Position numbers and translations under genes: made by a program
Assembly: GCF_002557795.1 (NCBI RefSeq)
Contig: NZ_CP023777.1
Span: 3,171,001-3,235,000 of the forward strand
Length of the DNA stretch: 64,000 nucleotides
DNA from: Chitinophaga caeni
Lineage (GTDB): Bacteria > Bacteroidota > Bacteroidia > Chitinophagales > Chitinophagaceae
Reading direction: 5' to 3'
The notes under the pieces: model-generated
The model's input: the letters and a program-made list of their open reading frames with translations, nothing else
The model's database searches: none
Told to the model about the DNA's origin: nothing
In this document: positions 1-64,000 of the stretch, one piece after another
Layout: every line of letters begins with the position of its first letter
Position numbering within the stretch: the stretch's first letter is position 1

Positions 1-878
1 CGGAGGAGTTAAAAAGCAATGCTCCTCAATTACCATCCGTATCGGCCTTTCCTATCATGCCATTTCCTGCTAATGATGAAGGGAAACTAGCCGAATACGG
101 GAAAAAACTAATTACCGAAACTTACAAGTTCATCGGCCCGGAAAGCGCTTTGAAGATAACGGGGAATCATCTGGCCTGCTCCAATTGCCACCTAGATGCC
201 GGGACGAAAGCCTTCGCCGCCCCTTATATCGGGTTAATGGGTGTCTTCCCAATTTATATAGGCCGGGAGAATAAAGTTGAGTCGCTGGAGGAGCGCGTGA
301 ACGGTTGCTTTGAAAGGAGTATGAACGGTCATGCCCTGGCTGATACAAGCAAGGAAATGCGGGCGATCGTAACTTATATTAAACACCTGAGCTATAATAC
401 AGGTGTTGGCAAAAGACTCGAAGGACAAGGCTTTACCAAAATTGAGGTACCCAACCGTGCTGCTAACTTGGTAGCGGGAGCGAAAATATACAAGGCGAAA
501 TGTGTTTCCTGCCACGGCGATCATGGGCAAGGATTGCCCGGTTCCGGTGGCAACAAAGAAGGAGGGTATATTTACCCGCCCTTGTGGGGTAATGATTCTT
601 ATAACGATGGCGCCGGCATGGCGCGTTTACTTACCGCGGCAGCATTTATTAAAGGAAATATGCCGTTCGGAGCCAGTGCGGCAACTTCCATCCTCAGCGA
701 TGAAGAAGCGTATGATGTCGCGGCTTTCGTGAATAGCCATGACAGGCCGGTAAAAAGGAACAAGGAACTAGATTACCCCGATTTAGCGAAGAAACCAAAA
801 GATTGTCCTTACCCTCCTTACGCGGATAACATCCCGCGGGAACAGCATCGCTATGGGCCATATTTTACCGCCCGTTAA
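1..878 (+). CDS. Diheme c-type cytochrome, TsdA-like (5' end outside window)
   Basis: The frame is open from base 3 to the TAA at 876-878, so the true start is probably upstream of the window. Counting from the Met at base 57, there are two haem-binding CxxCH motifs, CSNCH at 41-45 and CVSCH at 149-153. Between them is RVNGCFERSMNG with a Cys at 84, and NMPFG near 202 could supply a distal Met. Two c-type domains with a conserved Cys after the first haem site are the hallmark of thiosulfate dehydrogenase TsdA, which couples two thiosulfates to tetrathionate in the periplasm; the Cys is an axial haem ligand there. The next gene encodes a DsrE-like protein, which supports a sulfur role. Other diheme cytochromes remain possible, and the export signal cannot be seen. 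Confidence 0.8.
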   Translation, partial: EELKSNAPQLPSVSAFPIMPFPANDEGKLAEYGKKLITETYKFIGPESALKITGNHLACSNCHLDAGTKAFAAPYIGLMGVFPIYIGRENKVESLEERVNGCFERSMNGHALADTSKEMRAIVTYIKHLSYNTGVGKRLEGQGFTKIEVPNRAANLVAGAKIYKAKCVSCHGDHGQGLPGSGGNKEGGYIYPPLWGNDSYNDGAGMARLLTAAAFIKGNMPFGASAATSILSDEEAYDVAAFVNSHDRPVKRNKELDYPDLAKKPKDCPYPPYADNIPREQHRYGPYFTAR

Positions 879-957
879 ACTTAGCTTGGGTAAAGGAAAG
901 CATCCCGGTAAATTTACAATGTAAAGAAATATGTCATTCAATATTCAATCAATAATT

Positions 958-1416
958 ATGAGAAAGTATCTATTCCTGTTGTTAGCGTTAGTGGTTGTAT
1001 CCCGGGCGGGATTCGCACAAGGTCAAATTGAACAGCATCGACAGTTCACCGGTGCGAAAGCGGGGAAGTCCTTCTACAAGGCTATTTACCAATTAGACAC
1101 CAATGTACCTGGAAGAATAAACAAGGCCATCAGGAACATTAATAACCTATTGAATGACCCACGTTTGAAAGGTAAAATTGAGGTTGAACTGGTGGCTTTT
1201 TCCAAGGGAACGGATGCTTATCTGAAGAACTCCGGTTTTGAGAAGGCATTCAGAGAGTTGGCAGAGAAAGGAGTCATAATCGCGCAATGCGAAAACACGA
1301 TGAGGGAAAGGAAACTGTCTAAAGACCAACTGTATGATTTCGTTGCTTACGTTCCTTCGGGGAATGGTGAACTGGTCATAAGGGGTAGTGATGGTTGGGT
1401 AATCGTGAAACCATAA
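958..1416 (+). CDS. DsrE/DsrF-like family protein, exported
   Basis: From the ATG at 958 the product is about 152 residues and opens with a clean signal peptide (MRKYLFLLLALVVVSRAGFAQ). An ATG at 931 would add nine residues before it and is less likely. The mature part has the DsrE-type layout: a helix-rich start, then VELVAFSKGTDAYL, and late in the protein IIAQCENTMRERKL with the Cys that these families often place there. DsrE-like proteins carry or transfer sulfur as persulfides in sulfur oxidation and tRNA thiolation; exported versions are common in Bacteroidota and poorly understood. It sits 79 bases after the TsdA-like cytochrome and 20 bases before the binding protein, so the three are probably cotranscribed. 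Confidence 0.78.
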   Translation: MRKYLFLLLALVVVSRAGFAQGQIEQHRQFTGAKAGKSFYKAIYQLDTNVPGRINKAIRNINNLLNDPRLKGKIEVELVAFSKGTDAYLKNSGFEKAFRELAEKGVIIAQCENTMRERKLSKDQLYDFVAYVPSGNGELVIRGSDGWVIVKP

Positions 1417-1436
1417 GCAGTTAAATAATATCGGAG

Positions 1437-2348
1437 ATGAAAAAGATCATATCTTGTATTGGCGCGGGTATAATTACGATCGCCGTACAAGCTCAAGAAC
1501 ACCGTTTTGATCCACCATGGAACGATGCGCCGGAAGCCGCCGTGAATTTTACTGTTCCCGGTATTGATAATGTCCCGGATATTTATGGTGATATCAATGA
1601 TCCGCAACTTGTTGTTTTTTTTGCCGGGAATCAATTCATGTGCGTGGACGATTTATTAGCTGCTTTTAAAAAGCAGTACCCGCAATACAAGCGCGTCCTT
1701 GTTGAAACTTTACCTCCCGGGATATTGGCTAAACAAATTCAGGGTGGGAGTTTAACGATAGGGAATATGCGCATTACCGTGCAGCCGGATATTTATGCCG
1801 CCGGGAAGGCCAGGGTGGCATCCATGAATACATTGTTTTCTGATACGGCAACCTATGCATATAATTCCTTAAGCTTGATGGTGCATCAAGGGAACCCTAA
1901 GAAGGTGGCGGGTTTGAAAGATCTATCAAGGGAAGATCTGCGCATCAGTATGCCTAACCCTGCGTGGGAAGGCATCGCTAAACAAATCGAAAAGGCGTAT
2001 ATCGCTGCCGGGGGTGAGCGCTTGCTGGAGGCAGTCATGAAAACAAAGGTTGCGGATGGTAGCACTTGGCTCACCAAGATCCACCATAGGGAAAGTCCCT
2101 TAAGGATATTAAATGAACAAAGCGATGTGGCCCCGGTATGGTTGTCGGAGGTGCTTTACCAGGAAAGGATGCATCACCCGGTGGAATCAATAAAGATACC
2201 GGCATCGGAAAATATCAGGGCAACTTATGTTATCGCGAAATTGAAGCATGCTATACATAGCTGCGCTGCTACTGATTTTTTTAACTTTATGCAGTCCGAT
2301 GAGGTAAAAAGAATTTACCGTAAATATGGATTTGATACGGATGGATGA
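1437..2348 (+). CDS. Periplasmic type 2 substrate-binding protein (ModA-like), orphan
   Basis: The 303-residue product starts with a signal peptide (cleavage probably after the AQA/AQ near residue 20). It shows the layout of extracellular solute-binding proteins of the ModA type: VVFFAGNQF early, LMVHQGNPKKVAGLKDL and ISMPNPAWEGIAKQI in the middle, then APVWLSEV and IPASENIRATYVIA, ending in KRIYRKYGF. A GGAG lies five bases before the ATG. No permease or ATPase is adjacent, so it may act as a sensor or carrier, or feed a distant transporter. The ligand is unknown; an oxyanion would fit both the fold and the two upstream sulfur-type genes. Confidence 0.72.
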   Translation: MKKIISCIGAGIITIAVQAQEHRFDPPWNDAPEAAVNFTVPGIDNVPDIYGDINDPQLVVFFAGNQFMCVDDLLAAFKKQYPQYKRVLVETLPPGILAKQIQGGSLTIGNMRITVQPDIYAAGKARVASMNTLFSDTATYAYNSLSLMVHQGNPKKVAGLKDLSREDLRISMPNPAWEGIAKQIEKAYIAAGGERLLEAVMKTKVADGSTWLTKIHHRESPLRILNEQSDVAPVWLSEVLYQERMHHPVESIKIPASENIRATYVIAKLKHAIHSCAATDFFNFMQSDEVKRIYRKYGFDTDG

Positions 2349-2351
2349 TTC

Positions 2352-2360
2352 ATTTTATAG
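2352..2360. repeat. Left copy of 9-bp target-site duplication
   Basis: ATTTTATAG here is repeated exactly at 2586-2594, immediately outside the two inverted repeats of the small element. It begins three bases after the stop codon of the binding protein. Confidence 0.85.
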
Positions 2361-2585
2361 CATTGTTGTCCGACTAAAATTGTATTAAATCTACTTGGAT
2401 TCCTTACCTGGTCAAGGACATAAGCGAAGGATGATCTATTCAGCCCCGCCAACAACACCGTGGAACTTCGCACTGTTAATAGCGAAGCTATATAGTAGTA
2501 CAAAAGCTGGATCGCGGGTGGACATTGAATCGAACTTTTGAGGCGACGATAATTTTTTCATTGAAAATTTAGTCGAACAATAATG
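2361..2585. mobile_element. MITE-like element, 225 bp, with terminal inverted repeats
   Basis: The left end (2361-2381) and the reverse complement of the right end (2565-2585) share CATTnTTGTnCGACTAAA followed by nTT, matching at 18 of 21 positions. Both ends are bordered by the same 9-bp sequence ATTTTATAG. There is no transposase gene inside and only short broken frames, so this looks like a non-autonomous derivative moved by a transposase encoded elsewhere. A 9-bp duplication is usual for several DDE families, including parts of the IS4 group, but I cannot assign the family. The element separates the stop codon at 2348 from the terminator hairpin at 2644. Confidence 0.85.
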
Positions 2586-2594
2586 ATTTTATAG
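2586..2594. repeat. Right copy of 9-bp target-site duplication
   Basis: Exact second copy of ATTTTATAG, directly abutting the right terminal inverted repeat. Confidence 0.85.
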
Positions 2595-2643
2595 TTAGAT
2601 TATATTTAGGAATAAATTACAAGTAAAATTTATTAACATGGAT

Positions 2644-2676
2644 AAAAGGCAATCCAGCTTATAGGGATTGCCTTTT
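2644..2676. terminator. Rho-independent terminator-like hairpin
   Basis: A perfect 12-bp stem, AAAAGGCAATCC with GGATTGCCTTTT, and a nine-base loop. The A-run on the left and T-run on the right allow use in both directions. It is the likely end of the upstream sulfur-type operon, now displaced by the 225-bp insertion. The remaining 2677-2962 is AT-rich and I see no gene in it. Confidence 0.75.
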
Positions 2677-2962
2677 GCATGCCAATGCATTTTACCGTTT
2701 GGCAAGCTATTTCATGAAGTGTTACATCGATTTTATTATGGCTATTTATTTGGCATGTCAAAATAAGGTGATTTTAGTGCACCATGGATCGTTTAGAAAT
2801 AAATATTTTATGCGACGAAATATTTATTGCCAGGAGATGGACATGCAAAAATGAATAGCAGCAATGGTGAATATTACTTCCCCGGCCAATTAATAGGCAA
2901 ATTGGATACAATTTTTGCTATATTAGTTGGGTGTTAAATAACACTGCTTTAATAATTCCATT

Positions 2963-4081
2963 ATGAAACAAGGTCTTTTTATCGGTATGTGTTGCCTGTT
3001 AGCACTCGGCAGCCAAGCACAACAAAAATATTTATTCATCGGTACCTATACGGAAAATGCACAGCAGGGCATCCATGTACTTAAGTTTGATGAAAATACA
3101 GCCGAAACAAAGGAAGTATCGGTGACTCCTTCTGTAAACCCGTCTTACTTGGCAATATCGCCCGATAATAAATTTTTATACGCGGTAAATGAAAATGGCG
3201 GTGGAAATGGGGCGGTCAGTGCATATCAATTTAATTCGTCTAACGGAACATTAACTTTTATCAATTCTCGCCCCAGCGGTGGCGATCATCCATGCCATGT
3301 TGTTTTGGATAAAAGCGGGCGCTGGTTAGTAGTGTCTAATTACTCGGGTGGAAATTTTTCTATTTACCCTGTTGATAAGGATGGTGCAATAGGCGCAGCG
3401 GTGCAAGTGGTGCAGCATAAAGGTACAGGCGCCAATAAAAATAGGCAAGAGAAGGCGCATGTACATTCTGCCGCCTTTTCTCCCGATGGGAAATACCTGT
3501 TAATCATGGATCTTGGTATCGATAAGATCATGATTTATAATTTTAATAAGGTTACCGGGAAAGTAAGTTCTGCCAAGCAGGCATTTGAGTCGGTGTTGCC
3601 GGGTTCCGGTCCCAGGCATTTTACTTTTTCCCCTGGTAATAAATTTGCTTACCTAGTCGAAGAGTTAAGCGGTACGGTAACAGTATATGCTTACCACGAG
3701 GGTAGGTTAACCAGGTTACAATCTATTTCATCATTGCCGCCCGGGGCTACTATCATGAATCATGATGCCGGGAGTGCCGATATTCATATTAGCCCGGATG
3801 GAAATTTTTTATATGCTTCCAATAGGGGTACTGCCAATAATATTGCGATATATGCAGTGGACAATCAGTCCGGGAATATTAAAAGCATCAGCTTTCAACC
3901 GGTATTAGGAAAGGCGCCGAGAAATTTCAATTTCGACCCTAGTGCCAAGTATTTATTAGTCGCCAATCAAAATACGAATGAGGTCGTGATTTTTGAAAGG
4001 GATATGCACACCGGGATGTTGTCGGATACCGGGAAGCGGATCAAGGTTTTCAAGCCGGTTTGTCTGAAGTGGTTGAATTGA
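2963..4081 (+). CDS. Lactonase-family seven-bladed beta-propeller (YbhE/Pgl-like), secreted
   Basis: The 372-residue protein opens with a signal peptide (MKQGLFIGMCCLLALGSQAQ), then YLFIGTYTENAQQGIHVLKFD, the usual start of the lactonase family (COG2706). Repeated blades follow, with recurring motifs such as YLAISPDNKFLYAVNE, PCHVVLDKSGRWLVVSNYSGG, AAFSPDGKYLL and HISPDGNFLYASNRG. Cytoplasmic relatives hydrolyse 6-phosphogluconolactone. An exported copy in Bacteroidota probably acts on another lactone or cyclic ester, so the name 6-phosphogluconolactonase should be treated with care. It stands alone between the terminator at 2644 and the repeat at 4092. Confidence 0.85.
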   Translation: MKQGLFIGMCCLLALGSQAQQKYLFIGTYTENAQQGIHVLKFDENTAETKEVSVTPSVNPSYLAISPDNKFLYAVNENGGGNGAVSAYQFNSSNGTLTFINSRPSGGDHPCHVVLDKSGRWLVVSNYSGGNFSIYPVDKDGAIGAAVQVVQHKGTGANKNRQEKAHVHSAAFSPDGKYLLIMDLGIDKIMIYNFNKVTGKVSSAKQAFESVLPGSGPRHFTFSPGNKFAYLVEELSGTVTVYAYHEGRLTRLQSISSLPPGATIMNHDAGSADIHISPDGNFLYASNRGTANNIAIYAVDNQSGNIKSISFQPVLGKAPRNFNFDPSAKYLLVANQNTNEVVIFERDMHTGMLSDTGKRIKVFKPVCLKWLN

Positions 4082-4091
4082 TCGTGCGCGG

Positions 4092-4119
4092 GTAGAGCCA
4101 AGGCATACCTTGGCTTTAC
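4092..4119. repeat. 28-nt palindromic intergenic repeat, copy 1
   Basis: GTAGAGCCAAGGCA joined to TACCTTGGCTTTAC forms a near-perfect hairpin eleven bases after a stop codon. The left flank resembles that of copy 4 (both have TTGATC, then GTGCG-rich sequence). It belongs with the copies at 20023, 43632 and 55642. Confidence 0.75.
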
Positions 4120-4201
4120 ATTACGAGATTGTTAAATCCCGGGAAGGGATGGTTATTCGGCATGGCAAAAGTGTTCTTACCTGTACATAAAATGTTATGC
4201 T

Positions 4202-5164
4202 ATGAAAAAACAAACCCTTTTGCTAGGCTTATTAGCCTTCAGTTTTATGAGCTGTCAAAAAGAGCTTACCGGTCCTGTTGAACCCCAAGATTTGGAAGCC
4301 CACGATGTATCAACCCTTGAAAGCCTGGTTGTTAACGCTAATGAATGGATGATGAATTTACCGGGTAGCATGAACTTAACACAACTGTCCATCCCCGGTA
4401 CACATGATAGCGGCGCCCGTTTTGAACCGATCGGCGGTACGGCCAAATGCCAGGATCTCACCATTTCGGAGCAACTAAATGCCGGGACCCGTTTCCTTGA
4501 CATCCGCTGCCGTCATATCGATGATGCCTTCGCCATTCATCACGGTTCTATTTATCAGAATATGAACTTTACCGATGTACTCAATATGTGTTACGACTTC
4601 CTCGATGCACATCCTTCTGAAACCATCGTGATGAGTGTAAAGGAAGAATACAATTCTTCGAATACAACGAGGAGCTTCGAAGCTACCTTCGATTCTTATA
4701 TACAATTGAATCCCTCAAAGTGGTACATGCAAGCATCAGTACCGGATTTGGGTGATGTAAGGGGAAAGATCGTTTTGTTGCGCCGGTTCGGTGCATCTAC
4801 GACGCCTAAGGGTATCGATGCAACGAGCTGGGCCGACAATACCACCTTCAGCATTTCTAATGCAAATGCATCATTAAGGGTACAGGACCAGTATCAAGTG
4901 CCGGATAACAATACCAAGTGGACGAATATCACGAACCTATTCAATGAATCCGCTACTAATAGTAACAGTACATTGTATATAAACTTCAGTAGTGGTTATA
5001 AACCTTTGATCTTTGGTATTCCCAGTATAACAACTGTTTCGAATAATATTAACCCGAAACTGGAAACTTATTTTACAACGAATACCGGCGGTAGATTTGG
5101 TATCATCCCGATGGATTTCGCAAATGCCAACCGGAATAAGTTAATCATCGATACCAACTTTTAA
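4202..5164 (+). CDS. PI-PLC X-domain lipoprotein
   Basis: The 320-residue product carries a lipoprotein signal ending in FSFMSC (Cys18). A phosphatidylinositol-specific phospholipase C X-type domain follows: LTQLSIPGTHDSG contains His68, GTRFLDIRCR carries the expected Asp/Arg region, and AIHHGSIYQN supplies the second His (114). The two His are the acid/base pair that cyclises the inositol phosphate in bacterial PI-PLC. LNMCYDFLDAHPSETIVMSVKEE and GKIVLLRRFG are also typical. It should be membrane-anchored and may act on phosphoinositides or glycosylphosphatidylinositols. Whether it is active is inferred only from the His pair. Confidence 0.85.
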   Translation: MKKQTLLLGLLAFSFMSCQKELTGPVEPQDLEAHDVSTLESLVVNANEWMMNLPGSMNLTQLSIPGTHDSGARFEPIGGTAKCQDLTISEQLNAGTRFLDIRCRHIDDAFAIHHGSIYQNMNFTDVLNMCYDFLDAHPSETIVMSVKEEYNSSNTTRSFEATFDSYIQLNPSKWYMQASVPDLGDVRGKIVLLRRFGASTTPKGIDATSWADNTTFSISNANASLRVQDQYQVPDNNTKWTNITNLFNESATNSNSTLYINFSSGYKPLIFGIPSITTVSNNINPKLETYFTTNTGGRFGIIPMDFANANRNKLIIDTNF

Positions 5165-5195
5165 TCCTTTTAGTAAATATTAAAATTCTTGAAAC

Positions 5196-5234
5196 AAAAA
5201 ATCCCCTCCCGTGAATATTACGGGAGGGGATTTC
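5196..5234. terminator. Bidirectional terminator between convergent genes
   Basis: A 14-bp perfect stem, AAATCCCCTCCCGT with ACGGGAGGGGATTT, around a seven-base loop, flanked by A-run and T-run. It separates the PI-PLC gene from the convergent FadL-type gene. Confidence 0.9.
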
Positions 5235-5261
5235 CTGCTTTATAATATTTAAAATAATCGC

Positions 5262-6842
5262 TTAGAATTTGAATCCCACGGAGGCAACTATAGTACTGGT
5301 GCTCAGTTTTGTGCTGCCGGAAGAAATCGGCAAATCGGAATACTTGTATAATAAAGTATAAGGGTAATAAGTGTCTTTCTGCATGCTATTCACATACGTA
5401 AGATCAACAAACATGCCCTTCCCGCGGTAGCCGACACCGCCGCTGAGGCGCTGGATGCTGGCATCGAAATCGCTGTTCTCATAAGGGGAACCGTAATAAG
5501 CGTATCCTGCACGTACGGCAAACCAATCAAACTTCAATTCGCCACCCACGCGGGCATTGAACGTTGCCTTGTAAGTTGCTTTAATATCCTCGTTCACTTG
5601 ATCCGAAATCGATTGAAAACCCGGGAATTTATAGCGGGAGGTGCTATAATCAATATAATCTACATCGGCAGTGATAAAACCTTGTTGCTTCGCTGCCTGG
5701 AAGGTCCCGAATACGTAGGAGAGGCTTCCCGTAGCTTTTAACGGCGTCCTGTAGTTATAAGAAAATTCCAACGGGTAACCGTCATTTAAATCGGTGGTAG
5801 CAGTCATCCTTTCTGAAGATCCATTAACTTGGAAGTTTTCTGTATTAGCCAAAACGCTGTTGTTTGTTACGTCGTTCATGCTGTACCAGGTAGGAGTATG
5901 AAAGGCTACGCCGATCCTCACGTTACTAACGGGGGCGTAGATGGCGCCAATTTTAATGTTTACGCCCGTGCCTTCCGTCTCTTGGTTCACGTTGTAATCG
6001 AAATATTTAAATTCATTCAGATCATCACCGGAAATATCGTCTTCTTGATATAGGCGTTCCTGTTTATAGCGGAGGATGGTATAGCCTAAGTTCATCCCGA
6101 GGTATAGCTTATCGCCATAATTCGTGGCAAATGAAAGGTTGGTTTCATAGATTCCGCCTGATTCTACCTTCCTGTCGCGTTGTTGTATACCGGTGGTCGG
6201 GTTTACGCTGGTAAACCAGGAAGGGTTATTAGGGGAAACATTAAATGTATCAACCAGGTACGTGTTTACCGCTAATCCTGCGCCATCAACATAATTAGTC
6301 AAGGCATCGCTTAAACTAGCCCCGTCTTCGGTAAGTTGTTGCACCCACCTGTCAGACATTGAATAATTATAGTTATCGCCTTCCAGGTAAGTTACACGCC
6401 TAAAATTAGCGATTGTATTTACGCCGATGCCCACGGTAAAGTTTCTCCACGGAGAGCTGGGTTTCATATTCGGCATCGATAGTACAATCCCGATGGTTGG
6501 AACCTGCAATCCATTTTTATTCTCCTTGTAAGTACCGAATTGATTAGGATTTTGTGTGCTTAAAGCATACTTCGTCGTATTGGTATTGAAGAAGAAATTA
6601 GGGGCGATAACGATTTCGCTGGTGTTGTAAAACCCTAGTCCCGCCGGGTTTATACTCGATGCGCTATAATCTCCACCGAGTGAACCCATCGCGCCGCCTA
6701 TAGCTTGCGAGCGGGCAGTACCTACCGGAACGGTTTGGCTATACCTGAGGGCTTCCGAAGCATCTTGGGCTTTGAGGATCGTTGTAGAGAGCGTTAGCAT
6801 GGTACCGGCTAATAGAAGCCTTTTCAATCTTATATTCATCAT
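5262..6842 (-). CDS. OmpP1/FadL/TodX-family outer membrane transport protein
   Basis: The ATG pair at 6842/6839 is preferred over the TTG at 6851; the product is about 526 residues. After the signal peptide (ending TILKAQ) comes a FadL-type start, ALRYSQTVPVGTARSQAIGGAMGSLGGDYSASSINPAGLGFY, and the rest has alternating beta-barrel character ending in SVGFKF. The family forms outer-membrane channels for hydrophobic compounds such as long-chain fatty acids and aromatics; some Bacteroidota members are annotated as haemin receptors. It follows the lipoprotein gene on the same strand, and the pair lies upstream of the divergent proS, an arrangement common in the phylum. Confidence 0.88.
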   Translation of the reverse strand: MMNIRLKRLLLAGTMLTLSTTILKAQDASEALRYSQTVPVGTARSQAIGGAMGSLGGDYSASSINPAGLGFYNTSEIVIAPNFFFNTNTTKYALSTQNPNQFGTYKENKNGLQVPTIGIVLSMPNMKPSSPWRNFTVGIGVNTIANFRRVTYLEGDNYNYSMSDRWVQQLTEDGASLSDALTNYVDGAGLAVNTYLVDTFNVSPNNPSWFTSVNPTTGIQQRDRKVESGGIYETNLSFATNYGDKLYLGMNLGYTILRYKQERLYQEDDISGDDLNEFKYFDYNVNQETEGTGVNIKIGAIYAPVSNVRIGVAFHTPTWYSMNDVTNNSVLANTENFQVNGSSERMTATTDLNDGYPLEFSYNYRTPLKATGSLSYVFGTFQAAKQQGFITADVDYIDYSTSRYKFPGFQSISDQVNEDIKATYKATFNARVGGELKFDWFAVRAGYAYYGSPYENSDFDASIQRLSGGVGYRGKGMFVDLTYVNSMQKDTYYPYTLLYKYSDLPISSGSTKLSTSTIVASVGFKF

Positions 6843-6916
6843 TACAATCAATTGTCAATTATGTTTATGCAGTATTACTGAACTACTATATAACGATAAT
6901 CAGGGTTATCATGGTA

Positions 6917-6957
6917 TAAAAATACCCCGGGTAACCATTTGCTTACACCGGGGCATT
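6917..6957 (-). terminator. Terminator of the Tyr/Trp-rich lipoprotein gene
   Basis: AATACCCCGG pairs with CCGGGGCATT (one G-T pair) across a 17-base loop. On the minus strand the stem is followed by ATTTTTATAC. It ends transcription from the gene at 6976 before the FadL gene. Confidence 0.65.
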
Positions 6958-6975
6958 CGATATTTTTCGGTAAAA

Positions 6976-8031
6976 TTAACCTCTTGAACGTACTGGCCTA
7001 CTTGCACCGCTGCTGCGTGAACCGCTGCTTGGAGGTGACACGGAACGTACCGGCGCTGATGATGACCTAGATGGAGTATATGACCTTGTCGGGGCGCTGC
7101 TCCTGTTGTAATTGGAATTACTTGGTCTTACATCACGGTAAACGCGTGTTGGCCTAGATGGGGGAGAATAACTTCCGTTGTTAGTTGATCTCCTGTAGTT
7201 GTTATAAGCTGGACTGGTAATTGCTCTTTCGTTAGGCGCTCCACGGAACACTCTCCTTGGAGAAGATATGCCGGATGAAGTACCCGGTGCAGCAATTCTT
7301 CCGCCATCGTTAGCGCTTCTTACTACTCTCGGTGCACGGGCGCCAGAGCTGTTTGTAAATTGATTATTTACAGTCCTAACGGTCCTGGTATAAGAACCCC
7401 TGGAGGTACTTCTGGGTCCCCATGAGCTGCCGGGGCGGGAAGTGTAATATCCTGGGTGACCATAATAACCACCACCGCCATAATAATAATGGCCGGGATA
7501 ATACCACGGTGAATACCAGGAGTTATAGAAGGGGCTGCCCCATCCGTATCCGAAATAGAATGAACTACGCCATCCTAATCCAAATCCCATTGACCAGCCT
7601 GGGTATCCCCAAGAAGAATAATACGGTGAATACCAAGAACTGTATGGAGAATACCACATGCTATAAGGAGAATACCAAGAATTAGCCCAGGCGCCGTTTC
7701 GGAAACCGGCATTGTACCCTGAATTATAACCATCCCAGTAATTGCCGGAATAATCATTATGGAACCTGTTTATGCGGCGTGCGTATTCATTCTCATCTTC
7801 CGAACCGTTGACATACGTGGCATTACCATCATCGTCATAAGTAACGTATTTTTGAGTTTCTTCTAATTCGATCGCTTTATCAGGCGATTTATTAGAAGCA
7901 TAAGCTTTTTTCGAACGTCCCGAAGAATAATAAACATCATCGGGCGTTTTCGCTGTTTTGTAGGCAGAAGAACAGCTGCTCAAGAGAAACAGCAGTACAC
8001 CTGCTCCGTATAGTATAGGTTTCATCTGCAT
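6976..8031 (-). CDS. Low-complexity Tyr/Trp/Gly/Ser-rich lipoprotein, unknown function
   Basis: The 351-residue product has a lipobox (LLFLLSSC, Cys20); starting at Met3 would give a more compact signal. Residues about 25-105 are mixed and acidic (KYVTYDDDGNATYVNG). Residues about 115-195 are built from repeats of the kind NSWYSPYSMWYSPYSSWYSP followed by Gly/Tyr-rich runs. The last 150 residues are rich in Ser, Arg and Pro, with no Lys-Asp pattern and many SRPT-type segments. Such proteins are seen in Bacteroidota without assigned function. The composition suggests an extended, possibly aggregating or surface-coating protein. No enzymatic motif is visible. Confidence 0.8.
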   Translation of the reverse strand: MQMKPILYGAGVLLFLLSSCSSAYKTAKTPDDVYYSSGRSKKAYASNKSPDKAIELEETQKYVTYDDDGNATYVNGSEDENEYARRINRFHNDYSGNYWDGYNSGYNAGFRNGAWANSWYSPYSMWYSPYSSWYSPYYSSWGYPGWSMGFGLGWRSSFYFGYGWGSPFYNSWYSPWYYPGHYYYGGGGYYGHPGYYTSRPGSSWGPRSTSRGSYTRTVRTVNNQFTNSSGARAPRVVRSANDGGRIAAPGTSSGISSPRRVFRGAPNERAITSPAYNNYRRSTNNGSYSPPSRPTRVYRDVRPSNSNYNRSSAPTRSYTPSRSSSAPVRSVSPPSSGSRSSGASRPVRSRG

Positions 8032-8297
8032 TGGTTTATTTATAGTGTAAATTTAATCAAATTAAACGAATTTTTTCGTAGAAAGCTGCTTACGCTAACG
8101 GGTTTTATTATCTTCGCACACCGGCAGGTGTTCCTACAGTAATACAACGTCCCGGTAGCGCACTTTGTTACACTTGAAATACAACAAAAATTACGCCAAA
8201 TATTAAGAAAATATCTTTTATTTTGCAATGGTATTTATGTTGTTAAAGTGTTGATTTTCAATGTTAAAAGTTAAGAACTTATTGCAATTCAAAATAT

Positions 8298-9773
8298 ATG
8301 AGTAAAGAGATCACGGCACGTTCACAAGATTACGCCCAATGGTATAATGATTTGATTCTGAAAGGTGGTTTGGCCGATTATTCGGCCGTAAGGGGTTGTA
8401 TGGTGATCAAGCCATACGGTTTTGCGCTTTGGGAAAATATGCGCGATGTTTTAGACAGGATGTTTAAAGAAACGGGGCACCAGAACGCTTATTTCCCGCT
8501 ATTCATTCCAAAAAGCTTCCTGAGCCGCGAAGCGGATCACGTGGAAGGCTTTGCCAAGGAATGCGCGGTTGTAACGCATTACCGGCTTAAAAATGATCCT
8601 GGTGGCGGTGGCGTGATCGTGGATCCCGAAGCGAAGCTCGATGAAGAGTTGATCGTTCGCCCGACCTCTGAAACCATTATTTGGAATACGTACAAGGACT
8701 GGATCCAATCTTACCGGGATTTGCCGCTGTTGGTAAACCAGTGGGCCAACGTGGTGCGTTGGGAAATGAGGACCAGGTTGTTTTTGCGTACCGCCGAGTT
8801 TCTTTGGCAGGAAGGTCATACCGCCCATGCTACCGCCGAAGAGGCCGTGGCCGAAACGAAGCAGATGTTGGATGTATATGCTGATTTCGTTGAAAATTAC
8901 ATGGCGGTGCCTGTAATAAAAGGTGTGAAATCACCTTCGGAAAGGTTTGCCGGCGCCGTAGATACTTATTGTATTGAAGCGCTGATGCAAGATGGTAAAG
9001 CTTTGCAAGCCGGAACTTCGCATTTTCTCGGTCAAAATTTCGCGAAGGCTTTCGATGTTAAATTCTCTAACAAGGAAAATAAACTTGATTACGTCTGGGC
9101 TACCAGCTGGGGCGTTTCTACCCGCTTGGTCGGCGCCCTCGTAATGGCCCACAGCGATGATGAAGGCCTGATTTTACCTCCTAAAATTGCTCCTATACAG
9201 GTCGTTTTTGTACCGATCTATAAAGGTGATGATCAAAAGGCTGCTATCGATGATAAGGTTCACGAGATCATGGCAGAATTGAAAAAGGCCGGGATCAGGG
9301 TAAAGTATGATGATGGTGATAATGCACGCCCAGGTTGGAAGTTCGCGGAATATGAGCTGAAAGGTGTACCGCTAAGGGTGGCCATCGGGGCCAGGGATAT
9401 TCAAAATAACGTGGCGGAAGTGGCCCGCAGGGATACCCGCAGCAAGGAAAGTCTCCCGCTCGATAACCTGGCCGGGCAACTGGTCGAATTGCTTGATAAT
9501 ATCCAGCAATCCATGTTTAACAAGGCCAAGGTGTTTAGGGATGAGCATATCACGAAAGCTGATACTTTCGAAGAATTTGAAAAATTATTGGAGGAAAAGA
9601 CCGGTTTCGTTTCCGCTCACTGGGACGGAACGACTGAAACGGAAGAAAAAATTAAAGAATTAACTAAAGCGACCATTCGTTGTATACCGCTTAATAATCC
9701 CCAGGAAGAAGGAAAATGTATCCTAACGGGTAAACCTTCGAAAGAAAGGGTGTTGTTCGCGAAAGCATACTAA
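8298..9773 (+). CDS. proS: Prolyl-tRNA synthetase (archaeal/eukaryote-type)
   Basis: The 491-residue enzyme charges tRNA-Pro with proline. It is a class II synthetase: [31 protein letters not shown] at the start, motif 2 in [59 protein letters not shown], then motif 3 around [21 protein letters not shown], and an anticodon-binding domain ([12 protein letters not shown]). It lacks the YbaK-like editing insertion of the longer bacterial type. It ends with the Tyr typical of the short type (FAKAY). It is transcribed alone and followed by a strong terminator. Confidence 0.97.
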
Positions 9774-9781
9774 AGATTTGA

Positions 9782-9823
9782 ACACTCATGCCCGTGCCGA
9801 TAGTGCGGGTATGAGTGTATTTT
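9782..9823 (+). terminator. Terminator of proS
   Basis: ACACTCATGCCCG pairs with CGGGTATGAGTGT (13 bp, one G-T) around an 11-base loop and is followed by ATTTTTG. Confidence 0.88.
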
Positions 9824-9947
9824 TGATGACCCGTAATGCATAAAATGTTTGTTGGTTAACCTAAGAATTACTATTTGTTTTAAATTAACAATAAAATACA
9901 TTTAACTTAACATACGTAATTTGCTAGTAAAGAATTAAATTAGCCTG

Positions 9948-12887
9948 ATGCCATCATTTCGCTATATGATCGTCTTTGTCTTGAGCTGTTGCTTGTGCGG
10001 CAAGTGGGCTCATGGACAGGGGCTATTGATCCATAATTACAATGTGAAAGATGGTCTTACCAATGCCACGGTTTTTGCTGCTGTACAAGATCGCGATGGC
10101 TTTATCTGGTTTGCAACCCCGACGGGTGTGAGCCGATTCGATGGCAAACGCTTCCGCAATTATGCCAAGAAGGACGGGTTGCCCGATAACGAGGTTGTCC
10201 GTTTGGCTGCTGATGATAAAAACCGCGTTTGGTTCTTTACATACAGTGGGAAACCATCTTTTTATAGCAATAATTATATCCATAATGAGAATAATGATAG
10301 CTCCCTAGTGTACGACAACAGGGGGCATTTCATGTTGTATGCTTTCGAGGATGCTGCGAAGGTGGTATGGTTTCAAACGTCCAATAATACCGTTACCCGT
10401 TATAACGGCCGCAAAGCCATTAACGATGATCGTTTCAGCGCCATAAACTTATTTTATTGGCTCAAGAACGATTCGATCTTCAAACCGCTGCAACCTTATT
10501 ATAATATCGCGAATCTTAACGAATTAGTCGTTCCATCGAATAAACTAAATATTTACCATTCCATTGCCCCGATGACTGCCCAGCTGGCAACGCTGATCCG
10601 CTCTAAATCGATCTTGATCAACGGCAACGACTTGTATACTTATAACGAGAAGTCGATCATCCCGTTTCTTTCAGGAGAGAATATCGGGATAGCGGAAGAT
10701 ATCAGTACCGTGTGCGTGGTAGGCGACCATCTATGGATCGGTACGCAAAGGGCCTTGTACATGGTAAAGAATTTCTTTAAAGGGGAAAGGAAGGTTACCC
10801 GTTTATTGGAAAATCATTACGTAACCTCCATATTATACGACAGGGAAGGCAATATTTGGATTACCACCTACGGCGATGGCGTTTATTATATACCTCATAA
10901 AAATTTCTACTTCAGCTACCTCGATAATACCAACGGTTTATATTCCCATTCTGTTTTCAGCGTATTTAAAAATAGCAGGATTTCCGACCTGCTGCTTGTC
11001 GGGCAGAACGCGGGGATACTTAACACGATCGATAACCGCGGTGTCTCGAAGCAATTTAACTTGGATTCTTCGGGCATCCGTAATAGCATTTTAAGCATAT
11101 TACAATATAAAAATAACGAAGTTGTAATCAGTACCGACAACGGCGTGTTCAGTTTCCTGCTGGATCAACAGAAACCACGCCTGCTGGAATCTATAAAAGC
11201 TGTTCGCGATATCGATGTCAGTAAATCCGGCAAACTTAGGATTGCAACGTACAACAGGGTGGTAACCGTCCCCGGCGGTATCCAGGATATAGCCCCGGCC
11301 GATATCCTGATTACCTCTATATCATCGGTAGGTGATTCGGCATATTTTGTAGGGAGTAACAACGGCTTGTACGAAGGTAGGGAAGGTGCTCCCTTTATAA
11401 GTTTATCAGCAACGGATAGTTTGCTCAAACATAGTATCAAGGATTTAAAATGGGTGGGCGATAAATTATTTATCGGCACCAGTGACAACGGTATCTGCGT
11501 AATGCAGAACCGGAAGGTAATCAAGCAATTTACCACGAAAGATGGATTAACGAGCGATATCTGTCAACAGCTTTATTACGACGGGAAAGATAAGTTGTAT
11601 GTAGCTACCAATAAAGGGGTATCGGTAATTGATGTCAACAAGTTGGAATTTATTACGAAAATAACCTCCAATGATGGTTTGATGAGTGATGATGTACGGA
11701 ATGTATGCAAGTCGGGCGATACGTTATTTATAGCGACTTCTAACGGGCTTTGTTATTTCCGCGAAGACAACATCCCGGTAGATTCCGTACCGCCTAAAAT
11801 TTACCTCGATGTAATCCGCTATGGCGACAGCACCTATTATATGCACCAATCCAGTTTTGAGCATCTTTTTGAACGGAAAGGATCTTTTGAAGTGGAATTT
11901 GGCGCGATTGCCTTCGATTTGCCGGACCTGGTAGAATATCAATATAACTTTTCCAACGATTCTGCCCGTGGGTGGGTAACTACTAAATCAAATATAATCC
12001 CTTACCCGAACCTGCAACCGGGTAATTACCAATTATTGATCCGGGCGAAGAAGTATAAAAGCGAATGGGGAAAGCCGTTGGTATTGTCAATTATCATCCG
12101 GCCCCAGTGGTACCAGCAATGGTGGGCGCGGGGAATACTTTTGGTGCTGGGATTATTGCTCGTGACCTTGATTTTACGGTTTATTATTACCCGTATCAAG
12201 GCAGCCGAAAAGCGTAAAACAGAGTACAACAGGCGGATAGCGGAATTGGAAGCAAAAGCGTTGACCAATCAAATGAACCCGCATTTTATTTTTAATTCCT
12301 TAAATTCGGTGCAGCATTTGATCCTGGAAAAGGAAGAAAAGCAGGCTTTGAATTTTTTAGCGGATTTTGCTACCTTAATGCGGCAAATGCTCAATAATTC
12401 CCGGAAATCGTATATTTCGTTGGATGACGAGATCACTTTTCTTACCCGGTACTTGGAATTGGAAAAAATCAGGTTTGCCAGTTCTTTCATGTACCGATTT
12501 GAATTGGAGCCGGCATTGAAAGACCATACAGTTTATATTCCGCCCATGCTGATACAACCAATTATCGAGAATGCCATAAAACATGGGTTAGCTCCCAAGA
12601 ACGGCAGCGGGCAACTGGATGTAAAATTTTGGATGAAAGAAGACATATTATATTGCACGGTAGAAGACGATGGTATCGGTTGGGATCGCTCCAACAGTAT
12701 CAAGACTGGTAAGCTAATGAAGCACGAATCGACGGCATTAAGCGTGATCAAGGAAAGGTTGCAGATTATAAAATCTTTTAATGGAAGTGTTGGAAAATTG
12801 GAAATAATTGATAAATTTAACTCTGGATTCAGCAGCAAGGATGGTACCTTGGTTGAAATCCTAATTCCCATTGTAAAGATGTTATGA
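9948..12887 (+). CDS. Propeller-domain sensor histidine kinase, LytS type
   Basis: The 979-residue protein has a signal peptide, then a large extracytoplasmic region of two-component-regulator propeller repeats (DGFIWFATPTGVSRFDG, GNIWITTYGDGVYYI, DKLFIGTSDNGICVM, DKLYVATNKGVSVID). A Y_Y_Y-type domain lies around 655-720, with one membrane span at about 728-750. The cytoplasmic kinase is of the HisKA_7TM/LytS class: NQMNPHFIFNSLNS with phospho-acceptor His779, and an ATP-binding region with IIENAIKHG near 874-880 and VEDDGIGWD. It senses an unknown extracellular signal and should phosphorylate the regulator encoded next, whose start overlaps its stop by four bases. Unlike the hybrid kinases of Bacteroides it carries no receiver or AraC domain. 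Confidence 0.92.
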   Translation: MPSFRYMIVFVLSCCLCGKWAHGQGLLIHNYNVKDGLTNATVFAAVQDRDGFIWFATPTGVSRFDGKRFRNYAKKDGLPDNEVVRLAADDKNRVWFFTYSGKPSFYSNNYIHNENNDSSLVYDNRGHFMLYAFEDAAKVVWFQTSNNTVTRYNGRKAINDDRFSAINLFYWLKNDSIFKPLQPYYNIANLNELVVPSNKLNIYHSIAPMTAQLATLIRSKSILINGNDLYTYNEKSIIPFLSGENIGIAEDISTVCVVGDHLWIGTQRALYMVKNFFKGERKVTRLLENHYVTSILYDREGNIWITTYGDGVYYIPHKNFYFSYLDNTNGLYSHSVFSVFKNSRISDLLLVGQNAGILNTIDNRGVSKQFNLDSSGIRNSILSILQYKNNEVVISTDNGVFSFLLDQQKPRLLESIKAVRDIDVSKSGKLRIATYNRVVTVPGGIQDIAPADILITSISSVGDSAYFVGSNNGLYEGREGAPFISLSATDSLLKHSIKDLKWVGDKLFIGTSDNGICVMQNRKVIKQFTTKDGLTSDICQQLYYDGKDKLYVATNKGVSVIDVNKLEFITKITSNDGLMSDDVRNVCKSGDTLFIATSNGLCYFREDNIPVDSVPPKIYLDVIRYGDSTYYMHQSSFEHLFERKGSFEVEFGAIAFDLPDLVEYQYNFSNDSARGWVTTKSNIIPYPNLQPGNYQLLIRAKKYKSEWGKPLVLSIIIRPQWYQQWWARGILLVLGLLLVTLILRFIITRIKAAEKRKTEYNRRIAELEAKALTNQMNPHFIFNSLNSVQHLILEKEEKQALNFLADFATLMRQMLNNSRKSYISLDDEITFLTRYLELEKIRFASSFMYRFELEPALKDHTVYIPPMLIQPIIENAIKHGLAPKNGSGQLDVKFWMKEDILYCTVEDDGIGWDRSNSIKTGKLMKHESTALSVIKERLQIIKSFNGSVGKLEIIDKFNSGFSSKDGTLVEILIPIVKML

Positions 12888-13645
12888 GTATAATTAAAGC
12901 TGCCATTGTTGACGATGAGGTCCGCAATATACATATCCTTCGAAACATTTTGGAGAATTACTGTAAGGATGTGAAGGTTATAGGGGAAGCGCAAAATATC
13001 CATGAAGCCGCAGAAATGATCAAGAATAATCCGATCGATGTGTTGTTCCTGGATATTGAAATGCCTCCGCACAACGGCTTCCAGTTATTGGAAATGTTCC
13101 CTGTCCTGAACTTCGAAGTAATCTTCATCACTGCTTTTCAAGAATATGCTTTGCAAGCTATTAAGTTTGCAGCGCTGGATTATTTGCTAAAGCCGATTAA
13201 AGTGAGCGAGGTCGAAGATGCGTTGGAAAAAGTAAAGAAAAGCAAGAAAGGGCGCCTCAATGAACTGGCGTCTATCTTGAAAGATTACGTGAAAAACAAC
13301 GACAACGCCTTTTCTAAGATCGTCATCCCGGTAAATGACGGTTACAATGTAATTGATCTTAAGGACATCATTTATTGTGAAGCCTTCGATAGTTACACCA
13401 AGATTCAACTCATCAACAACGTTAATCACCTGATCTCGAAATCCCTGAAAGAATACGAGGAGATGTTATCGGATAAAGGTTTTTACCGGGTACACAAGTC
13501 ATTCCTGATCAATATTCACCATATCGTGAAAATTATAAAGGGGCTTGGAACGGCTGTAGTAATGAGCGACCAGAAGAATATCCCTATTTCGTCCAGGAAA
13601 AAAGACGAATTTTTTACCCAGTTGAAAGGTGTGATCAATTTATAA
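12884..13645 (+). CDS. LytTR-family response regulator
   Basis: The 253-residue protein has a receiver domain (residues 1-120) with acidic pocket D10-D11, phospho-acceptor Asp57 in DVLFLDIEMP, and the conserved Lys in DYLLKPI. It is followed by a LytTR DNA-binding domain (about 150-250) with IYCEAFDSYTKI, FYRVHKSFLINIHHI and ISSRKKDEF. The ATG overlaps the kinase TGA (ATGA), so the two are translationally coupled and form one sensory pair. The target genes are not evident here; LytTR regulators bind pairs of short direct repeats. Confidence 0.95.
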   Translation: MSIIKAAIVDDEVRNIHILRNILENYCKDVKVIGEAQNIHEAAEMIKNNPIDVLFLDIEMPPHNGFQLLEMFPVLNFEVIFITAFQEYALQAIKFAALDYLLKPIKVSEVEDALEKVKKSKKGRLNELASILKDYVKNNDNAFSKIVIPVNDGYNVIDLKDIIYCEAFDSYTKIQLINNVNHLISKSLKEYEEMLSDKGFYRVHKSFLINIHHIVKIIKGLGTAVVMSDQKNIPISSRKKDEFFTQLKGVINL

Positions 13646-13743
13646 TAATATAAACAAGGTTGATAAGGTAAATTTTACTTTGTAAATATTCATAAAGCTG
13701 CCACCTTCAAGAAAGCGGTATTCAAAATCCACCTAAAATTATT

Positions 13744-13777
13744 ACGGGTACGTTTAAAAAACGTACCCGTTTACTTT
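13744..13777 (+). terminator. Terminator of the kinase-regulator pair
   Basis: ACGGGTACGTTT pairs perfectly with AAACGTACCCGT around a three-base loop, followed by TTACTTTTATTT. Confidence 0.85.
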
Positions 13778-13791
13778 TATTTCGTGCCTAA

Positions 13792-13823
13792 AGAAAAGCC
13801 CCGGTATAAACCTGGGGCCATTC
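13792..13823 (-). terminator. Terminator of degP-like gene
   Basis: GCCCC-GGT and ACCTGGGGC flank a short loop. Read on the minus strand the stem is followed by TTTTCTTTAG. It stands back to back with the plus-strand terminator at 13744. Confidence 0.6.
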
Positions 13824-13863
13824 ATCCTAACCTATAAAACCTATATGAAAATTCTTTGATTAT

Positions 13864-15408
13864 CTAATTATTGGTGTTGATATCATAATAATAAACGCCG
13901 TTGCCGGAATTATTAGCATAAATTCCTTCTAAACGGATCTTGCTGTTTTCCTGCAATGCGTTTTGCAGATCTTCCAAGCTGGTAACCTGGGAATCTCCTG
14001 CCTTGATGATAATAAAACCTGGACGCATGGTTGTTTGGTTGCGGATTATACCGGAACTAATTTTGCCGACTAATACACCGCCGTTTAACCCGAATTGCGA
14101 AGCCCTATTTGCCGGCACGGTATATAACTCGGCGCCGAGCTTGTCTATCGCGTAACTTTTTACAATATCGGTGGTGCCCGCGCGGTTCTTTAATAGAACG
14201 TTTACAGTATGCTCCTTGTTATCCCGCAGGTAAGTTACACTTACTTTGTCCCCCGGTTTGTAGCGCGCTAATTGCTCGGTCATCTGCGGTATTCCCAATG
14301 TATTGATACCGTTGATCTTCGTAATTACATCTCCTTCCTTGATGCCCGCGGCGCTGGCAGCCCCGCCATCGGGTGCATTGGCCACCAAGACTCCGTTAAC
14401 ATCTTTACGGATATTTAATTCCTTCGCATCGCTATCACTTATCTTGTTGGGATCGTAGTAACTGATACCAAGAAAGGCTCTCTGTACACTGCCGTATTGC
14501 ATGATATCCGCTACGACCTTCTTCACCAAGTTCACGGGAATGGCATATGAATACCCAGCAAATGATCCCGTAGGCGAAGCAATCGCGGAGTTGATACCCA
14601 CGAGTTCGCCGCCGGTATTAATCAATGCTCCACCGCTGTTACCTTGGTTTACCGCGGCATCCGTTTGGATAAAGGATTCGATCGGGCTAATATTGCTGGT
14701 TCCTACCTTGTTGATACCGATCGTTCTACTTTTAGCGCTGACAATACCCGCGGTAACGGTAGTTTCCAAGTTTAAGGGATACCCTACGGCTAATACCCAT
14801 TGTCCTACTTGCACATCATCCGAGTTGCCATATACGAGGTAGGGCAGATCCTTGGCGTCGATTTTAATAACGGCCAAGTCGGTGTAAGGATCGGTACCGA
14901 TCACTTTTGCTGTATACGTTCTATTGCTATTGGCTAAAGTTACGGTTACTTCATCTGCATTATCAACGACGTGGTTATTGGTTACAATATACCCGTCATC
15001 TGATATTATTACACCTGACCCGGAAGCCATTTGTCCCGGGATATAATATTTCCGTTGGTTATTGCCCATGAATTCATCCCAAAAATCATCATCACCGAAG
15101 AGTTGTTGCAACGGGCTGGCTTGTCTTCTAGAATTTTGTACTTGGCGCGGGTTGGTCTTGGTCCTGATATGCACCACGCCGGGTACCGCGACTTTCGAAG
15201 CGTATGTGAAATCGAATGGTGTATTATTGCTATCATTCGTCTTGATAGCATTTGGAATGTAACTAGTATAATTTACAGGGATATTGGTCGACCCGTTCTG
15301 GTAAATACCCGGGCTGCGTTGTTCAAAATACTTGTTATAAACAAACACGCTAGCCACAGAAGTAGCACCGGCAATTAGAACGGTCGCTAAAACTTGTTTG
15401 AATGTCAT
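13864..15408 (-). CDS. degP: Periplasmic serine protease of the DegP/HtrA family
   Basis: The 514-residue protein has an N-terminal membrane/signal segment (residues 4-24), a trypsin-like domain with triad His146 (TNNHVV), Asp177 (TDLAVI) and Ser258 (GNSGGA), and two PDZ domains (about 300-395 and 410-510), the first with GASAAGIKEGDVITKINGI. DegP-type proteases degrade or refold damaged envelope proteins. A Gln/Phe/Asp-rich insertion (residues 97-120) precedes the catalytic domain, as is usual for the LA loop region. A TAAATTTG element at 15483-15490 on the minus strand could be its promoter -7 box. It is monocistronic, with terminators on both sides. Confidence 0.94.
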   Translation of the reverse strand: MTFKQVLATVLIAGATSVASVFVYNKYFEQRSPGIYQNGSTNIPVNYTSYIPNAIKTNDSNNTPFDFTYASKVAVPGVVHIRTKTNPRQVQNSRRQASPLQQLFGDDDFWDEFMGNNQRKYYIPGQMASGSGVIISDDGYIVTNNHVVDNADEVTVTLANSNRTYTAKVIGTDPYTDLAVIKIDAKDLPYLVYGNSDDVQVGQWVLAVGYPLNLETTVTAGIVSAKSRTIGINKVGTSNISPIESFIQTDAAVNQGNSGGALINTGGELVGINSAIASPTGSFAGYSYAIPVNLVKKVVADIMQYGSVQRAFLGISYYDPNKISDSDAKELNIRKDVNGVLVANAPDGGAASAAGIKEGDVITKINGINTLGIPQMTEQLARYKPGDKVSVTYLRDNKEHTVNVLLKNRAGTTDIVKSYAIDKLGAELYTVPANRASQFGLNGGVLVGKISSGIIRNQTTMRPGFIIIKAGDSQVTSLEDLQNALQENSKIRLEGIYANNSGNGVYYYDINTNN

Positions 15409-15482
15409 ATGATTAGGGTTGTTTTAAAAAGTTAAATAATATTCGTGCTCTATAACTCCATCAAATTCTATGCTCTTTGATA

Positions 15483-15490
15483 CAAATTTA
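15483..15490 (-). promoter_or_regulatory. Putative -7 element (TAnnTTTG) for degP
   Basis: TAAATTTG on the minus strand, about 75 bases before the start codon, matches the Bacteroidota -7 consensus. I see no well-spaced -33 TTTG, so support is limited. Confidence 0.35.
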
Positions 15491-15576
15491 AACGTGTAGT
15501 TTAATCATTAGGTCTTAGGACAAGACACTTTAACAGTATTTTATATTAATCGTTAAAGTCACATTAATATCTGCAT

Positions 15577-15609
15577 GAAAAAGGGCTGACATTTTTAATG
15601 TACAGCCCT
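15577..15609 (-). terminator. Terminator of the LuxC-type reductase gene
   Basis: AGGGCTG pairs with CAGCCCT, with an inner ACAT/ATGT extension. On the minus strand the stem is followed by TTTTTC. Confidence 0.75.
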
Positions 15610-15638
15610 GACAACTTAACAATATTTCAGACAATTTG

Positions 15639-16661
15639 TTATAAAGTACTTAGGAAGTGCATTGTATCAACCCCATCGGCATAATCAGAGAGGGAAGGTT
15701 CCTGCGCTTTCCCGAACATAACCGTGGCACGGGAAACCAAGCATTGGACATCAGGGTGCTGTTGCAAGTTTGCAGTGATGTCATGCTGGTCATCATAATA
15801 ACCGTAATGCAATACACTTAATGGAGAAAAGATAGATTCCTGTTCTTGCATCAGGATGTTGTCATTACTCATATAAAATTGGTTGTTGAGTAATAACAAG
15901 GCCAGGTTATAATCATAATTATTCTTGTACTTGTGATGATCCGCGAGGTATGCATATTTTTCGAGGGCCTTGAGCAAAGGTTCGAAATTGTAATCACGCG
16001 GAACGTATACCTTGGTTACATTCCTGCATCCCAGGCCGAAATACATCATGATATCATCAGCTAGCGAAGATAATTCTTCCGCCGTTTCTTCACCTGTGAG
16101 GACCGCAACGGAAGTACGGTTTCTCCTGATAATATGGGGGTACTTGGAAAAATAGTATTCGAAATAGCGGGCAGAGTTATTGCTGCCCGTAGCGATGTAA
16201 GCATCGCAGCCCTTTAATACTTCCGCGACTTCCGTGTGTTGCCCCGGGTAGAAGGAAGACATCGTTTCAATGATATGCCTCATCAGGATATCATCTTTAC
16301 TGGATAACTTTATTTTCAAGCGGTGGCCGCTCAAAAAGGCGCACATCCAATCGTGGAAACCCACCAGGGGGATGTTCCCGGCAGCCACCACGCCTATCGT
16401 TTTGACAACTCCCGGTTGACCGGCGCCGGGGTAATGCAAGAGCCAATTTTGTAAGAGCTCTTCTTGCAAGAAATGTTGACATATATTTTGAACGGAAAGG
16501 TCAATAAATTCGGGGGTAAACCAACCGTTGGCATGCGTGGCTTTCCTTTTGGCGACCTGCCAAGCGCTTTCCCCGTACGGGCCTTCCGATCCTGTTAAGC
16601 CATCATTGGCCAAGTAATTACCTAAACGTACCAGCGCAGCAACTTTTTCCTTGATATCCAT
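15639..16661 (-). CDS. Acyl-CoA reductase, LuxC family
   Basis: The 340-residue protein belongs to the LuxC family of acyl-CoA/acyl-protein reductases, which use NADPH to make fatty aldehydes. VVAAGNIPLVGFHDWMCAFLSGH (around 91-113) fits the nucleotide-binding region, KLSSKDD follows, and Cys212 in FGLGCRNVTKVYVP is placed as the acyl-accepting Cys. Length is somewhat below that of the bioluminescence LuxC (about 480). In Bacteroidota this gene is regularly divergent from the ferredoxin found here at 16856, suggesting a conserved functional link, perhaps a reductive step on lipid acyl groups. No other lux genes are present. Confidence 0.88.
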   Translation of the reverse strand: MDIKEKVAALVRLGNYLANDGLTGSEGPYGESAWQVAKRKATHANGWFTPEFIDLSVQNICQHFLQEELLQNWLLHYPGAGQPGVVKTIGVVAAGNIPLVGFHDWMCAFLSGHRLKIKLSSKDDILMRHIIETMSSFYPGQHTEVAEVLKGCDAYIATGSNNSARYFEYYFSKYPHIIRRNRTSVAVLTGEETAEELSSLADDIMMYFGLGCRNVTKVYVPRDYNFEPLLKALEKYAYLADHHKYKNNYDYNLALLLLNNQFYMSNDNILMQEQESIFSPLSVLHYGYYDDQHDITANLQQHPDVQCLVSRATVMFGKAQEPSLSDYADGVDTMHFLSTL

Positions 16662-16713
16662 GTAAGTATTTAAATTGAATCAAACGCTATTCTTAGCGAA
16701 TGCAAATGTACCG

Positions 16714-16742
16714 CAAAGTTAATAGCTTCCCCGCGAATCAAA
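16714..16742 (-). promoter_or_regulatory. Bacteroidota-type promoter for the LuxC-type gene
   Basis: On the minus strand TTTG (16742-16739), 17 bases, then TAACTTTG (16721-16714). A second TAnnTTTG match (TACATTTG) lies at 16710-16703. The start codon is about 50 bases downstream. Confidence 0.6.
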
Positions 16743-16778
16743 AAGTTTACCTATTTTGTAGACTATTATTTCAAATAA

Positions 16779-16811
16779 TTGATGTTTTAAATAGGATATA
16801 TTTTATTTTTG
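16779..16811 (+). promoter_or_regulatory. Bacteroidota-type promoter for the ferredoxin gene
   Basis: TTG (16779-16781), 22 bases, then TATTTTTG (16804-16811), an exact TAnnTTTG match. The ATG is 44 bases further on. Confidence 0.55.
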
Positions 16812-16855
16812 TCCTGAATTAACGGCTTTACTATCAATTTATAAAAATTAACATC

Positions 16856-17203
16856 ATGGCAATTAAGATAACTGACGAATGTATAAACTGTGGTGCCTGC
16901 GAACCGGAATGCCCCAATAATGCTATTTATGAAGGTGGTGTAGAATGGGCTTTGGCCGATGGTACTACAGTAAAAGGTGCGTTTACACTAATGGACGGTT
17001 CTATGATGGATGCTGATCAAAGAAATGCACCAATTAGCGTAGATACTTATTACATTGTTCCGAATAAATGTACAGAATGCCAAGGTTTCCACGAAGAACC
17101 TCAATGCGCTGCCGTTTGCCCGGTTGACTGTTGTGTTCCGGACGAAATGTACCAAGAAACAGTTGATGAACTGATGGCTAAAAAAGATAAATTACACCTG
17201 TAA
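16856..17203 (+). CDS. 2[4Fe-4S] ferredoxin, expanded (Alvin-like)
   Basis: The 115-residue electron carrier has one cluster motif [12 protein letters not shown] (Cys9, 12, 15, 19) and a second with [18 protein letters not shown] (Cys72, 75, 84, 88), where the eight-residue spacing is the signature of the Allochromatium-type ferredoxins with very low-potential clusters. C92 and C93 follow. The roughly 50-residue segment between the two clusters (residues 20-71) is much longer than in classical ferredoxins. It is divergent from the LuxC-type reductase and may feed it electrons; that partnership is inferred from gene order only. Confidence 0.95.
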
Positions 17204-17226
17204 TACTTTTTTTGTCAGAACTTTTT

Positions 17227-17264
17227 ACGCCTTGTACAATTTTATGAGTACAAGGCGTTTTTAT
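17227..17264 (+). terminator. Terminator of the ferredoxin gene
   Basis: An 11-bp perfect stem, ACGCCTTGTAC with GTACAAGGCGT, followed by TTTTATT. Confidence 0.9.
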
Positions 17265-17287
17265 TGTAATAATAAATCAGCTGACCC

Positions 17288-17737
17288 ATGAAGTTATCCC
17301 AGGTATTACTTTTGTTGCTACTATTTACAGCCTTATCCTGTAAGCAGCGGGTGCAGCGTACAGCCGCCGGCAGGGATGCCTTACGAAAAGAACTGATGGC
17401 GGCAGATAGTAGTTTTTCTGCGCTTTCGGCGGGTATTGGCCATAAAAAGGCCTTTTTATCATATATCGATAGTACAGATGGTACCCTGATTAGGGCCGGG
17501 AAGCCGCCCGTAAAAGGAAAAGATGCCTTGGCAATCTTAGCTGCAACTTCGGACAGCGGGGCTACCTTGACTTGGAAACCATTATTTGCCGATGTGGCCG
17601 CCTCCGGCGAACTGGGCTATACTTACGGTACCTATACATATAACACTACCGATACTTCTATAAAAGGTAATTACTGCTCCATTTGGCGGAAAAATAACCG
17701 GGGGAACTGGAGATTCGTGGTCGATATCGGGAATTAA
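17288..17737 (+). CDS. NTF2-like (DUF4440/SnoaL-type) lipoprotein
   Basis: The 149-residue product has a lipobox LLFTALSC (Cys18). The rest follows the cone-shaped NTF2-like pattern: a helical start with ADSSFSALSAGIGHKKAFLSYIDSTDGTLIRAG, then KGKDALAIL, and a beta-sheet end with GELGYTYGTYTYN and GNYCSIWRKNNRGNWRFVVDIGN. Proteins of this type often bind small hydrophobic ligands, but many have no known activity, and no catalytic residue can be pointed to here. It lies between the ferredoxin terminator and ddl and probably has its own transcript. Confidence 0.72.
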   Translation: MKLSQVLLLLLLFTALSCKQRVQRTAAGRDALRKELMAADSSFSALSAGIGHKKAFLSYIDSTDGTLIRAGKPPVKGKDALAILAATSDSGATLTWKPLFADVAASGELGYTYGTYTYNTTDTSIKGNYCSIWRKNNRGNWRFVVDIGN

Positions 17738-17802
17738 GCATATATATATAGATATATTTTTTTATTTAACAGTTTGATATCTCTTTTTTAAAATCTCCTC
17801 TT

Positions 17803-17810
17803 TATTTTTG
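17803..17810 (+). promoter_or_regulatory. Putative -7 element for ddl
   Basis: TATTTTTG, an exact TAnnTTTG match, 18 bases before the ATG at 17829. A TTTG lies at 17773-17776 but the 26-base gap is long. Its position argues against the ATG at 17808 as the start. Confidence 0.4.
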
Positions 17811-17828
17811 CCTTTCACTAATTTCTTT

Positions 17829-18821
17829 ATGAAGAAAAATATCGCGCTCTTAGCAGGTGGTTATTCAGGAGAATTTGAAGTCTCCATGAACAGTGCAAAT
17901 ACAGTGCAGAAGCACTTGGATGCACAATTATACGAAGTATACAAAATCGTTATTACGAAGAAAGACTGGACTTATACAGGGGCTTCGGGGGAAAATATCC
18001 CGGTTGATAAAAACGATTTTTCCCTAACTATTAATGGGGAAAAGATAAAATTTGATGCGGCATTTATTATTATCCATGGAACCCCGGGCGAAGATGGCCT
18101 GTTGCAAGGCTACCTGGATATGCTGGACATTCCCTATACTAACTGCGGATTGATGAGCTCGGCGCTCACTTTTAATAAAAGCTATTGTAACAAGGTCGTG
18201 GCGGCACTGGATATTATCCACGTTGCTAAAAGCGCCCACCTTTTTAAAGGCAAAGCCTATGATACGGCATCAATTTTGCAAGCCTTGGAACTGCCTTTGT
18301 TCGTGAAGCCTGCCGGCGGTGGATCCAGTATCGGTATGACGAAGGTAAAAACCGCCGAGGAACTACCGGGCGCTATTGAAAGGGCCTTCCGGGAAGATGT
18401 CCAGGTGCTTGTTGAAGAATTTATGTCGGGCCGCGAATTTAGCTGCGGCGCTTTTACGGAACAAGGAGCTGTAAAAGTATTGCCTATTACGGAGATTATT
18501 TCTAAAAAGGAATTTTTCGACTACGAAGCAAAATATACACCCGGCATGAGCGAGGAAGTGACGCCGGCCAATGTACCGCCGGCTATGGCTGCCAAAGCAC
18601 AGGGGATCATTGCCAAGTTATACGATGCATTGAACTGTAAAGGAATGGTGAGGATCGATTTTATTTGGGATGAATCCAAAGATAAATTGTATTTTTTGGA
18701 GGTTAATACGACCCCCGGGCAGTCTGAAGCCAGCATTATCCCGCAACAGGTAAGGGCTGCGGGCATGAATTTGGGTCAATTCTATGGTAACTTGATCGAG
18801 GAATGCCTCCGCAAATCATAG
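17829..18821 (+). CDS. ddl: D-alanine--D-alanine ligase
   Basis: From the ATG at 17829 the enzyme is 330 residues and begins MKKNIALLAGGYSGEFEVS. An upstream ATG at 17808 overlaps the putative -7 box and is less likely. It is an ATP-grasp ligase that makes D-Ala-D-Ala for peptidoglycan: FIIIHGTPGEDGLLQGYLDMLDIPYTNCG, KPAGGGSSIGMTKV, then ILVEEFMSGREFSCG-like sequence (VLVEEF), and RIDFIWDE with FLEVNTTPGQSEASI supplying metal ligands and the substrate loop. The following PASTA gene starts near its end, so wall-related genes are grouped. Confidence 0.95.
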   Translation: MKKNIALLAGGYSGEFEVSMNSANTVQKHLDAQLYEVYKIVITKKDWTYTGASGENIPVDKNDFSLTINGEKIKFDAAFIIIHGTPGEDGLLQGYLDMLDIPYTNCGLMSSALTFNKSYCNKVVAALDIIHVAKSAHLFKGKAYDTASILQALELPLFVKPAGGGSSIGMTKVKTAEELPGAIERAFREDVQVLVEEFMSGREFSCGAFTEQGAVKVLPITEIISKKEFFDYEAKYTPGMSEEVTPANVPPAMAAKAQGIIAKLYDALNCKGMVRIDFIWDESKDKLYFLEVNTTPGQSEASIIPQQVRAAGMNLGQFYGNLIEECLRKS

Positions 18822-18874
18822 GATCGCTATACTTTCATTACCCCCACCAGGGTAACAAAACAAAAATTTATAAA

Positions 18875-19675
18875 GTGTTTAATTTTATTACGAAGAAATC
18901 TTTCATTGCCAACTTAATCGCTGCCATTATATTCGTTTTTGTATTGGCATTGCTGTTCTTTTTTTCCTTGGGCTTTTTGACGCATCACGGGGAAACCATC
19001 ACCGTGCCGGATGTAAGGGGTAAGGATCTCAAGGAAGCAACTGCCATCCTGAAAAATAAGGGCTTCGAAGTAGAAGTAAGGGATTCTATTTATATAGATT
19101 CCCTGAAGCCGCTGGCCGTGTGGGAACAAACACCGGAAAGAAACGATGTGGTAAAAGTAAACAGGACTATTTACCTGACTATTAATAAGGTTGTAGCACC
19201 CACGGTGGCTATGCCCGACTTGGAAGGGCTGACTTACCGGAGTGCCGAGATGACGCTGAAAAGTCGCCGGCTGAGGGTTGGTGATACAATTTATAAGCCC
19301 GATTTCGCAACCAATAGCGTGTTAAAGCAAATGTTGGAAGGCAAGATCGTGAAGCCCGGCACCATGATACCGGAAGGCAGTAGGATCACGCTTGTACTGA
19401 GTAGTGGAAAGGGCAGCATCGAGAACCCGGTACCAGATTTGGTTGGATTGACTTATGTTGAAGCAAGGGAATTATTAGCAGCCCGGAGCCTGATATTAGG
19501 AACCGTGCTTGTTGATGAAACCGTATTTGATACCTTGAATGCATTTATCTCCAAGCAAACGCCAACACCTAAAAATGGGCTGGGCGACTTGAACCTGATC
19601 CGCGCCGGTGAAAGCATCGATATTTGGTTGTCGGCCGAAAGGGGAGTGAAGGATTCAACGGATATTAATCAGTAA
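18875..19675 (+). CDS. PASTA-domain membrane protein
   Basis: I prefer the GTG at 18875, which gives VFNFITKKSFIANLIAAI at the N-terminus; an ATG at 18803 would overlap ddl by 19 bases and add a non-family-like extension. A single membrane span (roughly residues 9-35) is followed by three PASTA domains, starting near TITVPDVRGKDLKEA, APTVAMPDLEGLTYRSA and NPVPDLVGLTYVEA. PASTA domains bind peptidoglycan or muropeptides in Gram-positive kinases and transpeptidases. Here there is no kinase domain, so it is probably a periplasmic wall-binding protein tethered to the inner membrane. Its position after ddl supports a wall role. Confidence 0.85.
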   Translation: MFNFITKKSFIANLIAAIIFVFVLALLFFFSLGFLTHHGETITVPDVRGKDLKEATAILKNKGFEVEVRDSIYIDSLKPLAVWEQTPERNDVVKVNRTIYLTINKVVAPTVAMPDLEGLTYRSAEMTLKSRRLRVGDTIYKPDFATNSVLKQMLEGKIVKPGTMIPEGSRITLVLSSGKGSIENPVPDLVGLTYVEARELLAARSLILGTVLVDETVFDTLNAFISKQTPTPKNGLGDLNLIRAGESIDIWLSAERGVKDSTDINQ

Positions 19676-19680
19676 CTTTG
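19673..19680 (+). promoter_or_regulatory. Putative -7 element for the rhodanese gene
   Basis: TAACTTTG overlaps the TAA stop of the PASTA gene and lies 24 bases before the ATG at 19705. No convincing -33 element is seen. Confidence 0.35.
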
Positions 19681-19704
19681 ACAGAAATTAAAAATCAACG
19701 CATA

Positions 19705-20013
19705 ATGCAAAACATAACTTCAGAAGCATTAAAACAACGCCTTGATAGTGGCGAGAAAGTAAATTTAGTTGACGTAAGGGAACCGAATGAACACGAGGAA
19801 TTTAATATCGGCGGCGTATTATTGCCATTAGGTCAAATCAGGATGATGGACGTGGAAGATATTGAGCCGTTAAAGGAGGAGGAAGTCATCGTGTATTGCC
19901 GCAGTGGCAACCGTAGTGGACAAGCGGCTATGTTGTTGGAAACAATGGGTTTCAGCAATGTTGTGAACTTGGAAGGTGGTATGTTGGCTTGGGAACAAAA
20001 GTTCGGGAAATAA
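19705..20013 (+). CDS. Single-domain rhodanese-like protein
   Basis: From the ATG at 19705 the product is 102 residues; a TTG at 19678 would add nine residues across the putative promoter. It has the rhodanese fold markers VNLVDVREPNEHEEFNIGGVLLPLGQI, then the active-site loop VYCRSGNRSGQAA with the sulfur-accepting Cys, and NLEGGMLAWE at the end. Such proteins transfer sulfane sulfur or serve as sulfur carriers. No dedicated partner gene is adjacent. It has no signal peptide and should be cytoplasmic. Confidence 0.93.
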   Translation: MQNITSEALKQRLDSGEKVNLVDVREPNEHEEFNIGGVLLPLGQIRMMDVEDIEPLKEEEVIVYCRSGNRSGQAAMLLETMGFSNVVNLEGGMLAWEQKFGK

Positions 20014-20022
20014 TATTATGTA

Positions 20023-20050
20023 GTAGAGATAAGGCATGCCTTATCTCTAC
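20023..20050. repeat. 28-nt palindromic intergenic repeat, copy 2 (perfect)
   Basis: GTAGAGATAAGGCA is followed directly by its exact reverse complement TGCCTTATCTCTAC, giving a perfect 14-bp inverted repeat with no spacer. It lies nine bases after the rhodanese stop and in the convergent gap before the Rid-family gene. Confidence 0.85.
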
Positions 20051-20078
20051 AAAATCATGCCATATCACTACCTGTTTT

Positions 20079-20459
20079 TTAAATAACGGCGGTAACCTCG
20101 ATTTCTACCAAGTACCGGTCATCGATCAACCTCTTTACTTCCACCATCGTTGTAGCCGGTTTAATAGCTTGGAAAAATTCCCCGTGTGCTTTCCCGATAT
20201 CTTCCCATGCTGAAATATCCGTCACGAACATCCTTGTACGTACAACATCATGCAAGCTTGCACCTGCTTTGATGAGTACCGCTTCTATTTTCGCGATGAT
20301 ATATTTGGTCTGAGCGTAAGCATCTCCTTCACCGATAACCTTGTCGCCATCGGCCGCGACAGTGCCGGACACTTCGATAACATTCCCAATTTTAACTGCC
20401 CTGGAATAACCGACATGGTTTTCCCAGGTGGCGCCGGAAGAAAAATTTGTTCTAGACAT
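20079..20459 (-). CDS. Rid-family (YjgF/YER057c/UK114) protein lacking the RidA arginine
   Basis: The 126-residue protein has the chorismate-mutase-like Rid fold: VGYSRAVKIGNVIEVSGTVAAD, AYAQTKYIIAKIEAVLIKAGASLHDVVRTRMFVTDI and PATTMVEVKRLIDDRYLVEIEVTAVI. RidA proper deaminates reactive imines/enamines and needs the Arg of a PAR-type motif. Here the motif reads PAT (Thr103), so this is probably one of the other Rid subfamilies without known deaminase activity. It starts 11 bases after the stop of the ATP-grasp-like gene and is the last gene of the amidoligase operon, so it may process a product or intermediate of that pathway. Confidence 0.9.
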   Translation of the reverse strand: MSRTNFSSGATWENHVGYSRAVKIGNVIEVSGTVAADGDKVIGEGDAYAQTKYIIAKIEAVLIKAGASLHDVVRTRMFVTDISAWEDIGKAHGEFFQAIKPATTMVEVKRLIDDRYLVEIEVTAVI

Positions 20460-20470
20460 ACGTATATGTA

Positions 20471-21673
20471 TTAGCGGGTTTCAAAGAAAGCGCAACTTCC
20501 GCCCACCCAATTTACATCATCATTAAACCCTACGCCGATCATCTTTCCTTTGCTGATCCTGGCCAGGTTATGAACGAGGATGGGTTGCTTTGCATCATCC
20601 GGCCAAAAGTACATTAACCTGATTTCTGTAATGGCGGGGCCCGTGGGAGTTTGAACTGCGGGTGCATACTGAACCTTCTCCTGGAGAATCCAGTTTTGAG
20701 GATCTTTGATGGCCTCGATATCTTCCTTGTTGCAATCTATTTTAACACCTTGACCCGCGTAAGAAAACAGGGGTTTCAAAACAAAATGCTCCAAGTCATT
20801 GGGAAGTACCGGGATTTCATCAAGGAACCATGATTTGGGCACATATTCATGTTGTATAAAGGGTAACGTAAATTTACTCAGCCTGTAGAACCAATTCGGA
20901 TGCGATACCCATTCTACATCCAAATCTTGGGTCAAATCCACCAGCTGTTCCGGCAAGTCCGATTTTTCCGTTTGTAGATCATCGAATATGAGGCGGTTAT
21001 AGATGCGTTTTACGGTGATGGGCTGACCCTTTTCATCAAGATAATATAATTTTCTTCCATCTTGCTTAAGTTCCGTTAAGCAAAGAATTTTAATACCTAG
21101 CCAATCAGCGGTTATTTTAAAGTCGATAAATGTTTTTTGCTGGGAAGGTTTCCATTCCAAGAGTATTACTTCCTTCGGGTCATGATCTGCGACGATCATT
21201 TTTTTTAGCAATTCCTTATAACTACCGGAGTTAAAATTATTTAGGAAATTATCCCAACCGGCAGGGATATTAAAATGATGCCGGAATGCTTGTGTCATGG
21301 TATCTTGGAAGGCAAATAAGCTAGGGAAGCCTTGCAATTCTATTAAGCGTGGTTCTAACCGGCCGTTCCCTGCTTGGCAAACGGCAAAATCTATGACGAT
21401 GAAGTTGGGGCGATCTTTCTCATGCGGTACTTTCCATTGTTTCGGGATCGCTTTATCAGAAGCCTTGAGGTAATCTGGTCGGCCGATGGTATTGATGATC
21501 GTATCGCTGGCCGATTTCATCATAGCTAAGAAATCTGCCGGGATAAATACCGGGGTTTCCGCAATTCTAAAAACAGGTTCCAGCCCATTATCTTTCCAAA
21601 TTTCATCTAGGAAAGCTTGGTATTTCTCCCTGGTAAAATCTTCGTTATATCGTGCTCTAATAGCAGCTATCAT
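20471..21673 (-). CDS. Divergent ATP-grasp-like protein of the amidoligase operon
   Basis: I take the ATG at 21673 (MIAAIRARYNEDFTREKYQ), giving 400 residues; an earlier start would run into the amidotransferase gene. The N-terminal half contains DFAVCQAGNGRLEPRLIELQGFPSLFAFQ. The C-terminal half has FVLKPLFSYAGQGV followed by WILQEKV, then EIRLMYFW, LVHNLARISKGKMIGVGF and a closing GG. These resemble the nucleotide-binding loop and late Arg/Asn/GG features of glutathionylspermidine-synthetase-type or permuted ATP-grasp ligases. It probably forms an amide bond using ATP. The assignment is by motif only; it could also be an inactive relative. It lies 16 bases from the amidotransferase gene. 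Confidence 0.6.
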   Translation of the reverse strand: MIAAIRARYNEDFTREKYQAFLDEIWKDNGLEPVFRIAETPVFIPADFLAMMKSASDTIINTIGRPDYLKASDKAIPKQWKVPHEKDRPNFIVIDFAVCQAGNGRLEPRLIELQGFPSLFAFQDTMTQAFRHHFNIPAGWDNFLNNFNSGSYKELLKKMIVADHDPKEVILLEWKPSQQKTFIDFKITADWLGIKILCLTELKQDGRKLYYLDEKGQPITVKRIYNRLIFDDLQTEKSDLPEQLVDLTQDLDVEWVSHPNWFYRLSKFTLPFIQHEYVPKSWFLDEIPVLPNDLEHFVLKPLFSYAGQGVKIDCNKEDIEAIKDPQNWILQEKVQYAPAVQTPTGPAITEIRLMYFWPDDAKQPILVHNLARISKGKMIGVGFNDDVNWVGGSCAFFETR

Positions 21674-21689
21674 ACAATAATTGTAAAGG

Positions 21690-22538
21690 TTATACAACCG
21701 TGACCGGGTTTTTATCTGCAAAGTTGTAATGCGCAATATCAAGGAACCTGGGTAATAGTAAATCATGCGTCAGCATAATCTTATCGGGATCGTTCAGTTG
21801 TTGCAGCATATCCTGGTATTTTTCGATACCGTGATCGCGGATCACGTTTTCTTTTTTATTGTTTTGCAGGAGATGTTTCAACATTCCTTGTGCATCGGCT
21901 TCAGGATGGAACTGCGTACCGATACAATAATCGTTAAAGCGGATCGCCATCGTAGCCCTTTCTAGCGGTACATGCGGACGTTCTTTCTCAATGGCCAACA
22001 CTTTGGCGCCCATCTTCTCAAACTGCTCTTCATTTAGTTCTATGACTTGCCAATTGCGGCTATCCACGATATAAAATGGGTCGGGTAGACCTGAAAATAC
22101 CGGTTCTTGCTGGCCTGCCGCGGTAGGATGTACCGGGAAAACGCCGAAAGCAGGGGAACGTCTTTTACAAACATTGCCGAGTTCATAATGACGGCACCAC
22201 AGTTGGTAGGAATGACAAATGAGGAAAGTGTATTTCTTCCTCCCGTGCTGTTCATTCCAGGAGATAATATCTTGCATGAGCTTGAAGTAGCCGTTTTCCC
22301 ATTCACTACCGGCGCTTTCCACCGGGCTACCCGGGCCACCGGTCGAGATGTAAACATCATAATCTAATCCGGGTAATTGCATTTGTTCCCTTACTTCAAA
22401 TTCATCCAGTTGGAGTGCAACCTGCTTTACCTGGGCATAATGGTGTAATATTTCCCTAAGGCAACGCATACCTTCATTAGGCACACCTTCGTACATATCC
22501 AATATGGCTACTTTCCAAACTGTTGTAGTACCGCTCAT
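21690..22538 (-). CDS. Class I glutamine amidotransferase-like protein
   Basis: The 282-residue protein has a GATase class I core: YDVYISTGGPGSP forms the oxyanion region, Cys108 lies in FLICHSYQLW, and His211/Glu213 lie in GTQFHPEAD, so the Cys-His-Glu triad is complete. The nucleophile elbow reads CHSYQL where GMP-synthase types have CLGHQ. No synthetase domain is fused, so it may deliver ammonia to, or hydrolyse gamma-glutamyl amides made by, the neighbouring ligases. It is the fourth gene of the operon. A TAACTTTG element (22550-22543) directly precedes the ATG and could give a near-leaderless transcript. Confidence 0.88.
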   Translation of the reverse strand: MSGTTTVWKVAILDMYEGVPNEGMRCLREILHHYAQVKQVALQLDEFEVREQMQLPGLDYDVYISTGGPGSPVESAGSEWENGYFKLMQDIISWNEQHGRKKYTFLICHSYQLWCRHYELGNVCKRRSPAFGVFPVHPTAAGQQEPVFSGLPDPFYIVDSRNWQVIELNEEQFEKMGAKVLAIEKERPHVPLERATMAIRFNDYCIGTQFHPEADAQGMLKHLLQNNKKENVIRDHGIEKYQDMLQQLNDPDKIMLTHDLLLPRFLDIAHYNFADKNPVTVV

Positions 22539-22542
22539 GTTG

Positions 22543-22550
22543 CAAAGTTA
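22543..22550 (-). promoter_or_regulatory. Putative internal -7 element
   Basis: TAACTTTG on the minus strand ends four bases before the amidotransferase ATG. Without a visible -33 box it is only a candidate internal promoter. Confidence 0.3.
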
Positions 22551-22603
22551 CAAATTTGGCAGGGGAATGTTGGCCGCGATTTGATATTATCTTCACCCCT
22601 TGA

Positions 22604-23710
22604 TCACTCGATGCCTTCCAGGAATTTCATTTGTATGAAATCTACTACACTTTCCAGTTGACCGCTTTCTTCGAATACTTTCAGTTGTTGGTCCGCGCCG
22701 GTTCCCTGTTCTAAGATAGTATGTACATGATCAATCACGTGACGGGAGCCCATTTCGTCGATGGCATCATCAATGAAATTCAGTAATTCATAAATCAGCG
22801 CACGGGTATTTACCTCCATCTCTTTGCCGAAGTCAATGAGTTTTCCATCGATTCCATAACGGCTGGCACGCCATTTATTTTCGTTGACGAGGGCCCTGTT
22901 ATAGATCATGAAGTTCAGGTTTTGCTGCCTAAGTTTATAAATTTTGGCGCAAACAGCTTGGAAAAGTGCTGCAAGTGTAATCGTTTCCCTCGCGGTTAGC
23001 GGAACGTCGCATATCCGGCATTCAACCGTGTTGAAATATGGGTGAACCCTGAGATCCCACCATACTTTCTTAGCATTATCGATACAATTTGTTTTGATCA
23101 ATAGCTTGATATAATTATCGTACTCCTCGATACTTGAAAAATAATCCGGTATCCCGGTCCTGGGAAACTTATCGAAGACCTTGGTGCGGAATGATTTGAA
23201 CCCGGTATTCCTTCCTTCCCAAAAGGGTGAGTTCGTGCTGAGGGCAAAGATATGCGGTAAAAAATACCGGACGGAGTTAGCGATATGGATCGCTATTTCA
23301 CGGTTTTCCATACCGACGTGAACATGCAGGCCGAAAATCAGGTTAGAACGCGCGGTATCTTGGAATTCGTTCACGATTTCAAAGTACCGTGGATGATCGG
23401 TAATGAGTTGTTTTTCCCATTTAGAAAATGGGTGTGTGCCCGAGGCGCCAATGGAAAAGCCTAGTTCATTGGCAATTCCGGCGATCGTTTTCCTAAGCAA
23501 CTTGATATCATCGTAAGCTTCGTCAACATTGGCACAAATTTGCGTGCCCACTTCCACGACCGCTTGGTGCATTTCGGCTTTAACTTTATCGTTGATGATT
23601 CGATGCGCTTGTTCAACGATTTTTTGTTCATGGGAACGCAGTTCGCGCGTTTCAGGGTCCATGATCATGTATTCTTCTTCGATACCGAGAGTCAAGTGTT
23701 TGAAATCCAT
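22604..23710 (-). CDS. Carboxylate-amine ligase, GCS2/YbdK family
   Basis: The 368-residue protein belongs to glutamate-cysteine ligase family 2 (COG2170), with a glutamine-synthetase-like fold: LTLGIEEEYMIMDPETREL, HQAVVEVGTQIC, FGLHVHVGM, STNSPFWEGRNTGFKSFRTKVF, RVHPYFNTVECRICDVPLT and ALVNENKWRASRYGID. E. coli YbdK joins glutamate and cysteine weakly in vitro; the natural role is often different. In this operon it stands between two ATP-grasp genes and a glutamine amidotransferase, which suggests one amide-forming step in a multi-ligase pathway. TATCTTTG at 23753-23746 might give it an additional promoter. Confidence 0.93.
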   Translation of the reverse strand: MDFKHLTLGIEEEYMIMDPETRELRSHEQKIVEQAHRIINDKVKAEMHQAVVEVGTQICANVDEAYDDIKLLRKTIAGIANELGFSIGASGTHPFSKWEKQLITDHPRYFEIVNEFQDTARSNLIFGLHVHVGMENREIAIHIANSVRYFLPHIFALSTNSPFWEGRNTGFKSFRTKVFDKFPRTGIPDYFSSIEEYDNYIKLLIKTNCIDNAKKVWWDLRVHPYFNTVECRICDVPLTARETITLAALFQAVCAKIYKLRQQNLNFMIYNRALVNENKWRASRYGIDGKLIDFGKEMEVNTRALIYELLNFIDDAIDEMGSRHVIDHVHTILEQGTGADQQLKVFEESGQLESVVDFIQMKFLEGIE

Positions 23711-23778
23711 TACCTGGTTTAATTTGGATGCTGCTTTTTGCTGTACAAAGATAGGGGAAAGTCTGGCATATTAAGGAG

Positions 23779-24660
23779 CTACCCGCATTGGGTACGCGAT
23801 ATAGCCAAGGTTGCCACGGCTTCAACGAACCATTCGGCATTAATTAGACCCACTCTTTCCACATCTGCATCCGGCACGGGATTGCAGAAATCGATCGCAT
23901 AGGGTATCCCACCTTTAATGGCAAATTCCACGGAGTTGATTTGGTAACTTAAACTACGATTCAACAGTTCGGTATAGTATTCGACAGCGCGCGCGGTGTC
24001 ATTGTCGATGTCAAAAAAAACTTTATACCGATCCATTTCTTGAAGCCTGGGTTCGTAATGCATGATATGAACGCCTTGACCGGCAACGAAATAGCACCTT
24101 ACATAGGCTTCGTAGTCTATCGCCGCCTGTAACATCATGGTTAATTTTCCCGTTTGGGAGTATATTTCGAAAAACTCCGGTTCGTTTTCGACCCGGAAAA
24201 CGTTCTTGCCGCCGCCACCGTAAATTGGTTTTAAATATGCCGGGAATCCAACATAGTGGAATATTTCCTCCCATTGCATCGGGTATGCCAGGTTGCGGAA
24301 CGATTGTTCCCCGGTGCTTTCCGGTTTTATATAAGAAGGAAGCAAGGCCGTGGCTGGCACGGGAATGTTTTGCTGCCTGGCTAAAACGGTATTAAAATAT
24401 TTATCATCGGCGCTATTCCAGAAGGGATCATTGATGACTTTGACGCCCTGGTAAGCAGCTTGTTTCAGATACGATCGATAAAAGGGTACATCATGCGAAA
24501 TCCGGTCAATAATTACCTGGTAGCGAGGTGGTCGATTATCCAGTACATCGCTTATATGAACCGGTTGGGCAATAAGCCGTGACTGCTTTTGATTGATCCG
24601 CTCCATTACCGCGTTTGGAAAGTTATTTTCCATTCCGAATAATATTCCGATATGTTGCAT
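23779..24660 (-). CDS. RimK/D-Ala-D-Ala-ligase-like ATP-grasp protein
   Basis: The 293-residue protein has the three ATP-grasp parts: an N-terminal Rossmann-like part (MQHIGILFGMENNFPNAVMERIN), the nucleotide loop GFPAYLKPIYGGGGKNVFRV, and the metal site NSVEFAIKGGIPYAIDFCNPVPDAD. DDKYFNTVLARQQNIPVPAT marks the start of the ATP-grasp domain. It should couple ATP hydrolysis to ligation of a carboxylate to an amine. The acceptor and donor are unknown. It is the second gene of the operon, 21 bases after the esterase. Confidence 0.85.
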   Translation of the reverse strand: MQHIGILFGMENNFPNAVMERINQKQSRLIAQPVHISDVLDNRPPRYQVIIDRISHDVPFYRSYLKQAAYQGVKVINDPFWNSADDKYFNTVLARQQNIPVPATALLPSYIKPESTGEQSFRNLAYPMQWEEIFHYVGFPAYLKPIYGGGGKNVFRVENEPEFFEIYSQTGKLTMMLQAAIDYEAYVRCYFVAGQGVHIMHYEPRLQEMDRYKVFFDIDNDTARAVEYYTELLNRSLSYQINSVEFAIKGGIPYAIDFCNPVPDADVERVGLINAEWFVEAVATLAISRTQCG

Positions 24661-24681
24661 ACTAGTATTTAAGTAGATATA

Positions 24682-25392
24682 TCATTTTATCAAGGATAAA
24701 TAATGGGGTAACATGTTTTTCCATGTTGGCCAATCGTGCGAGGCATCCTGGCGGATATCGAGCCAATGACTGATATTCTTAAAATCCAGGACACGGCTCA
24801 TGAACTCGGTATGTTGTCTTGCAACATCATTGGCAGCGCTACCGAGTATAATGCCCATGCGCCAAAGATCGGGATCTTCATTGTCCGGCATGTAATCGAT
24901 CGGGTTATTGAAATACACGTTATCGTCGTAATGATCATCAACGCGGGGTTTGATATCATATACGGCGCTCATCGAAAATAAGTAAGATACCCGCGCCGGG
25001 TACTTAAACGCGAAATTGGAAGCGTGGTAGCCCCCGAAGCTGCAACCGGCCACGGCGATACGTTCGTGGCCACTATCGGATTGGATAAATGGCAAAACTT
25101 CATGATAAAGCAAGTTATCATAACAAGCGTGATTGTAGGCCCTGGAAGCAGGGAGTACATGGGTATTATACCAACTGAGAGCATCGATGCTGTCTACACA
25201 ATAAATTTTGATCAAGCCTTGTTCTACGAACCACTTCACAGCGTCGATAAGGCCGCGATCCTTAGGTTCATAATATCTTCCCATCGTGGAAGGGAAAATG
25301 ATCAACGGGTAGCCTTGATCCCCGAAAACCAGCATTTCAAATTCTCTCTCCAAATGCGGTGAATACCATTTTCGATAGTTTTCAATAAACAT
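24682..25392 (-). CDS. Alpha/beta-hydrolase esterase, first gene of the amidoligase operon
   Basis: The 236-residue protein is of the esterase-D-like type: FPSTMGRYYEPKDRGL, IKIYCVDSIDALSWYN, nucleophile Ser118 in VAGCSFGGYHA, and the catalytic His219 in RQDASHDWPTW. It lacks a signal peptide. The promoter at 25430-25461 drives it and probably the five genes behind it. It may release or trim the product made by the ligases. A divergent homologue at 25549 has lost the same catalytic residues. Confidence 0.88.
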   Translation of the reverse strand: MFIENYRKWYSPHLEREFEMLVFGDQGYPLIIFPSTMGRYYEPKDRGLIDAVKWFVEQGLIKIYCVDSIDALSWYNTHVLPASRAYNHACYDNLLYHEVLPFIQSDSGHERIAVAGCSFGGYHASNFAFKYPARVSYLFSMSAVYDIKPRVDDHYDDNVYFNNPIDYMPDNEDPDLWRMGIILGSAANDVARQHTEFMSRVLDFKNISHWLDIRQDASHDWPTWKNMLPHYLSLIK

Positions 25393-25429
25393 GAGATGGT
25401 TCTAATAAAAGGGAACAAACCGAGTTTCT

Positions 25430-25461
25430 CAAATTTATCCTTTCGGGCGCGAAAAATCAAA
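25430..25461 (-). promoter_or_regulatory. Bacteroidota-type promoter of the amidoligase operon
   Basis: On the minus strand TTTG (25461-25458), 20 bases, then TAAATTTG (25437-25430); both boxes fit the consensus exactly. The esterase ATG is 37 bases downstream. Confidence 0.7.
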
Positions 25462-25548
25462 TAAAATGTGATGAACAAATATGTTACCGCGGGGTTAAAT
25501 CTCTATTGAAGCGATCATTTTACACCCCGCAATTGTTAAATTTAGTAT

Positions 25549-26313
25549 ATGGAAATACTACAGGCATTCAAACAAGAAAACTTCAGTCAATATTCCGTTT
25601 TCCTGCAACGGGAAGTGGTCTTCGATGTGTATATTCCGCAGGGTCATTTTGAGCGGAATACCTTGTTGTTACTAAACGATGGGCAAGATTTAGCCCAGTT
25701 GGGGTACACCGGTATATTACAGGATTACCTATTGCATTCCGAAGGTAAAGGCCTGTGGACTGTTGCCATCCATGCCAATAAAAACAAGGTGCAGGAATAT
25801 GGAACGGCCAGTTATATGGAAGCGGAAGGGCGGGGTAGTAAGGCTGATTTATACACGAGGTTTATAATCAAGGAATTATTACCGTTTTTGAAGCATTTTT
25901 TTCATAGGGATTGGGAGCATAAGGCTTTTGCAGGCTTCACATTCGGCGGTCTAAGCGCACTGGATATCGTGTGGAATCACCCCGATATATTTGACAGGGC
26001 CGGGGTATTTTCGGGGATGCTGGGCTGGAGTTGTAATCGGGATGTTGCAAATGAATGCCGGGTGATGCACCGGCAAGTAAAAAAGGGCGCTTTCAGGCAA
26101 CACCTGGCTTTCTTTTTTGAATACCCTGATAACGCGAGGGCTAATGACCTGGTTTCCAGCCATACTTTAGATCTTATTAAGCTGATGAAAGAGAAAGGAT
26201 ATAAGCTGAGAGAACAATTGCACCTTGAAAAGATAAAAGGAGGGAAAGATGATTATGCGACCTGGGCAACTGCGATGCCCCGTTTTCTGAACTGGTTAGG
26301 TGGGATGGGATAG
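25549..26313 (+). CDS. Esterase-like protein without catalytic Ser and His (probable pseudoenzyme)
   Basis: The 254-residue protein follows the alpha/beta-hydrolase esterase layout: VVFDVYIPQGHFERNTLLLLNDGQD, IKELLPFLKHFFHRDW, then FAGFTFGGLSALDIVWNHPDIFDRAGVFSG. The nucleophile position in GFTFGG is Thr131 (codon ACA) rather than Ser, and the segment where active relatives have GGHDWxxW reads GGKDDYATW (231-239), with no His. The frame is intact and the fold markers are conserved, so it is not a decaying gene. It may bind ligand or regulate. It is divergent from the active esterase, sharing a 156-base gap. Confidence 0.85.
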   Translation: MEILQAFKQENFSQYSVFLQREVVFDVYIPQGHFERNTLLLLNDGQDLAQLGYTGILQDYLLHSEGKGLWTVAIHANKNKVQEYGTASYMEAEGRGSKADLYTRFIIKELLPFLKHFFHRDWEHKAFAGFTFGGLSALDIVWNHPDIFDRAGVFSGMLGWSCNRDVANECRVMHRQVKKGAFRQHLAFFFEYPDNARANDLVSSHTLDLIKLMKEKGYKLREQLHLEKIKGGKDDYATWATAMPRFLNWLGGMG

Positions 26314-26338
26314 GGAGTTATTTATAGTTTTCCTTATA

Positions 26339-26376
26339 AAAAAACACCGGCAACTTTAAAATTGCCGGTGTTTTTA
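26339..26376. terminator. Bidirectional terminator
   Basis: A 13-bp perfect stem, AAAACACCGGCAA with TTGCCGGTGTTTT, with A-run and T-run on the two sides, between the convergent esterase-like and receptor genes. Confidence 0.9.
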
Positions 26377-26394
26377 TTTGAATGAAAAGGTAGT

Positions 26395-29300
26395 CTATTG
26401 GTGGAAATTATAACGAACACCAATCTGTCCTCTCCAACGGGAAGTAAAGTTGTTGATATAGTATGGTCTTGCTTTACCATCTATATCATTTAACCTTCTC
26501 TTGTCAAATTGGTAGGCAATTTGGCCGCCGCTTTGGGTAATCGTTAAAGGTGTGGCCACGTTGTTGCTGATGAAGTAAGTGCGTCCCCATTCTTTATTCA
26601 ATAAGTTTCCAACATTCAATATGTCGAAGGTTAATTGAATTTTATGTCCTTTCACGATCGGTAAATCCTGAACGAATTTGAAATCGAAAAGGTTTTCGAA
26701 AGGAGTACGTGCTGCATATTTCTCAGCTGCTTTACCGCGGCGATCTGATAAATATTTATCACTATCAATATAGTCATTCCAATCTTGACGTTGCTCTTCA
26801 GTAGAACGAACTACGTTACCACTTGAAGTAATCGGCAAGAAATTCATCTGGTTTACCTGGTCCTTAGTACCTACGTAAATCAGGTCGTTGTTACCGTTGG
26901 TGCCAGAATCGTCATGGGTAGGGTCATTGGAACCGCTGTTATAGTAAACCCAAGTATATGGAGTTCCTGATTGACCGGTGTAGAACAAGGTAACACCGGT
27001 AGCCCAGGCCTTGTCTTTACCATAGCGAAATGTTTTGCTGATCACGCCGATCACGCGGCTACCCATCCTGAATTTAGAATAACCGTAAGCAGGATCATTC
27101 AGACCCATAGTATTGGCTGAATAGCGCCAGTTGGAACTTGCAGTTGAAGAAGTACCGTCGTTTAATGATTTGGCTTCACCGTAGCTATAGCCGATTTTGG
27201 CAAATAAACCGTTCTTAGTAGATTTTGTAAATTCCGTAGTCAGGTTATAAGCAAAACCTTTGTTCGTATTACCAAGTACGATTACTTGGTCATAATCACG
27301 GGTTTGCACTTCCCAAGTAGGACGGGGACCATCACCTAAATCAACATTGCCACCATCTTTTACAACATTGACATTTGTCCAGGTAGTGTTATTAATTGTT
27401 TTAGTGAAGTTAGCTTCGATTGTTCCGAAGATTCCCCAAGGTAATTGTTGATCAACTGCCAAGTTGCTTTTCCACGATTGCGGGAATTTAAAGTTGCTGC
27501 TTGTCAGATTGACGTTGCTACCCAATGGTTGCACTGAACTGGCGAGCGCTTGGATTTCTTCCAAGGTGTATTGGCCTAGGAAAGGATCATTTCGGTCGAA
27601 CCTGAATTTAAAACCATCCCCGGTAGAAGGGTAATAGTTCACACTTGTGTAAAGAGAACCATTATTGCTGTACTGGTTAGATATCCATACGAAGGGAACA
27701 CGGCCGGTAAAGATCCCGGATCCACCCCGTATTTGAGTTTTACCATCCTTAAATACATCCCAGTTGAAACCTACCCTCGGTGCAAACATCAAGCGGGTTT
27801 TGGGAGTAGTTGTAGTTGAATATCCCGCGAAAATCGGGTTCTTGTCGAAATCTGGGTTCGCGATTGGGTCGGTTGAGATGATAGGAATGTCTATTCTCAA
27901 ACCGGCTGTCAAACGGAAATTGTCTTTGATATCCCATTGGTCTTGGGCATAGAAGCCTAATTGCATAGCATTGAATTTCACGCCTTCCCGTTTAGAAGGA
28001 TCTGAAGTAGTGTATGATACGCGGTAATTGCTAGGCTGGGCATCATTAAAGAAATCATCCAAACTACGATAAGTATAACTACCGAAGTTATTTTGAATGA
28101 AATCATTTTGAATTGAATAGAACTCGTTATTGGTTCCTAATGTGATCGTATGATTACCTCTATATAAAGTCAAATTGTCTGTTAATGTCCAGATATTTTG
28201 GGTCAGGGCATTAACTTGCGATGAATATTCGGAACCGAAATTGATAGAAGTATTACCGGATCCGTTGATTGTTACAGATGGGAACATCTCTCCCAAATAT
28301 TTTCTTTTATCAACTGTGCGGTTAAAACCGATCCTCAACTCGTTACTCATCTTGTTGGAGAAGTTCGAGTTCAGTTCAACGATCGTATTGTTACTGGTCG
28401 ATGGGAACGTATAAAAGTTGTTGTAATATTTAGCGTTCGTATTGCTCCTGGAACCCAGTACATTTTCAGCATCCATCAAGCTGTGACGAACGGTCAGTTT
28501 ATGCACTTGGTTGATGTTCCAGTCAATACGGGCCAAGAAATTGGTAGATGGCTTATCTTTTTCCAAAGCGGTGAATCCGCCGGCATCATAACCGTACCTG
28601 CTTTGAAGTACATCATAAATTTGTTGCAAGGTATCCACGCTGAAAGGTGCCTTTCCTGTGCTCGGATCTGCCGGGTTAAAATCTACCGGGCTGGTTTGTT
28701 TGCCCCTTTCATAATTCAGGAAGAAGAATAACTTGTTCTTCACGATTGGACCGCCGATCGTAGCGCCGAAGATTTGATTTTTAAAGTCGCCGTACTTGGC
28801 GCCTGATTGCGATTTACCTACGAAATCCTGGTTTTGATACAAGCCGTAGATAGAACCTACAAACTGGTTCGTTCCACTCTTTGTAATAGCGTTGATGCCA
28901 CCGCCGGTAAAACCGCTTTGCTTGATATCATAAGGATTCAAGACAACTTGTACCTGGTCGATCGCTTCGATGGAAATAGGGTTAGCGCCGGATTGGCCGC
29001 CGTTCGTACCTGAACCTGATAAACCGAATACATCGGATGTGTTGGCGCCGTCAATGGCGAATTGATTGTAACGGTTGTTCTGTCCACCGAAGGAAATACC
29101 TAGCGGGGAACCGTCGGAACCGTTGTTGTAAGTTACTGCCTGCGTACTCAAACGGGCAAAATCTTGGATACTACGGGTTACGGTTGGCAAATTGTCCAAC
29201 TGGTTGCGGGAAATGTTCACGGAAGTACCGTTGTGGTTCGGGTTAATGATGCCGTTCCGGGTACCTGTAATCGTTACTTCTTGCAATGTTTTGGAATCAT

Positions 29301-29628
29301 CCCCGAGGGTAGCGTCCAGCTTGAATGCTGTACCCAGGCGCAACTGGATGTTTTCAAATTTTTGAGAAGCGTAACCGATATAACTTACTTCCACGGTATA
29401 TGGGCCGCCCGCGCGCATATTGGGGATCGTGTAACGCCCGCCTTCTTGGGTCGTGGTACCATATATGGTTCCACTCGGTACGTGGGTAGCTTTCACGGTC
29501 GCGCCGATCAAACCTTCCCCTTTGGAATCTTTAACAATGCCCTGTAGACTACTGGTTGTTACCTGGGCATAGGTAGTAACAACGCCCATCATAAGCAAAA
29601 AAGTGATGAGTAATTTTTTGAATCCCAT
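26395..29628 (-). CDS. TonB-dependent receptor, Oar-like
   Basis: The 1077-residue outer-membrane protein has a signal peptide, a carboxypeptidase-regulatory-like domain (SLQGIVKDSKGEGLIGATVKA, about 24-110), a plug domain with RSIQDFARLSTQAV and ISIEAIDQVQVVLNPYDIKQSGFTGGGINAITKSGTN, and a long beta-barrel. This combination is typical of Oar-family receptors. They are TonB-linked transporters; some export or secrete protease-type cargo, others import glycans or other solutes. It is not followed by a SusD partner, so a glycan role is not supported. It stands alone and is divergent from ribBA. The gap 29629-30033 is AT-rich with promoter-like elements at both ends and no visible gene. Confidence 0.93.
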   Translation of the reverse strand: MGFKKLLITFLLMMGVVTTYAQVTTSSLQGIVKDSKGEGLIGATVKATHVPSGTIYGTTTQEGGRYTIPNMRAGGPYTVEVSYIGYASQKFENIQLRLGTAFKLDATLGDDSKTLQEVTITGTRNGIINPNHNGTSVNISRNQLDNLPTVTRSIQDFARLSTQAVTYNNGSDGSPLGISFGGQNNRYNQFAIDGANTSDVFGLSGSGTNGGQSGANPISIEAIDQVQVVLNPYDIKQSGFTGGGINAITKSGTNQFVGSIYGLYQNQDFVGKSQSGAKYGDFKNQIFGATIGGPIVKNKLFFFLNYERGKQTSPVDFNPADPSTGKAPFSVDTLQQIYDVLQSRYGYDAGGFTALEKDKPSTNFLARIDWNINQVHKLTVRHSLMDAENVLGSRSNTNAKYYNNFYTFPSTSNNTIVELNSNFSNKMSNELRIGFNRTVDKRKYLGEMFPSVTINGSGNTSINFGSEYSSQVNALTQNIWTLTDNLTLYRGNHTITLGTNNEFYSIQNDFIQNNFGSYTYRSLDDFFNDAQPSNYRVSYTTSDPSKREGVKFNAMQLGFYAQDQWDIKDNFRLTAGLRIDIPIISTDPIANPDFDKNPIFAGYSTTTTPKTRLMFAPRVGFNWDVFKDGKTQIRGGSGIFTGRVPFVWISNQYSNNGSLYTSVNYYPSTGDGFKFRFDRNDPFLGQYTLEEIQALASSVQPLGSNVNLTSSNFKFPQSWKSNLAVDQQLPWGIFGTIEANFTKTINNTTWTNVNVVKDGGNVDLGDGPRPTWEVQTRDYDQVIVLGNTNKGFAYNLTTEFTKSTKNGLFAKIGYSYGEAKSLNDGTSSTASSNWRYSANTMGLNDPAYGYSKFRMGSRVIGVISKTFRYGKDKAWATGVTLFYTGQSGTPYTWVYYNSGSNDPTHDDSGTNGNNDLIYVGTKDQVNQMNFLPITSSGNVVRSTEEQRQDWNDYIDSDKYLSDRRGKAAEKYAARTPFENLFDFKFVQDLPIVKGHKIQLTFDILNVGNLLNKEWGRTYFISNNVATPLTITQSGGQIAYQFDKRRLNDIDGKARPYYINNFTSRWRGQIGVRYNFHQ

Positions 29629-29651
29629 AACAACAGATTTGATTTGTGCCG

Positions 29652-29684
29652 CAAAGATGGCAATTAAGTAAATAGATCGGCCAA
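29652..29684 (-). promoter_or_regulatory. Possible promoter of the Oar-like receptor
   Basis: On the minus strand TTG (29684-29682), 22 bases, CATCTTTG (29659-29652), one base off TAnnTTTG. It ends 23 bases before the ATG. Confidence 0.4.
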
Positions 29685-30002
29685 TTAAATTTTAACAAAT
29701 TGTTAACTGTTGATTATTTTACATTGCTATCGCGAAAAAATTAGACTTAACATTGTTATAACTCATATATGTCGTCAAATGTTTAAATTATTATATAACT
29801 TTTTATATTTGTCAAATCTACTCTAAGTCTTATCTGTAATGGATTGTAAACGTTTCTTATATATATTTTATAAAGATTAACTTCTAGCTATTTAAAATAT
29901 TTCATATTTCTTGAACCGCCCTCTGCAACATAGTTTTGTTATACCTGTATCATCTTGTTGTAATCCGGTTGTAAGTTCGGGAGAAGTAACGCAAGAATAA
30001 CC

Positions 30003-30010
30003 TAACTTTG
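30003..30010 (+). promoter_or_regulatory. Putative -7 element for ribBA
   Basis: TAACTTTG 23 bases before the ATG; an AGGAG ribosome site follows at 30023. No FMN-riboswitch sequence is visible in the upstream gap and no clear -33 box. Confidence 0.45.
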
Positions 30011-30033
30011 CGAATCAATTATTAGGAGATATT

Positions 30034-31236
30034 ATGTTGGATAGTATAGCATCTGCCATAGAAGATATTAAGAATGGGAAACTGGTGATCGTCGTGGATG
30101 ATGAAGATCGCGAAAATGAAGGCGATTTCGTAACGGCAGCACGGAATGTAACACCGGAAATTATCAACTTTATGAGTACGCACGGTCGCGGACTGATTTG
30201 CGCCCCGCTAATTGAAGAGCGTTGCGAGGAGTTAGGTCTCGACTTGATGGTGCGCGATAATACTGCTTTACATCAAACCCCATTTACCATCTCGGTAGAT
30301 TTATTAGGCCAAGGTTGTACCACGGGAATTTCTGCCCACGACCGCGCCAAAACTGTACAGGCTTTAATAAACCCTGCTACGAAACCGCAAGACCTGGGCA
30401 AACCCGGTCATATTTTTCCCTTGAAAGCTAAAAAAGGCGGCGTACTGAGACGTGCCGGTCATACGGAAGCTACGATCGACTTGGCCCGCTTGGCAGGCTT
30501 CGAACCGGCCGGTGTTTTAGTGGAGATCATGAATGAAGATGGTTCCATGGCCCGGTTGCCGCAGTTAAAAGAAATCGCGGAAAAGTTTGACCTGAAATTA
30601 ATCTCTATCAAGGATTTAATCGCTTACAGGCTTGATACTGAAACCTTGATCGAAGAGGAAGTAAGGGTGCAAATGCCTACCAAGCACGGCAATTTTGAAC
30701 TTATTGCCTTTAAACAACTCAATTCCGGTGAAACGCATATGGCCTTGAAAAAGGGCGATTGGCAGAAGGACGAGCCCGTGTTACTAAGGGTGCACTCTTC
30801 CTGCTTTACCGGAGATATCCTGCATTCTCTACGTTGCGATTGCGGTGAACAACTGGCTGCGGCCATGGAAATGGTTGAGAAAGCCGGGAAGGGTTTGATA
30901 CTTTATATGAACCAAGAGGGCAGGGGAATCGGCCTATTAAATAAATTGAAGGCTTACAAGTTACAGGAAGAGGGGAAAGATACGGTGGAAGCCAACTTGG
31001 CGCTCGGTTTTCAAATGGATGAGCGTGACTACGGCGTCGGGGCACAGATTTTAAGATACCTCGGCATCTCCAAAATCCGTTTAATTACCAATAATCCTAG
31101 GAAACGTGCCGGATTAAGCGGTTACGGCTTAGAAATCGTGGAAAATGTTCCGATCGAAATTTGTCCTAACCCGCATAACGAGTTTTATTTACAAACGAAG
31201 CGTGATAAGTTAGGGCATGAAATCATGAAAGGATAA
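30034..31236 (+). CDS. ribBA: Bifunctional DHBP synthase / GTP cyclohydrolase II
   Basis: The 400-residue enzyme makes both riboflavin precursors: 3,4-dihydroxy-2-butanone 4-phosphate from ribulose 5-phosphate, and the diaminopyrimidine from GTP. The RibB half (1-205) shows [33 protein letters not shown] and [19 protein letters not shown]. The RibA half shows [21 protein letters not shown] with three zinc Cys, [29 protein letters not shown] and [17 protein letters not shown]. No other rib gene is near. It is monocistronic with a terminator downstream. Confidence 0.97.
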
Positions 31237-31272
31237 ATTTATTTCGATAAATATCATAATGCATACAGGAAG

Positions 31273-31299
31273 ACCGGTTTCGAAAGAACCGGTTTTTTT
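31273..31299 (+). terminator. Terminator of ribBA
   Basis: ACCGGTT and AACCGGT flank a seven-base loop, followed by a run of T; the T-run touches the stop codon of the convergent tamB-like gene. Confidence 0.85.
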
Positions 31300-34200
31300 A
31301 TGGCTTTGACCTGCCGATCCTTTTATATATCTCCGGTAGATCATCCTCTATCGTATCTTTCCTGGCCGGGGCCGGGGCTATGCTATCCAAATGTGGCAAT
31401 TGCGTTGTTTTAGGTGTATCCACAGGGGGCTGTTGCTGTTGGCTTGAATCTTTTATAGCTCTTAATCTCATGCTGCGGCTGAATAGCTCGGAGAATGTAT
31501 TATAATCCCTGATGTATGAAATACCTACGCCGCCCCGGTTCCTGTTCGAAAGGTTATACACATCGTAATCGGACTTACTGAATGCATTGACCCGTACCCT
31601 GCCATCCGGGGTAAGTAGGTATTCTATCCTGAAATCACCGGCAAAGCGGTTAGAGGTGGCTGTAGCGGAAACCTTACCCCAATCATAGTCGCCCCCAACA
31701 TACAAACGTATCCTGTCATTAAACAAGGTACTATTGATCCCGCCGCTAACAAGGTTCCGGTCGTAACTGCCGTTATCCTGGTTGCCAATATTGTAGGCGC
31801 TGTAATTAATCGTGAACCCGATGCCGCTATTTTTAAACAGTTGGTTAGACAGGTTATTTAAGATGGCGGATGCTTGGGCTGATAATGCTTGCCCCACGCT
31901 ATTCTTACCCGTGATCGCCACGTTGGCGCCACCTGCGGAAGCGTCATCCGGTAAAAATTGTTGTGATACCAATAAGCCGTATATCTGGTACAATGTCTTG
32001 TTCTGGTCCTGGTTAATTTCACGTAACCTGGCCACTACCGAACTTTCATATGATACGGTGCCTACTTCCGGTAAAACGATCTTGTAAGTAATGTCAGGCT
32101 GCATCAGCGCCCCGGTTAGATTCAACAAAATATCAACCCTTTGTGATCTGCGGGCTAATTCATCCACCGTTTGGCTGGCGGCCGAATTGGATAAGTTGTA
32201 AAGGCTCACCTTGGGTACCGTGTATTTGGCATCGATATTTACCTTGGCATCCAAAGGATCTCCATTGAAAGTAATGCTACTGTTCTTCTCGATTCCAAAC
32301 TTCCAATTGGCGAAATTTCGTAACGAGAAATTGTATGAGCCAGAATTGATCACGTAGTTCCCGATCATGCTAAGATCTCCATCGAGGTTTACATTGATTT
32401 GAAGGTTGCCTGATCCATTCGCAGAAATCATGTCGCCGGTTACCTGGTCTAAGATTACATCTATCTGTGCGTCCGGGTTAGCGGCTATATCTAAACGCAT
32501 ATTGAGCTTGGTCTCATCTTTTTTCGGTTTGGGCGCTACCGCTTCTTTACCATAAGATTTAAACCTGATAAATTCATATTTACCTACATCGCGGCTATCT
32601 GAAATAGGCAAATAGAAATGCGTATTGGTTAATGGTCTTGCCAAAACGTTCAATTGCAGATTGTTGATCGGACCATTGAAATATAATTTCGCACTGGCTA
32701 TTACATCCCCGTAATACAGATCATTGTCGGTCGACTTCGTATTGAGGAACATGAATTTATTCGTGCTAAGATCAAATTCGAAGTTCATTTTATTGAAATG
32801 GTCATGGGTGATAAAGCCGTTCACCGTGGCGGTATTGTTATACTTGTCCAACATTGTAAACCGGCCGAATTCCAATAAGTTGTCGTCCATGTTGACCGTC
32901 ATTTTAGGAATCCTGTAATCGGTATTTAAATAATTTACTGTAACCCCTACATCTTCCAATTGCAAGTTAGTTGCATGCACGGATGGTAAATCCGTAGTTC
33001 CGCCAACCGTAACAATACCTGTCATTTTACCGGATAGATTACTGACATACGGATCAATGAAACGTTGTAATAATGACATGGAGGTACCCTTCATATCCAA
33101 CCGGGCTTCCAACTTATTATTATTCCCGAACCCGATGGCGGCATCGGCCAAGAAATCGGCAATTTGATTGTCGGATTGTACATGAAAGTTCGCCTGTTGG
33201 GTTCTTTGGTTATAGTCGCCGGATAATTGTACTACGCCAATTGAATCATCTGCATATCTAAATTGTTCGGCCCTGATATCTGCATCTACTTCTAAATGAC
33301 TTGTCGGGTTGGAAATATTAATCGTTCCGTTGGCTAATCCTTCGATACGGCTCCCTGTAAGTTGAACCGGGATAATATCGGCCAGGTTAAGATTTTTTAT
33401 GTTAATGATGAACCGCTCTTCATCGGGACTAAATTCGTTCGTAGATACAATTATGCTTTGATCGTTCCGTGAAACTTGCACGTTATGGATGGTTAAGAAA
33501 TGAGTTGACCAATAAATTTCACTGCCCGGGGTAACTTGCCACTCTTTTTCATTCATCGTGAAGGTAGAGTTCAGGAAGTTGATTTTTACCCCGTCAGAAA
33601 CGGTAATTAACCTGGCATAGAAACCGTCTAGTGCGCTGGTATCCGTATCCCTTAAGTTGAGCTTTATAAAAGCGGTATCTTTACTTGAGCTGGCAACCAG
33701 GCCCGGGTTTTCGAACAATGTGCTATCTCGCCAAGTTAATTCCCCGATCATCGTGCTGAGGTTTATCTTATCAAGATCCCCCTTGGCAACGATCTCTAAA
33801 TCCTTTGCTCCAACGCCGGCATAAGCGGCGTAGGGAACATTGGCATGTAACTGTAAGTTGCCGTTTTGCGTATTTAAAGTACCGGAAACCCGGGTATCAT
33901 TAAAACCTTTAATACTGCGATCGAATGAAGATAGAATCTTATCTATCGCACCGAAGTTAAATTCAAATGAGAAATCTTGTGGTACCAGTTCATCGGGACT
34001 TTTTGTATAGAAAGCCGGGAAATATTTGTTCCGGTAAAATTGCAAGGTATTAGGGAATTGCATGAAGTGGTAGTCGCCTTTAATATAGCCGCTGATTTCA
34101 CTTCCTTGTATGTTCAGGACTTTCTGGTGATTATCGAGCACTTCTGTTCTTAAGGCGAGGGAGTCAAATTCAATTCTTTTTTGATCTTTAAAAAGGGAAA

Positions 34201-36202
34201 CATCGTACAAACGCGCTATCCCGTCGAAGTTATCGATACTATTCCCTGCAAAATTCAGGTAAGCTTTGGCTTGCAAGGTGATCGAATCTTCCGTGATGTG
34301 TAAAGATTTGAGGTCACTTTTCCGCAGGTCCGCATCGAATTGGAACAGGGGCAACGCGCCGTTAAAATCGATGGTGCCGGCAAAGCTCAAGTCCAAATTG
34401 GGATCATCAACTTCTAATGAACCGTTGAAAAATTTCCGGCTTAGTTCTCCCTTGGTCGTGATATTTTGATAAGGGTAATCCCTGATATTCAGCTCCTGTA
34501 CTTGGGCGTCAAGGCTGGCCCTCAGGTTGTGAAAGTTAAATCCTGCGCCGTCAATCTTCGCATTAGCCGTAATTTCGCTAAAGTTGTTATTATTCAGTAA
34601 GGCGCCCAGATCGAAATGATCTGTCCTGATGTTACCGCTGTATATAGGTATATCGCCGCTGGTTTTAAAGTTTAGATCCGAGTTGAAATTCCCAAGGTTC
34701 GTACTGAAATTACCGTAAGCAACAAAGTCGTTTATGAACCCCGTATAATTTCCTTTAAAGCTGATAAAATCGAGCAAATGGATTTGTACCGGGTCGATAT
34801 TGGCTAGTTCCGGGAAGAAATGCAAGATATCCCGGCCATTCGTGGTTAGTTCCTGTGCGTCGAAGCTGATAAATGTTTCATATATGTTAGGCAACCCGCG
34901 CATTTCGAGGTTACCTTTTACCTTGGTTGCGGTTCCCCCGGTTATTTCAAAGTTTTCCCCGGTTAAGTTGCTCACCGGGCCATGGGCCTTACCATTAATT
35001 TTAATATCGGTTTTCCAATCGCTTAATTCGGGGGCGAAATAAGCGATATCATCTGATGATAAATAAGAATTTCTGAAATTCGCCCGCATGATAACGTTGT
35101 CCACGAAATCATTCATATCAGATAAATCATTGTACTGCATGGTGAAATAGTCTCTCAAATGGCTATTAGGAGTAACCAGATCCATATTGTCCAGTTCAAT
35201 TTCCACGGGCGACATTTTAAAGCGGCCGGTTAACTTGGTTATTTCGAACCCGCTTCTTTCATTCGTACTTAATTGCAAATCTGCGAAAATGCTGTCTTGC
35301 GATATGTGGCTATTGGTGAGGGTTAAATTGATTTTTTCAAACCTGATATAATCCGGTTTAAATACGCCTTTCCGTGGTTTCGTACTGTCGTTATAGCTAT
35401 CAACGCCAAGCAATCCATTTTTTAGGTGTAAAGATTTTACTATTAATTTCCAGTTGTCATTATTCCATTGCAGCGGTTTTAATATGTTGACGGAATCGCC
35501 GGGAGCCGGCGTATTGGCCATCGGAGAGCTAGTTGTATTGGGGCGTTTGGGCCTGGTAGCCTCGTAAGTATTAACCACGAAGGAAGGTTGATCTAAGTCT
35601 AGATCATTGATCAGGATATCCTTGTTTTTCACGTCGAGGCGGTCGGCATCCATGTAAATTCTTTTGGCAGAAACATAGTAGTCTTGACCGACCCATCCGT
35701 CAACATAATTGAACCGGATATTTTTAAGATCTATTTTTTTTAAGTCGAAAGCGAGGTTGGATTGTTGCCCGGAAGGTGTTTGGGATGTGGGGTTGGAGAA
35801 GGCATCGATCACGAACTGGTAATTCCAGGTGGAATCATGCGGCGGCCTGGTGAGGTTAATTTTCGCATTTTGTAAACCCACGAATTTCACCTCCGGTTTA
35901 TCCACGAAGAAAAACCAATCGGTGATGCGCATGGTTAGCCTACCGGCATAGAGCAACGTATCCTGTTTTTGATCTTCCACGTATACCCCTTGCATCAAGA
36001 AGCTGTTAAACAGGCGGAAGTTAACCCTCTCTATTTCAACCTTGGTGTGTAAGGTATTGCTAAGCCGCTTGGTTACTTGCTTAACAAGAAAATTTTGCAT
36101 GAAAGGTGTATTCACTAAGATGCTTGTTAGCAGCAGTAGCCCTAACAAACTGATCACCACGATTCCTAATATTTTGCGAAACTTTCTCAGTGCAATCGAC
36201 AT
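31298..36202 (-). CDS. tamB: TamB/DUF490-type translocation and assembly module protein
   Basis: The 1634-residue protein has an N-terminal membrane anchor (residues 11-30) and an AsmA-like start (VNTPFMQNFLVKQVTKRLSNTLHTKVEIERVNFRLFNSFLMQGVYVED). A very long region of beta-rich repeats follows, ending in the TamB C-terminal domain (about 1150-1500, with PDITYKIVLPEVG and YQIYGLLVSQQFLPDDASAG). The protein spans the periplasm and, with a BamA/TamA partner, helps insert outer-membrane proteins or carry lipids between the membranes. Its C-terminal tail is Gln/Pro-rich. TATTTTTG at 36218-36211 could be its -7 box. Confidence 0.92.
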   Translation of the reverse strand: MSIALRKFRKILGIVVISLLGLLLLTSILVNTPFMQNFLVKQVTKRLSNTLHTKVEIERVNFRLFNSFLMQGVYVEDQKQDTLLYAGRLTMRITDWFFFVDKPEVKFVGLQNAKINLTRPPHDSTWNYQFVIDAFSNPTSQTPSGQQSNLAFDLKKIDLKNIRFNYVDGWVGQDYYVSAKRIYMDADRLDVKNKDILINDLDLDQPSFVVNTYEATRPKRPNTTSSPMANTPAPGDSVNILKPLQWNNDNWKLIVKSLHLKNGLLGVDSYNDSTKPRKGVFKPDYIRFEKINLTLTNSHISQDSIFADLQLSTNERSGFEITKLTGRFKMSPVEIELDNMDLVTPNSHLRDYFTMQYNDLSDMNDFVDNVIMRANFRNSYLSSDDIAYFAPELSDWKTDIKINGKAHGPVSNLTGENFEITGGTATKVKGNLEMRGLPNIYETFISFDAQELTTNGRDILHFFPELANIDPVQIHLLDFISFKGNYTGFINDFVAYGNFSTNLGNFNSDLNFKTSGDIPIYSGNIRTDHFDLGALLNNNNFSEITANAKIDGAGFNFHNLRASLDAQVQELNIRDYPYQNITTKGELSRKFFNGSLEVDDPNLDLSFAGTIDFNGALPLFQFDADLRKSDLKSLHITEDSITLQAKAYLNFAGNSIDNFDGIARLYDVSLFKDQKRIEFDSLALRTEVLDNHQKVLNIQGSEISGYIKGDYHFMQFPNTLQFYRNKYFPAFYTKSPDELVPQDFSFEFNFGAIDKILSSFDRSIKGFNDTRVSGTLNTQNGNLQLHANVPYAAYAGVGAKDLEIVAKGDLDKINLSTMIGELTWRDSTLFENPGLVASSSKDTAFIKLNLRDTDTSALDGFYARLITVSDGVKINFLNSTFTMNEKEWQVTPGSEIYWSTHFLTIHNVQVSRNDQSIIVSTNEFSPDEERFIINIKNLNLADIIPVQLTGSRIEGLANGTINISNPTSHLEVDADIRAEQFRYADDSIGVVQLSGDYNQRTQQANFHVQSDNQIADFLADAAIGFGNNNKLEARLDMKGTSMSLLQRFIDPYVSNLSGKMTGIVTVGGTTDLPSVHATNLQLEDVGVTVNYLNTDYRIPKMTVNMDDNLLEFGRFTMLDKYNNTATVNGFITHDHFNKMNFEFDLSTNKFMFLNTKSTDNDLYYGDVIASAKLYFNGPINNLQLNVLARPLTNTHFYLPISDSRDVGKYEFIRFKSYGKEAVAPKPKKDETKLNMRLDIAANPDAQIDVILDQVTGDMISANGSGNLQINVNLDGDLSMIGNYVINSGSYNFSLRNFANWKFGIEKNSSITFNGDPLDAKVNIDAKYTVPKVSLYNLSNSAASQTVDELARRSQRVDILLNLTGALMQPDITYKIVLPEVGTVSYESSVVARLREINQDQNKTLYQIYGLLVSQQFLPDDASAGGANVAITGKNSVGQALSAQASAILNNLSNQLFKNSGIGFTINYSAYNIGNQDNGSYDRNLVSGGINSTLFNDRIRLYVGGDYDWGKVSATATSNRFAGDFRIEYLLTPDGRVRVNAFSKSDYDVYNLSNRNRGGVGISYIRDYNTFSELFSRSMRLRAIKDSSQQQQPPVDTPKTTQLPHLDSIAPAPARKDTIEDDLPEIYKRIGRSKP

Positions 36203-36210
36203 TTATCCGG

Positions 36211-36218
36211 CAAAAATA
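36211..36218 (-). promoter_or_regulatory. Putative -7 element for the tamB-like gene
   Basis: TATTTTTG on the minus strand, nine bases before the ATG. No -33 box at the right spacing. Confidence 0.3.
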
Positions 36219-36237
36219 ACTGAAATGTACCACCTAA

Positions 36238-36278
36238 CCCTTGGTAATGAGCCAAAAATCAAATATTTCTACCAAGGG
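36238..36278. terminator. Hairpin between TraB-like and tamB-like genes
   Basis: CCCTTGGTA pairs exactly with TACCAAGGG around a 23-base loop. A clear T-run is missing, so termination is uncertain. Confidence 0.4.
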
Positions 36279-36373
36279 GGACGCCTGGTAGTTCAAACGG
36301 GTTATAATCACGATTATTTTACAAAAGCTATGCCTAGAATGCGGTTTGTAAGCACATGATTTAAATTGATCAT

Positions 36374-37228
36374 TTACATGATAACCGGGTTAACCGTATA
36401 ACCGGCTTCTCTTAATAACCGTATTACCCCTTGCGGTCCGCCAAGATGCATGGCGCCCACGGCGATAAAGGCGGATTGTGATTTGGTGATTTCTTCTATT
36501 ACTGGTATCCAGTTTTTATTTCTGCGGGTCAATAAAATATCTTCGAAACCTTTCATGTCCGGGGATTCCATGCCCAATTGATATAAAGCGTCGATATCCT
36601 GTTTTTTATAAGCATCTAGCAAGCGGGAAAAGGAAGCTTTTTGTTTTGGCAGTTCTTCGATGGTGGCCAGTATTTGACGGCAGTAGCTGGAGTCTGGGAT
36701 GCTGTTGAGCATTTCTAACTGGCTCTCCACCGTTTCAAGTCCTTCCACGTTTTTATGCTGCTGCTTGGCCATTTCGCTGAAGATATTCTCATACGATGTT
36801 GTTTTCTTACAATTAGCCAGCTTGGAAATAATTAAGCTCATGATGCTAAAGGGCCTGAACTTCTTCACCTGCTCCAGGTTGATGCTCACATTTTCAGAGA
36901 AGAAACGGGAGACCTTCGGGTAATCATCACCGAAAAGCATTTGCAGGGTCGTGTCGCCGTGCAACATCATATGCGGGGCCATCTTGGTATACATTTCCGG
37001 ATCATCTATATCGATCTCCAGGTAAATCACTTTCGAGCTTTTTACCGCGTTGATGATCCCGGGACTAATGTTTAAATCTTGTTCGCAGACCAGGTGGATG
37101 GTACCGTAAAGGTAACTGGGACTTTGAATCTCCTTCCCGGATATTTCCCACAGCAACGATTTTTCCTGTGCCTTCAGGGCAGGGATACCGAGTACCGACA
37201 AGAAAAGGGCTAAAAAATTTTTTATCAT
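36374..37228 (-). CDS. TraB/GumN-family protein, exported
   Basis: The 284-residue protein begins with a signal peptide (ending ALKAQ) and shows the TraB/GumN markers SYLYGTIHL near residue 40, EIDIDDPEM, GLETVESQLEML in the middle, and SAFIAVGAMHLGGPQGVIRLLREAGYTV at the end. The conserved GTIH and GAMHL His residues resemble those of the Tiki/TraB metalloprotease fold, so a peptidase activity is possible. Its ATG overlaps the stop of the upstream PLP-enzyme gene by four bases (ATGA), so it is coupled to it. Confidence 0.88.
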   Translation of the reverse strand: MIKNFLALFLSVLGIPALKAQEKSLLWEISGKEIQSPSYLYGTIHLVCEQDLNISPGIINAVKSSKVIYLEIDIDDPEMYTKMAPHMMLHGDTTLQMLFGDDYPKVSRFFSENVSINLEQVKKFRPFSIMSLIISKLANCKKTTSYENIFSEMAKQQHKNVEGLETVESQLEMLNSIPDSSYCRQILATIEELPKQKASFSRLLDAYKKQDIDALYQLGMESPDMKGFEDILLTRRNKNWIPVIEEITKSQSAFIAVGAMHLGGPQGVIRLLREAGYTVNPVIM

Positions 37229-38295
37229 GGTATCAGGCCGTAATATTTTTTAATTAATGTAGCTAATAAAGCGATATCGCCCGGTTCATGTACCGCGGAT
37301 ATCACTGCCCGGTTCACAGGGGGACCGGAAGGGTTGGGGTAAGCAAACGACGATACCAGGATATCATGTGAAAGCAAAAACGGGTAAATCGGTTCTTTCC
37401 CCGGTATATCTTGTAATAAAGATATGGATAATTGGGGATGTTGCCATACCTGTTCCACTTCTTCCATGAGTTCATGCATTTGGCGGGCATTGCCCAGGAG
37501 TTTGAGGCGGGCATTATCATACAACTCACCCGCTTTTAGCCAGGCAAAAGCGCTTGCGGGCATCATGGGCGTGGAAGCGGTAAATTGCGGTAAATGTTTC
37601 AACTGCGAAATCGCGGCAGCGGAAGATGCAACCACTCCTCCCTCGGCACTAAAGGCTTTACTTAAGGAAGCCGTTATCATTAATTGAACCTTGTCATTGG
37701 AAGGTAGTTGCGAGATAATTCCTTCCCCTTCATCGCCCAAGATGCCGAACCCGTGGGAGTCATCAAGAACTAACCATACCCTTTTCTCAACCAGGTCAAG
37801 CCAGCTGTAATCATTGATTTTAGATGCCAGCGGATTCACGGAATCCCCAAGAATTGCGTACTGATCGTCTTCGCCGCCGTTAATTTGGGCCAGGCAGTTG
37901 GCCGACCAATCTTCCCAACTTGCATTTTCGACAGTTGTTACGCCTTGTATCAAGGAGCTATGGGTGCCTGGAGCATAAATAACGGTGCCCTTGGTATAAG
38001 CGAAGGCGCTGGCAGCTTGCGCTGCAAGGTAGCCGCTGGAAAAGCTCGCGGCCGCTTGTTGGAAAAGGCTGCGGCTCAGCGCATGTTCCAGTTCATCGTA
38101 CAATTGTAATTGAATATTGGCAATTCTAGAAGAAGGGTGCAAGCTACCGAAATGATCCAAGCCTTCCTTCATATATCCAAGGAATTGCTTGTTTTGATGC
38201 ATCCCGAGATAGGCAAATCCCGAAAAAAATAAACATGTTTTGCCGTTGTCAGATTGGCGTACCGTTCTAGCTGGCGTGGAGAGTGAGTGGAACAT
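37225..38295 (-). CDS. AONS-like PLP-dependent enzyme (alpha-oxoamine synthase family)
   Basis: The 356-residue protein is a fold-type I PLP enzyme resembling 8-amino-7-oxononanoate synthase: LFFSGFAYLGM, HPSSRIANIQLQLYDELE, VLDDSHGFGILGDEGEG with the PLP-binding Asp and His, and the Schiff-base Lys213 in MITASLSKAFSAEGG. AONS itself joins pimeloyl thioester and alanine in biotin synthesis. No biotin gene is nearby, and the usual N-terminal CoA-loop region is short, so a different acyl-CoA condensation or aminotransfer is possible. Its start overlaps the preceding stop by one base (TAATG), and its stop overlaps the TraB-like start. Confidence 0.8.
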   Translation of the reverse strand: MFHSLSTPARTVRQSDNGKTCLFFSGFAYLGMHQNKQFLGYMKEGLDHFGSLHPSSRIANIQLQLYDELEHALSRSLFQQAAASFSSGYLAAQAASAFAYTKGTVIYAPGTHSSLIQGVTTVENASWEDWSANCLAQINGGEDDQYAILGDSVNPLASKINDYSWLDLVEKRVWLVLDDSHGFGILGDEGEGIISQLPSNDKVQLMITASLSKAFSAEGGVVASSAAAISQLKHLPQFTASTPMMPASAFAWLKAGELYDNARLKLLGNARQMHELMEEVEQVWQHPQLSISLLQDIPGKEPIYPFLLSHDILVSSFAYPNPSGPPVNRAVISAVHEPGDIALLATLIKKYYGLIP

Positions 38296-38720
38296 TATTT
38301 ACTTGGCTTAGTTCTAAGGATAAAATGAAATTCCCCGGTGTAAACTTTCATATCAAAATGATCGTCATCAAGTTGTACAATATTTACAAGGTGTTCCGAT
38401 TTACGGCTTTTATTTTTAGCGCTGGTAACGGATATGATTTTCCCGTTGCTCAGTAGTTCGTAATGCCCCGTATCGGGCACATTATCGATAGTAGCAATGA
38501 AAACGTTATTATCTAAAAATTGGTAATATACATTGCTGTAATAGCCCGATTTAAAATCCTTCGCTTGCGTTACCTGCGTAAGATTATACGGGTCATTCGG
38601 CGGTACCTGTACATCGTAAACGCGCCATTTTTTATTTTTTAGCAACTGATCCGTTTTCGATGCATTGCATGCTACTAAAAACAGGAGCAGCAACGTGGAA
38701 TAATATATTTTTAATCTCAT
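38295..38720 (-). CDS. Small lipoprotein of unknown function
   Basis: From the ATG at 38720 the product is 141 residues with a lipobox (LFLVAC, Cys18); a start further upstream would place a non-signal tail in front. The mature part (LLKNKKWRVYDVQVPPNDP, then SNVYYQFLDNNVFIATIDNVPDTGHYELLSNGKIISV) has the lipocalin-like beta pattern of many Bacteroidota lipoproteins. I recognise no specific family. It overlaps the PLP-enzyme start by one base, giving a tightly coupled three-gene unit. Confidence 0.75.
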   Translation of the reverse strand: MRLKIYYSTLLLLFLVACNASKTDQLLKNKKWRVYDVQVPPNDPYNLTQVTQAKDFKSGYYSNVYYQFLDNNVFIATIDNVPDTGHYELLSNGKIISVTSAKNKSRKSEHLVNIVQLDDDHFDMKVYTGEFHFILRTKPSK

Positions 38721-38739
38721 GCTAATAAATGTTTTGACC

Positions 38740-39237
38740 TTAAACTTTTCTAGGGATAGATAATGATTGCCACTGCTCTTTTTGAAGCATCTTCCCGATA
38801 TATACAATTTGACCAACATGATCAGCGTAATGGACTACCTGCCGGTTGATGGCATCTATCGCGGTATGGGCTTCCTGTTTAACGAATACGGTCCTGCTAA
38901 AATCTTTATCTTCTAAATCATGCAGGGTATTGAAGAAACATTGCCAAGCCCTGTCCCAAACTTCCAACAATTGTTTTCTTCCTTGAAAATCTTTACTGCT
39001 AAATTCTTCATCACGGTTTCTCCATGTTTTTTCCCCATCTGTATCCAAAAAATCTGTAAACCGGGAAACCATGTTGCCCGCGATGTGTTTCATCAAGATA
39101 AAAATGCTGTTTGAACCCGCGCCGGGTTGCCAAAGTAATTGTTCGTCGCTTAACTGGGCGATCGTTTTTTCCGCCAGTACTTTCTGTGCTGCCATTCTCC
39201 TGCACATGCTATCCACGTAAATTTTTGCGTCCATCAT
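38740..39237 (-). CDS. DUF1572 protein, DinB-like fold
   Basis: From the Met pair at 39237/39234 the product is about 165 residues. The four-helix DinB/DUF1572 pattern is visible: AEKTIAQLSDEQLLWQPGAGSNSIFILMKHIAGNM carries the first His, and HTAIDAINRQVVHYADHVGQIVYIGKM carries two more. The three His are in position to bind a metal ion, as in thiol-transferase-related DinB proteins. The substrate is unknown. It precedes the lipoprotein gene with a 19-base gap and probably begins that transcript. Confidence 0.82.
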   Translation of the reverse strand: MMDAKIYVDSMCRRMAAQKVLAEKTIAQLSDEQLLWQPGAGSNSIFILMKHIAGNMVSRFTDFLDTDGEKTWRNRDEEFSSKDFQGRKQLLEVWDRAWQCFFNTLHDLEDKDFSRTVFVKQEAHTAIDAINRQVVHYADHVGQIVYIGKMLQKEQWQSLSIPRKV

Positions 39238-39260
39238 TCTGTATTTGGATACCAAGGTAA

Positions 39261-40985
39261 TTAAATTCCTGCTACGCTATCATCTCCACGTTTATCTCCA
39301 ACAGCTTCAATTTGTCCATTCTCCCCGTGCTTGATAATTAATTCTGTTCTGCCAATGGCTCCCCGTTTATGCACCTTGTATCCCATTTTTTCTAAGGCTT
39401 CTATCACCGGCTCCGGGAAGTCTGCCTCCACATCGATTACGTCCGGCAACCATTGGTGGTGGAACTTAGGCGCATTTACGGTTTCCATGGCGTCCAGTTT
39501 AAAATCAATGACATTGAGTAAGGTTTGAAAAACGGATGTTATAATTGTTGATCCTCCCGGTGTGCCGGTTACGATGTACGGTTGATTCTCTTTCAAAACA
39601 ATCGTCGGTGTCATGGAGCTGAGCATCCGTTTGCCGGGAGCAATGGCATTGGCTTCGTTGCCTACCAGCCCGTACATATTGGCTACACCAGGTTTAGCAC
39701 TGAAGTCGTCCATTTCGTTATTAAGGAAAAAGCCGGCCCGGCTTACAACGACCTTTGAGCCGTAGCTGCCATTTAATGTTGTTGTGACTGAAACGGCGTT
39801 CCCGGCTGCATCCAGTACGTTAAGATGCGTCGTTTGTTCGCTGGGATCGGGTATTTGTCCTGCTTGAATTTGTTCGCTATTCCCGGCAATTCCCGGTTGA
39901 TAACCTTGCATTCTCCGGGTAAGGTACCCCGGGTTAGTGATAGCTGCAACAGGAACGTTTACAAAATCTTCATCTCCAAGAAATGCGGCCCTGTCGGCAT
40001 ACGCACGTCTTTCGATTTCTGTCATTAGTTGCACTGCTTCCGCGGAATTATGTTTGAATTTCCCGATGGAATAAGGCTCAACCATGCCCATCATCTGTTG
40101 TAAAATGATCCCACCGCTAGAGGGTAAGGGCATCGTGATAACTTTGTATCCTTTATATGGAAATATTATAGCGTCCCTGTATTTCGCTTTATAATTTTTT
40201 AAATCATCTAGGGTAATAATGCCGTGGCCACGCTGCATTTCTGCTACGATCAATTGCGCGGTTTCCCCCTCGTAAAAGCCCTTTTCTCCCGCAACGCTGA
40301 TGCGCATCAAAGTATTGGCAAGATCGGTTTGAACCAAGGTATCGCCTTCCTGCCAAGGCACATCTCTAATAAATGCATTCCCGCTGGTATTGAATTGCTT
40401 GAAGCGGGATTGTAGTGAATTCAATCCCCTGGCTTCGGCAGCCGTCACCGCGAAACCCAATTTTGCTAATTCTATAGCTGGGGCGATTAATGTTGCCATG
40501 GGCAATTTTGCATAGCGGTGCGATGCGAATAAACCGGCCACGGTTCCAGGTACACCTACAGCTAGGTGACCATCGATACTCTTACGGCTATTGACCGAGC
40601 CGTCTTCATCGAGGTACATATCGCGGTAAGCCGCAGCAGGAGCCATCTCCCTGTAATCGATCGCCAAATTGCGGCCATCGTTTAAATGTGCCACCATGAA
40701 TCCTCCGCCACCGATGTTTCCCGCTTGTGGATACACTACAGCCAATGCCCATTGCATGGCAATAGCTGCATCTACAGCATTTCCACCTTTTGCCAGGATC
40801 ATGCGACCTACTTTGCTTGCTAAAGGGTGGGCGCTCGCTACGGCAGCCTCCCGGAATATCCCGTGTTTTTCAACCTTGTAGTTGAAGGCTTGCACCGTTT
40901 GGGCCCGCACCTGCATTTGAATGCTGGCCAGCAATAAAAGCAAGCCGGTTTTGCGTAATACCGATATGATCATAGTTGAAAACAT
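39261..40985 (-). CDS. ggt: Gamma-glutamyltransferase
   Basis: The 574-residue proenzyme is exported (signal peptide ending VRAQ; a start at 40973 is equally plausible). It cleaves itself to a two-chain enzyme that hydrolyses or transfers gamma-glutamyl groups in the periplasm. Markers are GGNAVDAAIAMQWALAVVYPQAGNIGGGGFMV, YREMAP, the new N-terminal nucleophile Thr385 in SEQTTHLNVLD, then GSYGSKVV, LNNEMDDF, GKRMLSSMTPTIV and GTPGGSTIITSV. The DUF1572 gene follows closely on the same strand. A link to the amidoligase operon, which may make gamma-glutamyl-type amides, is possible but they are 13 kb apart. Confidence 0.96.
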   Translation of the reverse strand: MFSTMIISVLRKTGLLLLLASIQMQVRAQTVQAFNYKVEKHGIFREAAVASAHPLASKVGRMILAKGGNAVDAAIAMQWALAVVYPQAGNIGGGGFMVAHLNDGRNLAIDYREMAPAAAYRDMYLDEDGSVNSRKSIDGHLAVGVPGTVAGLFASHRYAKLPMATLIAPAIELAKLGFAVTAAEARGLNSLQSRFKQFNTSGNAFIRDVPWQEGDTLVQTDLANTLMRISVAGEKGFYEGETAQLIVAEMQRGHGIITLDDLKNYKAKYRDAIIFPYKGYKVITMPLPSSGGIILQQMMGMVEPYSIGKFKHNSAEAVQLMTEIERRAYADRAAFLGDEDFVNVPVAAITNPGYLTRRMQGYQPGIAGNSEQIQAGQIPDPSEQTTHLNVLDAAGNAVSVTTTLNGSYGSKVVVSRAGFFLNNEMDDFSAKPGVANMYGLVGNEANAIAPGKRMLSSMTPTIVLKENQPYIVTGTPGGSTIITSVFQTLLNVIDFKLDAMETVNAPKFHHQWLPDVIDVEADFPEPVIEALEKMGYKVHKRGAIGRTELIIKHGENGQIEAVGDKRGDDSVAGI

Positions 40986-41114
40986 TTCAGAATAAATTTA
41001 ATAGGAAAGTGTGTAAGATCAAGGTATAAAATTGATAACCCGGGTTTTTTCTCTTGCCGTGGTAACCTGAAGGAACAATTTTGCAGTATCTTTAAAGCAA
41101 TTTAATCAACCGCT

Positions 41115-43625
41115 ATGCGATTTTTGCTATCCAGTATGATTTTATGCTCCTTGCTGATCCAGGGTGCATTTGGACAAGAAATTCCATCTCCAGAATCGTT
41201 TTTAGGTTACCCCTTGGGGAGCCATTTTACCCCTCATTACAAAGTTGTCGGCTATTTTGAAAAAGTGGCAGCCATTGCGCCAAATGTGAAATTGCAACAT
41301 TATGGCGAAACTTACGAAGGGCGACCCTTGATTATTGCTACGATCACCTCATCCCAAAATTACAGCCAACTTGAAGAAATCCGGGGAAATAATTTGAGCC
41401 TATCCAACGGGAACGAGGCCAACACGAAATTACCTCCCGTGGTTTGGTTGAGCTATAATGTACATGGCAACGAGGCCGTATCTTCCGAGGCGGCAATGAA
41501 AACATTATATGCTTTATTGCAAGCGCCTTACGCCAAGTTATTAGATAATACCGTTGTGGTTATTGACCCTTGCTTAAATCCAGATGGTAGGGAGCGGTAT
41601 ATCAATTTTTATAATAGTAACGTCGGTAAAAAATATGATGCTACACGGTTTGCGCGAGAACATAGGGAACCCTGGCCAGGAGGGCGTTCCAATCACTATT
41701 ATTTTGATCTGAACAGGGACTGGGCTTGGCAAACGCAGGTGGAATCTAAGGAGCGTTTGAAAGTTTACCATGAATGGATGCCGCAAGTACATGTAGATTT
41801 TCATGAACAAGGGATTGATAACCCTTACTACTTTGCCCCGGCAGCAGAACCTTTTCATGAAGTCATTACGCCTTGGCAGCGGTCTTTCCAGGTTACCATT
41901 GGTAAAAATAACGCTCGGTATTTCGATGAAAATGGATGGTTATATTTTACCAAGGAAGTCTTCGATCTGTTTTACCCGAGTTACGGGGATACTTACCCGT
42001 TGTATAATGGAGCCATCGGGATGACTTATGAGCAAGGGGGATCCGGTGCGGCGGGATTGGCCGTGATGAAAAGTGACGGGGATACTTTGACTCTGGAAAG
42101 TCGGATTGAACATCATTTTACAACCGGCATAGCCACCATCGAAACTACCTCCCTACATGCAAGGGAGGTAATGAATGCTTACCGCGACTATTACCAACAA
42201 GCTCTAAAGCAACCTGCCGGGCAGTTCAAGTCTTATGTAGTCAAGGGTAAAGATCATCCCCAACGCTTGGCTGCATTGGCTACACTATTACGTAACAATA
42301 AAATCGACTTTGGTTATGGTAGTGATGTGCAACGTGTCAATGGATGGAACTACCTTACGGGGAAGTCCAACGCGGTAACAGTTTCCGGTGAAGACATGGT
42401 GATTTCAGCTTATCAACCGCACAGTACCTTGTTGCAGGTATTGTTTGAACCGAAGTCGCATTTGTCGGATTCCGTCACTTATGATATCACGGCTTGGGCG
42501 CTGCCCTATGCATACGGTTTGGAAACTTACGGGTTAAAGCAGGATATTAGGCCGGCAAATAAGGAATTGCCCCAAGCTAACGTTGAGGATATCACAGCTG
42601 GAAAATATTATGCGTACGTGTCGCCATGGTTAGGAATGAATAACGTGAAATTCTTATCCCGCCTGTTACAGGAAGGAATCAAGGTGAGGTATGCAGAAGT
42701 ACCTTTTGTTGCTAATAACCGTACTTTTCCAGCGGGCTCATTAATTATCACCCGCGCGGGAAATCATCATATCAACCGTTTCGATGCCATCATACAAGCG
42801 GGTGCAAAGGATTGCAATATTGAACTTGTACCGGTTAACACGGGGTTTGTAGATAAGGGCGCCGATTTTGGTTCCAGCAAGATTCGTTATATCAAACCAC
42901 CGAAGGTAGCATTGCTGGCAGGGAAAGGAGTATCATCGCTAGGAATGGGGGAGGTTTGGCACCTTTTTGATCAACAATTTGATTATCCCTTGACCGTAGT
43001 AAACCAAGAAGATTTAACATCTATTGATCTGTCAAAATTGGATGTACTGATTTTAGCGGATGGTAGATACAATTTTATCTCCCTGAAAGAAAGTGCGGAT
43101 AAGTTGAAAGATTGGGTCAGGAACGGTGGCAAATTGATCGTGATGGACGGTGCAGCGCAACAATTGGGCACGGGCGATTGGGGATTTAAATTAAAATCAG
43201 GAAAGGACAATGAAGAAAAGGAAAAAGATGAGAAGGCCGTTGTACCGGAGCTAACCGCTTATGCAGAAAGGGAACGCGAGAGCGTTAAAGATTTTATCCC
43301 GGGGGCAATTTACCGGGTTGACATAGATAATACACACCCATTAGCATTCGGATACGGTACAACGTATTTCACACTTAAACAGAACGACCAGGTTTTCGAA
43401 TGGATGAAAGATGGTTGGAATGTCGGTGTTATCCGTGATGACAACTATCTAAGCGGTTTTGTAGGCGCTACTTTGAAAGATAAGTTGAAACAAGGAATGT
43501 TGCTCGGCGCCAAAGAATTGGGGGCGGGGCAGGTTATTATTTTTGCCGATGACCCGATTTTCAGGAGTTTTTGGGAAAATGGAAAATTATTGTTTGCCAA
43601 CGCGGTGTTCTTGGTTGGAGAATAG
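41115..43625 (+). CDS. M14-family zinc carboxypeptidase with C-terminal GATase-like domain
   Basis: The 836-residue exported protein (signal peptide ending FGQ) has an M14 domain: zinc ligands His117 and Glu120 in NVHGNEAVSSE, DPCLNPDGRERYINFYNS, FDLNRDWAWQTQ, and His226/His230 in HVDFHEQG; TYEQGGSG is placed like the catalytic-Glu region. Residues after about 590 read as a class I GATase-like domain (PPKVALLAGKGVSSLGMGEVWHLFD, LDVLILADGRYNF, LKDWVRNGGKLIVMDGAA) without an evident catalytic Cys. Such two-domain M14 proteins are frequent in Bacteroidota. It likely trims peptides in the periplasm or outside. The substrate is unknown. Confidence 0.9.
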   Translation: MRFLLSSMILCSLLIQGAFGQEIPSPESFLGYPLGSHFTPHYKVVGYFEKVAAIAPNVKLQHYGETYEGRPLIIATITSSQNYSQLEEIRGNNLSLSNGNEANTKLPPVVWLSYNVHGNEAVSSEAAMKTLYALLQAPYAKLLDNTVVVIDPCLNPDGRERYINFYNSNVGKKYDATRFAREHREPWPGGRSNHYYFDLNRDWAWQTQVESKERLKVYHEWMPQVHVDFHEQGIDNPYYFAPAAEPFHEVITPWQRSFQVTIGKNNARYFDENGWLYFTKEVFDLFYPSYGDTYPLYNGAIGMTYEQGGSGAAGLAVMKSDGDTLTLESRIEHHFTTGIATIETTSLHAREVMNAYRDYYQQALKQPAGQFKSYVVKGKDHPQRLAALATLLRNNKIDFGYGSDVQRVNGWNYLTGKSNAVTVSGEDMVISAYQPHSTLLQVLFEPKSHLSDSVTYDITAWALPYAYGLETYGLKQDIRPANKELPQANVEDITAGKYYAYVSPWLGMNNVKFLSRLLQEGIKVRYAEVPFVANNRTFPAGSLIITRAGNHHINRFDAIIQAGAKDCNIELVPVNTGFVDKGADFGSSKIRYIKPPKVALLAGKGVSSLGMGEVWHLFDQQFDYPLTVVNQEDLTSIDLSKLDVLILADGRYNFISLKESADKLKDWVRNGGKLIVMDGAAQQLGTGDWGFKLKSGKDNEEKEKDEKAVVPELTAYAERERESVKDFIPGAIYRVDIDNTHPLAFGYGTTYFTLKQNDQVFEWMKDGWNVGVIRDDNYLSGFVGATLKDKLKQGMLLGAKELGAGQVIIFADDPIFRSFWENGKLLFANAVFLVGE

Positions 43626-43631
43626 CCGCGT

Positions 43632-43659
43632 ATAGAGAGCGGGTATGCCTTCTCTCTAC
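43632..43659. repeat. 28-nt palindromic intergenic repeat, copy 3
   Basis: ATAGAGAGCGGGTA then TGCCTTCTCTCTAC; the right half fits the family exactly and the left half matches at 10 of 14. The hairpin is extended outward by CCGCGT/ACGCGG. It starts seven bases after the M14 gene and separates it from the convergent redoxin gene. Confidence 0.7.
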
Positions 43660-43674
43660 GCGGGCATAAAAAAA

Positions 43675-44292
43675 TCAATCGTATAATTTCCTCTTAATGT
43701 TACAACCAATAGAAGCCGTAGCGTTGGGAGAAACTGTTTTACCTGCTAAATTCGCCTTGATGGCATTCACCAGGTAGGCTTCTTTTACATCGGCCGCATT
43801 ACCGGGATGATCATCGATGGCGCCTTTATATATAAGTTTCATGCTTTTGTCGAATAAGAAACATTCGGGTGTTCTATCCGCAGCGAAGGCATCGGCAAGT
43901 TCCGCATTTTTATCGATCACGTAATACCAGGCATACTGTTGCTTCTGGGCGTAAGCCTTCATGGCATCGTAAGAATCGCTATAATCTCTTTGGGCTTCAT
44001 TTGAATTAACTAGTATGACCCCGATCTTGTTTTTCAGTGCAAATTGGCATACATCTTTCGTACGCCCTTGATTACGTATTACATAAGGGCAGGTATTGCT
44101 GGAAAACATTACCAATAAACCATTAGCCTTCTTAGCATCGTTCAGCGAAACAGTCTTCCCACTAACATCTTTCATTTTAACACCTGCCTTTGGAGCAGTA
44201 GATCCAATTTCGAGTGAAACTTCTTCCCATGCAGGTTTGAAAGCAGTGGCCATCAATGCAGAGCAAGCAATCAATGCAATGGTCCTCTTCAT
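43675..44292 (-). CDS. Thioredoxin-fold redoxin (AhpC/TSA-like), exported
   Basis: The 205-residue protein has a signal peptide and a redoxin fold: IGSTAPKAGVKMKDVSGKTVSLNDAKKANGLLVMFSSNTCPYVIRNQG, VILVNSNEAQRDYSDSYDAMKAYAQ, and a cis-Pro loop with RTPECFLFDKSMKLIYKGAIDD. The motif is CPYV rather than CxxC, leaving only Cys68 at the active site, as in peroxiredoxin-like members. It may be a peroxidase or thiol carrier. It stands alone between the palindromic repeat and the yihY gene. Confidence 0.85.
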   Translation of the reverse strand: MKRTIALIACSALMATAFKPAWEEVSLEIGSTAPKAGVKMKDVSGKTVSLNDAKKANGLLVMFSSNTCPYVIRNQGRTKDVCQFALKNKIGVILVNSNEAQRDYSDSYDAMKAYAQKQQYAWYYVIDKNAELADAFAADRTPECFLFDKSMKLIYKGAIDDHPGNAADVKEAYLVNAIKANLAGKTVSPNATASIGCNIKRKLYD

Positions 44293-44414
44293 AGTGTATG
44301 GATTTGATCCAAGATTAAATTAAGTAAAATTTATGAAAAGAAATACATATATGTGTTGAGCGGGTATTCAATGATTTTTAACAAAAAGCATCGGCATGGC
44401 TATCAATAGGTTGG

Positions 44415-45404
44415 CTATTCATCGTCTTCCTGGAACATATTATTTTCTTCCTCCTGGGCATTCAATTCTATCTCTTTCGCGTTGTTGATTTCTTTTAAGG
44501 CGCCGATGCTGGCATTTAATTCGAAACCGATGAGTATGATAAATGAATTGAAGTATATCCAGAGCATCATGATAAGGATCGTGCCTATTGAACCGTAGAT
44601 CCTATTATAATTACCGAAATTGTTGACCCAAAATGAAAAGCCGAGGGTTACCAAGATCATTAAAAAAGCGGCTAGGGTAGAGCCGGGCGTAATGAATTTC
44701 CACTTCGTTGTAGTAGCGGGACCAAACTTGTAAATAAATGAAATCGTGAAGAAAAACAGCAGTACGATAATTAACCAGCGCGTGGCTCCTATCAGGATGC
44801 GTGTATATTCATTCATAATACCCAATTCTTTCAGGATATAGCGGAATAAGTTTCCCTGGGTAACTATTAACACCAAGGTGGCCAGTACTAATAGCACTAA
44901 TAATGAGGTAAGTTTAATCGCTGTAAGTCGATTCTGCCACCATTTACGTCTTTTAAAACCCGGTAGCATTTTTTGAAAAGAGCGCAAAATTCCCATAACA
45001 CCGTTGCTGGAGTAGTAAAACCCGATCACGAAAGCCACGGAAAGTAAACCGTTTCTATACGTGTACAGGAAATCGTGGATCATTTCCCTGACGATCATGT
45101 AACTATTATAGTTCGGGGTTAGGCTCTTAGCCAGGTCATAAAGGGTAGGTTCAATGTTTTGCAAGGGAATAAACGGCACCAATGTAAATAGGAAAATGCA
45201 GAACGGGGGAATAGCCAACATGAAATTAAAAGCAATGGCAGCGGCCCTATCGGCCAGGTTTCTACTCTTGATCTCCTGTAAGAAGAATTTTAAAACATCG
45301 TAAAGGGCAGCGCCACCGAAACCGGGCAATATCCATATTTTGCTCTTATTATGTAGATATTGATAAGGGGCTGAACCTTTTAATGTCCGTTCTAAATTGA
45401 TCAT
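44415..45404 (-). CDS. YihY/BrkB-family membrane protein
   Basis: The 329-residue inner-membrane protein has about six membrane spans. The family opening is visible: FFLQEIKSRNLADRAAAIAFNFMLAIPPFCIFLFTLVPFIP, followed by YRNGLLSVAFVIGFYYSSNGVMGILRSFQK, FKRRKWWQNRLTAIKLT, and WKFITPGSTLAAFLMILVTLGFSFWVNNFGNYNRIYGSIGTILIMMLWIYFNSFIILIGFELN. The acidic C-terminal tail is cytoplasmic. The biochemical role of this family is unsettled; early claims of ribonuclease BN activity are not supported. It lies downstream of mltG but separated by a terminator. Confidence 0.93.
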   Translation of the reverse strand: MINLERTLKGSAPYQYLHNKSKIWILPGFGGAALYDVLKFFLQEIKSRNLADRAAAIAFNFMLAIPPFCIFLFTLVPFIPLQNIEPTLYDLAKSLTPNYNSYMIVREMIHDFLYTYRNGLLSVAFVIGFYYSSNGVMGILRSFQKMLPGFKRRKWWQNRLTAIKLTSLLVLLVLATLVLIVTQGNLFRYILKELGIMNEYTRILIGATRWLIIVLLFFFTISFIYKFGPATTTKWKFITPGSTLAAFLMILVTLGFSFWVNNFGNYNRIYGSIGTILIMMLWIYFNSFIILIGFELNASIGALKEINNAKEIELNAQEEENNMFQEDDE

Positions 45405-45459
45405 GGGTAGGTAAGTAGATAGTACTAGGTGTAAAAATACGGTTTTAGAAATATTGGGG

Positions 45460-45499
45460 CAATAAAATAGGAGTACGTTTTTTTTATACGTACTCCTAT
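45460..45499 (-). terminator. Terminator of mltG
   Basis: A 12-bp perfect stem, ATAGGAGTACGT with ACGTACTCCTAT, followed on the minus strand by TTTTATT. Confidence 0.85.
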
Positions 45500-45515
45500 C
45501 TCCTATATATAAAAT

Positions 45516-46568
45516 TTACCTGATATTCCTGTTTTCTAATGCCTTGTGGTATTTCCGCGCGTTAGAGAGGTGTTCCTGCCAGGATACGGCAAAGTCATGG
45601 TAGCCGGAGAAATCCGATTTAGCGCTGAAGTACATGTAATCGCTATTCACGGCATTCAACACGGCATCGATGGAGGCCGTGGAAGGTGTGCAGATAGGGC
45701 CTGGAGGCAACCCTTTTACATAATAAGTATTGTAAGGCGAGGGATACTCCAGGTGTTTATTGTAAATTCTTCTTAAACCGAAATCTTGCAACGCAAACTT
45801 AACGGTCGGGTCTGCTCCCAATTTCCAACCCTTCCGCAAACGGTTCAGGTAAACGCTGGCTATGACAGGCTTTTCGTCATTCTTATTGGTTTCTTCTTCA
45901 ATAATCGATGCCAGGATGATAGCTTCATTAGGGCTTAAACCTTTATCACGCGCCTTATCTTTACGTGTTGATGTCCAAAATTTATCATACTCTTTTTGAA
46001 GCTTCTCGAAGGCCTTGGTTGCCGTGGTGTTCCAAAAAAATTCATATGTGTTCGGCATAATGGCACACATAACGGTATTGGTGTCTAAACCGAATTGCCT
46101 CAAGTATATATTATCTTGTAAAAGATGTTGAACCGATGCGGAATCGGCTTCAAGATTTTTACCGATGAGGCGGCAAAAGTCTGCCCTGGTTCGTAGTTTG
46201 TTGATCACCAACCTAACTGGAACTTGCCTGCCATTTCTCAGCATCCTGACGATCTCGAAATTACTCATCCCTTTCTTGATCTGGTAACGCCCCGCTTTCA
46301 CATTCTCAGGATAATCTAATTGTTTTGCAACGAAGCTGAAGATATCCGGGTGAGTCACGATACGTTCGGATGTCAATCCATCGATTACATCTTGATAAGT
46401 GCTCCCGGTATGTATGTAAAAATAATTCTTATCGCTGAATGCTTTAGAAGTGGGGCCAAAGATCTGGTATGCCAAGTAAACGGCAACACCTGCCAAAAGG
46501 CAGAGAATAGCGACGATTATTCTCAGCTTGTTCGATCTTTTGGGCATATGAGTTTTTCTTCTGTTCAT
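45516..46568 (-). CDS. mltG: Endolytic murein transglycosylase MltG (YceG)
   Basis: The 350-residue protein has one N-terminal membrane span (about 16-37), a LysM-like region (SEDG-type start, RILR turn), and the YceG catalytic domain with Glu224 in ILASIIEEETNKNDEKPVIASVYLNRLRKGWKLGADPTVKFAL. It cleaves nascent glycan strands at the membrane and so sets strand length. The end (NTYYVKGLPPGPICTPSTASIDAVLNA and YMYFSAKSDFSGYHDFA) is fully typical. It is flanked by terminators on both sides, so it is transcribed alone. Confidence 0.95.
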   Translation of the reverse strand: MNRRKTHMPKRSNKLRIIVAILCLLAGVAVYLAYQIFGPTSKAFSDKNYFYIHTGSTYQDVIDGLTSERIVTHPDIFSFVAKQLDYPENVKAGRYQIKKGMSNFEIVRMLRNGRQVPVRLVINKLRTRADFCRLIGKNLEADSASVQHLLQDNIYLRQFGLDTNTVMCAIMPNTYEFFWNTTATKAFEKLQKEYDKFWTSTRKDKARDKGLSPNEAIILASIIEEETNKNDEKPVIASVYLNRLRKGWKLGADPTVKFALQDFGLRRIYNKHLEYPSPYNTYYVKGLPPGPICTPSTASIDAVLNAVNSDYMYFSAKSDFSGYHDFAVSWQEHLSNARKYHKALENRNIR

Positions 46569-46620
46569 CTCCAGTTAATATTTTTAACTACGCCGGGTGG
46601 AAGGGTAGCGGGTTTCTCAT

Positions 46621-46650
46621 GAAAAAACCCCGCACAAAAAGGCGAGGTTT
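46621..46650 (-). terminator. Terminator of the miaB-secG transcript
   Basis: AAACCCCGC with GCGAGGTTT (one mismatch) around an eight-base loop, followed on the minus strand by a T-run. Confidence 0.65.
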
Positions 46651-46692
46651 AGAAAATAGCTTATATACTTAGACTTATTAAGTTTGCCGTAA

Positions 46693-47052
46693 TTATTGTG
46701 CTTGGCTATCAGCCGGGGCTGTTGGCAAGGTAGCCGTATTGGCCGGCGCTTGGCTAGGCATGGGAGCCGGTGCGGTATTACCTATATTTTGTTCCATGAT
46801 ACCTTTTTGTTGTTGCCCTCCAGCACCTTTAGGTGTAAAAATAGTTGATGTCATGCATAAAACTGCAATGATCGTAGCCAAGATCCAAGTACCTTTTTCC
46901 AAGGCATCGGTAGTTTGGCGAACACCCATTACTTGAGAACCCACACCACCTAATGTACCACTTAATCCACCACCTTTAGGGTTTTGTATCAGGATGATAA
47001 CGCCTAAAAGTACACAAGTTAGTACGATAAGTATTCCAAATAAAATTAACAT
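46693..47052 (-). CDS. secG: Preprotein translocase subunit SecG
   Basis: The 119-residue protein has two membrane spans (about 2-23 and 52-72) joined by the conserved loop IQNPKGGGLSGTLGG. It assists SecYE in protein export. The C-terminal tail (after about 75) is longer than in E. coli and rich in Gln, Ala and Pro, which is common in Bacteroidota. It is the last gene of the transcript running from miaB, 13 bases after the acidic protein gene. Confidence 0.93.
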   Translation of the reverse strand: MLILFGILIVLTCVLLGVIILIQNPKGGGLSGTLGGVGSQVMGVRQTTDALEKGTWILATIIAVLCMTSTIFTPKGAGGQQQKGIMEQNIGNTAPAPMPSQAPANTATLPTAPADSQAQ

Positions 47053-47065
47053 AAATCTGTTTTAT

Positions 47066-48865
47066 TTATAAATGCTTGATTTGTAGTTCTAGATCTTTGA
47101 TCTTTTGCGCAAAATAAAGATTTTTGTCGGGATAAAGCAAACTTAATTTTTGGTAAACTGAAATTGCTTTCTTATACTGTTTTTGCGATGACCATATTTC
47201 CGCCAAGGTCTCTGAAATAATATCATCTTGGAGTGTAATAGAGTCAATTGCCATTTTTTCAACCCTTTCTGATACTTCCGGCGCCTCATCCTCATACATC
47301 TTACCCAGTTGCTGATGGTACCAATCCTTGGACGATTTATCGCTGAAGTTTTGTTTTAATTGCCTTAACCATGAGGTGAAACTCTTCATTTCCCTGGCGC
47401 CTTTCTCATCCAACGCATCCGCATCCGCCGGACTTTTTAGTTTTTTATAGGCGAAATAATCCTCGGTATACAATGGTTGGAACGTTAATTCGTTGCCGGT
47501 AAACTCTTCGGCTTCGAAGGGGCGGATCTTGATCGGTAATGCCTGTTCTGCTTGGGGAACTTCCGCTTCTTCGAAGGCGGGCTGCGAGATGGTATTTGTT
47601 TCCACTGCTGCGGGGTTACCCGTTTTTTCGCTGACTTCTTCCTGTACTGTTGATTCCATTTCCGCTGGTTCCTCTATTGTTTTCGTATCTAAACTGCTTT
47701 CAATGTAAAAATTACTGTCTTCTTCCTCTATTTCCGTTTCATGGAAATGCGCTTGCGAACTTAATGGCTCTACATTGCTTGTTTCTTCAAGTTCCACGGC
47801 GGTAGATTCCTCTTGTTCCGCTTGTATCAAATCGTGGTATTGCCCAGTAGCAGTGGTTCCGTTAATAGTCGTGAACACTTGCTGGGGAATGATTTCTTCT
47901 TCGATGCCCCCCTGGTTTGCGGCCTCCATTTCTTCTTCGTTTCCTGCAAGGTTGAATGGAGCCGTTTCCGGCGGTTCTTGCTCTCCCGGGGCGCCTGTGT
48001 TTGCGATTCCCGCTTCCGCTTCAACGCCATCTGTTTCATGTGTACCTGTTACAGGGATAATTGCTTGGGGCGCTTCCCATTCATCATCATTATCTTCTAT
48101 GCTGATTTCAGCAGCCGTAAGGCCGGGTACCTCCGTAGAGAGGTCATCTTCCGTAGACCCGGAAGGGTTCGGGATGACTGCTTCCCATTGTTCCCCATCA
48201 TCTTCCCTCGGGTGTTGTTCCAGGAGATTATCAGCCGGTATTGCCGTTGTAGTTTCAATAGGGGCTTCTTCTTCCCGGGGAGTTTCAGTATTTCCGCTTG
48301 GAACAGCGGGTACTACAAATGCTGATTCGGGAACAAATTCATCTTCGCCGGGATCCGCGATGTTGTTCTCGTCATACGCTTTTTCTAAAATGGCAGCTGA
48401 TCTCCCTTCAAAGTGAATATTTTGCGCGGGCAGTATATCCATTTCATCACCGGGTGAGCTTTCATCTTCGAAACTGTTTTCAAAGTTGGGCGTATCGAAT
48501 GGTTTGAAATCCTGGTCCTCTGTAAAACCGGGTTCGATACCTGCGGAAGTGTCCTGCTGATCCGCTTCTGCCAGTGGAGAGCTTTCTTCCAATGGAAGAG
48601 TAGTCAGCGGTATTTCCCGGATACTTTCCTCTATGGGTTGCGTTATAAACTGGTTAAAGTAATGTTGGTTAGAGCTATACAAGCGCGCTTCCTTTATAAG
48701 GGGAAGATTCATGTTAGACTCGGCAGCAAATTCTTTTTGGGCAAGTAACAAATGTGCCGCAGCAAAATAAGGATGTGCTGCCACTAATTGTTCCAACTCG
48801 GCTTTCGATACTTGATGAAGGCTTTGCTGATGAAAAATATGGTGGATAATCTTATTCGCGGTCAT
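47066..48865 (-). CDS. Large acidic low-complexity protein, unknown function
   Basis: The 599-residue protein has three parts. Residues 1-60 (HQVSKAELEQLVAAHPYFAAAHLLLAQKEFA) are helical and TPR-like. Residues about 70-470 are extremely acidic and Pro/Thr-rich, with repeated short segments such as EEAPIETTTAIP and ESTVQEEVSEK and no predicted fold. Residues about 480-599 are helical again and end with a TPR-like hairpin (QKQYKKAISVYQKLSLLYPDKNLYFAQKIKDLELQI). No signal peptide or membrane span is seen. It lies between lptE and secG in all likelihood in one transcript. I do not recognise a family. It may be a scaffold that ties folded ends by a charged linker. Confidence 0.8.
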   Translation of the reverse strand: MTANKIIHHIFHQQSLHQVSKAELEQLVAAHPYFAAAHLLLAQKEFAAESNMNLPLIKEARLYSSNQHYFNQFITQPIEESIREIPLTTLPLEESSPLAEADQQDTSAGIEPGFTEDQDFKPFDTPNFENSFEDESSPGDEMDILPAQNIHFEGRSAAILEKAYDENNIADPGEDEFVPESAFVVPAVPSGNTETPREEEAPIETTTAIPADNLLEQHPREDDGEQWEAVIPNPSGSTEDDLSTEVPGLTAAEISIEDNDDEWEAPQAIIPVTGTHETDGVEAEAGIANTGAPGEQEPPETAPFNLAGNEEEMEAANQGGIEEEIIPQQVFTTINGTTATGQYHDLIQAEQEESTAVELEETSNVEPLSSQAHFHETEIEEEDSNFYIESSLDTKTIEEPAEMESTVQEEVSEKTGNPAAVETNTISQPAFEEAEVPQAEQALPIKIRPFEAEEFTGNELTFQPLYTEDYFAYKKLKSPADADALDEKGAREMKSFTSWLRQLKQNFSDKSSKDWYHQQLGKMYEDEAPEVSERVEKMAIDSITLQDDIISETLAEIWSSQKQYKKAISVYQKLSLLYPDKNLYFAQKIKDLELQIKHL

Positions 48866-48888
48866 TTTGCTAAAATATTAAAATAATG

Positions 48889-49404
48889 TTACCAATTCGC
48901 GAATGCCCTGTTGAAAATATCGTCGACTAGCTGTGGAATAATCTTCTCAAGCAGCCTGGGTTCGGCTTCACTGGGCGTTTGCGTCGCTGGAAAATCTTCC
49001 GAGCGGGAGAAAGTCTGGTTGCTGAAACCTTTCTTATCCCCGATTCTTTTTGCAAATGTAATCGTTACGGTTACCGTCAAACGGGCATTGGCCGGTTTGT
49101 CGACATCGGTTACGGCTACGCTGGAGAAGGAATACCCGGTAATAGCGCCTTTGAAATCATAATCAGCATTGGCTTCATTGGTTTGTGTTAACCTTGTTTG
49201 CGACATGATTTTTTGGCGCAAACCCTCCGTAATCCTTTGGCTGAGGGTCGGGTTATTTAAAGGAGCCCGGTTTTCAATAAAGTGTACATTTACAGTCTTG
49301 GCATCGTTATCGATACTAGCGCCTGTCAGCGAATATTTTATTGAGCAGGCATCTATTATAAAAATCAATCCTAGCAAGAGCCATATTCTACTAAACTTGG
49401 CCAT
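48889..49404 (-). CDS. lptE: LptE-family LPS-assembly lipoprotein
   Basis: From the ATG at 49404 (MAKFSRIW) the product is 171 residues with a lipobox at Cys20 (IIDACS); an earlier ATG at 49455 would give a non-standard leader. The mature part, KYSLTGASIDNDAKTVNVHFIENRAPLNNPTLSQRITEGLRQKI, is characteristic of Bacteroidota LptE, the plug-like lipoprotein that works with LptD to insert lipopolysaccharide into the outer membrane. It is followed closely by the acidic protein and secG genes. Confidence 0.88.
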   Translation of the reverse strand: MAKFSRIWLLLGLIFIIDACSIKYSLTGASIDNDAKTVNVHFIENRAPLNNPTLSQRITEGLRQKIMSQTRLTQTNEANADYDFKGAITGYSFSSVAVTDVDKPANARLTVTVTITFAKRIGDKKGFSNQTFSRSEDFPATQTPSEAEPRLLEKIIPQLVDDIFNRAFANW

Positions 49405-49480
49405 AGAAGTTGTAAATGTAAGCGGATATTTAGAAAACATAAAATTTTTTATCATATTTTATTGAAAATTGGCCAAGGAC

Positions 49481-50716
49481 TTAGTCGTTGATATTGTACT
49501 CTTTCAACTTGCGGTACAAGGTTCTTTCCGAGATACCGAGTTCCAGTGCCGCATCCTTCCTTTTACCTTTATGTTTTTTCAAAGCTTTCACGATTAGTTC
49601 TTTCTCCTTGTCTGCAATGGACAGGGTTTCTTCCACCTCTTCATGTTGTGCTATTTTATCACCCGAAAGCAAGATCGGTTGATGGCTACCCGCATTTTGA
49701 CCGGCATTCATTTCGGCCGGCGCGTAATTATGTAATAGATCCGCATCTTGGTAGGCGGGTGCATGGGCGATGTTCGGATTTTGAAGGATATCAAAAAACA
49801 TTTTTTTCAATTCGTTGACATCCTTTTTCATATCGAAAAAGAGCTTGTACAGGATATCCCTTTCGCTATTGAAATCGCCATTTTGTGACTTGTTACCGCT
49901 GTTGGCTAAGACGGGTAATTGTTGCATGGGCACTTGCTCCGGCAAAAAGCGTTTCAGTTCTTCCGACGAAACTAATTTTTCTTGCGCTAAAACGGAGATT
50001 TGTTCCGCCATGTTTTTCAATTCCCGCACGTTACCGCGCCAAGGGTAATTGATCAAGATATTTTTAGCTTCATCATCCAACTGGATAGCGGTGGTTTTAT
50101 ACCGTTCTGCAAAATCTACGCAGAATTTGCGGAACAGCAAGGGAATATCTTCCTTGCGATCCCTCAATGAAGGTACGCGGATGGGTACGGTATTTAAACG
50201 GTAGTATAGATCTTCCCTAAACTTTCCCGCCTGTGTAAGATCCAGTAAATCGCGGTTGGTAGCCGCGATAACCCTCACATCGGTTTTCTGAACTTTAGAT
50301 GATCCTACCCGGATATATTCACCGGTTTCCAGCACTCTTAGCAAACGGGCTTGCGTACCTAGCGGCATTTCTCCAATTTCATCGAGGAAGATCGTACCGC
50401 CATTCACCGTTTCAAAATAACCTTTCCGGCTATCTACCGCACCTGTGAAAGACCCTTTCTCATGGCCGAATAGCTCGGAATCTATCGTTCCTTCCGGTAT
50501 GGCGCCGCAGTTAACGGCAATGAAAGGATTATGTTTGCGTGCGCTTAATGTATGGATGATTTGAGAGAAAACTTCTTTACCTACACCACTTTCACCGACA
50601 ATCAGGACCGTTAGATCCGTATTGGAAACTTGGGCGGCCACGGTTAAAGCATAATTCAATGCTGCTGAATTACCAATGATTCCAAACCTGTTCTTAATGC
50701 TTTGAATATTATCCAT
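49481..50716 (-). CDS. Sigma-54 interaction (AAA+) transcriptional activator without sensor domain
   Basis: The 411-residue protein starts almost directly with the AAA+ domain: Walker A GESGVGKE at 41-48, the sigma-54-contacting loop GSFTGA at 88-93 (Ser in place of the usual Ala), Walker B FLDEIGEMP with D112/E113, and the Arg-rich R-finger region (FREDLYYRLNTVPIRVPSLRDRKEDIP). A linker of about 100 residues precedes a C-terminal Fis-type helix-turn-helix (KRKDAALELGISERTLYRKL). No receiver, GAF or PAS domain is present, so its activation must come from level, partner protein or nucleotide. Its gene is embedded in the miaB-lptE-secG transcript. Confidence 0.93.
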   Translation of the reverse strand: MDNIQSIKNRFGIIGNSAALNYALTVAAQVSNTDLTVLIVGESGVGKEVFSQIIHTLSARKHNPFIAVNCGAIPEGTIDSELFGHEKGSFTGAVDSRKGYFETVNGGTIFLDEIGEMPLGTQARLLRVLETGEYIRVGSSKVQKTDVRVIAATNRDLLDLTQAGKFREDLYYRLNTVPIRVPSLRDRKEDIPLLFRKFCVDFAERYKTTAIQLDDEAKNILINYPWRGNVRELKNMAEQISVLAQEKLVSSEELKRFLPEQVPMQQLPVLANSGNKSQNGDFNSERDILYKLFFDMKKDVNELKKMFFDILQNPNIAHAPAYQDADLLHNYAPAEMNAGQNAGSHQPILLSGDKIAQHEEVEETLSIADKEKELIVKALKKHKGKRKDAALELGISERTLYRKLKEYNIND

Positions 50717-50758
50717 GTCGAATATGCTTTTATTTGTCCGGTTAATGCCCTCCTGTGT

Positions 50759-52225
50759 TTATGCTTCTACGGGCTCTACAACTTCTCCCAACAGGGTAGC
50801 CGCCGTGCAGTCATTTACTTTTACCATGACATATTCCCCTTTCTTGTAATGTTCCCTTGGGAATACGACAACGCGGTTTTGATCGGTACGTCCAAATAAT
50901 TGTTCTTCGGAGCGTTTGGAGGTTCCTTCGATCAGCACTTTCAAGGTTTTGCCTACTTCCTGTTGCATGCCCTCCAAGGCGTGCCTGCGGTGAAGACTTA
51001 CCACTTCCGTCAATCTTCTTTTCTTTACTTCGTCTGGAACATCGTCTTGGTACCTGCGGGCTGCCAATGTACCTGGGCGCTCCGAATAGGCAAACATATA
51101 CGCTAAATCGTACTTGGCATATTCCATGATGTCGAGCGTATCCCGGTGATCTTCTTCCGTTTCCGTGCAGAAACCGGTGATGATGTCGGTAGAAATGCCG
51201 CAACCCGGCAGGATTTCCTTGATACGATCTACTTTCTTCATGTACCATTCGCGCGTATAAGTACGGTTCATCAGTTGCAGTACCCGCGTGCTGCCGCTTT
51301 GAACCGGCAGGTGGATGTATTTGCAAATGTTCTCGTACTTAGCCATCGTGTAGAGTACTTCATCCGTAATATCCTTGGGGTGTGAAGTACTAAAACGAAC
51401 GCGTAATAAGGGGGAGATCAAAGCCACTTTTTCGAGCAATTGCGCGAAGTTGGTGCTTTGGTCCTCACCATTTATATAATAGTAAGAATCAACATTTTGT
51501 CCCAGCAGGGTCACTTCGCGGAAGCCCCTGTCATATAAGTCCCTCGCTTCTGCAACGATCGAGTGGGGATCCCGGCTGCGTTCGCGGCCGCGTGTAAAAG
51601 GTACCACGCAGAAGGTGCACATATTATTGCAGCCACGCATGATCGATACGAAGGCGGTGACGCCGTTGCTATCTAGTCTAACGGGGTTGATATCTGCATA
51701 TGTTTCTTCGCGGCTCAGTAACACGTTGATCGCTTTTTGCCCGGTTTCGGCTTCTTGGATCAGCCCGGGAAGGGTACGGTAAGCATCAGGACCCACCACG
51801 ATATCTACCAATTTTTCTTCTTCGAGGAACTTAGACTTCAGCCGCTCGGCCATACAACCCAATACCCCGACTAGCATCCCCGGTTTGCCGCGTTTCAGCT
51901 TGCGGAATTCCGTCAAGCGTGTACGAACCGTTTGTTCGGCCTTTTCGCGGATAGAGCAAGTATTTAACAATATAAAATCTGCTTCTTCATAATTCCTGGT
52001 AGCCCCGAATCCTTCGTTTTGCAAGATTGAAGCGACAATTTCACTATCGTTGAAGTTCATTTGACAACCATAGCTTTCTATATAGAATTTTTTCGCAAAT
52101 TCATTTACCGTTTCTACCCCGGGAGCGTATGCTTCACCTTGGCGACTTTCATCGTGCACTTTTTGATCCAACATTCCATCAATTTTTGGACAGCAAAAAT
52201 AATCAAATAAGTCGAAAAATGACAT
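50759..52225 (-). CDS. miaB: tRNA-2-methylthio-N6-dimethylallyladenosine synthase
   Basis: The 488-residue radical-SAM enzyme adds the methylthio group to i6A37 of tRNA. The N-terminal domain has the three Cys of the auxiliary cluster in [17 protein letters not shown] and VLGCMAERL. The radical-SAM site is [20 protein letters not shown], and the C-terminus is a TRAM domain ([25 protein letters not shown]). The first ~17 residues ([12 protein letters not shown]) are atypical; a start at the Met at residue 18 is plausible. It heads the envelope-gene transcript, 42 bases before the sigma-54 activator. Confidence 0.95.
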
Positions 52226-52270
52226 TATGACAGGATGAAATCCTGGTTTTATCAGATCATTTTCCTGTAA

Positions 52271-52302
52271 ATGAAAATCCCCGCAGCATTTTGTAGCGGG
52301 GA
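52271..52302 (-). terminator. Terminator of the iron-sulfur gene transcript
   Basis: An 8-bp perfect stem, ATCCCCGC with GCGGGGAT, around an 11-base loop and followed on the minus strand by TTTCATTT. Confidence 0.75.
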
Positions 52303-52329
52303 TCGGGTAATTTTTATAATCATGCAGTA

Positions 52330-52842
52330 TTAAGCTGCTGATATTGATAACTTATCTTTCAACCAACTATCCTTGATAGGCACCAACCATTTATTCTTGA
52401 GATCTTCCAGGTTGAGAACGGTATTGTCCAGGTACAAGGTGTCCGGTGAGATATAGCCTTTTTCAAGGGCATAGCCAACTTGGGCCATCGGCAATAATTC
52501 AATTTTATCTTTCACGATGAAGCCCAACAGGAGCCGGTCGAACATATTAACATTATACTGCCTTTCGATGCTTTTTATGATTCTTACGGAACTATCGGTG
52601 CTACAACCACTTACCGCTGTTTCCGTTTCATCGGCAACGAGTATGATGGTTTGGTTAAATAATAATTTACCCCAACCTTTTACGCCTGCACCGTGTGCAT
52701 TCCATTGCATCACGAATTGATCCAGTTGTTCGGTAATTTCTATCGCTTCACGTTCCATGAACGGGCGGTTGCTTTGATAAATCCAGACCCTGGAGTTACC
52801 TGCAAAATCCCCCGGTAATATATCGAGATAATTTGTTTTCAT
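52330..52842 (-). CDS. Bacteroidota-conserved protein commonly mislabelled 'ABC transporter ATPase'
   Basis: The 170-residue protein shows [91 protein letters not shown]. This pattern is conserved across the phylum and is often called an ABC transporter ATPase, but I see no Walker A, signature or Walker B motif, so the label seems wrong. The conserved [12 protein letters not shown] segment may be its active or binding site. It lies 23 bases behind the HdrB-like gene, with a TAACTTTG element (52854-52847) in the gap. Confidence 0.85.
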
Positions 52843-52846
52843 ACGG

Positions 52847-52854
52847 CAAAGTTA
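52847..52854 (-). promoter_or_regulatory. Putative -7 element just before the start codon
   Basis: TAACTTTG on the minus strand ends four bases from the ATG of the preceding gene; if used, the message would be almost leaderless. No -33 box visible. Confidence 0.3.
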
Positions 52855-52865
52855 CGAATTCCAAT

Positions 52866-53645
52866 TTATTGCATGCTTTCCGCTATAATTTCAGCCAGGT
52901 CCAATACTTTTACATCATCTTCTTTGCCCTGTTCTTTGACGCCATCGGTAAGCATCGTCATACAGAAAGGGCAATTCATGGCTACCACGGAAGCGCCGGT
53001 TTCCACGGCTTCTTTTCCGCGCTCGGTATTGATGCGGGTATTACCTTTTTCTTCTTCTTTAAACATCTGCGCACCACCTGCGCCGCAGCACAATCCTTTA
53101 CTCCGGCATCGCTTCATTTCAACCAGCTCGGCATCAAGTATTTCGAGCACTTGCCTGGGCGCTTCGTAAACATCATTAGCCCTGCCCAGGTAACAGGAAT
53201 CGTGGTACGTGATTTTTTTACCTTTAAAAGTGCCGCCGTCTTTCAGCGTTATTTTGCCTTCATTGATGAGTTGTTGCAGTAATTGCGTGTGATGCATAAC
53301 TTCGTAAGTACCGCCCAGCTCGGGGTATTCATTTTTCAAGGTATTAAAACAATGCGGGCAGGTCGTTACGATCTTGGACACATTGTATGAATTTAATACC
53401 TGGATATTATTATAAGCCATCATTTGGAATAAGAATTCGTTCCCGGCGCGCCTTGCCGGGTCTCCCGTGCAAGCTTCTTCTTTACCTAGGATAGCGAATT
53501 TCATTCCTACTTTATCGAGGATCATGGCAAAAGCCTTGGTAATTTTCTGTGCCCTTTGATCGAAACTCCCGGCACATCCCACCCAGAATAAGATATCCGG
53601 TGTTTCCCCGCTCGCCGTATATTCCGCCATTGACTTTATATGCAT
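52866..53645 (-). CDS. CCG-domain iron-sulfur protein, HdrB/GlpC-like
   Basis: I take the ATG at 53645 (MHIKSMAEY), giving 259 residues. Two cysteine-rich CCG-type domains are visible: FWVGCAGSFD, ACTGDPARR and TTCPHCFNTL in the first, YHDSCYLGRAN, SKGLCCGAGGAQMF and MNCPFCMTML in the second. These bind non-cubane or 4Fe-4S clusters and pass electrons between quinones, flavins and disulfides. It pairs with the HdrC-like membrane protein encoded immediately upstream. The electron acceptor is unknown. Confidence 0.92.
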   Translation of the reverse strand: MHIKSMAEYTASGETPDILFWVGCAGSFDQRAQKITKAFAMILDKVGMKFAILGKEEACTGDPARRAGNEFLFQMMAYNNIQVLNSYNVSKIVTTCPHCFNTLKNEYPELGGTYEVMHHTQLLQQLINEGKITLKDGGTFKGKKITYHDSCYLGRANDVYEAPRQVLEILDAELVEMKRCRSKGLCCGAGGAQMFKEEEKGNTRINTERGKEAVETGASVVAMNCPFCMTMLTDGVKEQGKEDDVKVLDLAEIIAESMQ

Positions 53646-53682
53646 GTTAATAGTTTTTTTAATGAAAAAGAATCTTGATGAA

Positions 53683-55005
53683 CTAGGCATTCATCTCTAT
53701 AGCCCATTTGTCGCGATCATCCGGGGAAAACTTCCACGGCGCCATGTTGTTTTCTATATTGCTGAACATGTTCGTCCACTCGGCAGGAGCCGATGAGGCT
53801 TCCATTACGAGGTGCCTTCTTAATTGCAATATGATATCCAGCGGGTTAATGCTTACAGGGCATTCTTGCACACAGGCGTTGCAGGTAGTACACGCCCTCA
53901 GTTCTTCTTCAGTGATATAATCATATAAAAGTGATTTGCCGTCTTCTTTAAAATCTTCTTTTTTATTCAGCTCTTTGCCAACCAACTCGGCGCGGTCACG
54001 GGTTTTCATCATGATTAACCGCGGGCTCAGCGCCTTGCCGGTGGTTGTAGCCGGACATGCGGCGGAACAACGGCCGCATTCGGTGCAAGTATAAGCATCG
54101 AGTAAGTTTTTCCAGGTAAGATCTTGGACATCCTTGGCGCCGAACTTCGGCATTTCTCCCGTGGAAGGTTCGGTGGGTGCCATTTCCGGCTGCATCGCAT
54201 ATAGTACTTCCTGCTGGATGGCAGGCATATTCTCCATTTCGCCTTTGGGAACCAAGCGGTTATAAAAGGCATTCGGAAATGCCAATATTATATGGAGGTG
54301 TTTGGAATAGGGTAGGTAGTTTAAGAATGCTAATATCCCCAAAATGTGTAACCACCATGCGCCTCTTTCTATGCCGATCAAGTTTGCATCGCTCAAACCG
54401 CTAAATACCGGGATCAATTGGCTGCTGATCCAAAAGGAGCCTGTAGCCGTATAATGTTCGTGGCCACGGGCTTGTAAGATTTGATCCGAAGTATTCATGC
54501 TTAAGAACAGGCACATCAATACAATTTCAGTGATCAAGATCAGGTTGGCATCCGTTTTTGGCCAGCCATTCAGTTCCTTGTTGGCCAAGCGTTTTACATG
54601 GATGATATTCCTGCGGATTAAAAAGATCGCGCAGCCTAAAATTACCAATACGGCCAATACTTCGAAGCAGCCGATTAATACCGTGTAAAGACTTCCTGTA
54701 AGCGGCGCGAAAAGCCTGTGTTTACCGGTAATGCCATCGAGGATAATTTCAAGAATTTCGATATTGATAATCACGAACCCGGCATAAACGAAAAAGTGTA
54801 ATAAACCCACTAATGGATTACGGAACATCTTCTTTTGCCCAAAAGCCAGTAATAACATGTTCTTCCATCGTTGACCCCGGTTATCCGTAAGGTCAATGTC
54901 TCTTCCCAATAAGATGTTTCGGCGTATTTGCATCACCTTCTTAGAAAATAAGATGACGGCAATTGCAAAAGCAATTACGAATAAAATTTGTTGCATTATA
55001 GACAT
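53683..55005 (-). CDS. Membrane iron-sulfur protein, HdrC/NarI-like with two 4Fe-4S sites
   Basis: The 440-residue protein has an N-terminal membrane part of about five or six spans (1-270), resembling the nitrate-reductase gamma/cytochrome b type. A cytoplasmic ferredoxin-like part follows, with CTECGRCSAACPATTTGKALSPR near 305 and CTTCNACVQECPVSINPLDIILQ near 370. Such proteins link the quinone pool to iron-sulfur partners. Together with the CCG-domain protein behind it, it forms a two-subunit electron-transfer unit found widely in Bacteroidota; the donor or acceptor enzyme is not encoded here. Confidence 0.92.
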   Translation of the reverse strand: MSIMQQILFVIAFAIAVILFSKKVMQIRRNILLGRDIDLTDNRGQRWKNMLLLAFGQKKMFRNPLVGLLHFFVYAGFVIINIEILEIILDGITGKHRLFAPLTGSLYTVLIGCFEVLAVLVILGCAIFLIRRNIIHVKRLANKELNGWPKTDANLILITEIVLMCLFLSMNTSDQILQARGHEHYTATGSFWISSQLIPVFSGLSDANLIGIERGAWWLHILGILAFLNYLPYSKHLHIILAFPNAFYNRLVPKGEMENMPAIQQEVLYAMQPEMAPTEPSTGEMPKFGAKDVQDLTWKNLLDAYTCTECGRCSAACPATTTGKALSPRLIMMKTRDRAELVGKELNKKEDFKEDGKSLLYDYITEEELRACTTCNACVQECPVSINPLDIILQLRRHLVMEASSAPAEWTNMFSNIENNMAPWKFSPDDRDKWAIEMNA

Positions 55006-55104
55006 TTCCTTCCGATTTGACGCTTCAATTTAATGTATAATCTGTTAACAATGTTATTATCGGCCAACATTTTATGTATTTTTACAGCGGTTATAACCAA
55101 GGAT

Positions 55105-55602
55105 ATGGAAAATAAGAATGTAATACTGTCGCAAGAGGTGATCGCGCAAAAGATCATCCGCATCGCATACGAAATATATGAACATAACAGTGCCGAGAAA
55201 GGTATTGTTTTGGCCGGTATCTGGGATAGGGGATCGATCATTGCCCGCAAAATAGCGGATCAGCTCAAAGAAATTTCCGATATCGACGTGGAACTAATCG
55301 AATTGAAATTGAATAAAGAAAATCCTTCCCAAGTTGATATTTCCAAGGAGATGGATTTTACAGGTAAAGTAATCGTGGTGGTTGATGATGTAGCTAATTC
55401 CGGTAGAACAATGTTATATGCATTAAAACCCTTCCTTAATAATTTACCAAGAAAGATTCAAACTGCCGTGCTCGTGGATCGTAAGCACAAATCATTCCCA
55501 TTGTCGGTCGATTTTGTAGGTTATTCCCTGGCAACGACTTTGCAGGAGATGGTAATGGTAGATACAAATGGCGAAGAGATCGTGTCCGCGTATTTGGTGT
55601 GA
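55105..55602 (+). CDS. PyrR-like phosphoribosyltransferase
   Basis: From the ATG at 55105 (MENKNVILSQEVIAQKI) the product is 165 residues. The earlier ATG at 55033 would add a hydrophobic tail unlike the family. The PRPP loop VVVDDVANSGRT lies at 91-102 and GIVLAGIWDRGSIIARKIADQL near the start is typical of pyrimidine-regulating PyrR/type I PRTases. There is no pyrimidine operon beside it, so a regulatory RNA-binding role as in Bacillus is not supported and nucleobase salvage is more likely. It is divergent from the HdrC-like gene. Confidence 0.85.
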   Translation: MENKNVILSQEVIAQKIIRIAYEIYEHNSAEKGIVLAGIWDRGSIIARKIADQLKEISDIDVELIELKLNKENPSQVDISKEMDFTGKVIVVVDDVANSGRTMLYALKPFLNNLPRKIQTAVLVDRKHKSFPLSVDFVGYSLATTLQEMVMVDTNGEEIVSAYLV

Positions 55603-55641
55603 TAGGGCTTGATCGGGTACCGTGGGGTTGATCCGTGCGGG

Positions 55642-55669
55642 GTAGAGAGGAGGCATGCCTTGACTCGGC
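55642..55669. repeat. 28-nt palindromic intergenic repeat, copy 4 (right arm degraded)
   Basis: GTAGAGAGGAGGCA then TGCCTTGACTCGGC. The left arm and the core AGGCATGCCT are intact; the right arm has drifted. It lies 39 bases after the PRTase stop, in the convergent gap. Confidence 0.65.
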
Positions 55670-55731
55670 GATGAAATAATTTTCCGGGGGAAAGGATTAT
55701 TCATCGGTGAAATCCGCGCAGCCCGGGAACA

Positions 55732-56685
55732 TCAGAAGAGCCAATGTCCTTTCCAGTGTCCGTCTGTTCTGTATTCCAATGTTGGCGCCGGAATTTTGAT
55801 CATATTCATTACTTGGAATAATATCTTCAAGCCTTTTTTCTTGGTGGGTATTTGCGTGAAATCTATATCCGGTGAAAGATAAAATTGCCGGAGCCGTTTT
55901 ACGTGGTTATAATCGTAATGAACGCCATCATATTCCCAGGTATTATCATCGCCGCCGTACATGTTTTTGCCGCCATAACCGAGGGCAAGGTTAAGCCATT
56001 TTAAACGGTGATTTTTCTGTGCGGAGAATGCAAACAGGTTAACAGACAGCCAATATGTTTGCCCGTTATAATCTTTCAATACCCTTTCCGGAAAGCCATT
56101 ACCAAAAATATCATCCGTCCTGTTCTTGATAACGGGATCACCCGGATATTTTTCGCCTAGATACGAAAATTTCAAATGTATCCTTTGTTCATCCCACGCT
56201 AATTCTTGGCTCACCATTAAGCCGGTACCTAGGAGGTTGGCGCCCATATCTTTCCAAGAAAAGCCCCATTCGCTGGAGTATCCATCCAATACTTCGATGA
56301 CAGATTGATATACAATACTACTGGCAGCCCCTAACCAAATTTGTTTTTTCTTCGGGATGCCGGTCCAACGCCACAATTCCCTGCTGTATTTTGCAGTCAT
56401 GTAGGCGGTGAAAGCATGCCCGATCTTATCCATCTGCTGCCATTCCCTGCCATCATTAAAAAAATGAAACGAAGTTTTATCATAATCCTTGTACCAATAT
56501 TGATTGAGAGCAACGAGCGAACCGGCTGTTAGCCCGGCAGTAAATCCGCCCATGATCCAAACCCTGGAAGGTACAGTGGTGTCGGGAATATCTGTAAATC
56601 TTAAACGTTGCTGTGCGGGAGCAGCAAATATGAAGGAAAAGTTGACAAACAGTAAGCATAATATCGCCCGCAGGTTCATTTTCAA
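55732..56685 (-). CDS. DUF2279-family exported protein
   Basis: The 317-residue protein has a signal peptide (ending APAQ) and the DUF2279 pattern: SLVALNQYWYKDYDKTSFHFFNDGREWQQMDKIGHAFTAYMTAKYSRELWRWTGI, followed by EVLDGYSSEWGFSWKDMGANLLGTGLMVSQE. The conserved DKIGHAFTAY with a His suggests a metal or substrate site in an otherwise helical domain; the C-terminal half carries beta-rich outer-membrane-like segments. Function is unknown. YfiM of enterobacteria belongs to a related family. It is convergent with the PRTase gene. Confidence 0.85.
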   Translation of the reverse strand: MKMNLRAILCLLFVNFSFIFAAPAQQRLRFTDIPDTTVPSRVWIMGGFTAGLTAGSLVALNQYWYKDYDKTSFHFFNDGREWQQMDKIGHAFTAYMTAKYSRELWRWTGIPKKKQIWLGAASSIVYQSVIEVLDGYSSEWGFSWKDMGANLLGTGLMVSQELAWDEQRIHLKFSYLGEKYPGDPVIKNRTDDIFGNGFPERVLKDYNGQTYWLSVNLFAFSAQKNHRLKWLNLALGYGGKNMYGGDDNTWEYDGVHYDYNHVKRLRQFYLSPDIDFTQIPTKKKGLKILFQVMNMIKIPAPTLEYRTDGHWKGHWLF

Positions 56686-56705
56686 TAGGATCGTAGTTCA
56701 ATGAT

Positions 56706-56735
56706 GTTCCCGGCAATAAAAGTATCGCCGGGAAC
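56706..56735 (-). terminator. Hairpin after phosphoglucomutase gene
   Basis: GTTCCCGGC pairs exactly with GCCGGGAAC around a 12-base loop. No T-run follows on either strand, so termination is uncertain. Confidence 0.4.
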
Positions 56736-56761
56736 GGAAAAAGTTCAATATTTAGCGGGGC

Positions 56762-58486
56762 TTATAACTTCATGTCTGAAATTATACCCTTTATTTTTTC
56801 ATTTAACTGGGTTTCTACCGTATTAAATTCGCCTTTGCTAGCCAACGGCGCACATACACTGAAATAGAATTTGATTTTTGGTTCGGTACCGGATGGTCTA
56901 GCAGAAATTTTACTGCCATCTGCCAAAACAAATTGCAAAACATTGGAAACCGGTAAATCTATTCCCGTTACTTGGCCACTTTTCAACTCCGTGATCTGTT
57001 GCGTTTGATAGTCGTAGATCTTCAGCACTTCCGAGCCGTTGATAGTGGCCGGGGGGGCAGTACGGTAACTTTGCATCATGGCAGCAATCTCTTCTGCGCC
57101 TTTCATGCCTTTCTTAGTGATGGAAATCAAGTGCTCCTTGTAAAAACCGTATTTGGTATAAACTTCTATCAACTGCTCAAATAAAGATTTGCCACTTTCC
57201 TTCGCGAATGCAGCCATTTCGCAAATCATCGCCACCGATGCAATGGCATCCTTATCACGCACATTGTCACCGATCATATAACCGTACGACTCTTCGCCGC
57301 CGCATACGAAGTTTTCTTTTCCTTCCAAGCTATGAATTAAAGACGCGATCCATTTAAAGCCGGTCAACACGTTGTAGCATTGAATTTGATGTGCAGCGGC
57401 AAATACATCGATCAATTCGGAGGTTACGACCGTTTTACAAACGAAATCATTCGGCTTGGCTAAACCTTTTTGCTTGCGTTGTTCGATGATGTAATTGAAT
57501 AATAATGCAGCGGTTTGATTTCCGTTTAGCAAAATCCAGTCGCCTTCTAAATTTTTAACGGCAATGCCTACACGGTCAGCATCGGGATCCGTTCCTAAAA
57601 GGATGTCAGCATCCAATTCCTTGGCTTTCTTTAAGCCCATGCTCATCGCTTCGGCCTCTTCTGGATTCGGGTAAACAACCGTTGGGAAATTGCCATCCGG
57701 GCTGGCTTGTTCTTCTACTACATGTACTTTATCGAAGCCGAAACGTTTTAATATTTCCGGTACCAAGGTGATTCCAGTTCCATGGATCGGCGTATACACG
57801 ATCTTGAGATCATGTTGTTTACGGTTCACTTCCGGGTTAATCGAAAGCGATTGTAGCATAGATAAGTAAGCATCATCAATTTCTTTGCCGATGATGTGGA
57901 TAGGAGCGGCATCGCCATTCCATTTCACATCATCGATGCTGGCGATTTGTTCAACTTCGCGGATAACATTTTTATCATGCGGCGAAACTAACTGGGCGCC
58001 ATCATCCCAATATGCTTTATATCCATTATATTCTTTCGGGTTGTGGGAGGCAGTGAGGACGATGCCCGCGCTGCATGCCAGGTGGCGAATCGTGAAAGAC
58101 AGTTCGGGTGTAGGGCGCAAGCTTTCGAAGAGGTACACTTCCACGCCGTTGGCAGCCATAACATTGGCAGCAACTTCAGCAAAGTAACGGCTATTATTCC
58201 TGCTGTCGTGCGCGATGGCTATTTTAGGTACGCCGTTTACAACGCTTTTAAGGATGTAATTGGCGAAACCCTGCGTGGCCATTCCCACCGTGTATTTATT
58301 CATCCTGTTGGTTCCTACGCCCATTACCCCTCTTAGTCCACCGGTACCAAATTCCAGGTTCCGGTAAAAGGCATCCATTAATTCTTCCGGGTGTTCTGAC
58401 TCCAAGGTTTTCACTGCTGCTATCGTGGCCTCATCATAAGGCGGTTGCAACCAGGAATTTACTTTTGACTGAATGTTTGCATCCAT
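56762..58486 (-). CDS. pgcA: Phospho-sugar mutase (phosphoglucomutase/phosphomannomutase)
   Basis: The 574-residue enzyme interconverts hexose 1- and 6-phosphates. It has FGTGGLRGVMGVGTNRMNKYT near the start, the phospho-acceptor Ser147 in TASHNPKEYNGYKAYW, magnesium ligands Asp300, Asp302 and Asp304 in GTDPDADRVGI, the substrate loop GGEESYGYM, and the phosphate-binding end RPSGTEPKIKFYFSV. The length and sequence fit the PGM2/PgcA type of the alpha-D-phosphohexomutase superfamily. Its substrate preference (glucose, mannose or pentose phosphates) cannot be told from motifs. It has no operon partner; the DUF2279 gene follows after a hairpin. Confidence 0.93.
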   Translation of the reverse strand: MDANIQSKVNSWLQPPYDEATIAAVKTLESEHPEELMDAFYRNLEFGTGGLRGVMGVGTNRMNKYTVGMATQGFANYILKSVVNGVPKIAIAHDSRNNSRYFAEVAANVMAANGVEVYLFESLRPTPELSFTIRHLACSAGIVLTASHNPKEYNGYKAYWDDGAQLVSPHDKNVIREVEQIASIDDVKWNGDAAPIHIIGKEIDDAYLSMLQSLSINPEVNRKQHDLKIVYTPIHGTGITLVPEILKRFGFDKVHVVEEQASPDGNFPTVVYPNPEEAEAMSMGLKKAKELDADILLGTDPDADRVGIAVKNLEGDWILLNGNQTAALLFNYIIEQRKQKGLAKPNDFVCKTVVTSELIDVFAAAHQIQCYNVLTGFKWIASLIHSLEGKENFVCGGEESYGYMIGDNVRDKDAIASVAMICEMAAFAKESGKSLFEQLIEVYTKYGFYKEHLISITKKGMKGAEEIAAMMQSYRTAPPATINGSEVLKIYDYQTQQITELKSGQVTGIDLPVSNVLQFVLADGSKISARPSGTEPKIKFYFSVCAPLASKGEFNTVETQLNEKIKGIISDMKL

Positions 58487-58679
58487 ATAATTCTAGTTTT
58501 CAACAACTATTTAAATTGGGAATGTAAAGTAACGATAAAAAAATGTAAGCCAAAAATCAGGATGCTTTGCAGCGGAGGTGAAATATTACTAATAAATGAA
58601 TAGAAACTTTAAATAATATCAAGAGAAATTACCATATTAATAGATGGTGTCGAAATATTTAAATAGGCTTTGAGGGAAG

Positions 58680-58710
58680 TTGTACGTATGCAAAAATCTT
58701 TCTATCTTTG
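58680..58710 (+). promoter_or_regulatory. Bacteroidota-type promoter of the small lipoprotein gene
   Basis: TTG (58680-58682), 20 bases, then TATCTTTG (58703-58710), an exact TAnnTTTG match. About 80 bases of leader precede the ATG, with the rest of 58487-58679 being AT-rich and without a visible gene. Confidence 0.65.
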
Positions 58711-58792
58711 CGGCGCAATTAGGGGAATTGCTAGATAGAAAATCTCCGATTGCAAGTATAAAAACATTTTTTTAAAAAAACAACCCCTAAAG

Positions 58793-58993
58793 ATGAAAAA
58801 GATCAAATTTTTGGTAGCGATGGGTGCTATCGTGTTAGCCGCTAGTTGTAATGGAACAAACTCAAACAGGCCTCAAATTACATTGGAATCTACTGTGAAC
58901 GAGCAAATTTGGCCTGATTCTGCAAAGCAAGATTGGAAAGGGTTGGTGTACATCCACCCGGTGATTGAAATTTCCATTAAAGCGAAATCGTAA
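58793..58993 (+). CDS. Very small lipoprotein, unknown function
   Basis: The 66-residue product has a clear lipobox (IVLAASC, Cys19) and a mature part of only 48 residues ending in YIHPVIEISIKAKS. It has a good promoter (58680-58710) and its own terminator (59092-59131), so it is probably a real, separately transcribed gene. I recognise no family. Size and export signal suggest a small membrane-anchored accessory or structural peptide. Confidence 0.65.
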   Translation: MKKIKFLVAMGAIVLAASCNGTNSNRPQITLESTVNEQIWPDSAKQDWKGLVYIHPVIEISIKAKS

Positions 58994-59091
58994 TCATTTC
59001 GTGGGAAACTGGAGATGTTCCTTGGAACAATTCCGGTGAAAAATCCCTTCACTACTAAACTAACGTGATTATGATGGCAGATTACAGTGAT

Positions 59092-59131
59092 AAACGCCGG
59101 TTACATTTATAATATGTTTACCGGCGTTTTT
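59092..59131 (+). terminator. Terminator of the small lipoprotein gene
   Basis: A 10-bp stem, AAACGCCGGT with ACCGGCGTTT, followed by TTTTG. The stretch 58994-59287 otherwise holds no gene that I can see. Confidence 0.85.
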
Positions 59132-59274
59132 GAATGTAGAACTGTTTCATCCCCGATCCTGCGACTAGTTGGAAGCCCGCTTTAATAACCTACCACTTAT
59201 TTCCAGCTACCACCGTCATAGCCTTACTTTCCGCTTATTTTAAAATTGTATGAGGAACTGTTCATCCAAAAAAT

Positions 59275-59282
59275 TACTTTTG
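59275..59282 (+). promoter_or_regulatory. Putative -7 element for pcm
   Basis: TACTTTTG, an exact TAnnTTTG match, five bases before the ATG at 59288, implying a near-leaderless message. The nearest TTG is 26 bases upstream, longer than usual. Confidence 0.35.
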
Positions 59283-59287
59283 CGGTT

Positions 59288-59947
59288 ATGAGGCGGTCTT
59301 ATATTGATGATTATAAACAGAAAGGATTACGTAAACAACTGGTAGACGGTATCCGTGCTAAAGGAATCACGGATGAGAATGTTTTAAACGCGATCGGTAA
59401 TATCCCCAGGCATTTCTTCCTCGATAATGCTTTTGAAGGTATTGCTTACGAAGACCGGGCATTTCCAATCGGTGAAGGTCAAACTATTTCCCAGCCTTAT
59501 ACGGTTGCTTATCAAACCCAATTGCTGGAGGTGAAGCCGATGGAAAAAATTCTTGAAATCGGCACCGGGAGCGCTTACCAAGCTTGCGTGCTTGCTGAAT
59601 TGAAAGCTAATGTTTTCACGATTGAGCGGCAACGCAAATTATTCGAACATAACAAACAATTTTCTTTCTTAAGCAAATACAGGACAATCCGTTTCTTTTA
59701 CGGTGATGGATACGAGGGGCTCCCTACTTATGCACCGTTTGATAAAGTATTGGTAACGGCTGCTGCTCCCAGTATTCCTACCAAATTATTACAGCAGTTA
59801 AAAATTGGCGGCAAAATGGTGATCCCCGTCGGTGAAAAGGATGTACAACGTATGCTCCGTATTACAAAAGTTGGAGAAACTGAATACAATACGGAAACCT
59901 TCGATGACTTCTCTTTCGTACCGATGTTAAGTGGTAAAAATGGTTAA
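59288..59947 (+). CDS. pcm: Protein-L-isoaspartate O-methyltransferase
   Basis: From the ATG at 59288 the enzyme is 219 residues (MRRSYIDDYKQKGLRKQLVDGIRAKGI); a TTG at 59246 would read through the putative -7 box. It methylates L-isoaspartyl residues so they can return to normal aspartate, repairing aged proteins. The family signature is visible in NIPRHFFLDNAFEGIAYEDRAFPIGEGQTISQPYTVAYQTQLL, the SAM-binding loop ILEIGTGSAYQACVL, and VTAAAPSIPTKLLQQLKIGGKMVIPVG. No surE or rpoS is adjacent, unlike in enterobacteria. Confidence 0.95.
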   Translation: MRRSYIDDYKQKGLRKQLVDGIRAKGITDENVLNAIGNIPRHFFLDNAFEGIAYEDRAFPIGEGQTISQPYTVAYQTQLLEVKPMEKILEIGTGSAYQACVLAELKANVFTIERQRKLFEHNKQFSFLSKYRTIRFFYGDGYEGLPTYAPFDKVLVTAAAPSIPTKLLQQLKIGGKMVIPVGEKDVQRMLRITKVGETEYNTETFDDFSFVPMLSGKNG

Positions 59948-60061
59948 AGTATTCTGATCAAATACGGCTTAATCTACTTTATTACTATTCTTTCTACCGC
60001 TGATCTTTCCAAGATTAAATCCTTAAACTAACAGTATTAATTCCCCTGGGAATCTTTATGG

Positions 60062-62488
60062 CTAGCCAGCAACTTTTTTCCTGCTAAAAAGATTCGGATC
60101 GATCTTCCCGAAGCGGTAACGTATATTCAAACGTATCAACCTGCTCAAGCGTTTTCTTTCGTAATCCTGGATAAAGTTAGCCGTTTCTATATGGGAGCTG
60201 TACTGCCTTGTATTCAATAGGTCGCTGATATTTACGGCGATAACTAATTTATTATGCTTCATCAATTGCTTGCGTATTCCAAGGTCGATGCCGTTCATTG
60301 GTTTAGATGATCCCTGGGCCATAATGTTTGCCGTGGCATATCTTCCGGATAGTTGCAAGCTGAACTTGCGTGGAAGTCTAAATTGGCTGTTGAAGCTTAT
60401 CTTTAAACTGGCATTTTCCCTGCTGTACGCCGCCGTATCCAAAATGCCATCAAAGCGGGCATAAACCCCGTGAAGGGTCGTGGTATGCGTCCACCAGTCC
60501 GTGATCTTCCACCTGTAGGTGGCCATGATTCCCCAATCTTGGTTGGTTGCCACGTTTTGCGGCATCGTGGTGGTAATGCCCGTCGTTTTGTTGATCGTAC
60601 TGACACGGTCAACGAGATCTTCCGTCCGGTTGTAATAAAACCCGGTATTCAGGTAATTCCTGGTTTCCGGGTAATACTCTGTATAATTTAATTCCAATTT
60701 ATGGGTAAAGGAGGGTTGTAGTTCGGGGTTGCCGGTACGCAGGTTCTGCGGATCGGAATCATTGATATATGGTAATAATTGGTCAAAGCGCGGGCGCTCG
60801 GTTCGCGTGGCATAATTAAATACCAGGTTGCGATTTTCTTTCAAGTCATATTTTAAAAATAAACTCGGGAAGAAGTTTAAGAACTTATTGCTTACCGGTA
60901 AATTCTTGGTATATGAATATCCTTCTAATGTGACTTGTTCTACGCGAAGTCCCGCTTGGTAACCGATCCTGCCTAGCACATTGGCGTATGTACCGTATGC
61001 GGCAAACAATTGTTCATCATAATCGTAATGGTTGGATAAATTTACACTGGTGTCGAATTGCTTGAGATCAAAATCGTATATCAAGGCCAGGTTGTTGGTG
61101 GAATGATCTCTTTTGACCGCTTTAGCGCCGCTCTCGAACTTACCTTTATTTCCTACGGGCGTCGTGTAATCTACCTGGGCATTCCAATATTGTTGCCGGC
61201 TACGGCCCGTGTTGGTCCGAAGTTCCCGCCTTATAAATGTATCGGCCGGCATGCGGAATACGTCGGTATTGTATTCGCTGGATGGATCGCTATGATTACC
61301 GGAGTGGGTAATATATGCTGTTAGTTCCTTGCCGGCTTTTTCATATGTCCTTTTGTAATACAACGTGGTACTGTTATTACCCCCTGTTCTTTGCCCGTGA
61401 TTATCGCGCAGGCGGTATTGGCTTTGCATGTAATGCTCGTCGAGGTAGGAGAGGTAAAGGCTGTCATTATTACTGTTGGAATAATTACTAAGGCCTTGGC
61501 TAATCGTTACCGTGTTATGATTGTTGATATAATAATCGATTCCTATTTTACCGTTCCAGTTATGGTTACTGTAATCGTTAAAAGTAGATTGATTGAAATA
61601 GGAGCTACTGTCTTGGTAAAGGTTTTTCCTGCGGCTTAGTCCTTCTCCGTTCCCGTTACCGTTCCGCATATTTAGATGCCCAAACAAATTGAATCTCCTG
61701 ACCCTTAAGTTTCCATTTACGGAAGCATTATTTTGTCCGCGGTTGTCAATCCCCGCTGTTAGCATCGTATTGTAACCCATCGCACGATCTCTTTTTAGAA
61801 CGATGTTGATAATGCCGCCCCCTCCTTGGGCTTCGAACTTTGCCGAAGGGTTATTGATGATTTCTATCCGGTCGATTGATTCTGCCGGAATTATTTCCAA
61901 TGCTGTTTGCGGATCTCCGAAGGGAGAAGGTTTACCATCAATATAAACGGAGATACTTTTACCGCGGATCGTCACATTATTGTCCATGTCCACGTCAACG
62001 CCCGGCAGGTTCCTCAATGCATCGGTGGCGGTACCTCCTTCGGCTGTAATGATGCTGCTACCATCAAATACTTGCCTATCTATTTGCATGCTGAATGCAG
62101 GTTTTTGCGAAGTAATTTCAACGGCGTTTAACTTTTTCCCCTGCGGCACTAGTAATATTTTCCCCAGCTGGGTGTTGGGTTGGCCAGCCACCACGTTACA
62201 AGCTGCTTCATATGTTTCATAACCCATGAAAGTGATCTTTAGCACGTAGTTGCCTGGCTCTTGAACGGGGATCGAGAAATGCCCCTTGACATCTGAATAT
62301 ATTCCACCGAGTAAACTTGAATCCCTTGCATGAAGGAGTACTATCGAGGCATATTCTACGGGTTGGCGGGTTTGCTGATCCTGGATATTACCTGTTACCT
62401 GGTAATTTTTTGCCTGGATAGAATCTTGGGCAAAAAGGTTTACACTTAGAAATATATTAAAGACCAGGATGTAAGCAAGGAATCTCAT
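60062..62488 (-). CDS. Outer-membrane beta-barrel receptor with carboxypeptidase-regulatory-like domain
   Basis: The 808-residue protein has a signal peptide (ending NLFAQ), a carboxypeptidase-regulatory-like domain (residues 30-110, YQVTGNIQDQQTRQPVEYASIVLLHARD), a plug (ALRNLPGVDVDMDNNVTIRGKSISVYIDGKPSPFGD, ESIDRIEIINNPSAKFEAQGGGGIINIVLK) and a large beta-barrel of the OMP_b-brl_3 type with RTERPRFDQLLPYIND and NPELQPSFTHKLELNY. This is the TonB-receptor-like family frequent in Bacteroidota. The ligand is unknown. It lies directly downstream of a close paralogue. Confidence 0.92.
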   Translation of the reverse strand: MRFLAYILVFNIFLSVNLFAQDSIQAKNYQVTGNIQDQQTRQPVEYASIVLLHARDSSLLGGIYSDVKGHFSIPVQEPGNYVLKITFMGYETYEAACNVVAGQPNTQLGKILLVPQGKKLNAVEITSQKPAFSMQIDRQVFDGSSIITAEGGTATDALRNLPGVDVDMDNNVTIRGKSISVYIDGKPSPFGDPQTALEIIPAESIDRIEIINNPSAKFEAQGGGGIINIVLKRDRAMGYNTMLTAGIDNRGQNNASVNGNLRVRRFNLFGHLNMRNGNGNGEGLSRRKNLYQDSSSYFNQSTFNDYSNHNWNGKIGIDYYINNHNTVTISQGLSNYSNSNNDSLYLSYLDEHYMQSQYRLRDNHGQRTGGNNSTTLYYKRTYEKAGKELTAYITHSGNHSDPSSEYNTDVFRMPADTFIRRELRTNTGRSRQQYWNAQVDYTTPVGNKGKFESGAKAVKRDHSTNNLALIYDFDLKQFDTSVNLSNHYDYDEQLFAAYGTYANVLGRIGYQAGLRVEQVTLEGYSYTKNLPVSNKFLNFFPSLFLKYDLKENRNLVFNYATRTERPRFDQLLPYINDSDPQNLRTGNPELQPSFTHKLELNYTEYYPETRNYLNTGFYYNRTEDLVDRVSTINKTTGITTTMPQNVATNQDWGIMATYRWKITDWWTHTTTLHGVYARFDGILDTAAYSRENASLKISFNSQFRLPRKFSLQLSGRYATANIMAQGSSKPMNGIDLGIRKQLMKHNKLVIAVNISDLLNTRQYSSHIETANFIQDYERKRLSRLIRLNIRYRFGKIDPNLFSRKKVAG

Positions 62489-62588
62489 GTACGGGATGAT
62501 AGATAGTTTAGCCCGTAAAAGTAAGCAGCGGATCGCGCTATATTCCCGATTTGTGATAAGCGGTGCTTACAATGGATTATAAAATGAA

Positions 62589-62613
62589 AAGGAACGGCTA
62601 TTGGCCGCTCCTT
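62589..62613 (-). terminator. Terminator between the two receptor paralogues
   Basis: AAGGAACGGC with GCCGCTCCTT (one G-T) around a five-base loop, followed on the minus strand by TTCATTTTAT. Confidence 0.65.
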
Positions 62614-62645
62614 CCCTGGATTTGATTGTTATAGCGCGTAAAAAA

Positions 62646-64000
62646 CTAAAATGCCTGGATATCTCCCATGCCGTTCTCTCCTTTATTACTTTTTCTCTTG
62701 AAGAGTTGCATGTCCATTTTCCCGAAGCGGTAGCTGATATTTAGCCTGCCGATTTCAGATTCCCTCTTGCGGTAAGAGCTTTGCTTATAGCTTGCCGTTG
62801 CTAAGTCCATTCCAAATTCACGGGTATCGAACACATCCGACCAGGTAAGGGTTACGGATAATGCCTTGTTCTTCAAGAAATCTTTCTTAATCGATAGATC
62901 CAAGGTATGATATCCCTTGATCGTTCCCTGGGTGGAAGTAGGGATCATCATGTAGCCCCTGCCACCGCCGCCGCTGCTCGGCAATGCAATCGCGTCGGCC
63001 TGGTATTGATAGTTTTGTTGGAACGTGAAGTTCCAAGGTAATTTAACTTCCGAGTTGATCTTTGCCAACCAGCTGAAACCGGAGTTTTGGGACTGCTCAT
63101 TGTTCGTGTTAATACTCAAATCGGTTTGGAACAGGTTCACGTTCGTGGTCAAGCTCCATATTTTAAACAGTTGATTTTTTAATGTCAGCTCGGCGCCGTA
63201 AGAATTACTCCGGTTTGCATTCACGAAGCGGGTCAACATGCTATCTCCCTGGATTGGTTCCGTGTAAGTAGAGATCATGTTGTTGGTATTCCTGAAATAA
63301 ACGCTGGCCAAGAAATTATGTTGCTTCCATGTTTTCATGTAAGAAAATTCGAAGCTGTTAGTGTATTCCGGTTTCAGGTTCGGGTTACCTTCCCTTTGGT
63401 TATACGGATCGGTAAAGTCCCTGTACGGAATCAACTGGAAGAAGTTAGGGCGATTTACCCGGCGACTATAATTCAGTTGTAATTCTTGCTCGTTTTTTAA
63501 CCTTTGTGATAAGTATACACTGGGGTACAATCCGGGCACAGCCTTGGTGGGTTTGTATTTTACCCCGGCGCTTTCCCCGGCATAAATATATTGTTCCGCG
63601 CGTAGGCCGGCTTGGTAACCGAAGTTGCCAATGCTGTTGGAGAAATTTACATAACCTGCATAGATTTGTTCGTTGTACTTATATGCGCTCGACAAACGAT
63701 CGTTGTAAATGTCCTCACCACTATCGTTATCGCGATCAAATACCTTGTAATCGCTGGAATAATCGCGGTAAGTACCTTTTAAACCGAACTCCAGTTTACC
63801 GTTTTCGCTTACCGGGTTTACAAAATCTGTTTGCAGGCTGCCGAAAGTGCTACTACCTTTGGTTCGTTGATATTGGAAGCTAGAAGGTAGGGTAGTGTTA
63901 CCGGCTCCATCGAGATAATCTGTATATATATCACCATCGCGAGAATTATTGCTTTTACTTAAACTGAAATCAGCCGTCCACTCTTTCTTGGGTTTGGCAT
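62646..64000 (-). CDS. Outer-membrane receptor paralogue, N-terminal part outside window
   Basis: The frame is open from the stop at 62646 to the window end with no stop, so at least 450 C-terminal residues are present. It is a beta-barrel of the same type as the previous gene: KLEFGLKGTYRDYSSDYKVFDR, NEQIYAGYVNFSNSIGNFGYQAGLRAEQ, LQLNYSRRVNRPNFFQLIPYRDFTDPYNQREGNPNLKPEYTNSFEFSY and ISYRFGKMDMQLFKRK at the end, the last nearly matching the paralogue's RYRFGKIDPNLFSRK. A start codon inside the window (63695, TTG) is an artefact; the residue is an internal Leu. Ligand unknown. Confidence 0.9.
   Translation of the reverse strand, partial: AKPKKEWTADFSLSKSNNSRDGDIYTDYLDGAGNTTLPSSFQYQRTKGSSTFGSLQTDFVNPVSENGKLEFGLKGTYRDYSSDYKVFDRDNDSGEDIYNDRLSSAYKYNEQIYAGYVNFSNSIGNFGYQAGLRAEQYIYAGESAGVKYKPTKAVPGLYPSVYLSQRLKNEQELQLNYSRRVNRPNFFQLIPYRDFTDPYNQREGNPNLKPEYTNSFEFSYMKTWKQHNFLASVYFRNTNNMISTYTEPIQGDSMLTRFVNANRSNSYGAELTLKNQLFKIWSLTTNVNLFQTDLSINTNNEQSQNSGFSWLAKINSEVKLPWNFTFQQNYQYQADAIALPSSGGGGRGYMMIPTSTQGTIKGYHTLDLSIKKDFLKNKALSVTLTWSDVFDTREFGMDLATASYKQSSYRKRESEIGRLNISYRFGKMDMQLFKRKSNKGENGMGDIQAF

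Follow-up and report, generated by a model that had tools for sequence, protein, structure and literature searches.

A conserved multi-ligase gene set in Chitinophaga caeni that probably makes a small glutathione-like peptide or peptide-amine

The locus raises the question of whether neighbouring ligase genes in Chitinophaga caeni act together on one small molecule and, if so, on which. An earlier note on this DNA had described six minus-strand genes with small gaps between them. In the window (the whole 64,000-nucleotide stretch analysed), all six open reading frames are present, separated by 21, 68, 65, 13, and 11 bases in gene order from EstA to Rid (Table 1). The interval considered in that note, 20079-26313, also includes EstB on the plus strand, which its text left out.

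Table 1. Features of the locus, in window coordinates
Feature	Position	Strand	Remarks
EstB, divergent second PF00756 hydrolase	25549..26313	+	changed Ser and His sites
Promoter-like TTTG-N20-TAAATTTG before EstA	25430..25461	-	
EstA, alpha/beta hydrolase PF00756	24682..25392	-	triad S118/D189/H219
RimK-like ATP-grasp amide ligase	23779..24660	-	weak family placement
Promoter-like -7 element TATCTTTG before GCS2	23746..23753	-	
GCS2/YbdK-type carboxylate-amine ligase	22604..23710	-	NF010039/PRK13515
Promoter-like -7 element TAACTTTG before GAT	22543..22550	-	
GAT, class I GATase-fold protein	21690..22538	-	triad C108/H211/E213; elbow I-C-H-S-Y-Q; by prediction, a hydrolase of the gamma-glutamyl-peptidase kind
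CP, circularly permuted ATP-grasp ligase, glutathione synthetase / YgiC / GspS fold	20471..21676	-	predicted fold; 401-aa start (21676) used, longest ORF begins at 21766
Rid, PF01042	20079..20459	-	adjoins CP here; probably outside the pathway

Conservation of the gene set

We compared gene order in a genus sample of 20 of the 24 relatives with CP (G300, G306, G308, and G315 were left out). All 20 have the order RimK-GCS2-GAT-CP. In Acidobacteriota, all 18 loci with all five genes have the order EstA-RimK-GCS2-M29-CP, in which an M29 peptidase-like protein holds the slot of GAT. CP was found in 92 of 296 sampled Bacteroidota genomes, about a third. The GCS2 subgroup (at least 50% identity, against at most 46% for distant members, a boundary that was set after the hits had been seen and across which E-values overlap) occurs in 87 of the 296 genomes, all of which also carry CP, including genomes with scattered genes; the subgroup without CP occurs in none. 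Before this co-occurrence count, we removed weak rows for RimK (3; G047, G122, G273), GAT (2; G050, G215), and EstA (4; G042, G122, G143, G154), together with 16 distant GCS2 rows. Seven of these 16 come from genomes that have RimK and GAT and no CP (G022, G104, G112, G123, G223, G254, G290). Searches of plasmid records with RimK and CP queries (tblastn) gave no matches. Because of the order kept in every genus relative and the co-occurrence of GCS2 with CP, the arrangement reflects more than chance. Both the shared gene order and the related phyletic patterns that the earlier note looked to were found, and the set very probably forms one conserved multi-ligase pathway.

Since the only match in this genome to c6, a further ATP-grasp, was a D-Ala-D-Ala ligase beside the operon, and c6 was present at only 2 of 80 contig loci, we dropped it as a core member. 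At two loci (L069 and L070), a hutH gene lies beside RimK; its scores are those expected of an ordinary histidine ammonia-lyase, and it was also set aside. A single symporter-CP frame occurs, at locus L051.

Two parts of the earlier description were not supported. It had one promoter heading all the genes; however, none of 19 relatives shows TAnnTTTG within 200 bp of EstA, whereas counterparts of the elements within the cluster occur before GCS2 at 13 of 20 genus loci (0.6 expected) and before GAT at 11 of 20 (0.9 expected; 10 of the 11 at -12), with gene starts inferred from tblastn alignments. It had also counted Rid (104 bits against PF01042; cut-off 27.3) as an operon member. Rid lies 13-56 bp from CP at 5 of the 15 genus loci having it, but 1.2-6.1 kb away at the other 10; at 5 further genus loci, the sequence retrieved did not show it. 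Rid is probably a neighbour outside the pathway.

Ligases and hydrolases of the set

GCS2 scored 203 bits against PF04107 and 523 bits against NF010039, both above the cut-offs (21 and 371, respectively), and matched the YbdK structure 1r8g at 3.6e-51. NF010039, a substrate-neutral "carboxylate-amine ligase," is the sole equivalog cut-off that it passed, and it fell below the cut-offs of every glutamate-cysteine ligase model compared. The RimK-like protein failed both TIGR00768 (41 bits; cut-off 143) and PF08443 (15.8 bits; cut-off 21). It keeps K144, D257, and N260, which we infer to be the ATP-grasp lysine and Mg ligands, while this strain has replacements at W82, W151, E179, and E180. Lys/Ala-rich C-terminal tails are present on several RimK homologues (P0142, P0165, P0211).

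The CP protein of the window gave no matches in Pfam or NCBIfam and fails the curated cut-offs of PF03738, PF14403, and PF04174. Among 54 CP homologues, matches at E <= 0.01 were seen to PF03738 in 3, PF04174 in 2, PF14403 in 1, and PF14397 in 5. The predicted model of CP, the second divergent ATP-grasp-like protein of the earlier note, is a circularly permuted ATP-grasp fold over its whole length and groups with glutathione synthetase, YgiC, and glutathionylspermidine synthetase. The best Foldseek match was yeast glutathione synthase with gamma-Glu-Cys, and CP is at least as close to YgiC/GspS as to glutathione synthetase. When a CP profile was compared with PDB sequences, YgiC ranked first at an E-value (0.13) that is too weak.

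GAT had been described as a class I glutamine amidotransferase with an intact triad. The triad and the family stand: GAT passes PF00117 (34 bits; cut-off 22.8), its Cys-His-Glu triad is invariant, and two glutamine amidotransferases, DnfC and TM1158, rank within its top three fold matches (families missing from the fold lists were given no weight as evidence). The amidotransferase role fared less well. The canonical nucleophile elbow of class I GATases is G-x-C-x-G-x-Q, which all 16 GAT sequences lack; all 16 have I107-C108-x-S110, in the pattern I-C-[HY]-S-[FY]-Q or similar. Close GAT is missing from 37 of the 92 genomes with CP, and the M29 peptidase-like protein takes its slot in other genomes, including the five-gene Acidobacteriota loci. 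With the customary glycines missing from the elbow, and with the slot open to an M29 peptidase, GAT is probably a peptidase-like hydrolase rather than an ammonia donor. Should it prove to hydrolyse gamma-glutamyl compounds and to be exchangeable with M29, the annotation of a group that at present bears the label glutamine amidotransferase would also be corrected.

EstA (27.5 bits against PF00756; cut-off 22) keeps its triad in 19 of 19 genus relatives and adjoins RimK at 19 of 20 genus loci and at all 18 five-gene Acidobacteriota loci. EstB is divergent at 16 of 20 genus loci and at all 13 loci with both esterases among the 80 contig loci, and is a member of the set. Its nucleophile Ser and its His, replaced in this strain by Thr131 and Asp234, are kept in 16 of 16 genus relatives.

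A proposed pathway and its alternatives

The conserved set probably makes a small glutathione-like peptide or peptide-amine; conserved order and matching phyletic patterns support the multi-ligase pathway, probably to a small amide-linked molecule, that the earlier note had proposed. As a whole mechanism, which we put forward tentatively and with somewhat less than even confidence, the genes would form a dedicated pathway to a soluble gamma-glutamyl-type peptide, probably with an amine-capped carboxylate. GCS2 would join an amino compound to a carboxylate of an acidic amino acid, of which glutamate is the likeliest, and the RimK-like ATP-grasp would attach a further residue. CP, to judge from its modelled fold, may then phosphorylate the peptide carboxylate and couple it to an amine; this could resemble glycine or, by analogy with the proteins nearest to CP in fold, be a polyamine. 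The GATase-fold protein, or elsewhere the M29 metallopeptidase, would take off or recycle an N-terminal or gamma-glutamyl residue, and EstA and EstB would hydrolyse an ester or thioester form. The polyamine marker nspC was above its cut-off in 5 of 80 genomes (4 with CP, 1 without), with 40 more weakly matched.

A product that is a glutathione-like thiol, gamma-Glu-Cys-X, with GCS2 as glutamate-cysteine ligase, CP as glutathione synthetase, and RimK or the hydrolases modifying it, is unlikely. A GCS2 protein and a eukaryote-type glutathione synthetase fold do make up GSH1/GSH2, the paired glutathione ligases of plants, the best structural match of CP fits this pairing, and PF00756 also includes S-formylglutathione hydrolase (EstB scores 14.9 of 281.7 bits against TIGR02821). 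However, GCS2 passes no glutamate-cysteine cut-off, YgiC/GspS are at least equally close to CP, and bshC (the bacillithiol gene family, PF10079) is present in all 80 tested Bacteroidota genomes, 40 with CP and 40 without. At the level of gene presence, there is therefore no obvious thiol gap to fill, and the 40 genomes with CP, where bshC is never absent, gave no sign that the pathway replaces bacillithiol. Because bshC is found with or without CP, the main low-molecular-weight thiol is, judging from gene content, a less likely product, which weakens the thiol part of the internal metabolite suggested earlier.

We also consider it quite unlikely that GAT is a true glutaminase feeding ammonia to a ligase, to give an amidated cofactor or a terminal carboxamide such as NAGGN-type osmolytes carry. 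Its family score, triad, and fold matches fit such an enzyme, and it lies beside ligases at 20 of 20 genus loci, but its elbow, its absence from many genomes with CP, and the M29 exchange argue otherwise. Modification of a protein or peptide tail, in which RimK would extend the tail much as ribosomal S6 is glutamylated and the hydrolases would reverse this, is improbable. A RimK-type ligase and Lys/Ala-rich tails are at hand, and some systems proposed to tag peptides include circularly permuted ATP-grasp ligases; yet GCS2/YbdK and GSS-fold ligases of known activity use free amino acids or short peptides, and among genes of at least 70-80 aa, no further conserved one is tied to the cluster across groups. 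Although several Chitinophagaceae and other Bacteroidota carry the genes at scattered positions, that they are chance neighbours or independent housekeeping genes is extremely improbable, as co-occurrence and cross-phylum order already contradict it for EstA, RimK, GCS2, and CP.

The gamma-glutamyl-type peptide pathway has a bolder, rather doubtful version. Here a three-ligase module, standard in Bacteroidota and Acidobacteriota, would make a new metabolite in which a gamma-glutamyl peptide is joined to a polyamine or otherwise amine-capped, in parallel to glutathionylspermidine; bacillithiol genes stand alongside in the tested Bacteroidota. Two unrelated, interchangeable hydrolases, of GATase fold or M29 type, would remove or recycle the gamma-glutamyl group of the product, and the last ligase would be either CP or c7, the two being mutually exclusive. 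Since roughly one in three sampled Bacteroidota and at least 25 of 80 contig loci, all labelled as Acidobacteriota, have CP with its partners or their relatives, the catalogue of known bacterial metabolites may lack a common one.

Comparison with known systems

We found no published description of the gene set in the literature searched, as far as titles and abstract openings show. The most likely prior source for such a gene set is the 2009 survey of amidoligase operons by Iyer et al., in which peptide ligases of different folds are reportedly likewise linked and predicted to act sequentially. Sequential action of linked peptide ligases of different folds is also predicted in a further article (PMC4431377).

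Plant and YbdK-type ligases are in the same family as GCS2, which is like E. coli YbdK and NF010039 ligases in family score and structure match, but unlike YbdK it sits inside a conserved ligase operon. Cp1B, a ligase of the E-64 pathway (PMC12568646), is fungal, with another partner ligase and an epoxysuccinate substrate. CP is only 11-14% identical to E. coli YgiC/YjfC, GspS, and trypanothione synthetase, lacks an amidase domain, and differs from them in its neighbours, which are GCS2, RimK, esterases, and GAT or M29. GAT resembles gamma-glutamyl peptidase 1 (GGP1) in its class I GATase fold (TMq 0.61-0.67) and in lacking a synthetase partner, but the two are 14-16% identical, the GAT elbow departs from the GATase motif, and GAT activity is predicted. 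The CP model has the predicted fold of eukaryote-type glutathione synthetase and homoglutathione synthetase; in contrast to the plant GSH1/GSH2 pair, the CP locus adds an extra ligase and hydrolases, and bshC is present.

Conservation and inheritance of the gene set

The earlier note described six minus-strand genes in the 5.28 Mb genome, and its coordinates are correct, with gaps of 21, 68, 65, 13 and 11 bases. Family-model searches confirmed the esterase (EstA), YbdK-type ligase (GCS2), GATase-fold (GAT) and Rid assignments. The proposed RimK-like ATP-grasp is related to that family, but only distantly, scoring under the curated cut-offs of the matching models. The fifth protein (CP), a predicted circularly permuted ATP-grasp ligase, matched no Pfam or NCBIfam model; its best named relative is from C. 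skermanii (63%).

CP was found in all 24 other genus members searched. The gene order extends beyond this genome: at the 20 loci fetched, RimK, GCS2, GAT and CP have the same order and strand, with EstA in its place in 19 and the divergent esterase EstB present in 16. D-Ala-D-Ala ligase (Ddl; 19/20), PASTA-like (20/20) and rhodanese (20/20) genes are neighbors genus-wide. Rid, claimed as an operon member, lies within the fetched stretch at 15 loci. Since it is 13-56 bp from CP in five of these but 1.2-6.1 kb away in ten, and within 0.5 kb of a rhodanese gene in 12 (from coordinates), we regard Rid as a neighbor.

Among 296 Bacteroidota genomes, CP occurs in 92, EstA in 125 (129 with weak matches), RimK in 108 at E <= 1e-45 (111 at E <= 0.001), close GCS2 in 87 (103 with distant relatives) and close GAT in 70 (72 with weak matches); 50 carry all five genes. 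The phyletic patterns match, as all 87 genomes with close GCS2 carry CP. Five genomes have CP without close GCS2, and RimK is present in 89 of the 92 with CP. The p-values computed for these co-occurrences make no correction for shared ancestry. In 20 CP-centered Bacteroidota loci (13-17 kb), RimK was also there in ten, GAT was the sole companion in two, and eight had none of EstA, RimK, GCS2 and GAT. Because genome-wide co-occurrence persists while these loci often lack the partners, the set is co-inherited even where scattered.

Clusters in Acidobacteriota and variants

Scanning genome contigs with a RimK alignment gave at least 595 relatives among at least 596 matched stretches, of which we kept the 80 that most resembled an Acidobacteriota sequence. 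Nearby genes in these 80 were GCS2 (52), EstA (36), a metallopeptidase-like protein, M29 (35), CP (25), EstB (16), c7, a PF14403-like circularly permuted ATP-grasp (16), and a further ATP-grasp, c6 (2). All 18 five-gene loci, every one Acidobacteriota by title, read EstA-RimK-GCS2-M29-CP on one strand. Where both esterases were present, EstB was divergent and immediately upstream of EstA (13/13). CP and c7 never shared a fetched locus (0/80 contig loci, 0/40 Bacteroidota loci). In variant clusters L059, L061, L062 and L063, c7 adjoins GAT, with no GCS2 or CP within the stretch. RimK homologues P0142, P0165 and P0211 are among those with long Lys/Ala/Pro-rich C-terminal tails.

Features of the window and of variant loci
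Feature	Location	Strand	Remark
Ddl, PASTA-like and rhodanese genes	window 17829-20013	+	adjoin operon
RimK	window 23779-24660	-	
Promoter-like element	window 25461-25430	-	
EstB	window 25549-26313	+	
M17-type aminopeptidase, c6	L037 4417-7119		flank cluster; M17 by Pfam scan
M17-type aminopeptidase, c6	L042 840-3607		flank cluster; M17 by eye
Sodium/solute symporter-like protein, then CP	L051 6637-9240		single frame, 867 aa; may be fusion or lost stop

Transcription and strain-specific changes

A single promoter was said to head the operon. The element is present but not conserved: no TAnnTTTG was found in the 200 bp around EstA in 19/19 relatives. TAnnTTTG precedes GCS2 at 13/20 genus loci (0.6 in shuffles) and GAT at 11/20 (0.9 in shuffles), ten of them 12 bases upstream; counts elsewhere were RimK 0/20, CP 1/20 and EstB 2/16. 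In an interval of -110..+10, GCS2 had 11 and GAT 16. As the matching -33 box is present at just 2/20 GAT loci and at no GCS2 locus, we grade these as promoter-like -7 elements only, that is, putative promoters. The operon is likely read as several transcripts.

Two proteins carry substitutions in this strain. EstB, with Thr131 and Asp234 in place of Ser (the nucleophile in relatives) and His in 16/16 genus relatives, is probably inactive. RimK, with N82, G151, A179 and A180 versus W, W, E and E in 20 relatives (E at 179 in 19), is probably altered.

Product chemistry and the GAT position

Because GCS2 adjoins a glutathione-synthetase-fold ligase, the set points to a gamma-glutamyl peptide whose carboxylate is extended or capped. 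YgiC and YjfC are peptide-spermidine ligases, according to a reference title in PMC12568646. A main thiol is less likely, since bshC occurs in all 80 genomes tested, with or without CP. The polyamine marker nspC exceeded its cut-off in 5 of 80 genomes (four with CP, one without), and another 40 gave weak matches.

In Acidobacteriota, M29 lies between GCS2 and CP, the slot held by GAT in the window. Close M29 (E <= 1e-130) occurs in 6/296 Bacteroidota genomes, each with CP and without GAT, and in 0/55 with both (Fisher p 0.003). It sits between GCS2 and CP in five; G208 is the exception, its copies of these genes being separated. A further 82 genomes are uninformative on this slot because their M29 relatives are distant only. 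Six M29 positions, which we take to be metal ligands, are invariant among 37 aligned sequences.

We infer that GAT would be a hydrolase, perhaps gamma-glutamyl; against this, close GAT and close M29 are both missing from 31 genomes with CP. Its AF2 model (pLDDT 91.9) has SMU.1228c, DnfC, TM1158, gamma-glutamyl peptidase 1 and MetA as fold neighbors, and GAT may instead be a MetA-type acyltransferase. It may also be a glutaminase: the class I glutamine amidotransferase fold and triad proposed earlier hold, with Cys-His-Glu kept, but the elbow reads I-C-x-S where glutaminases have a glycine-rich nucleophile elbow.
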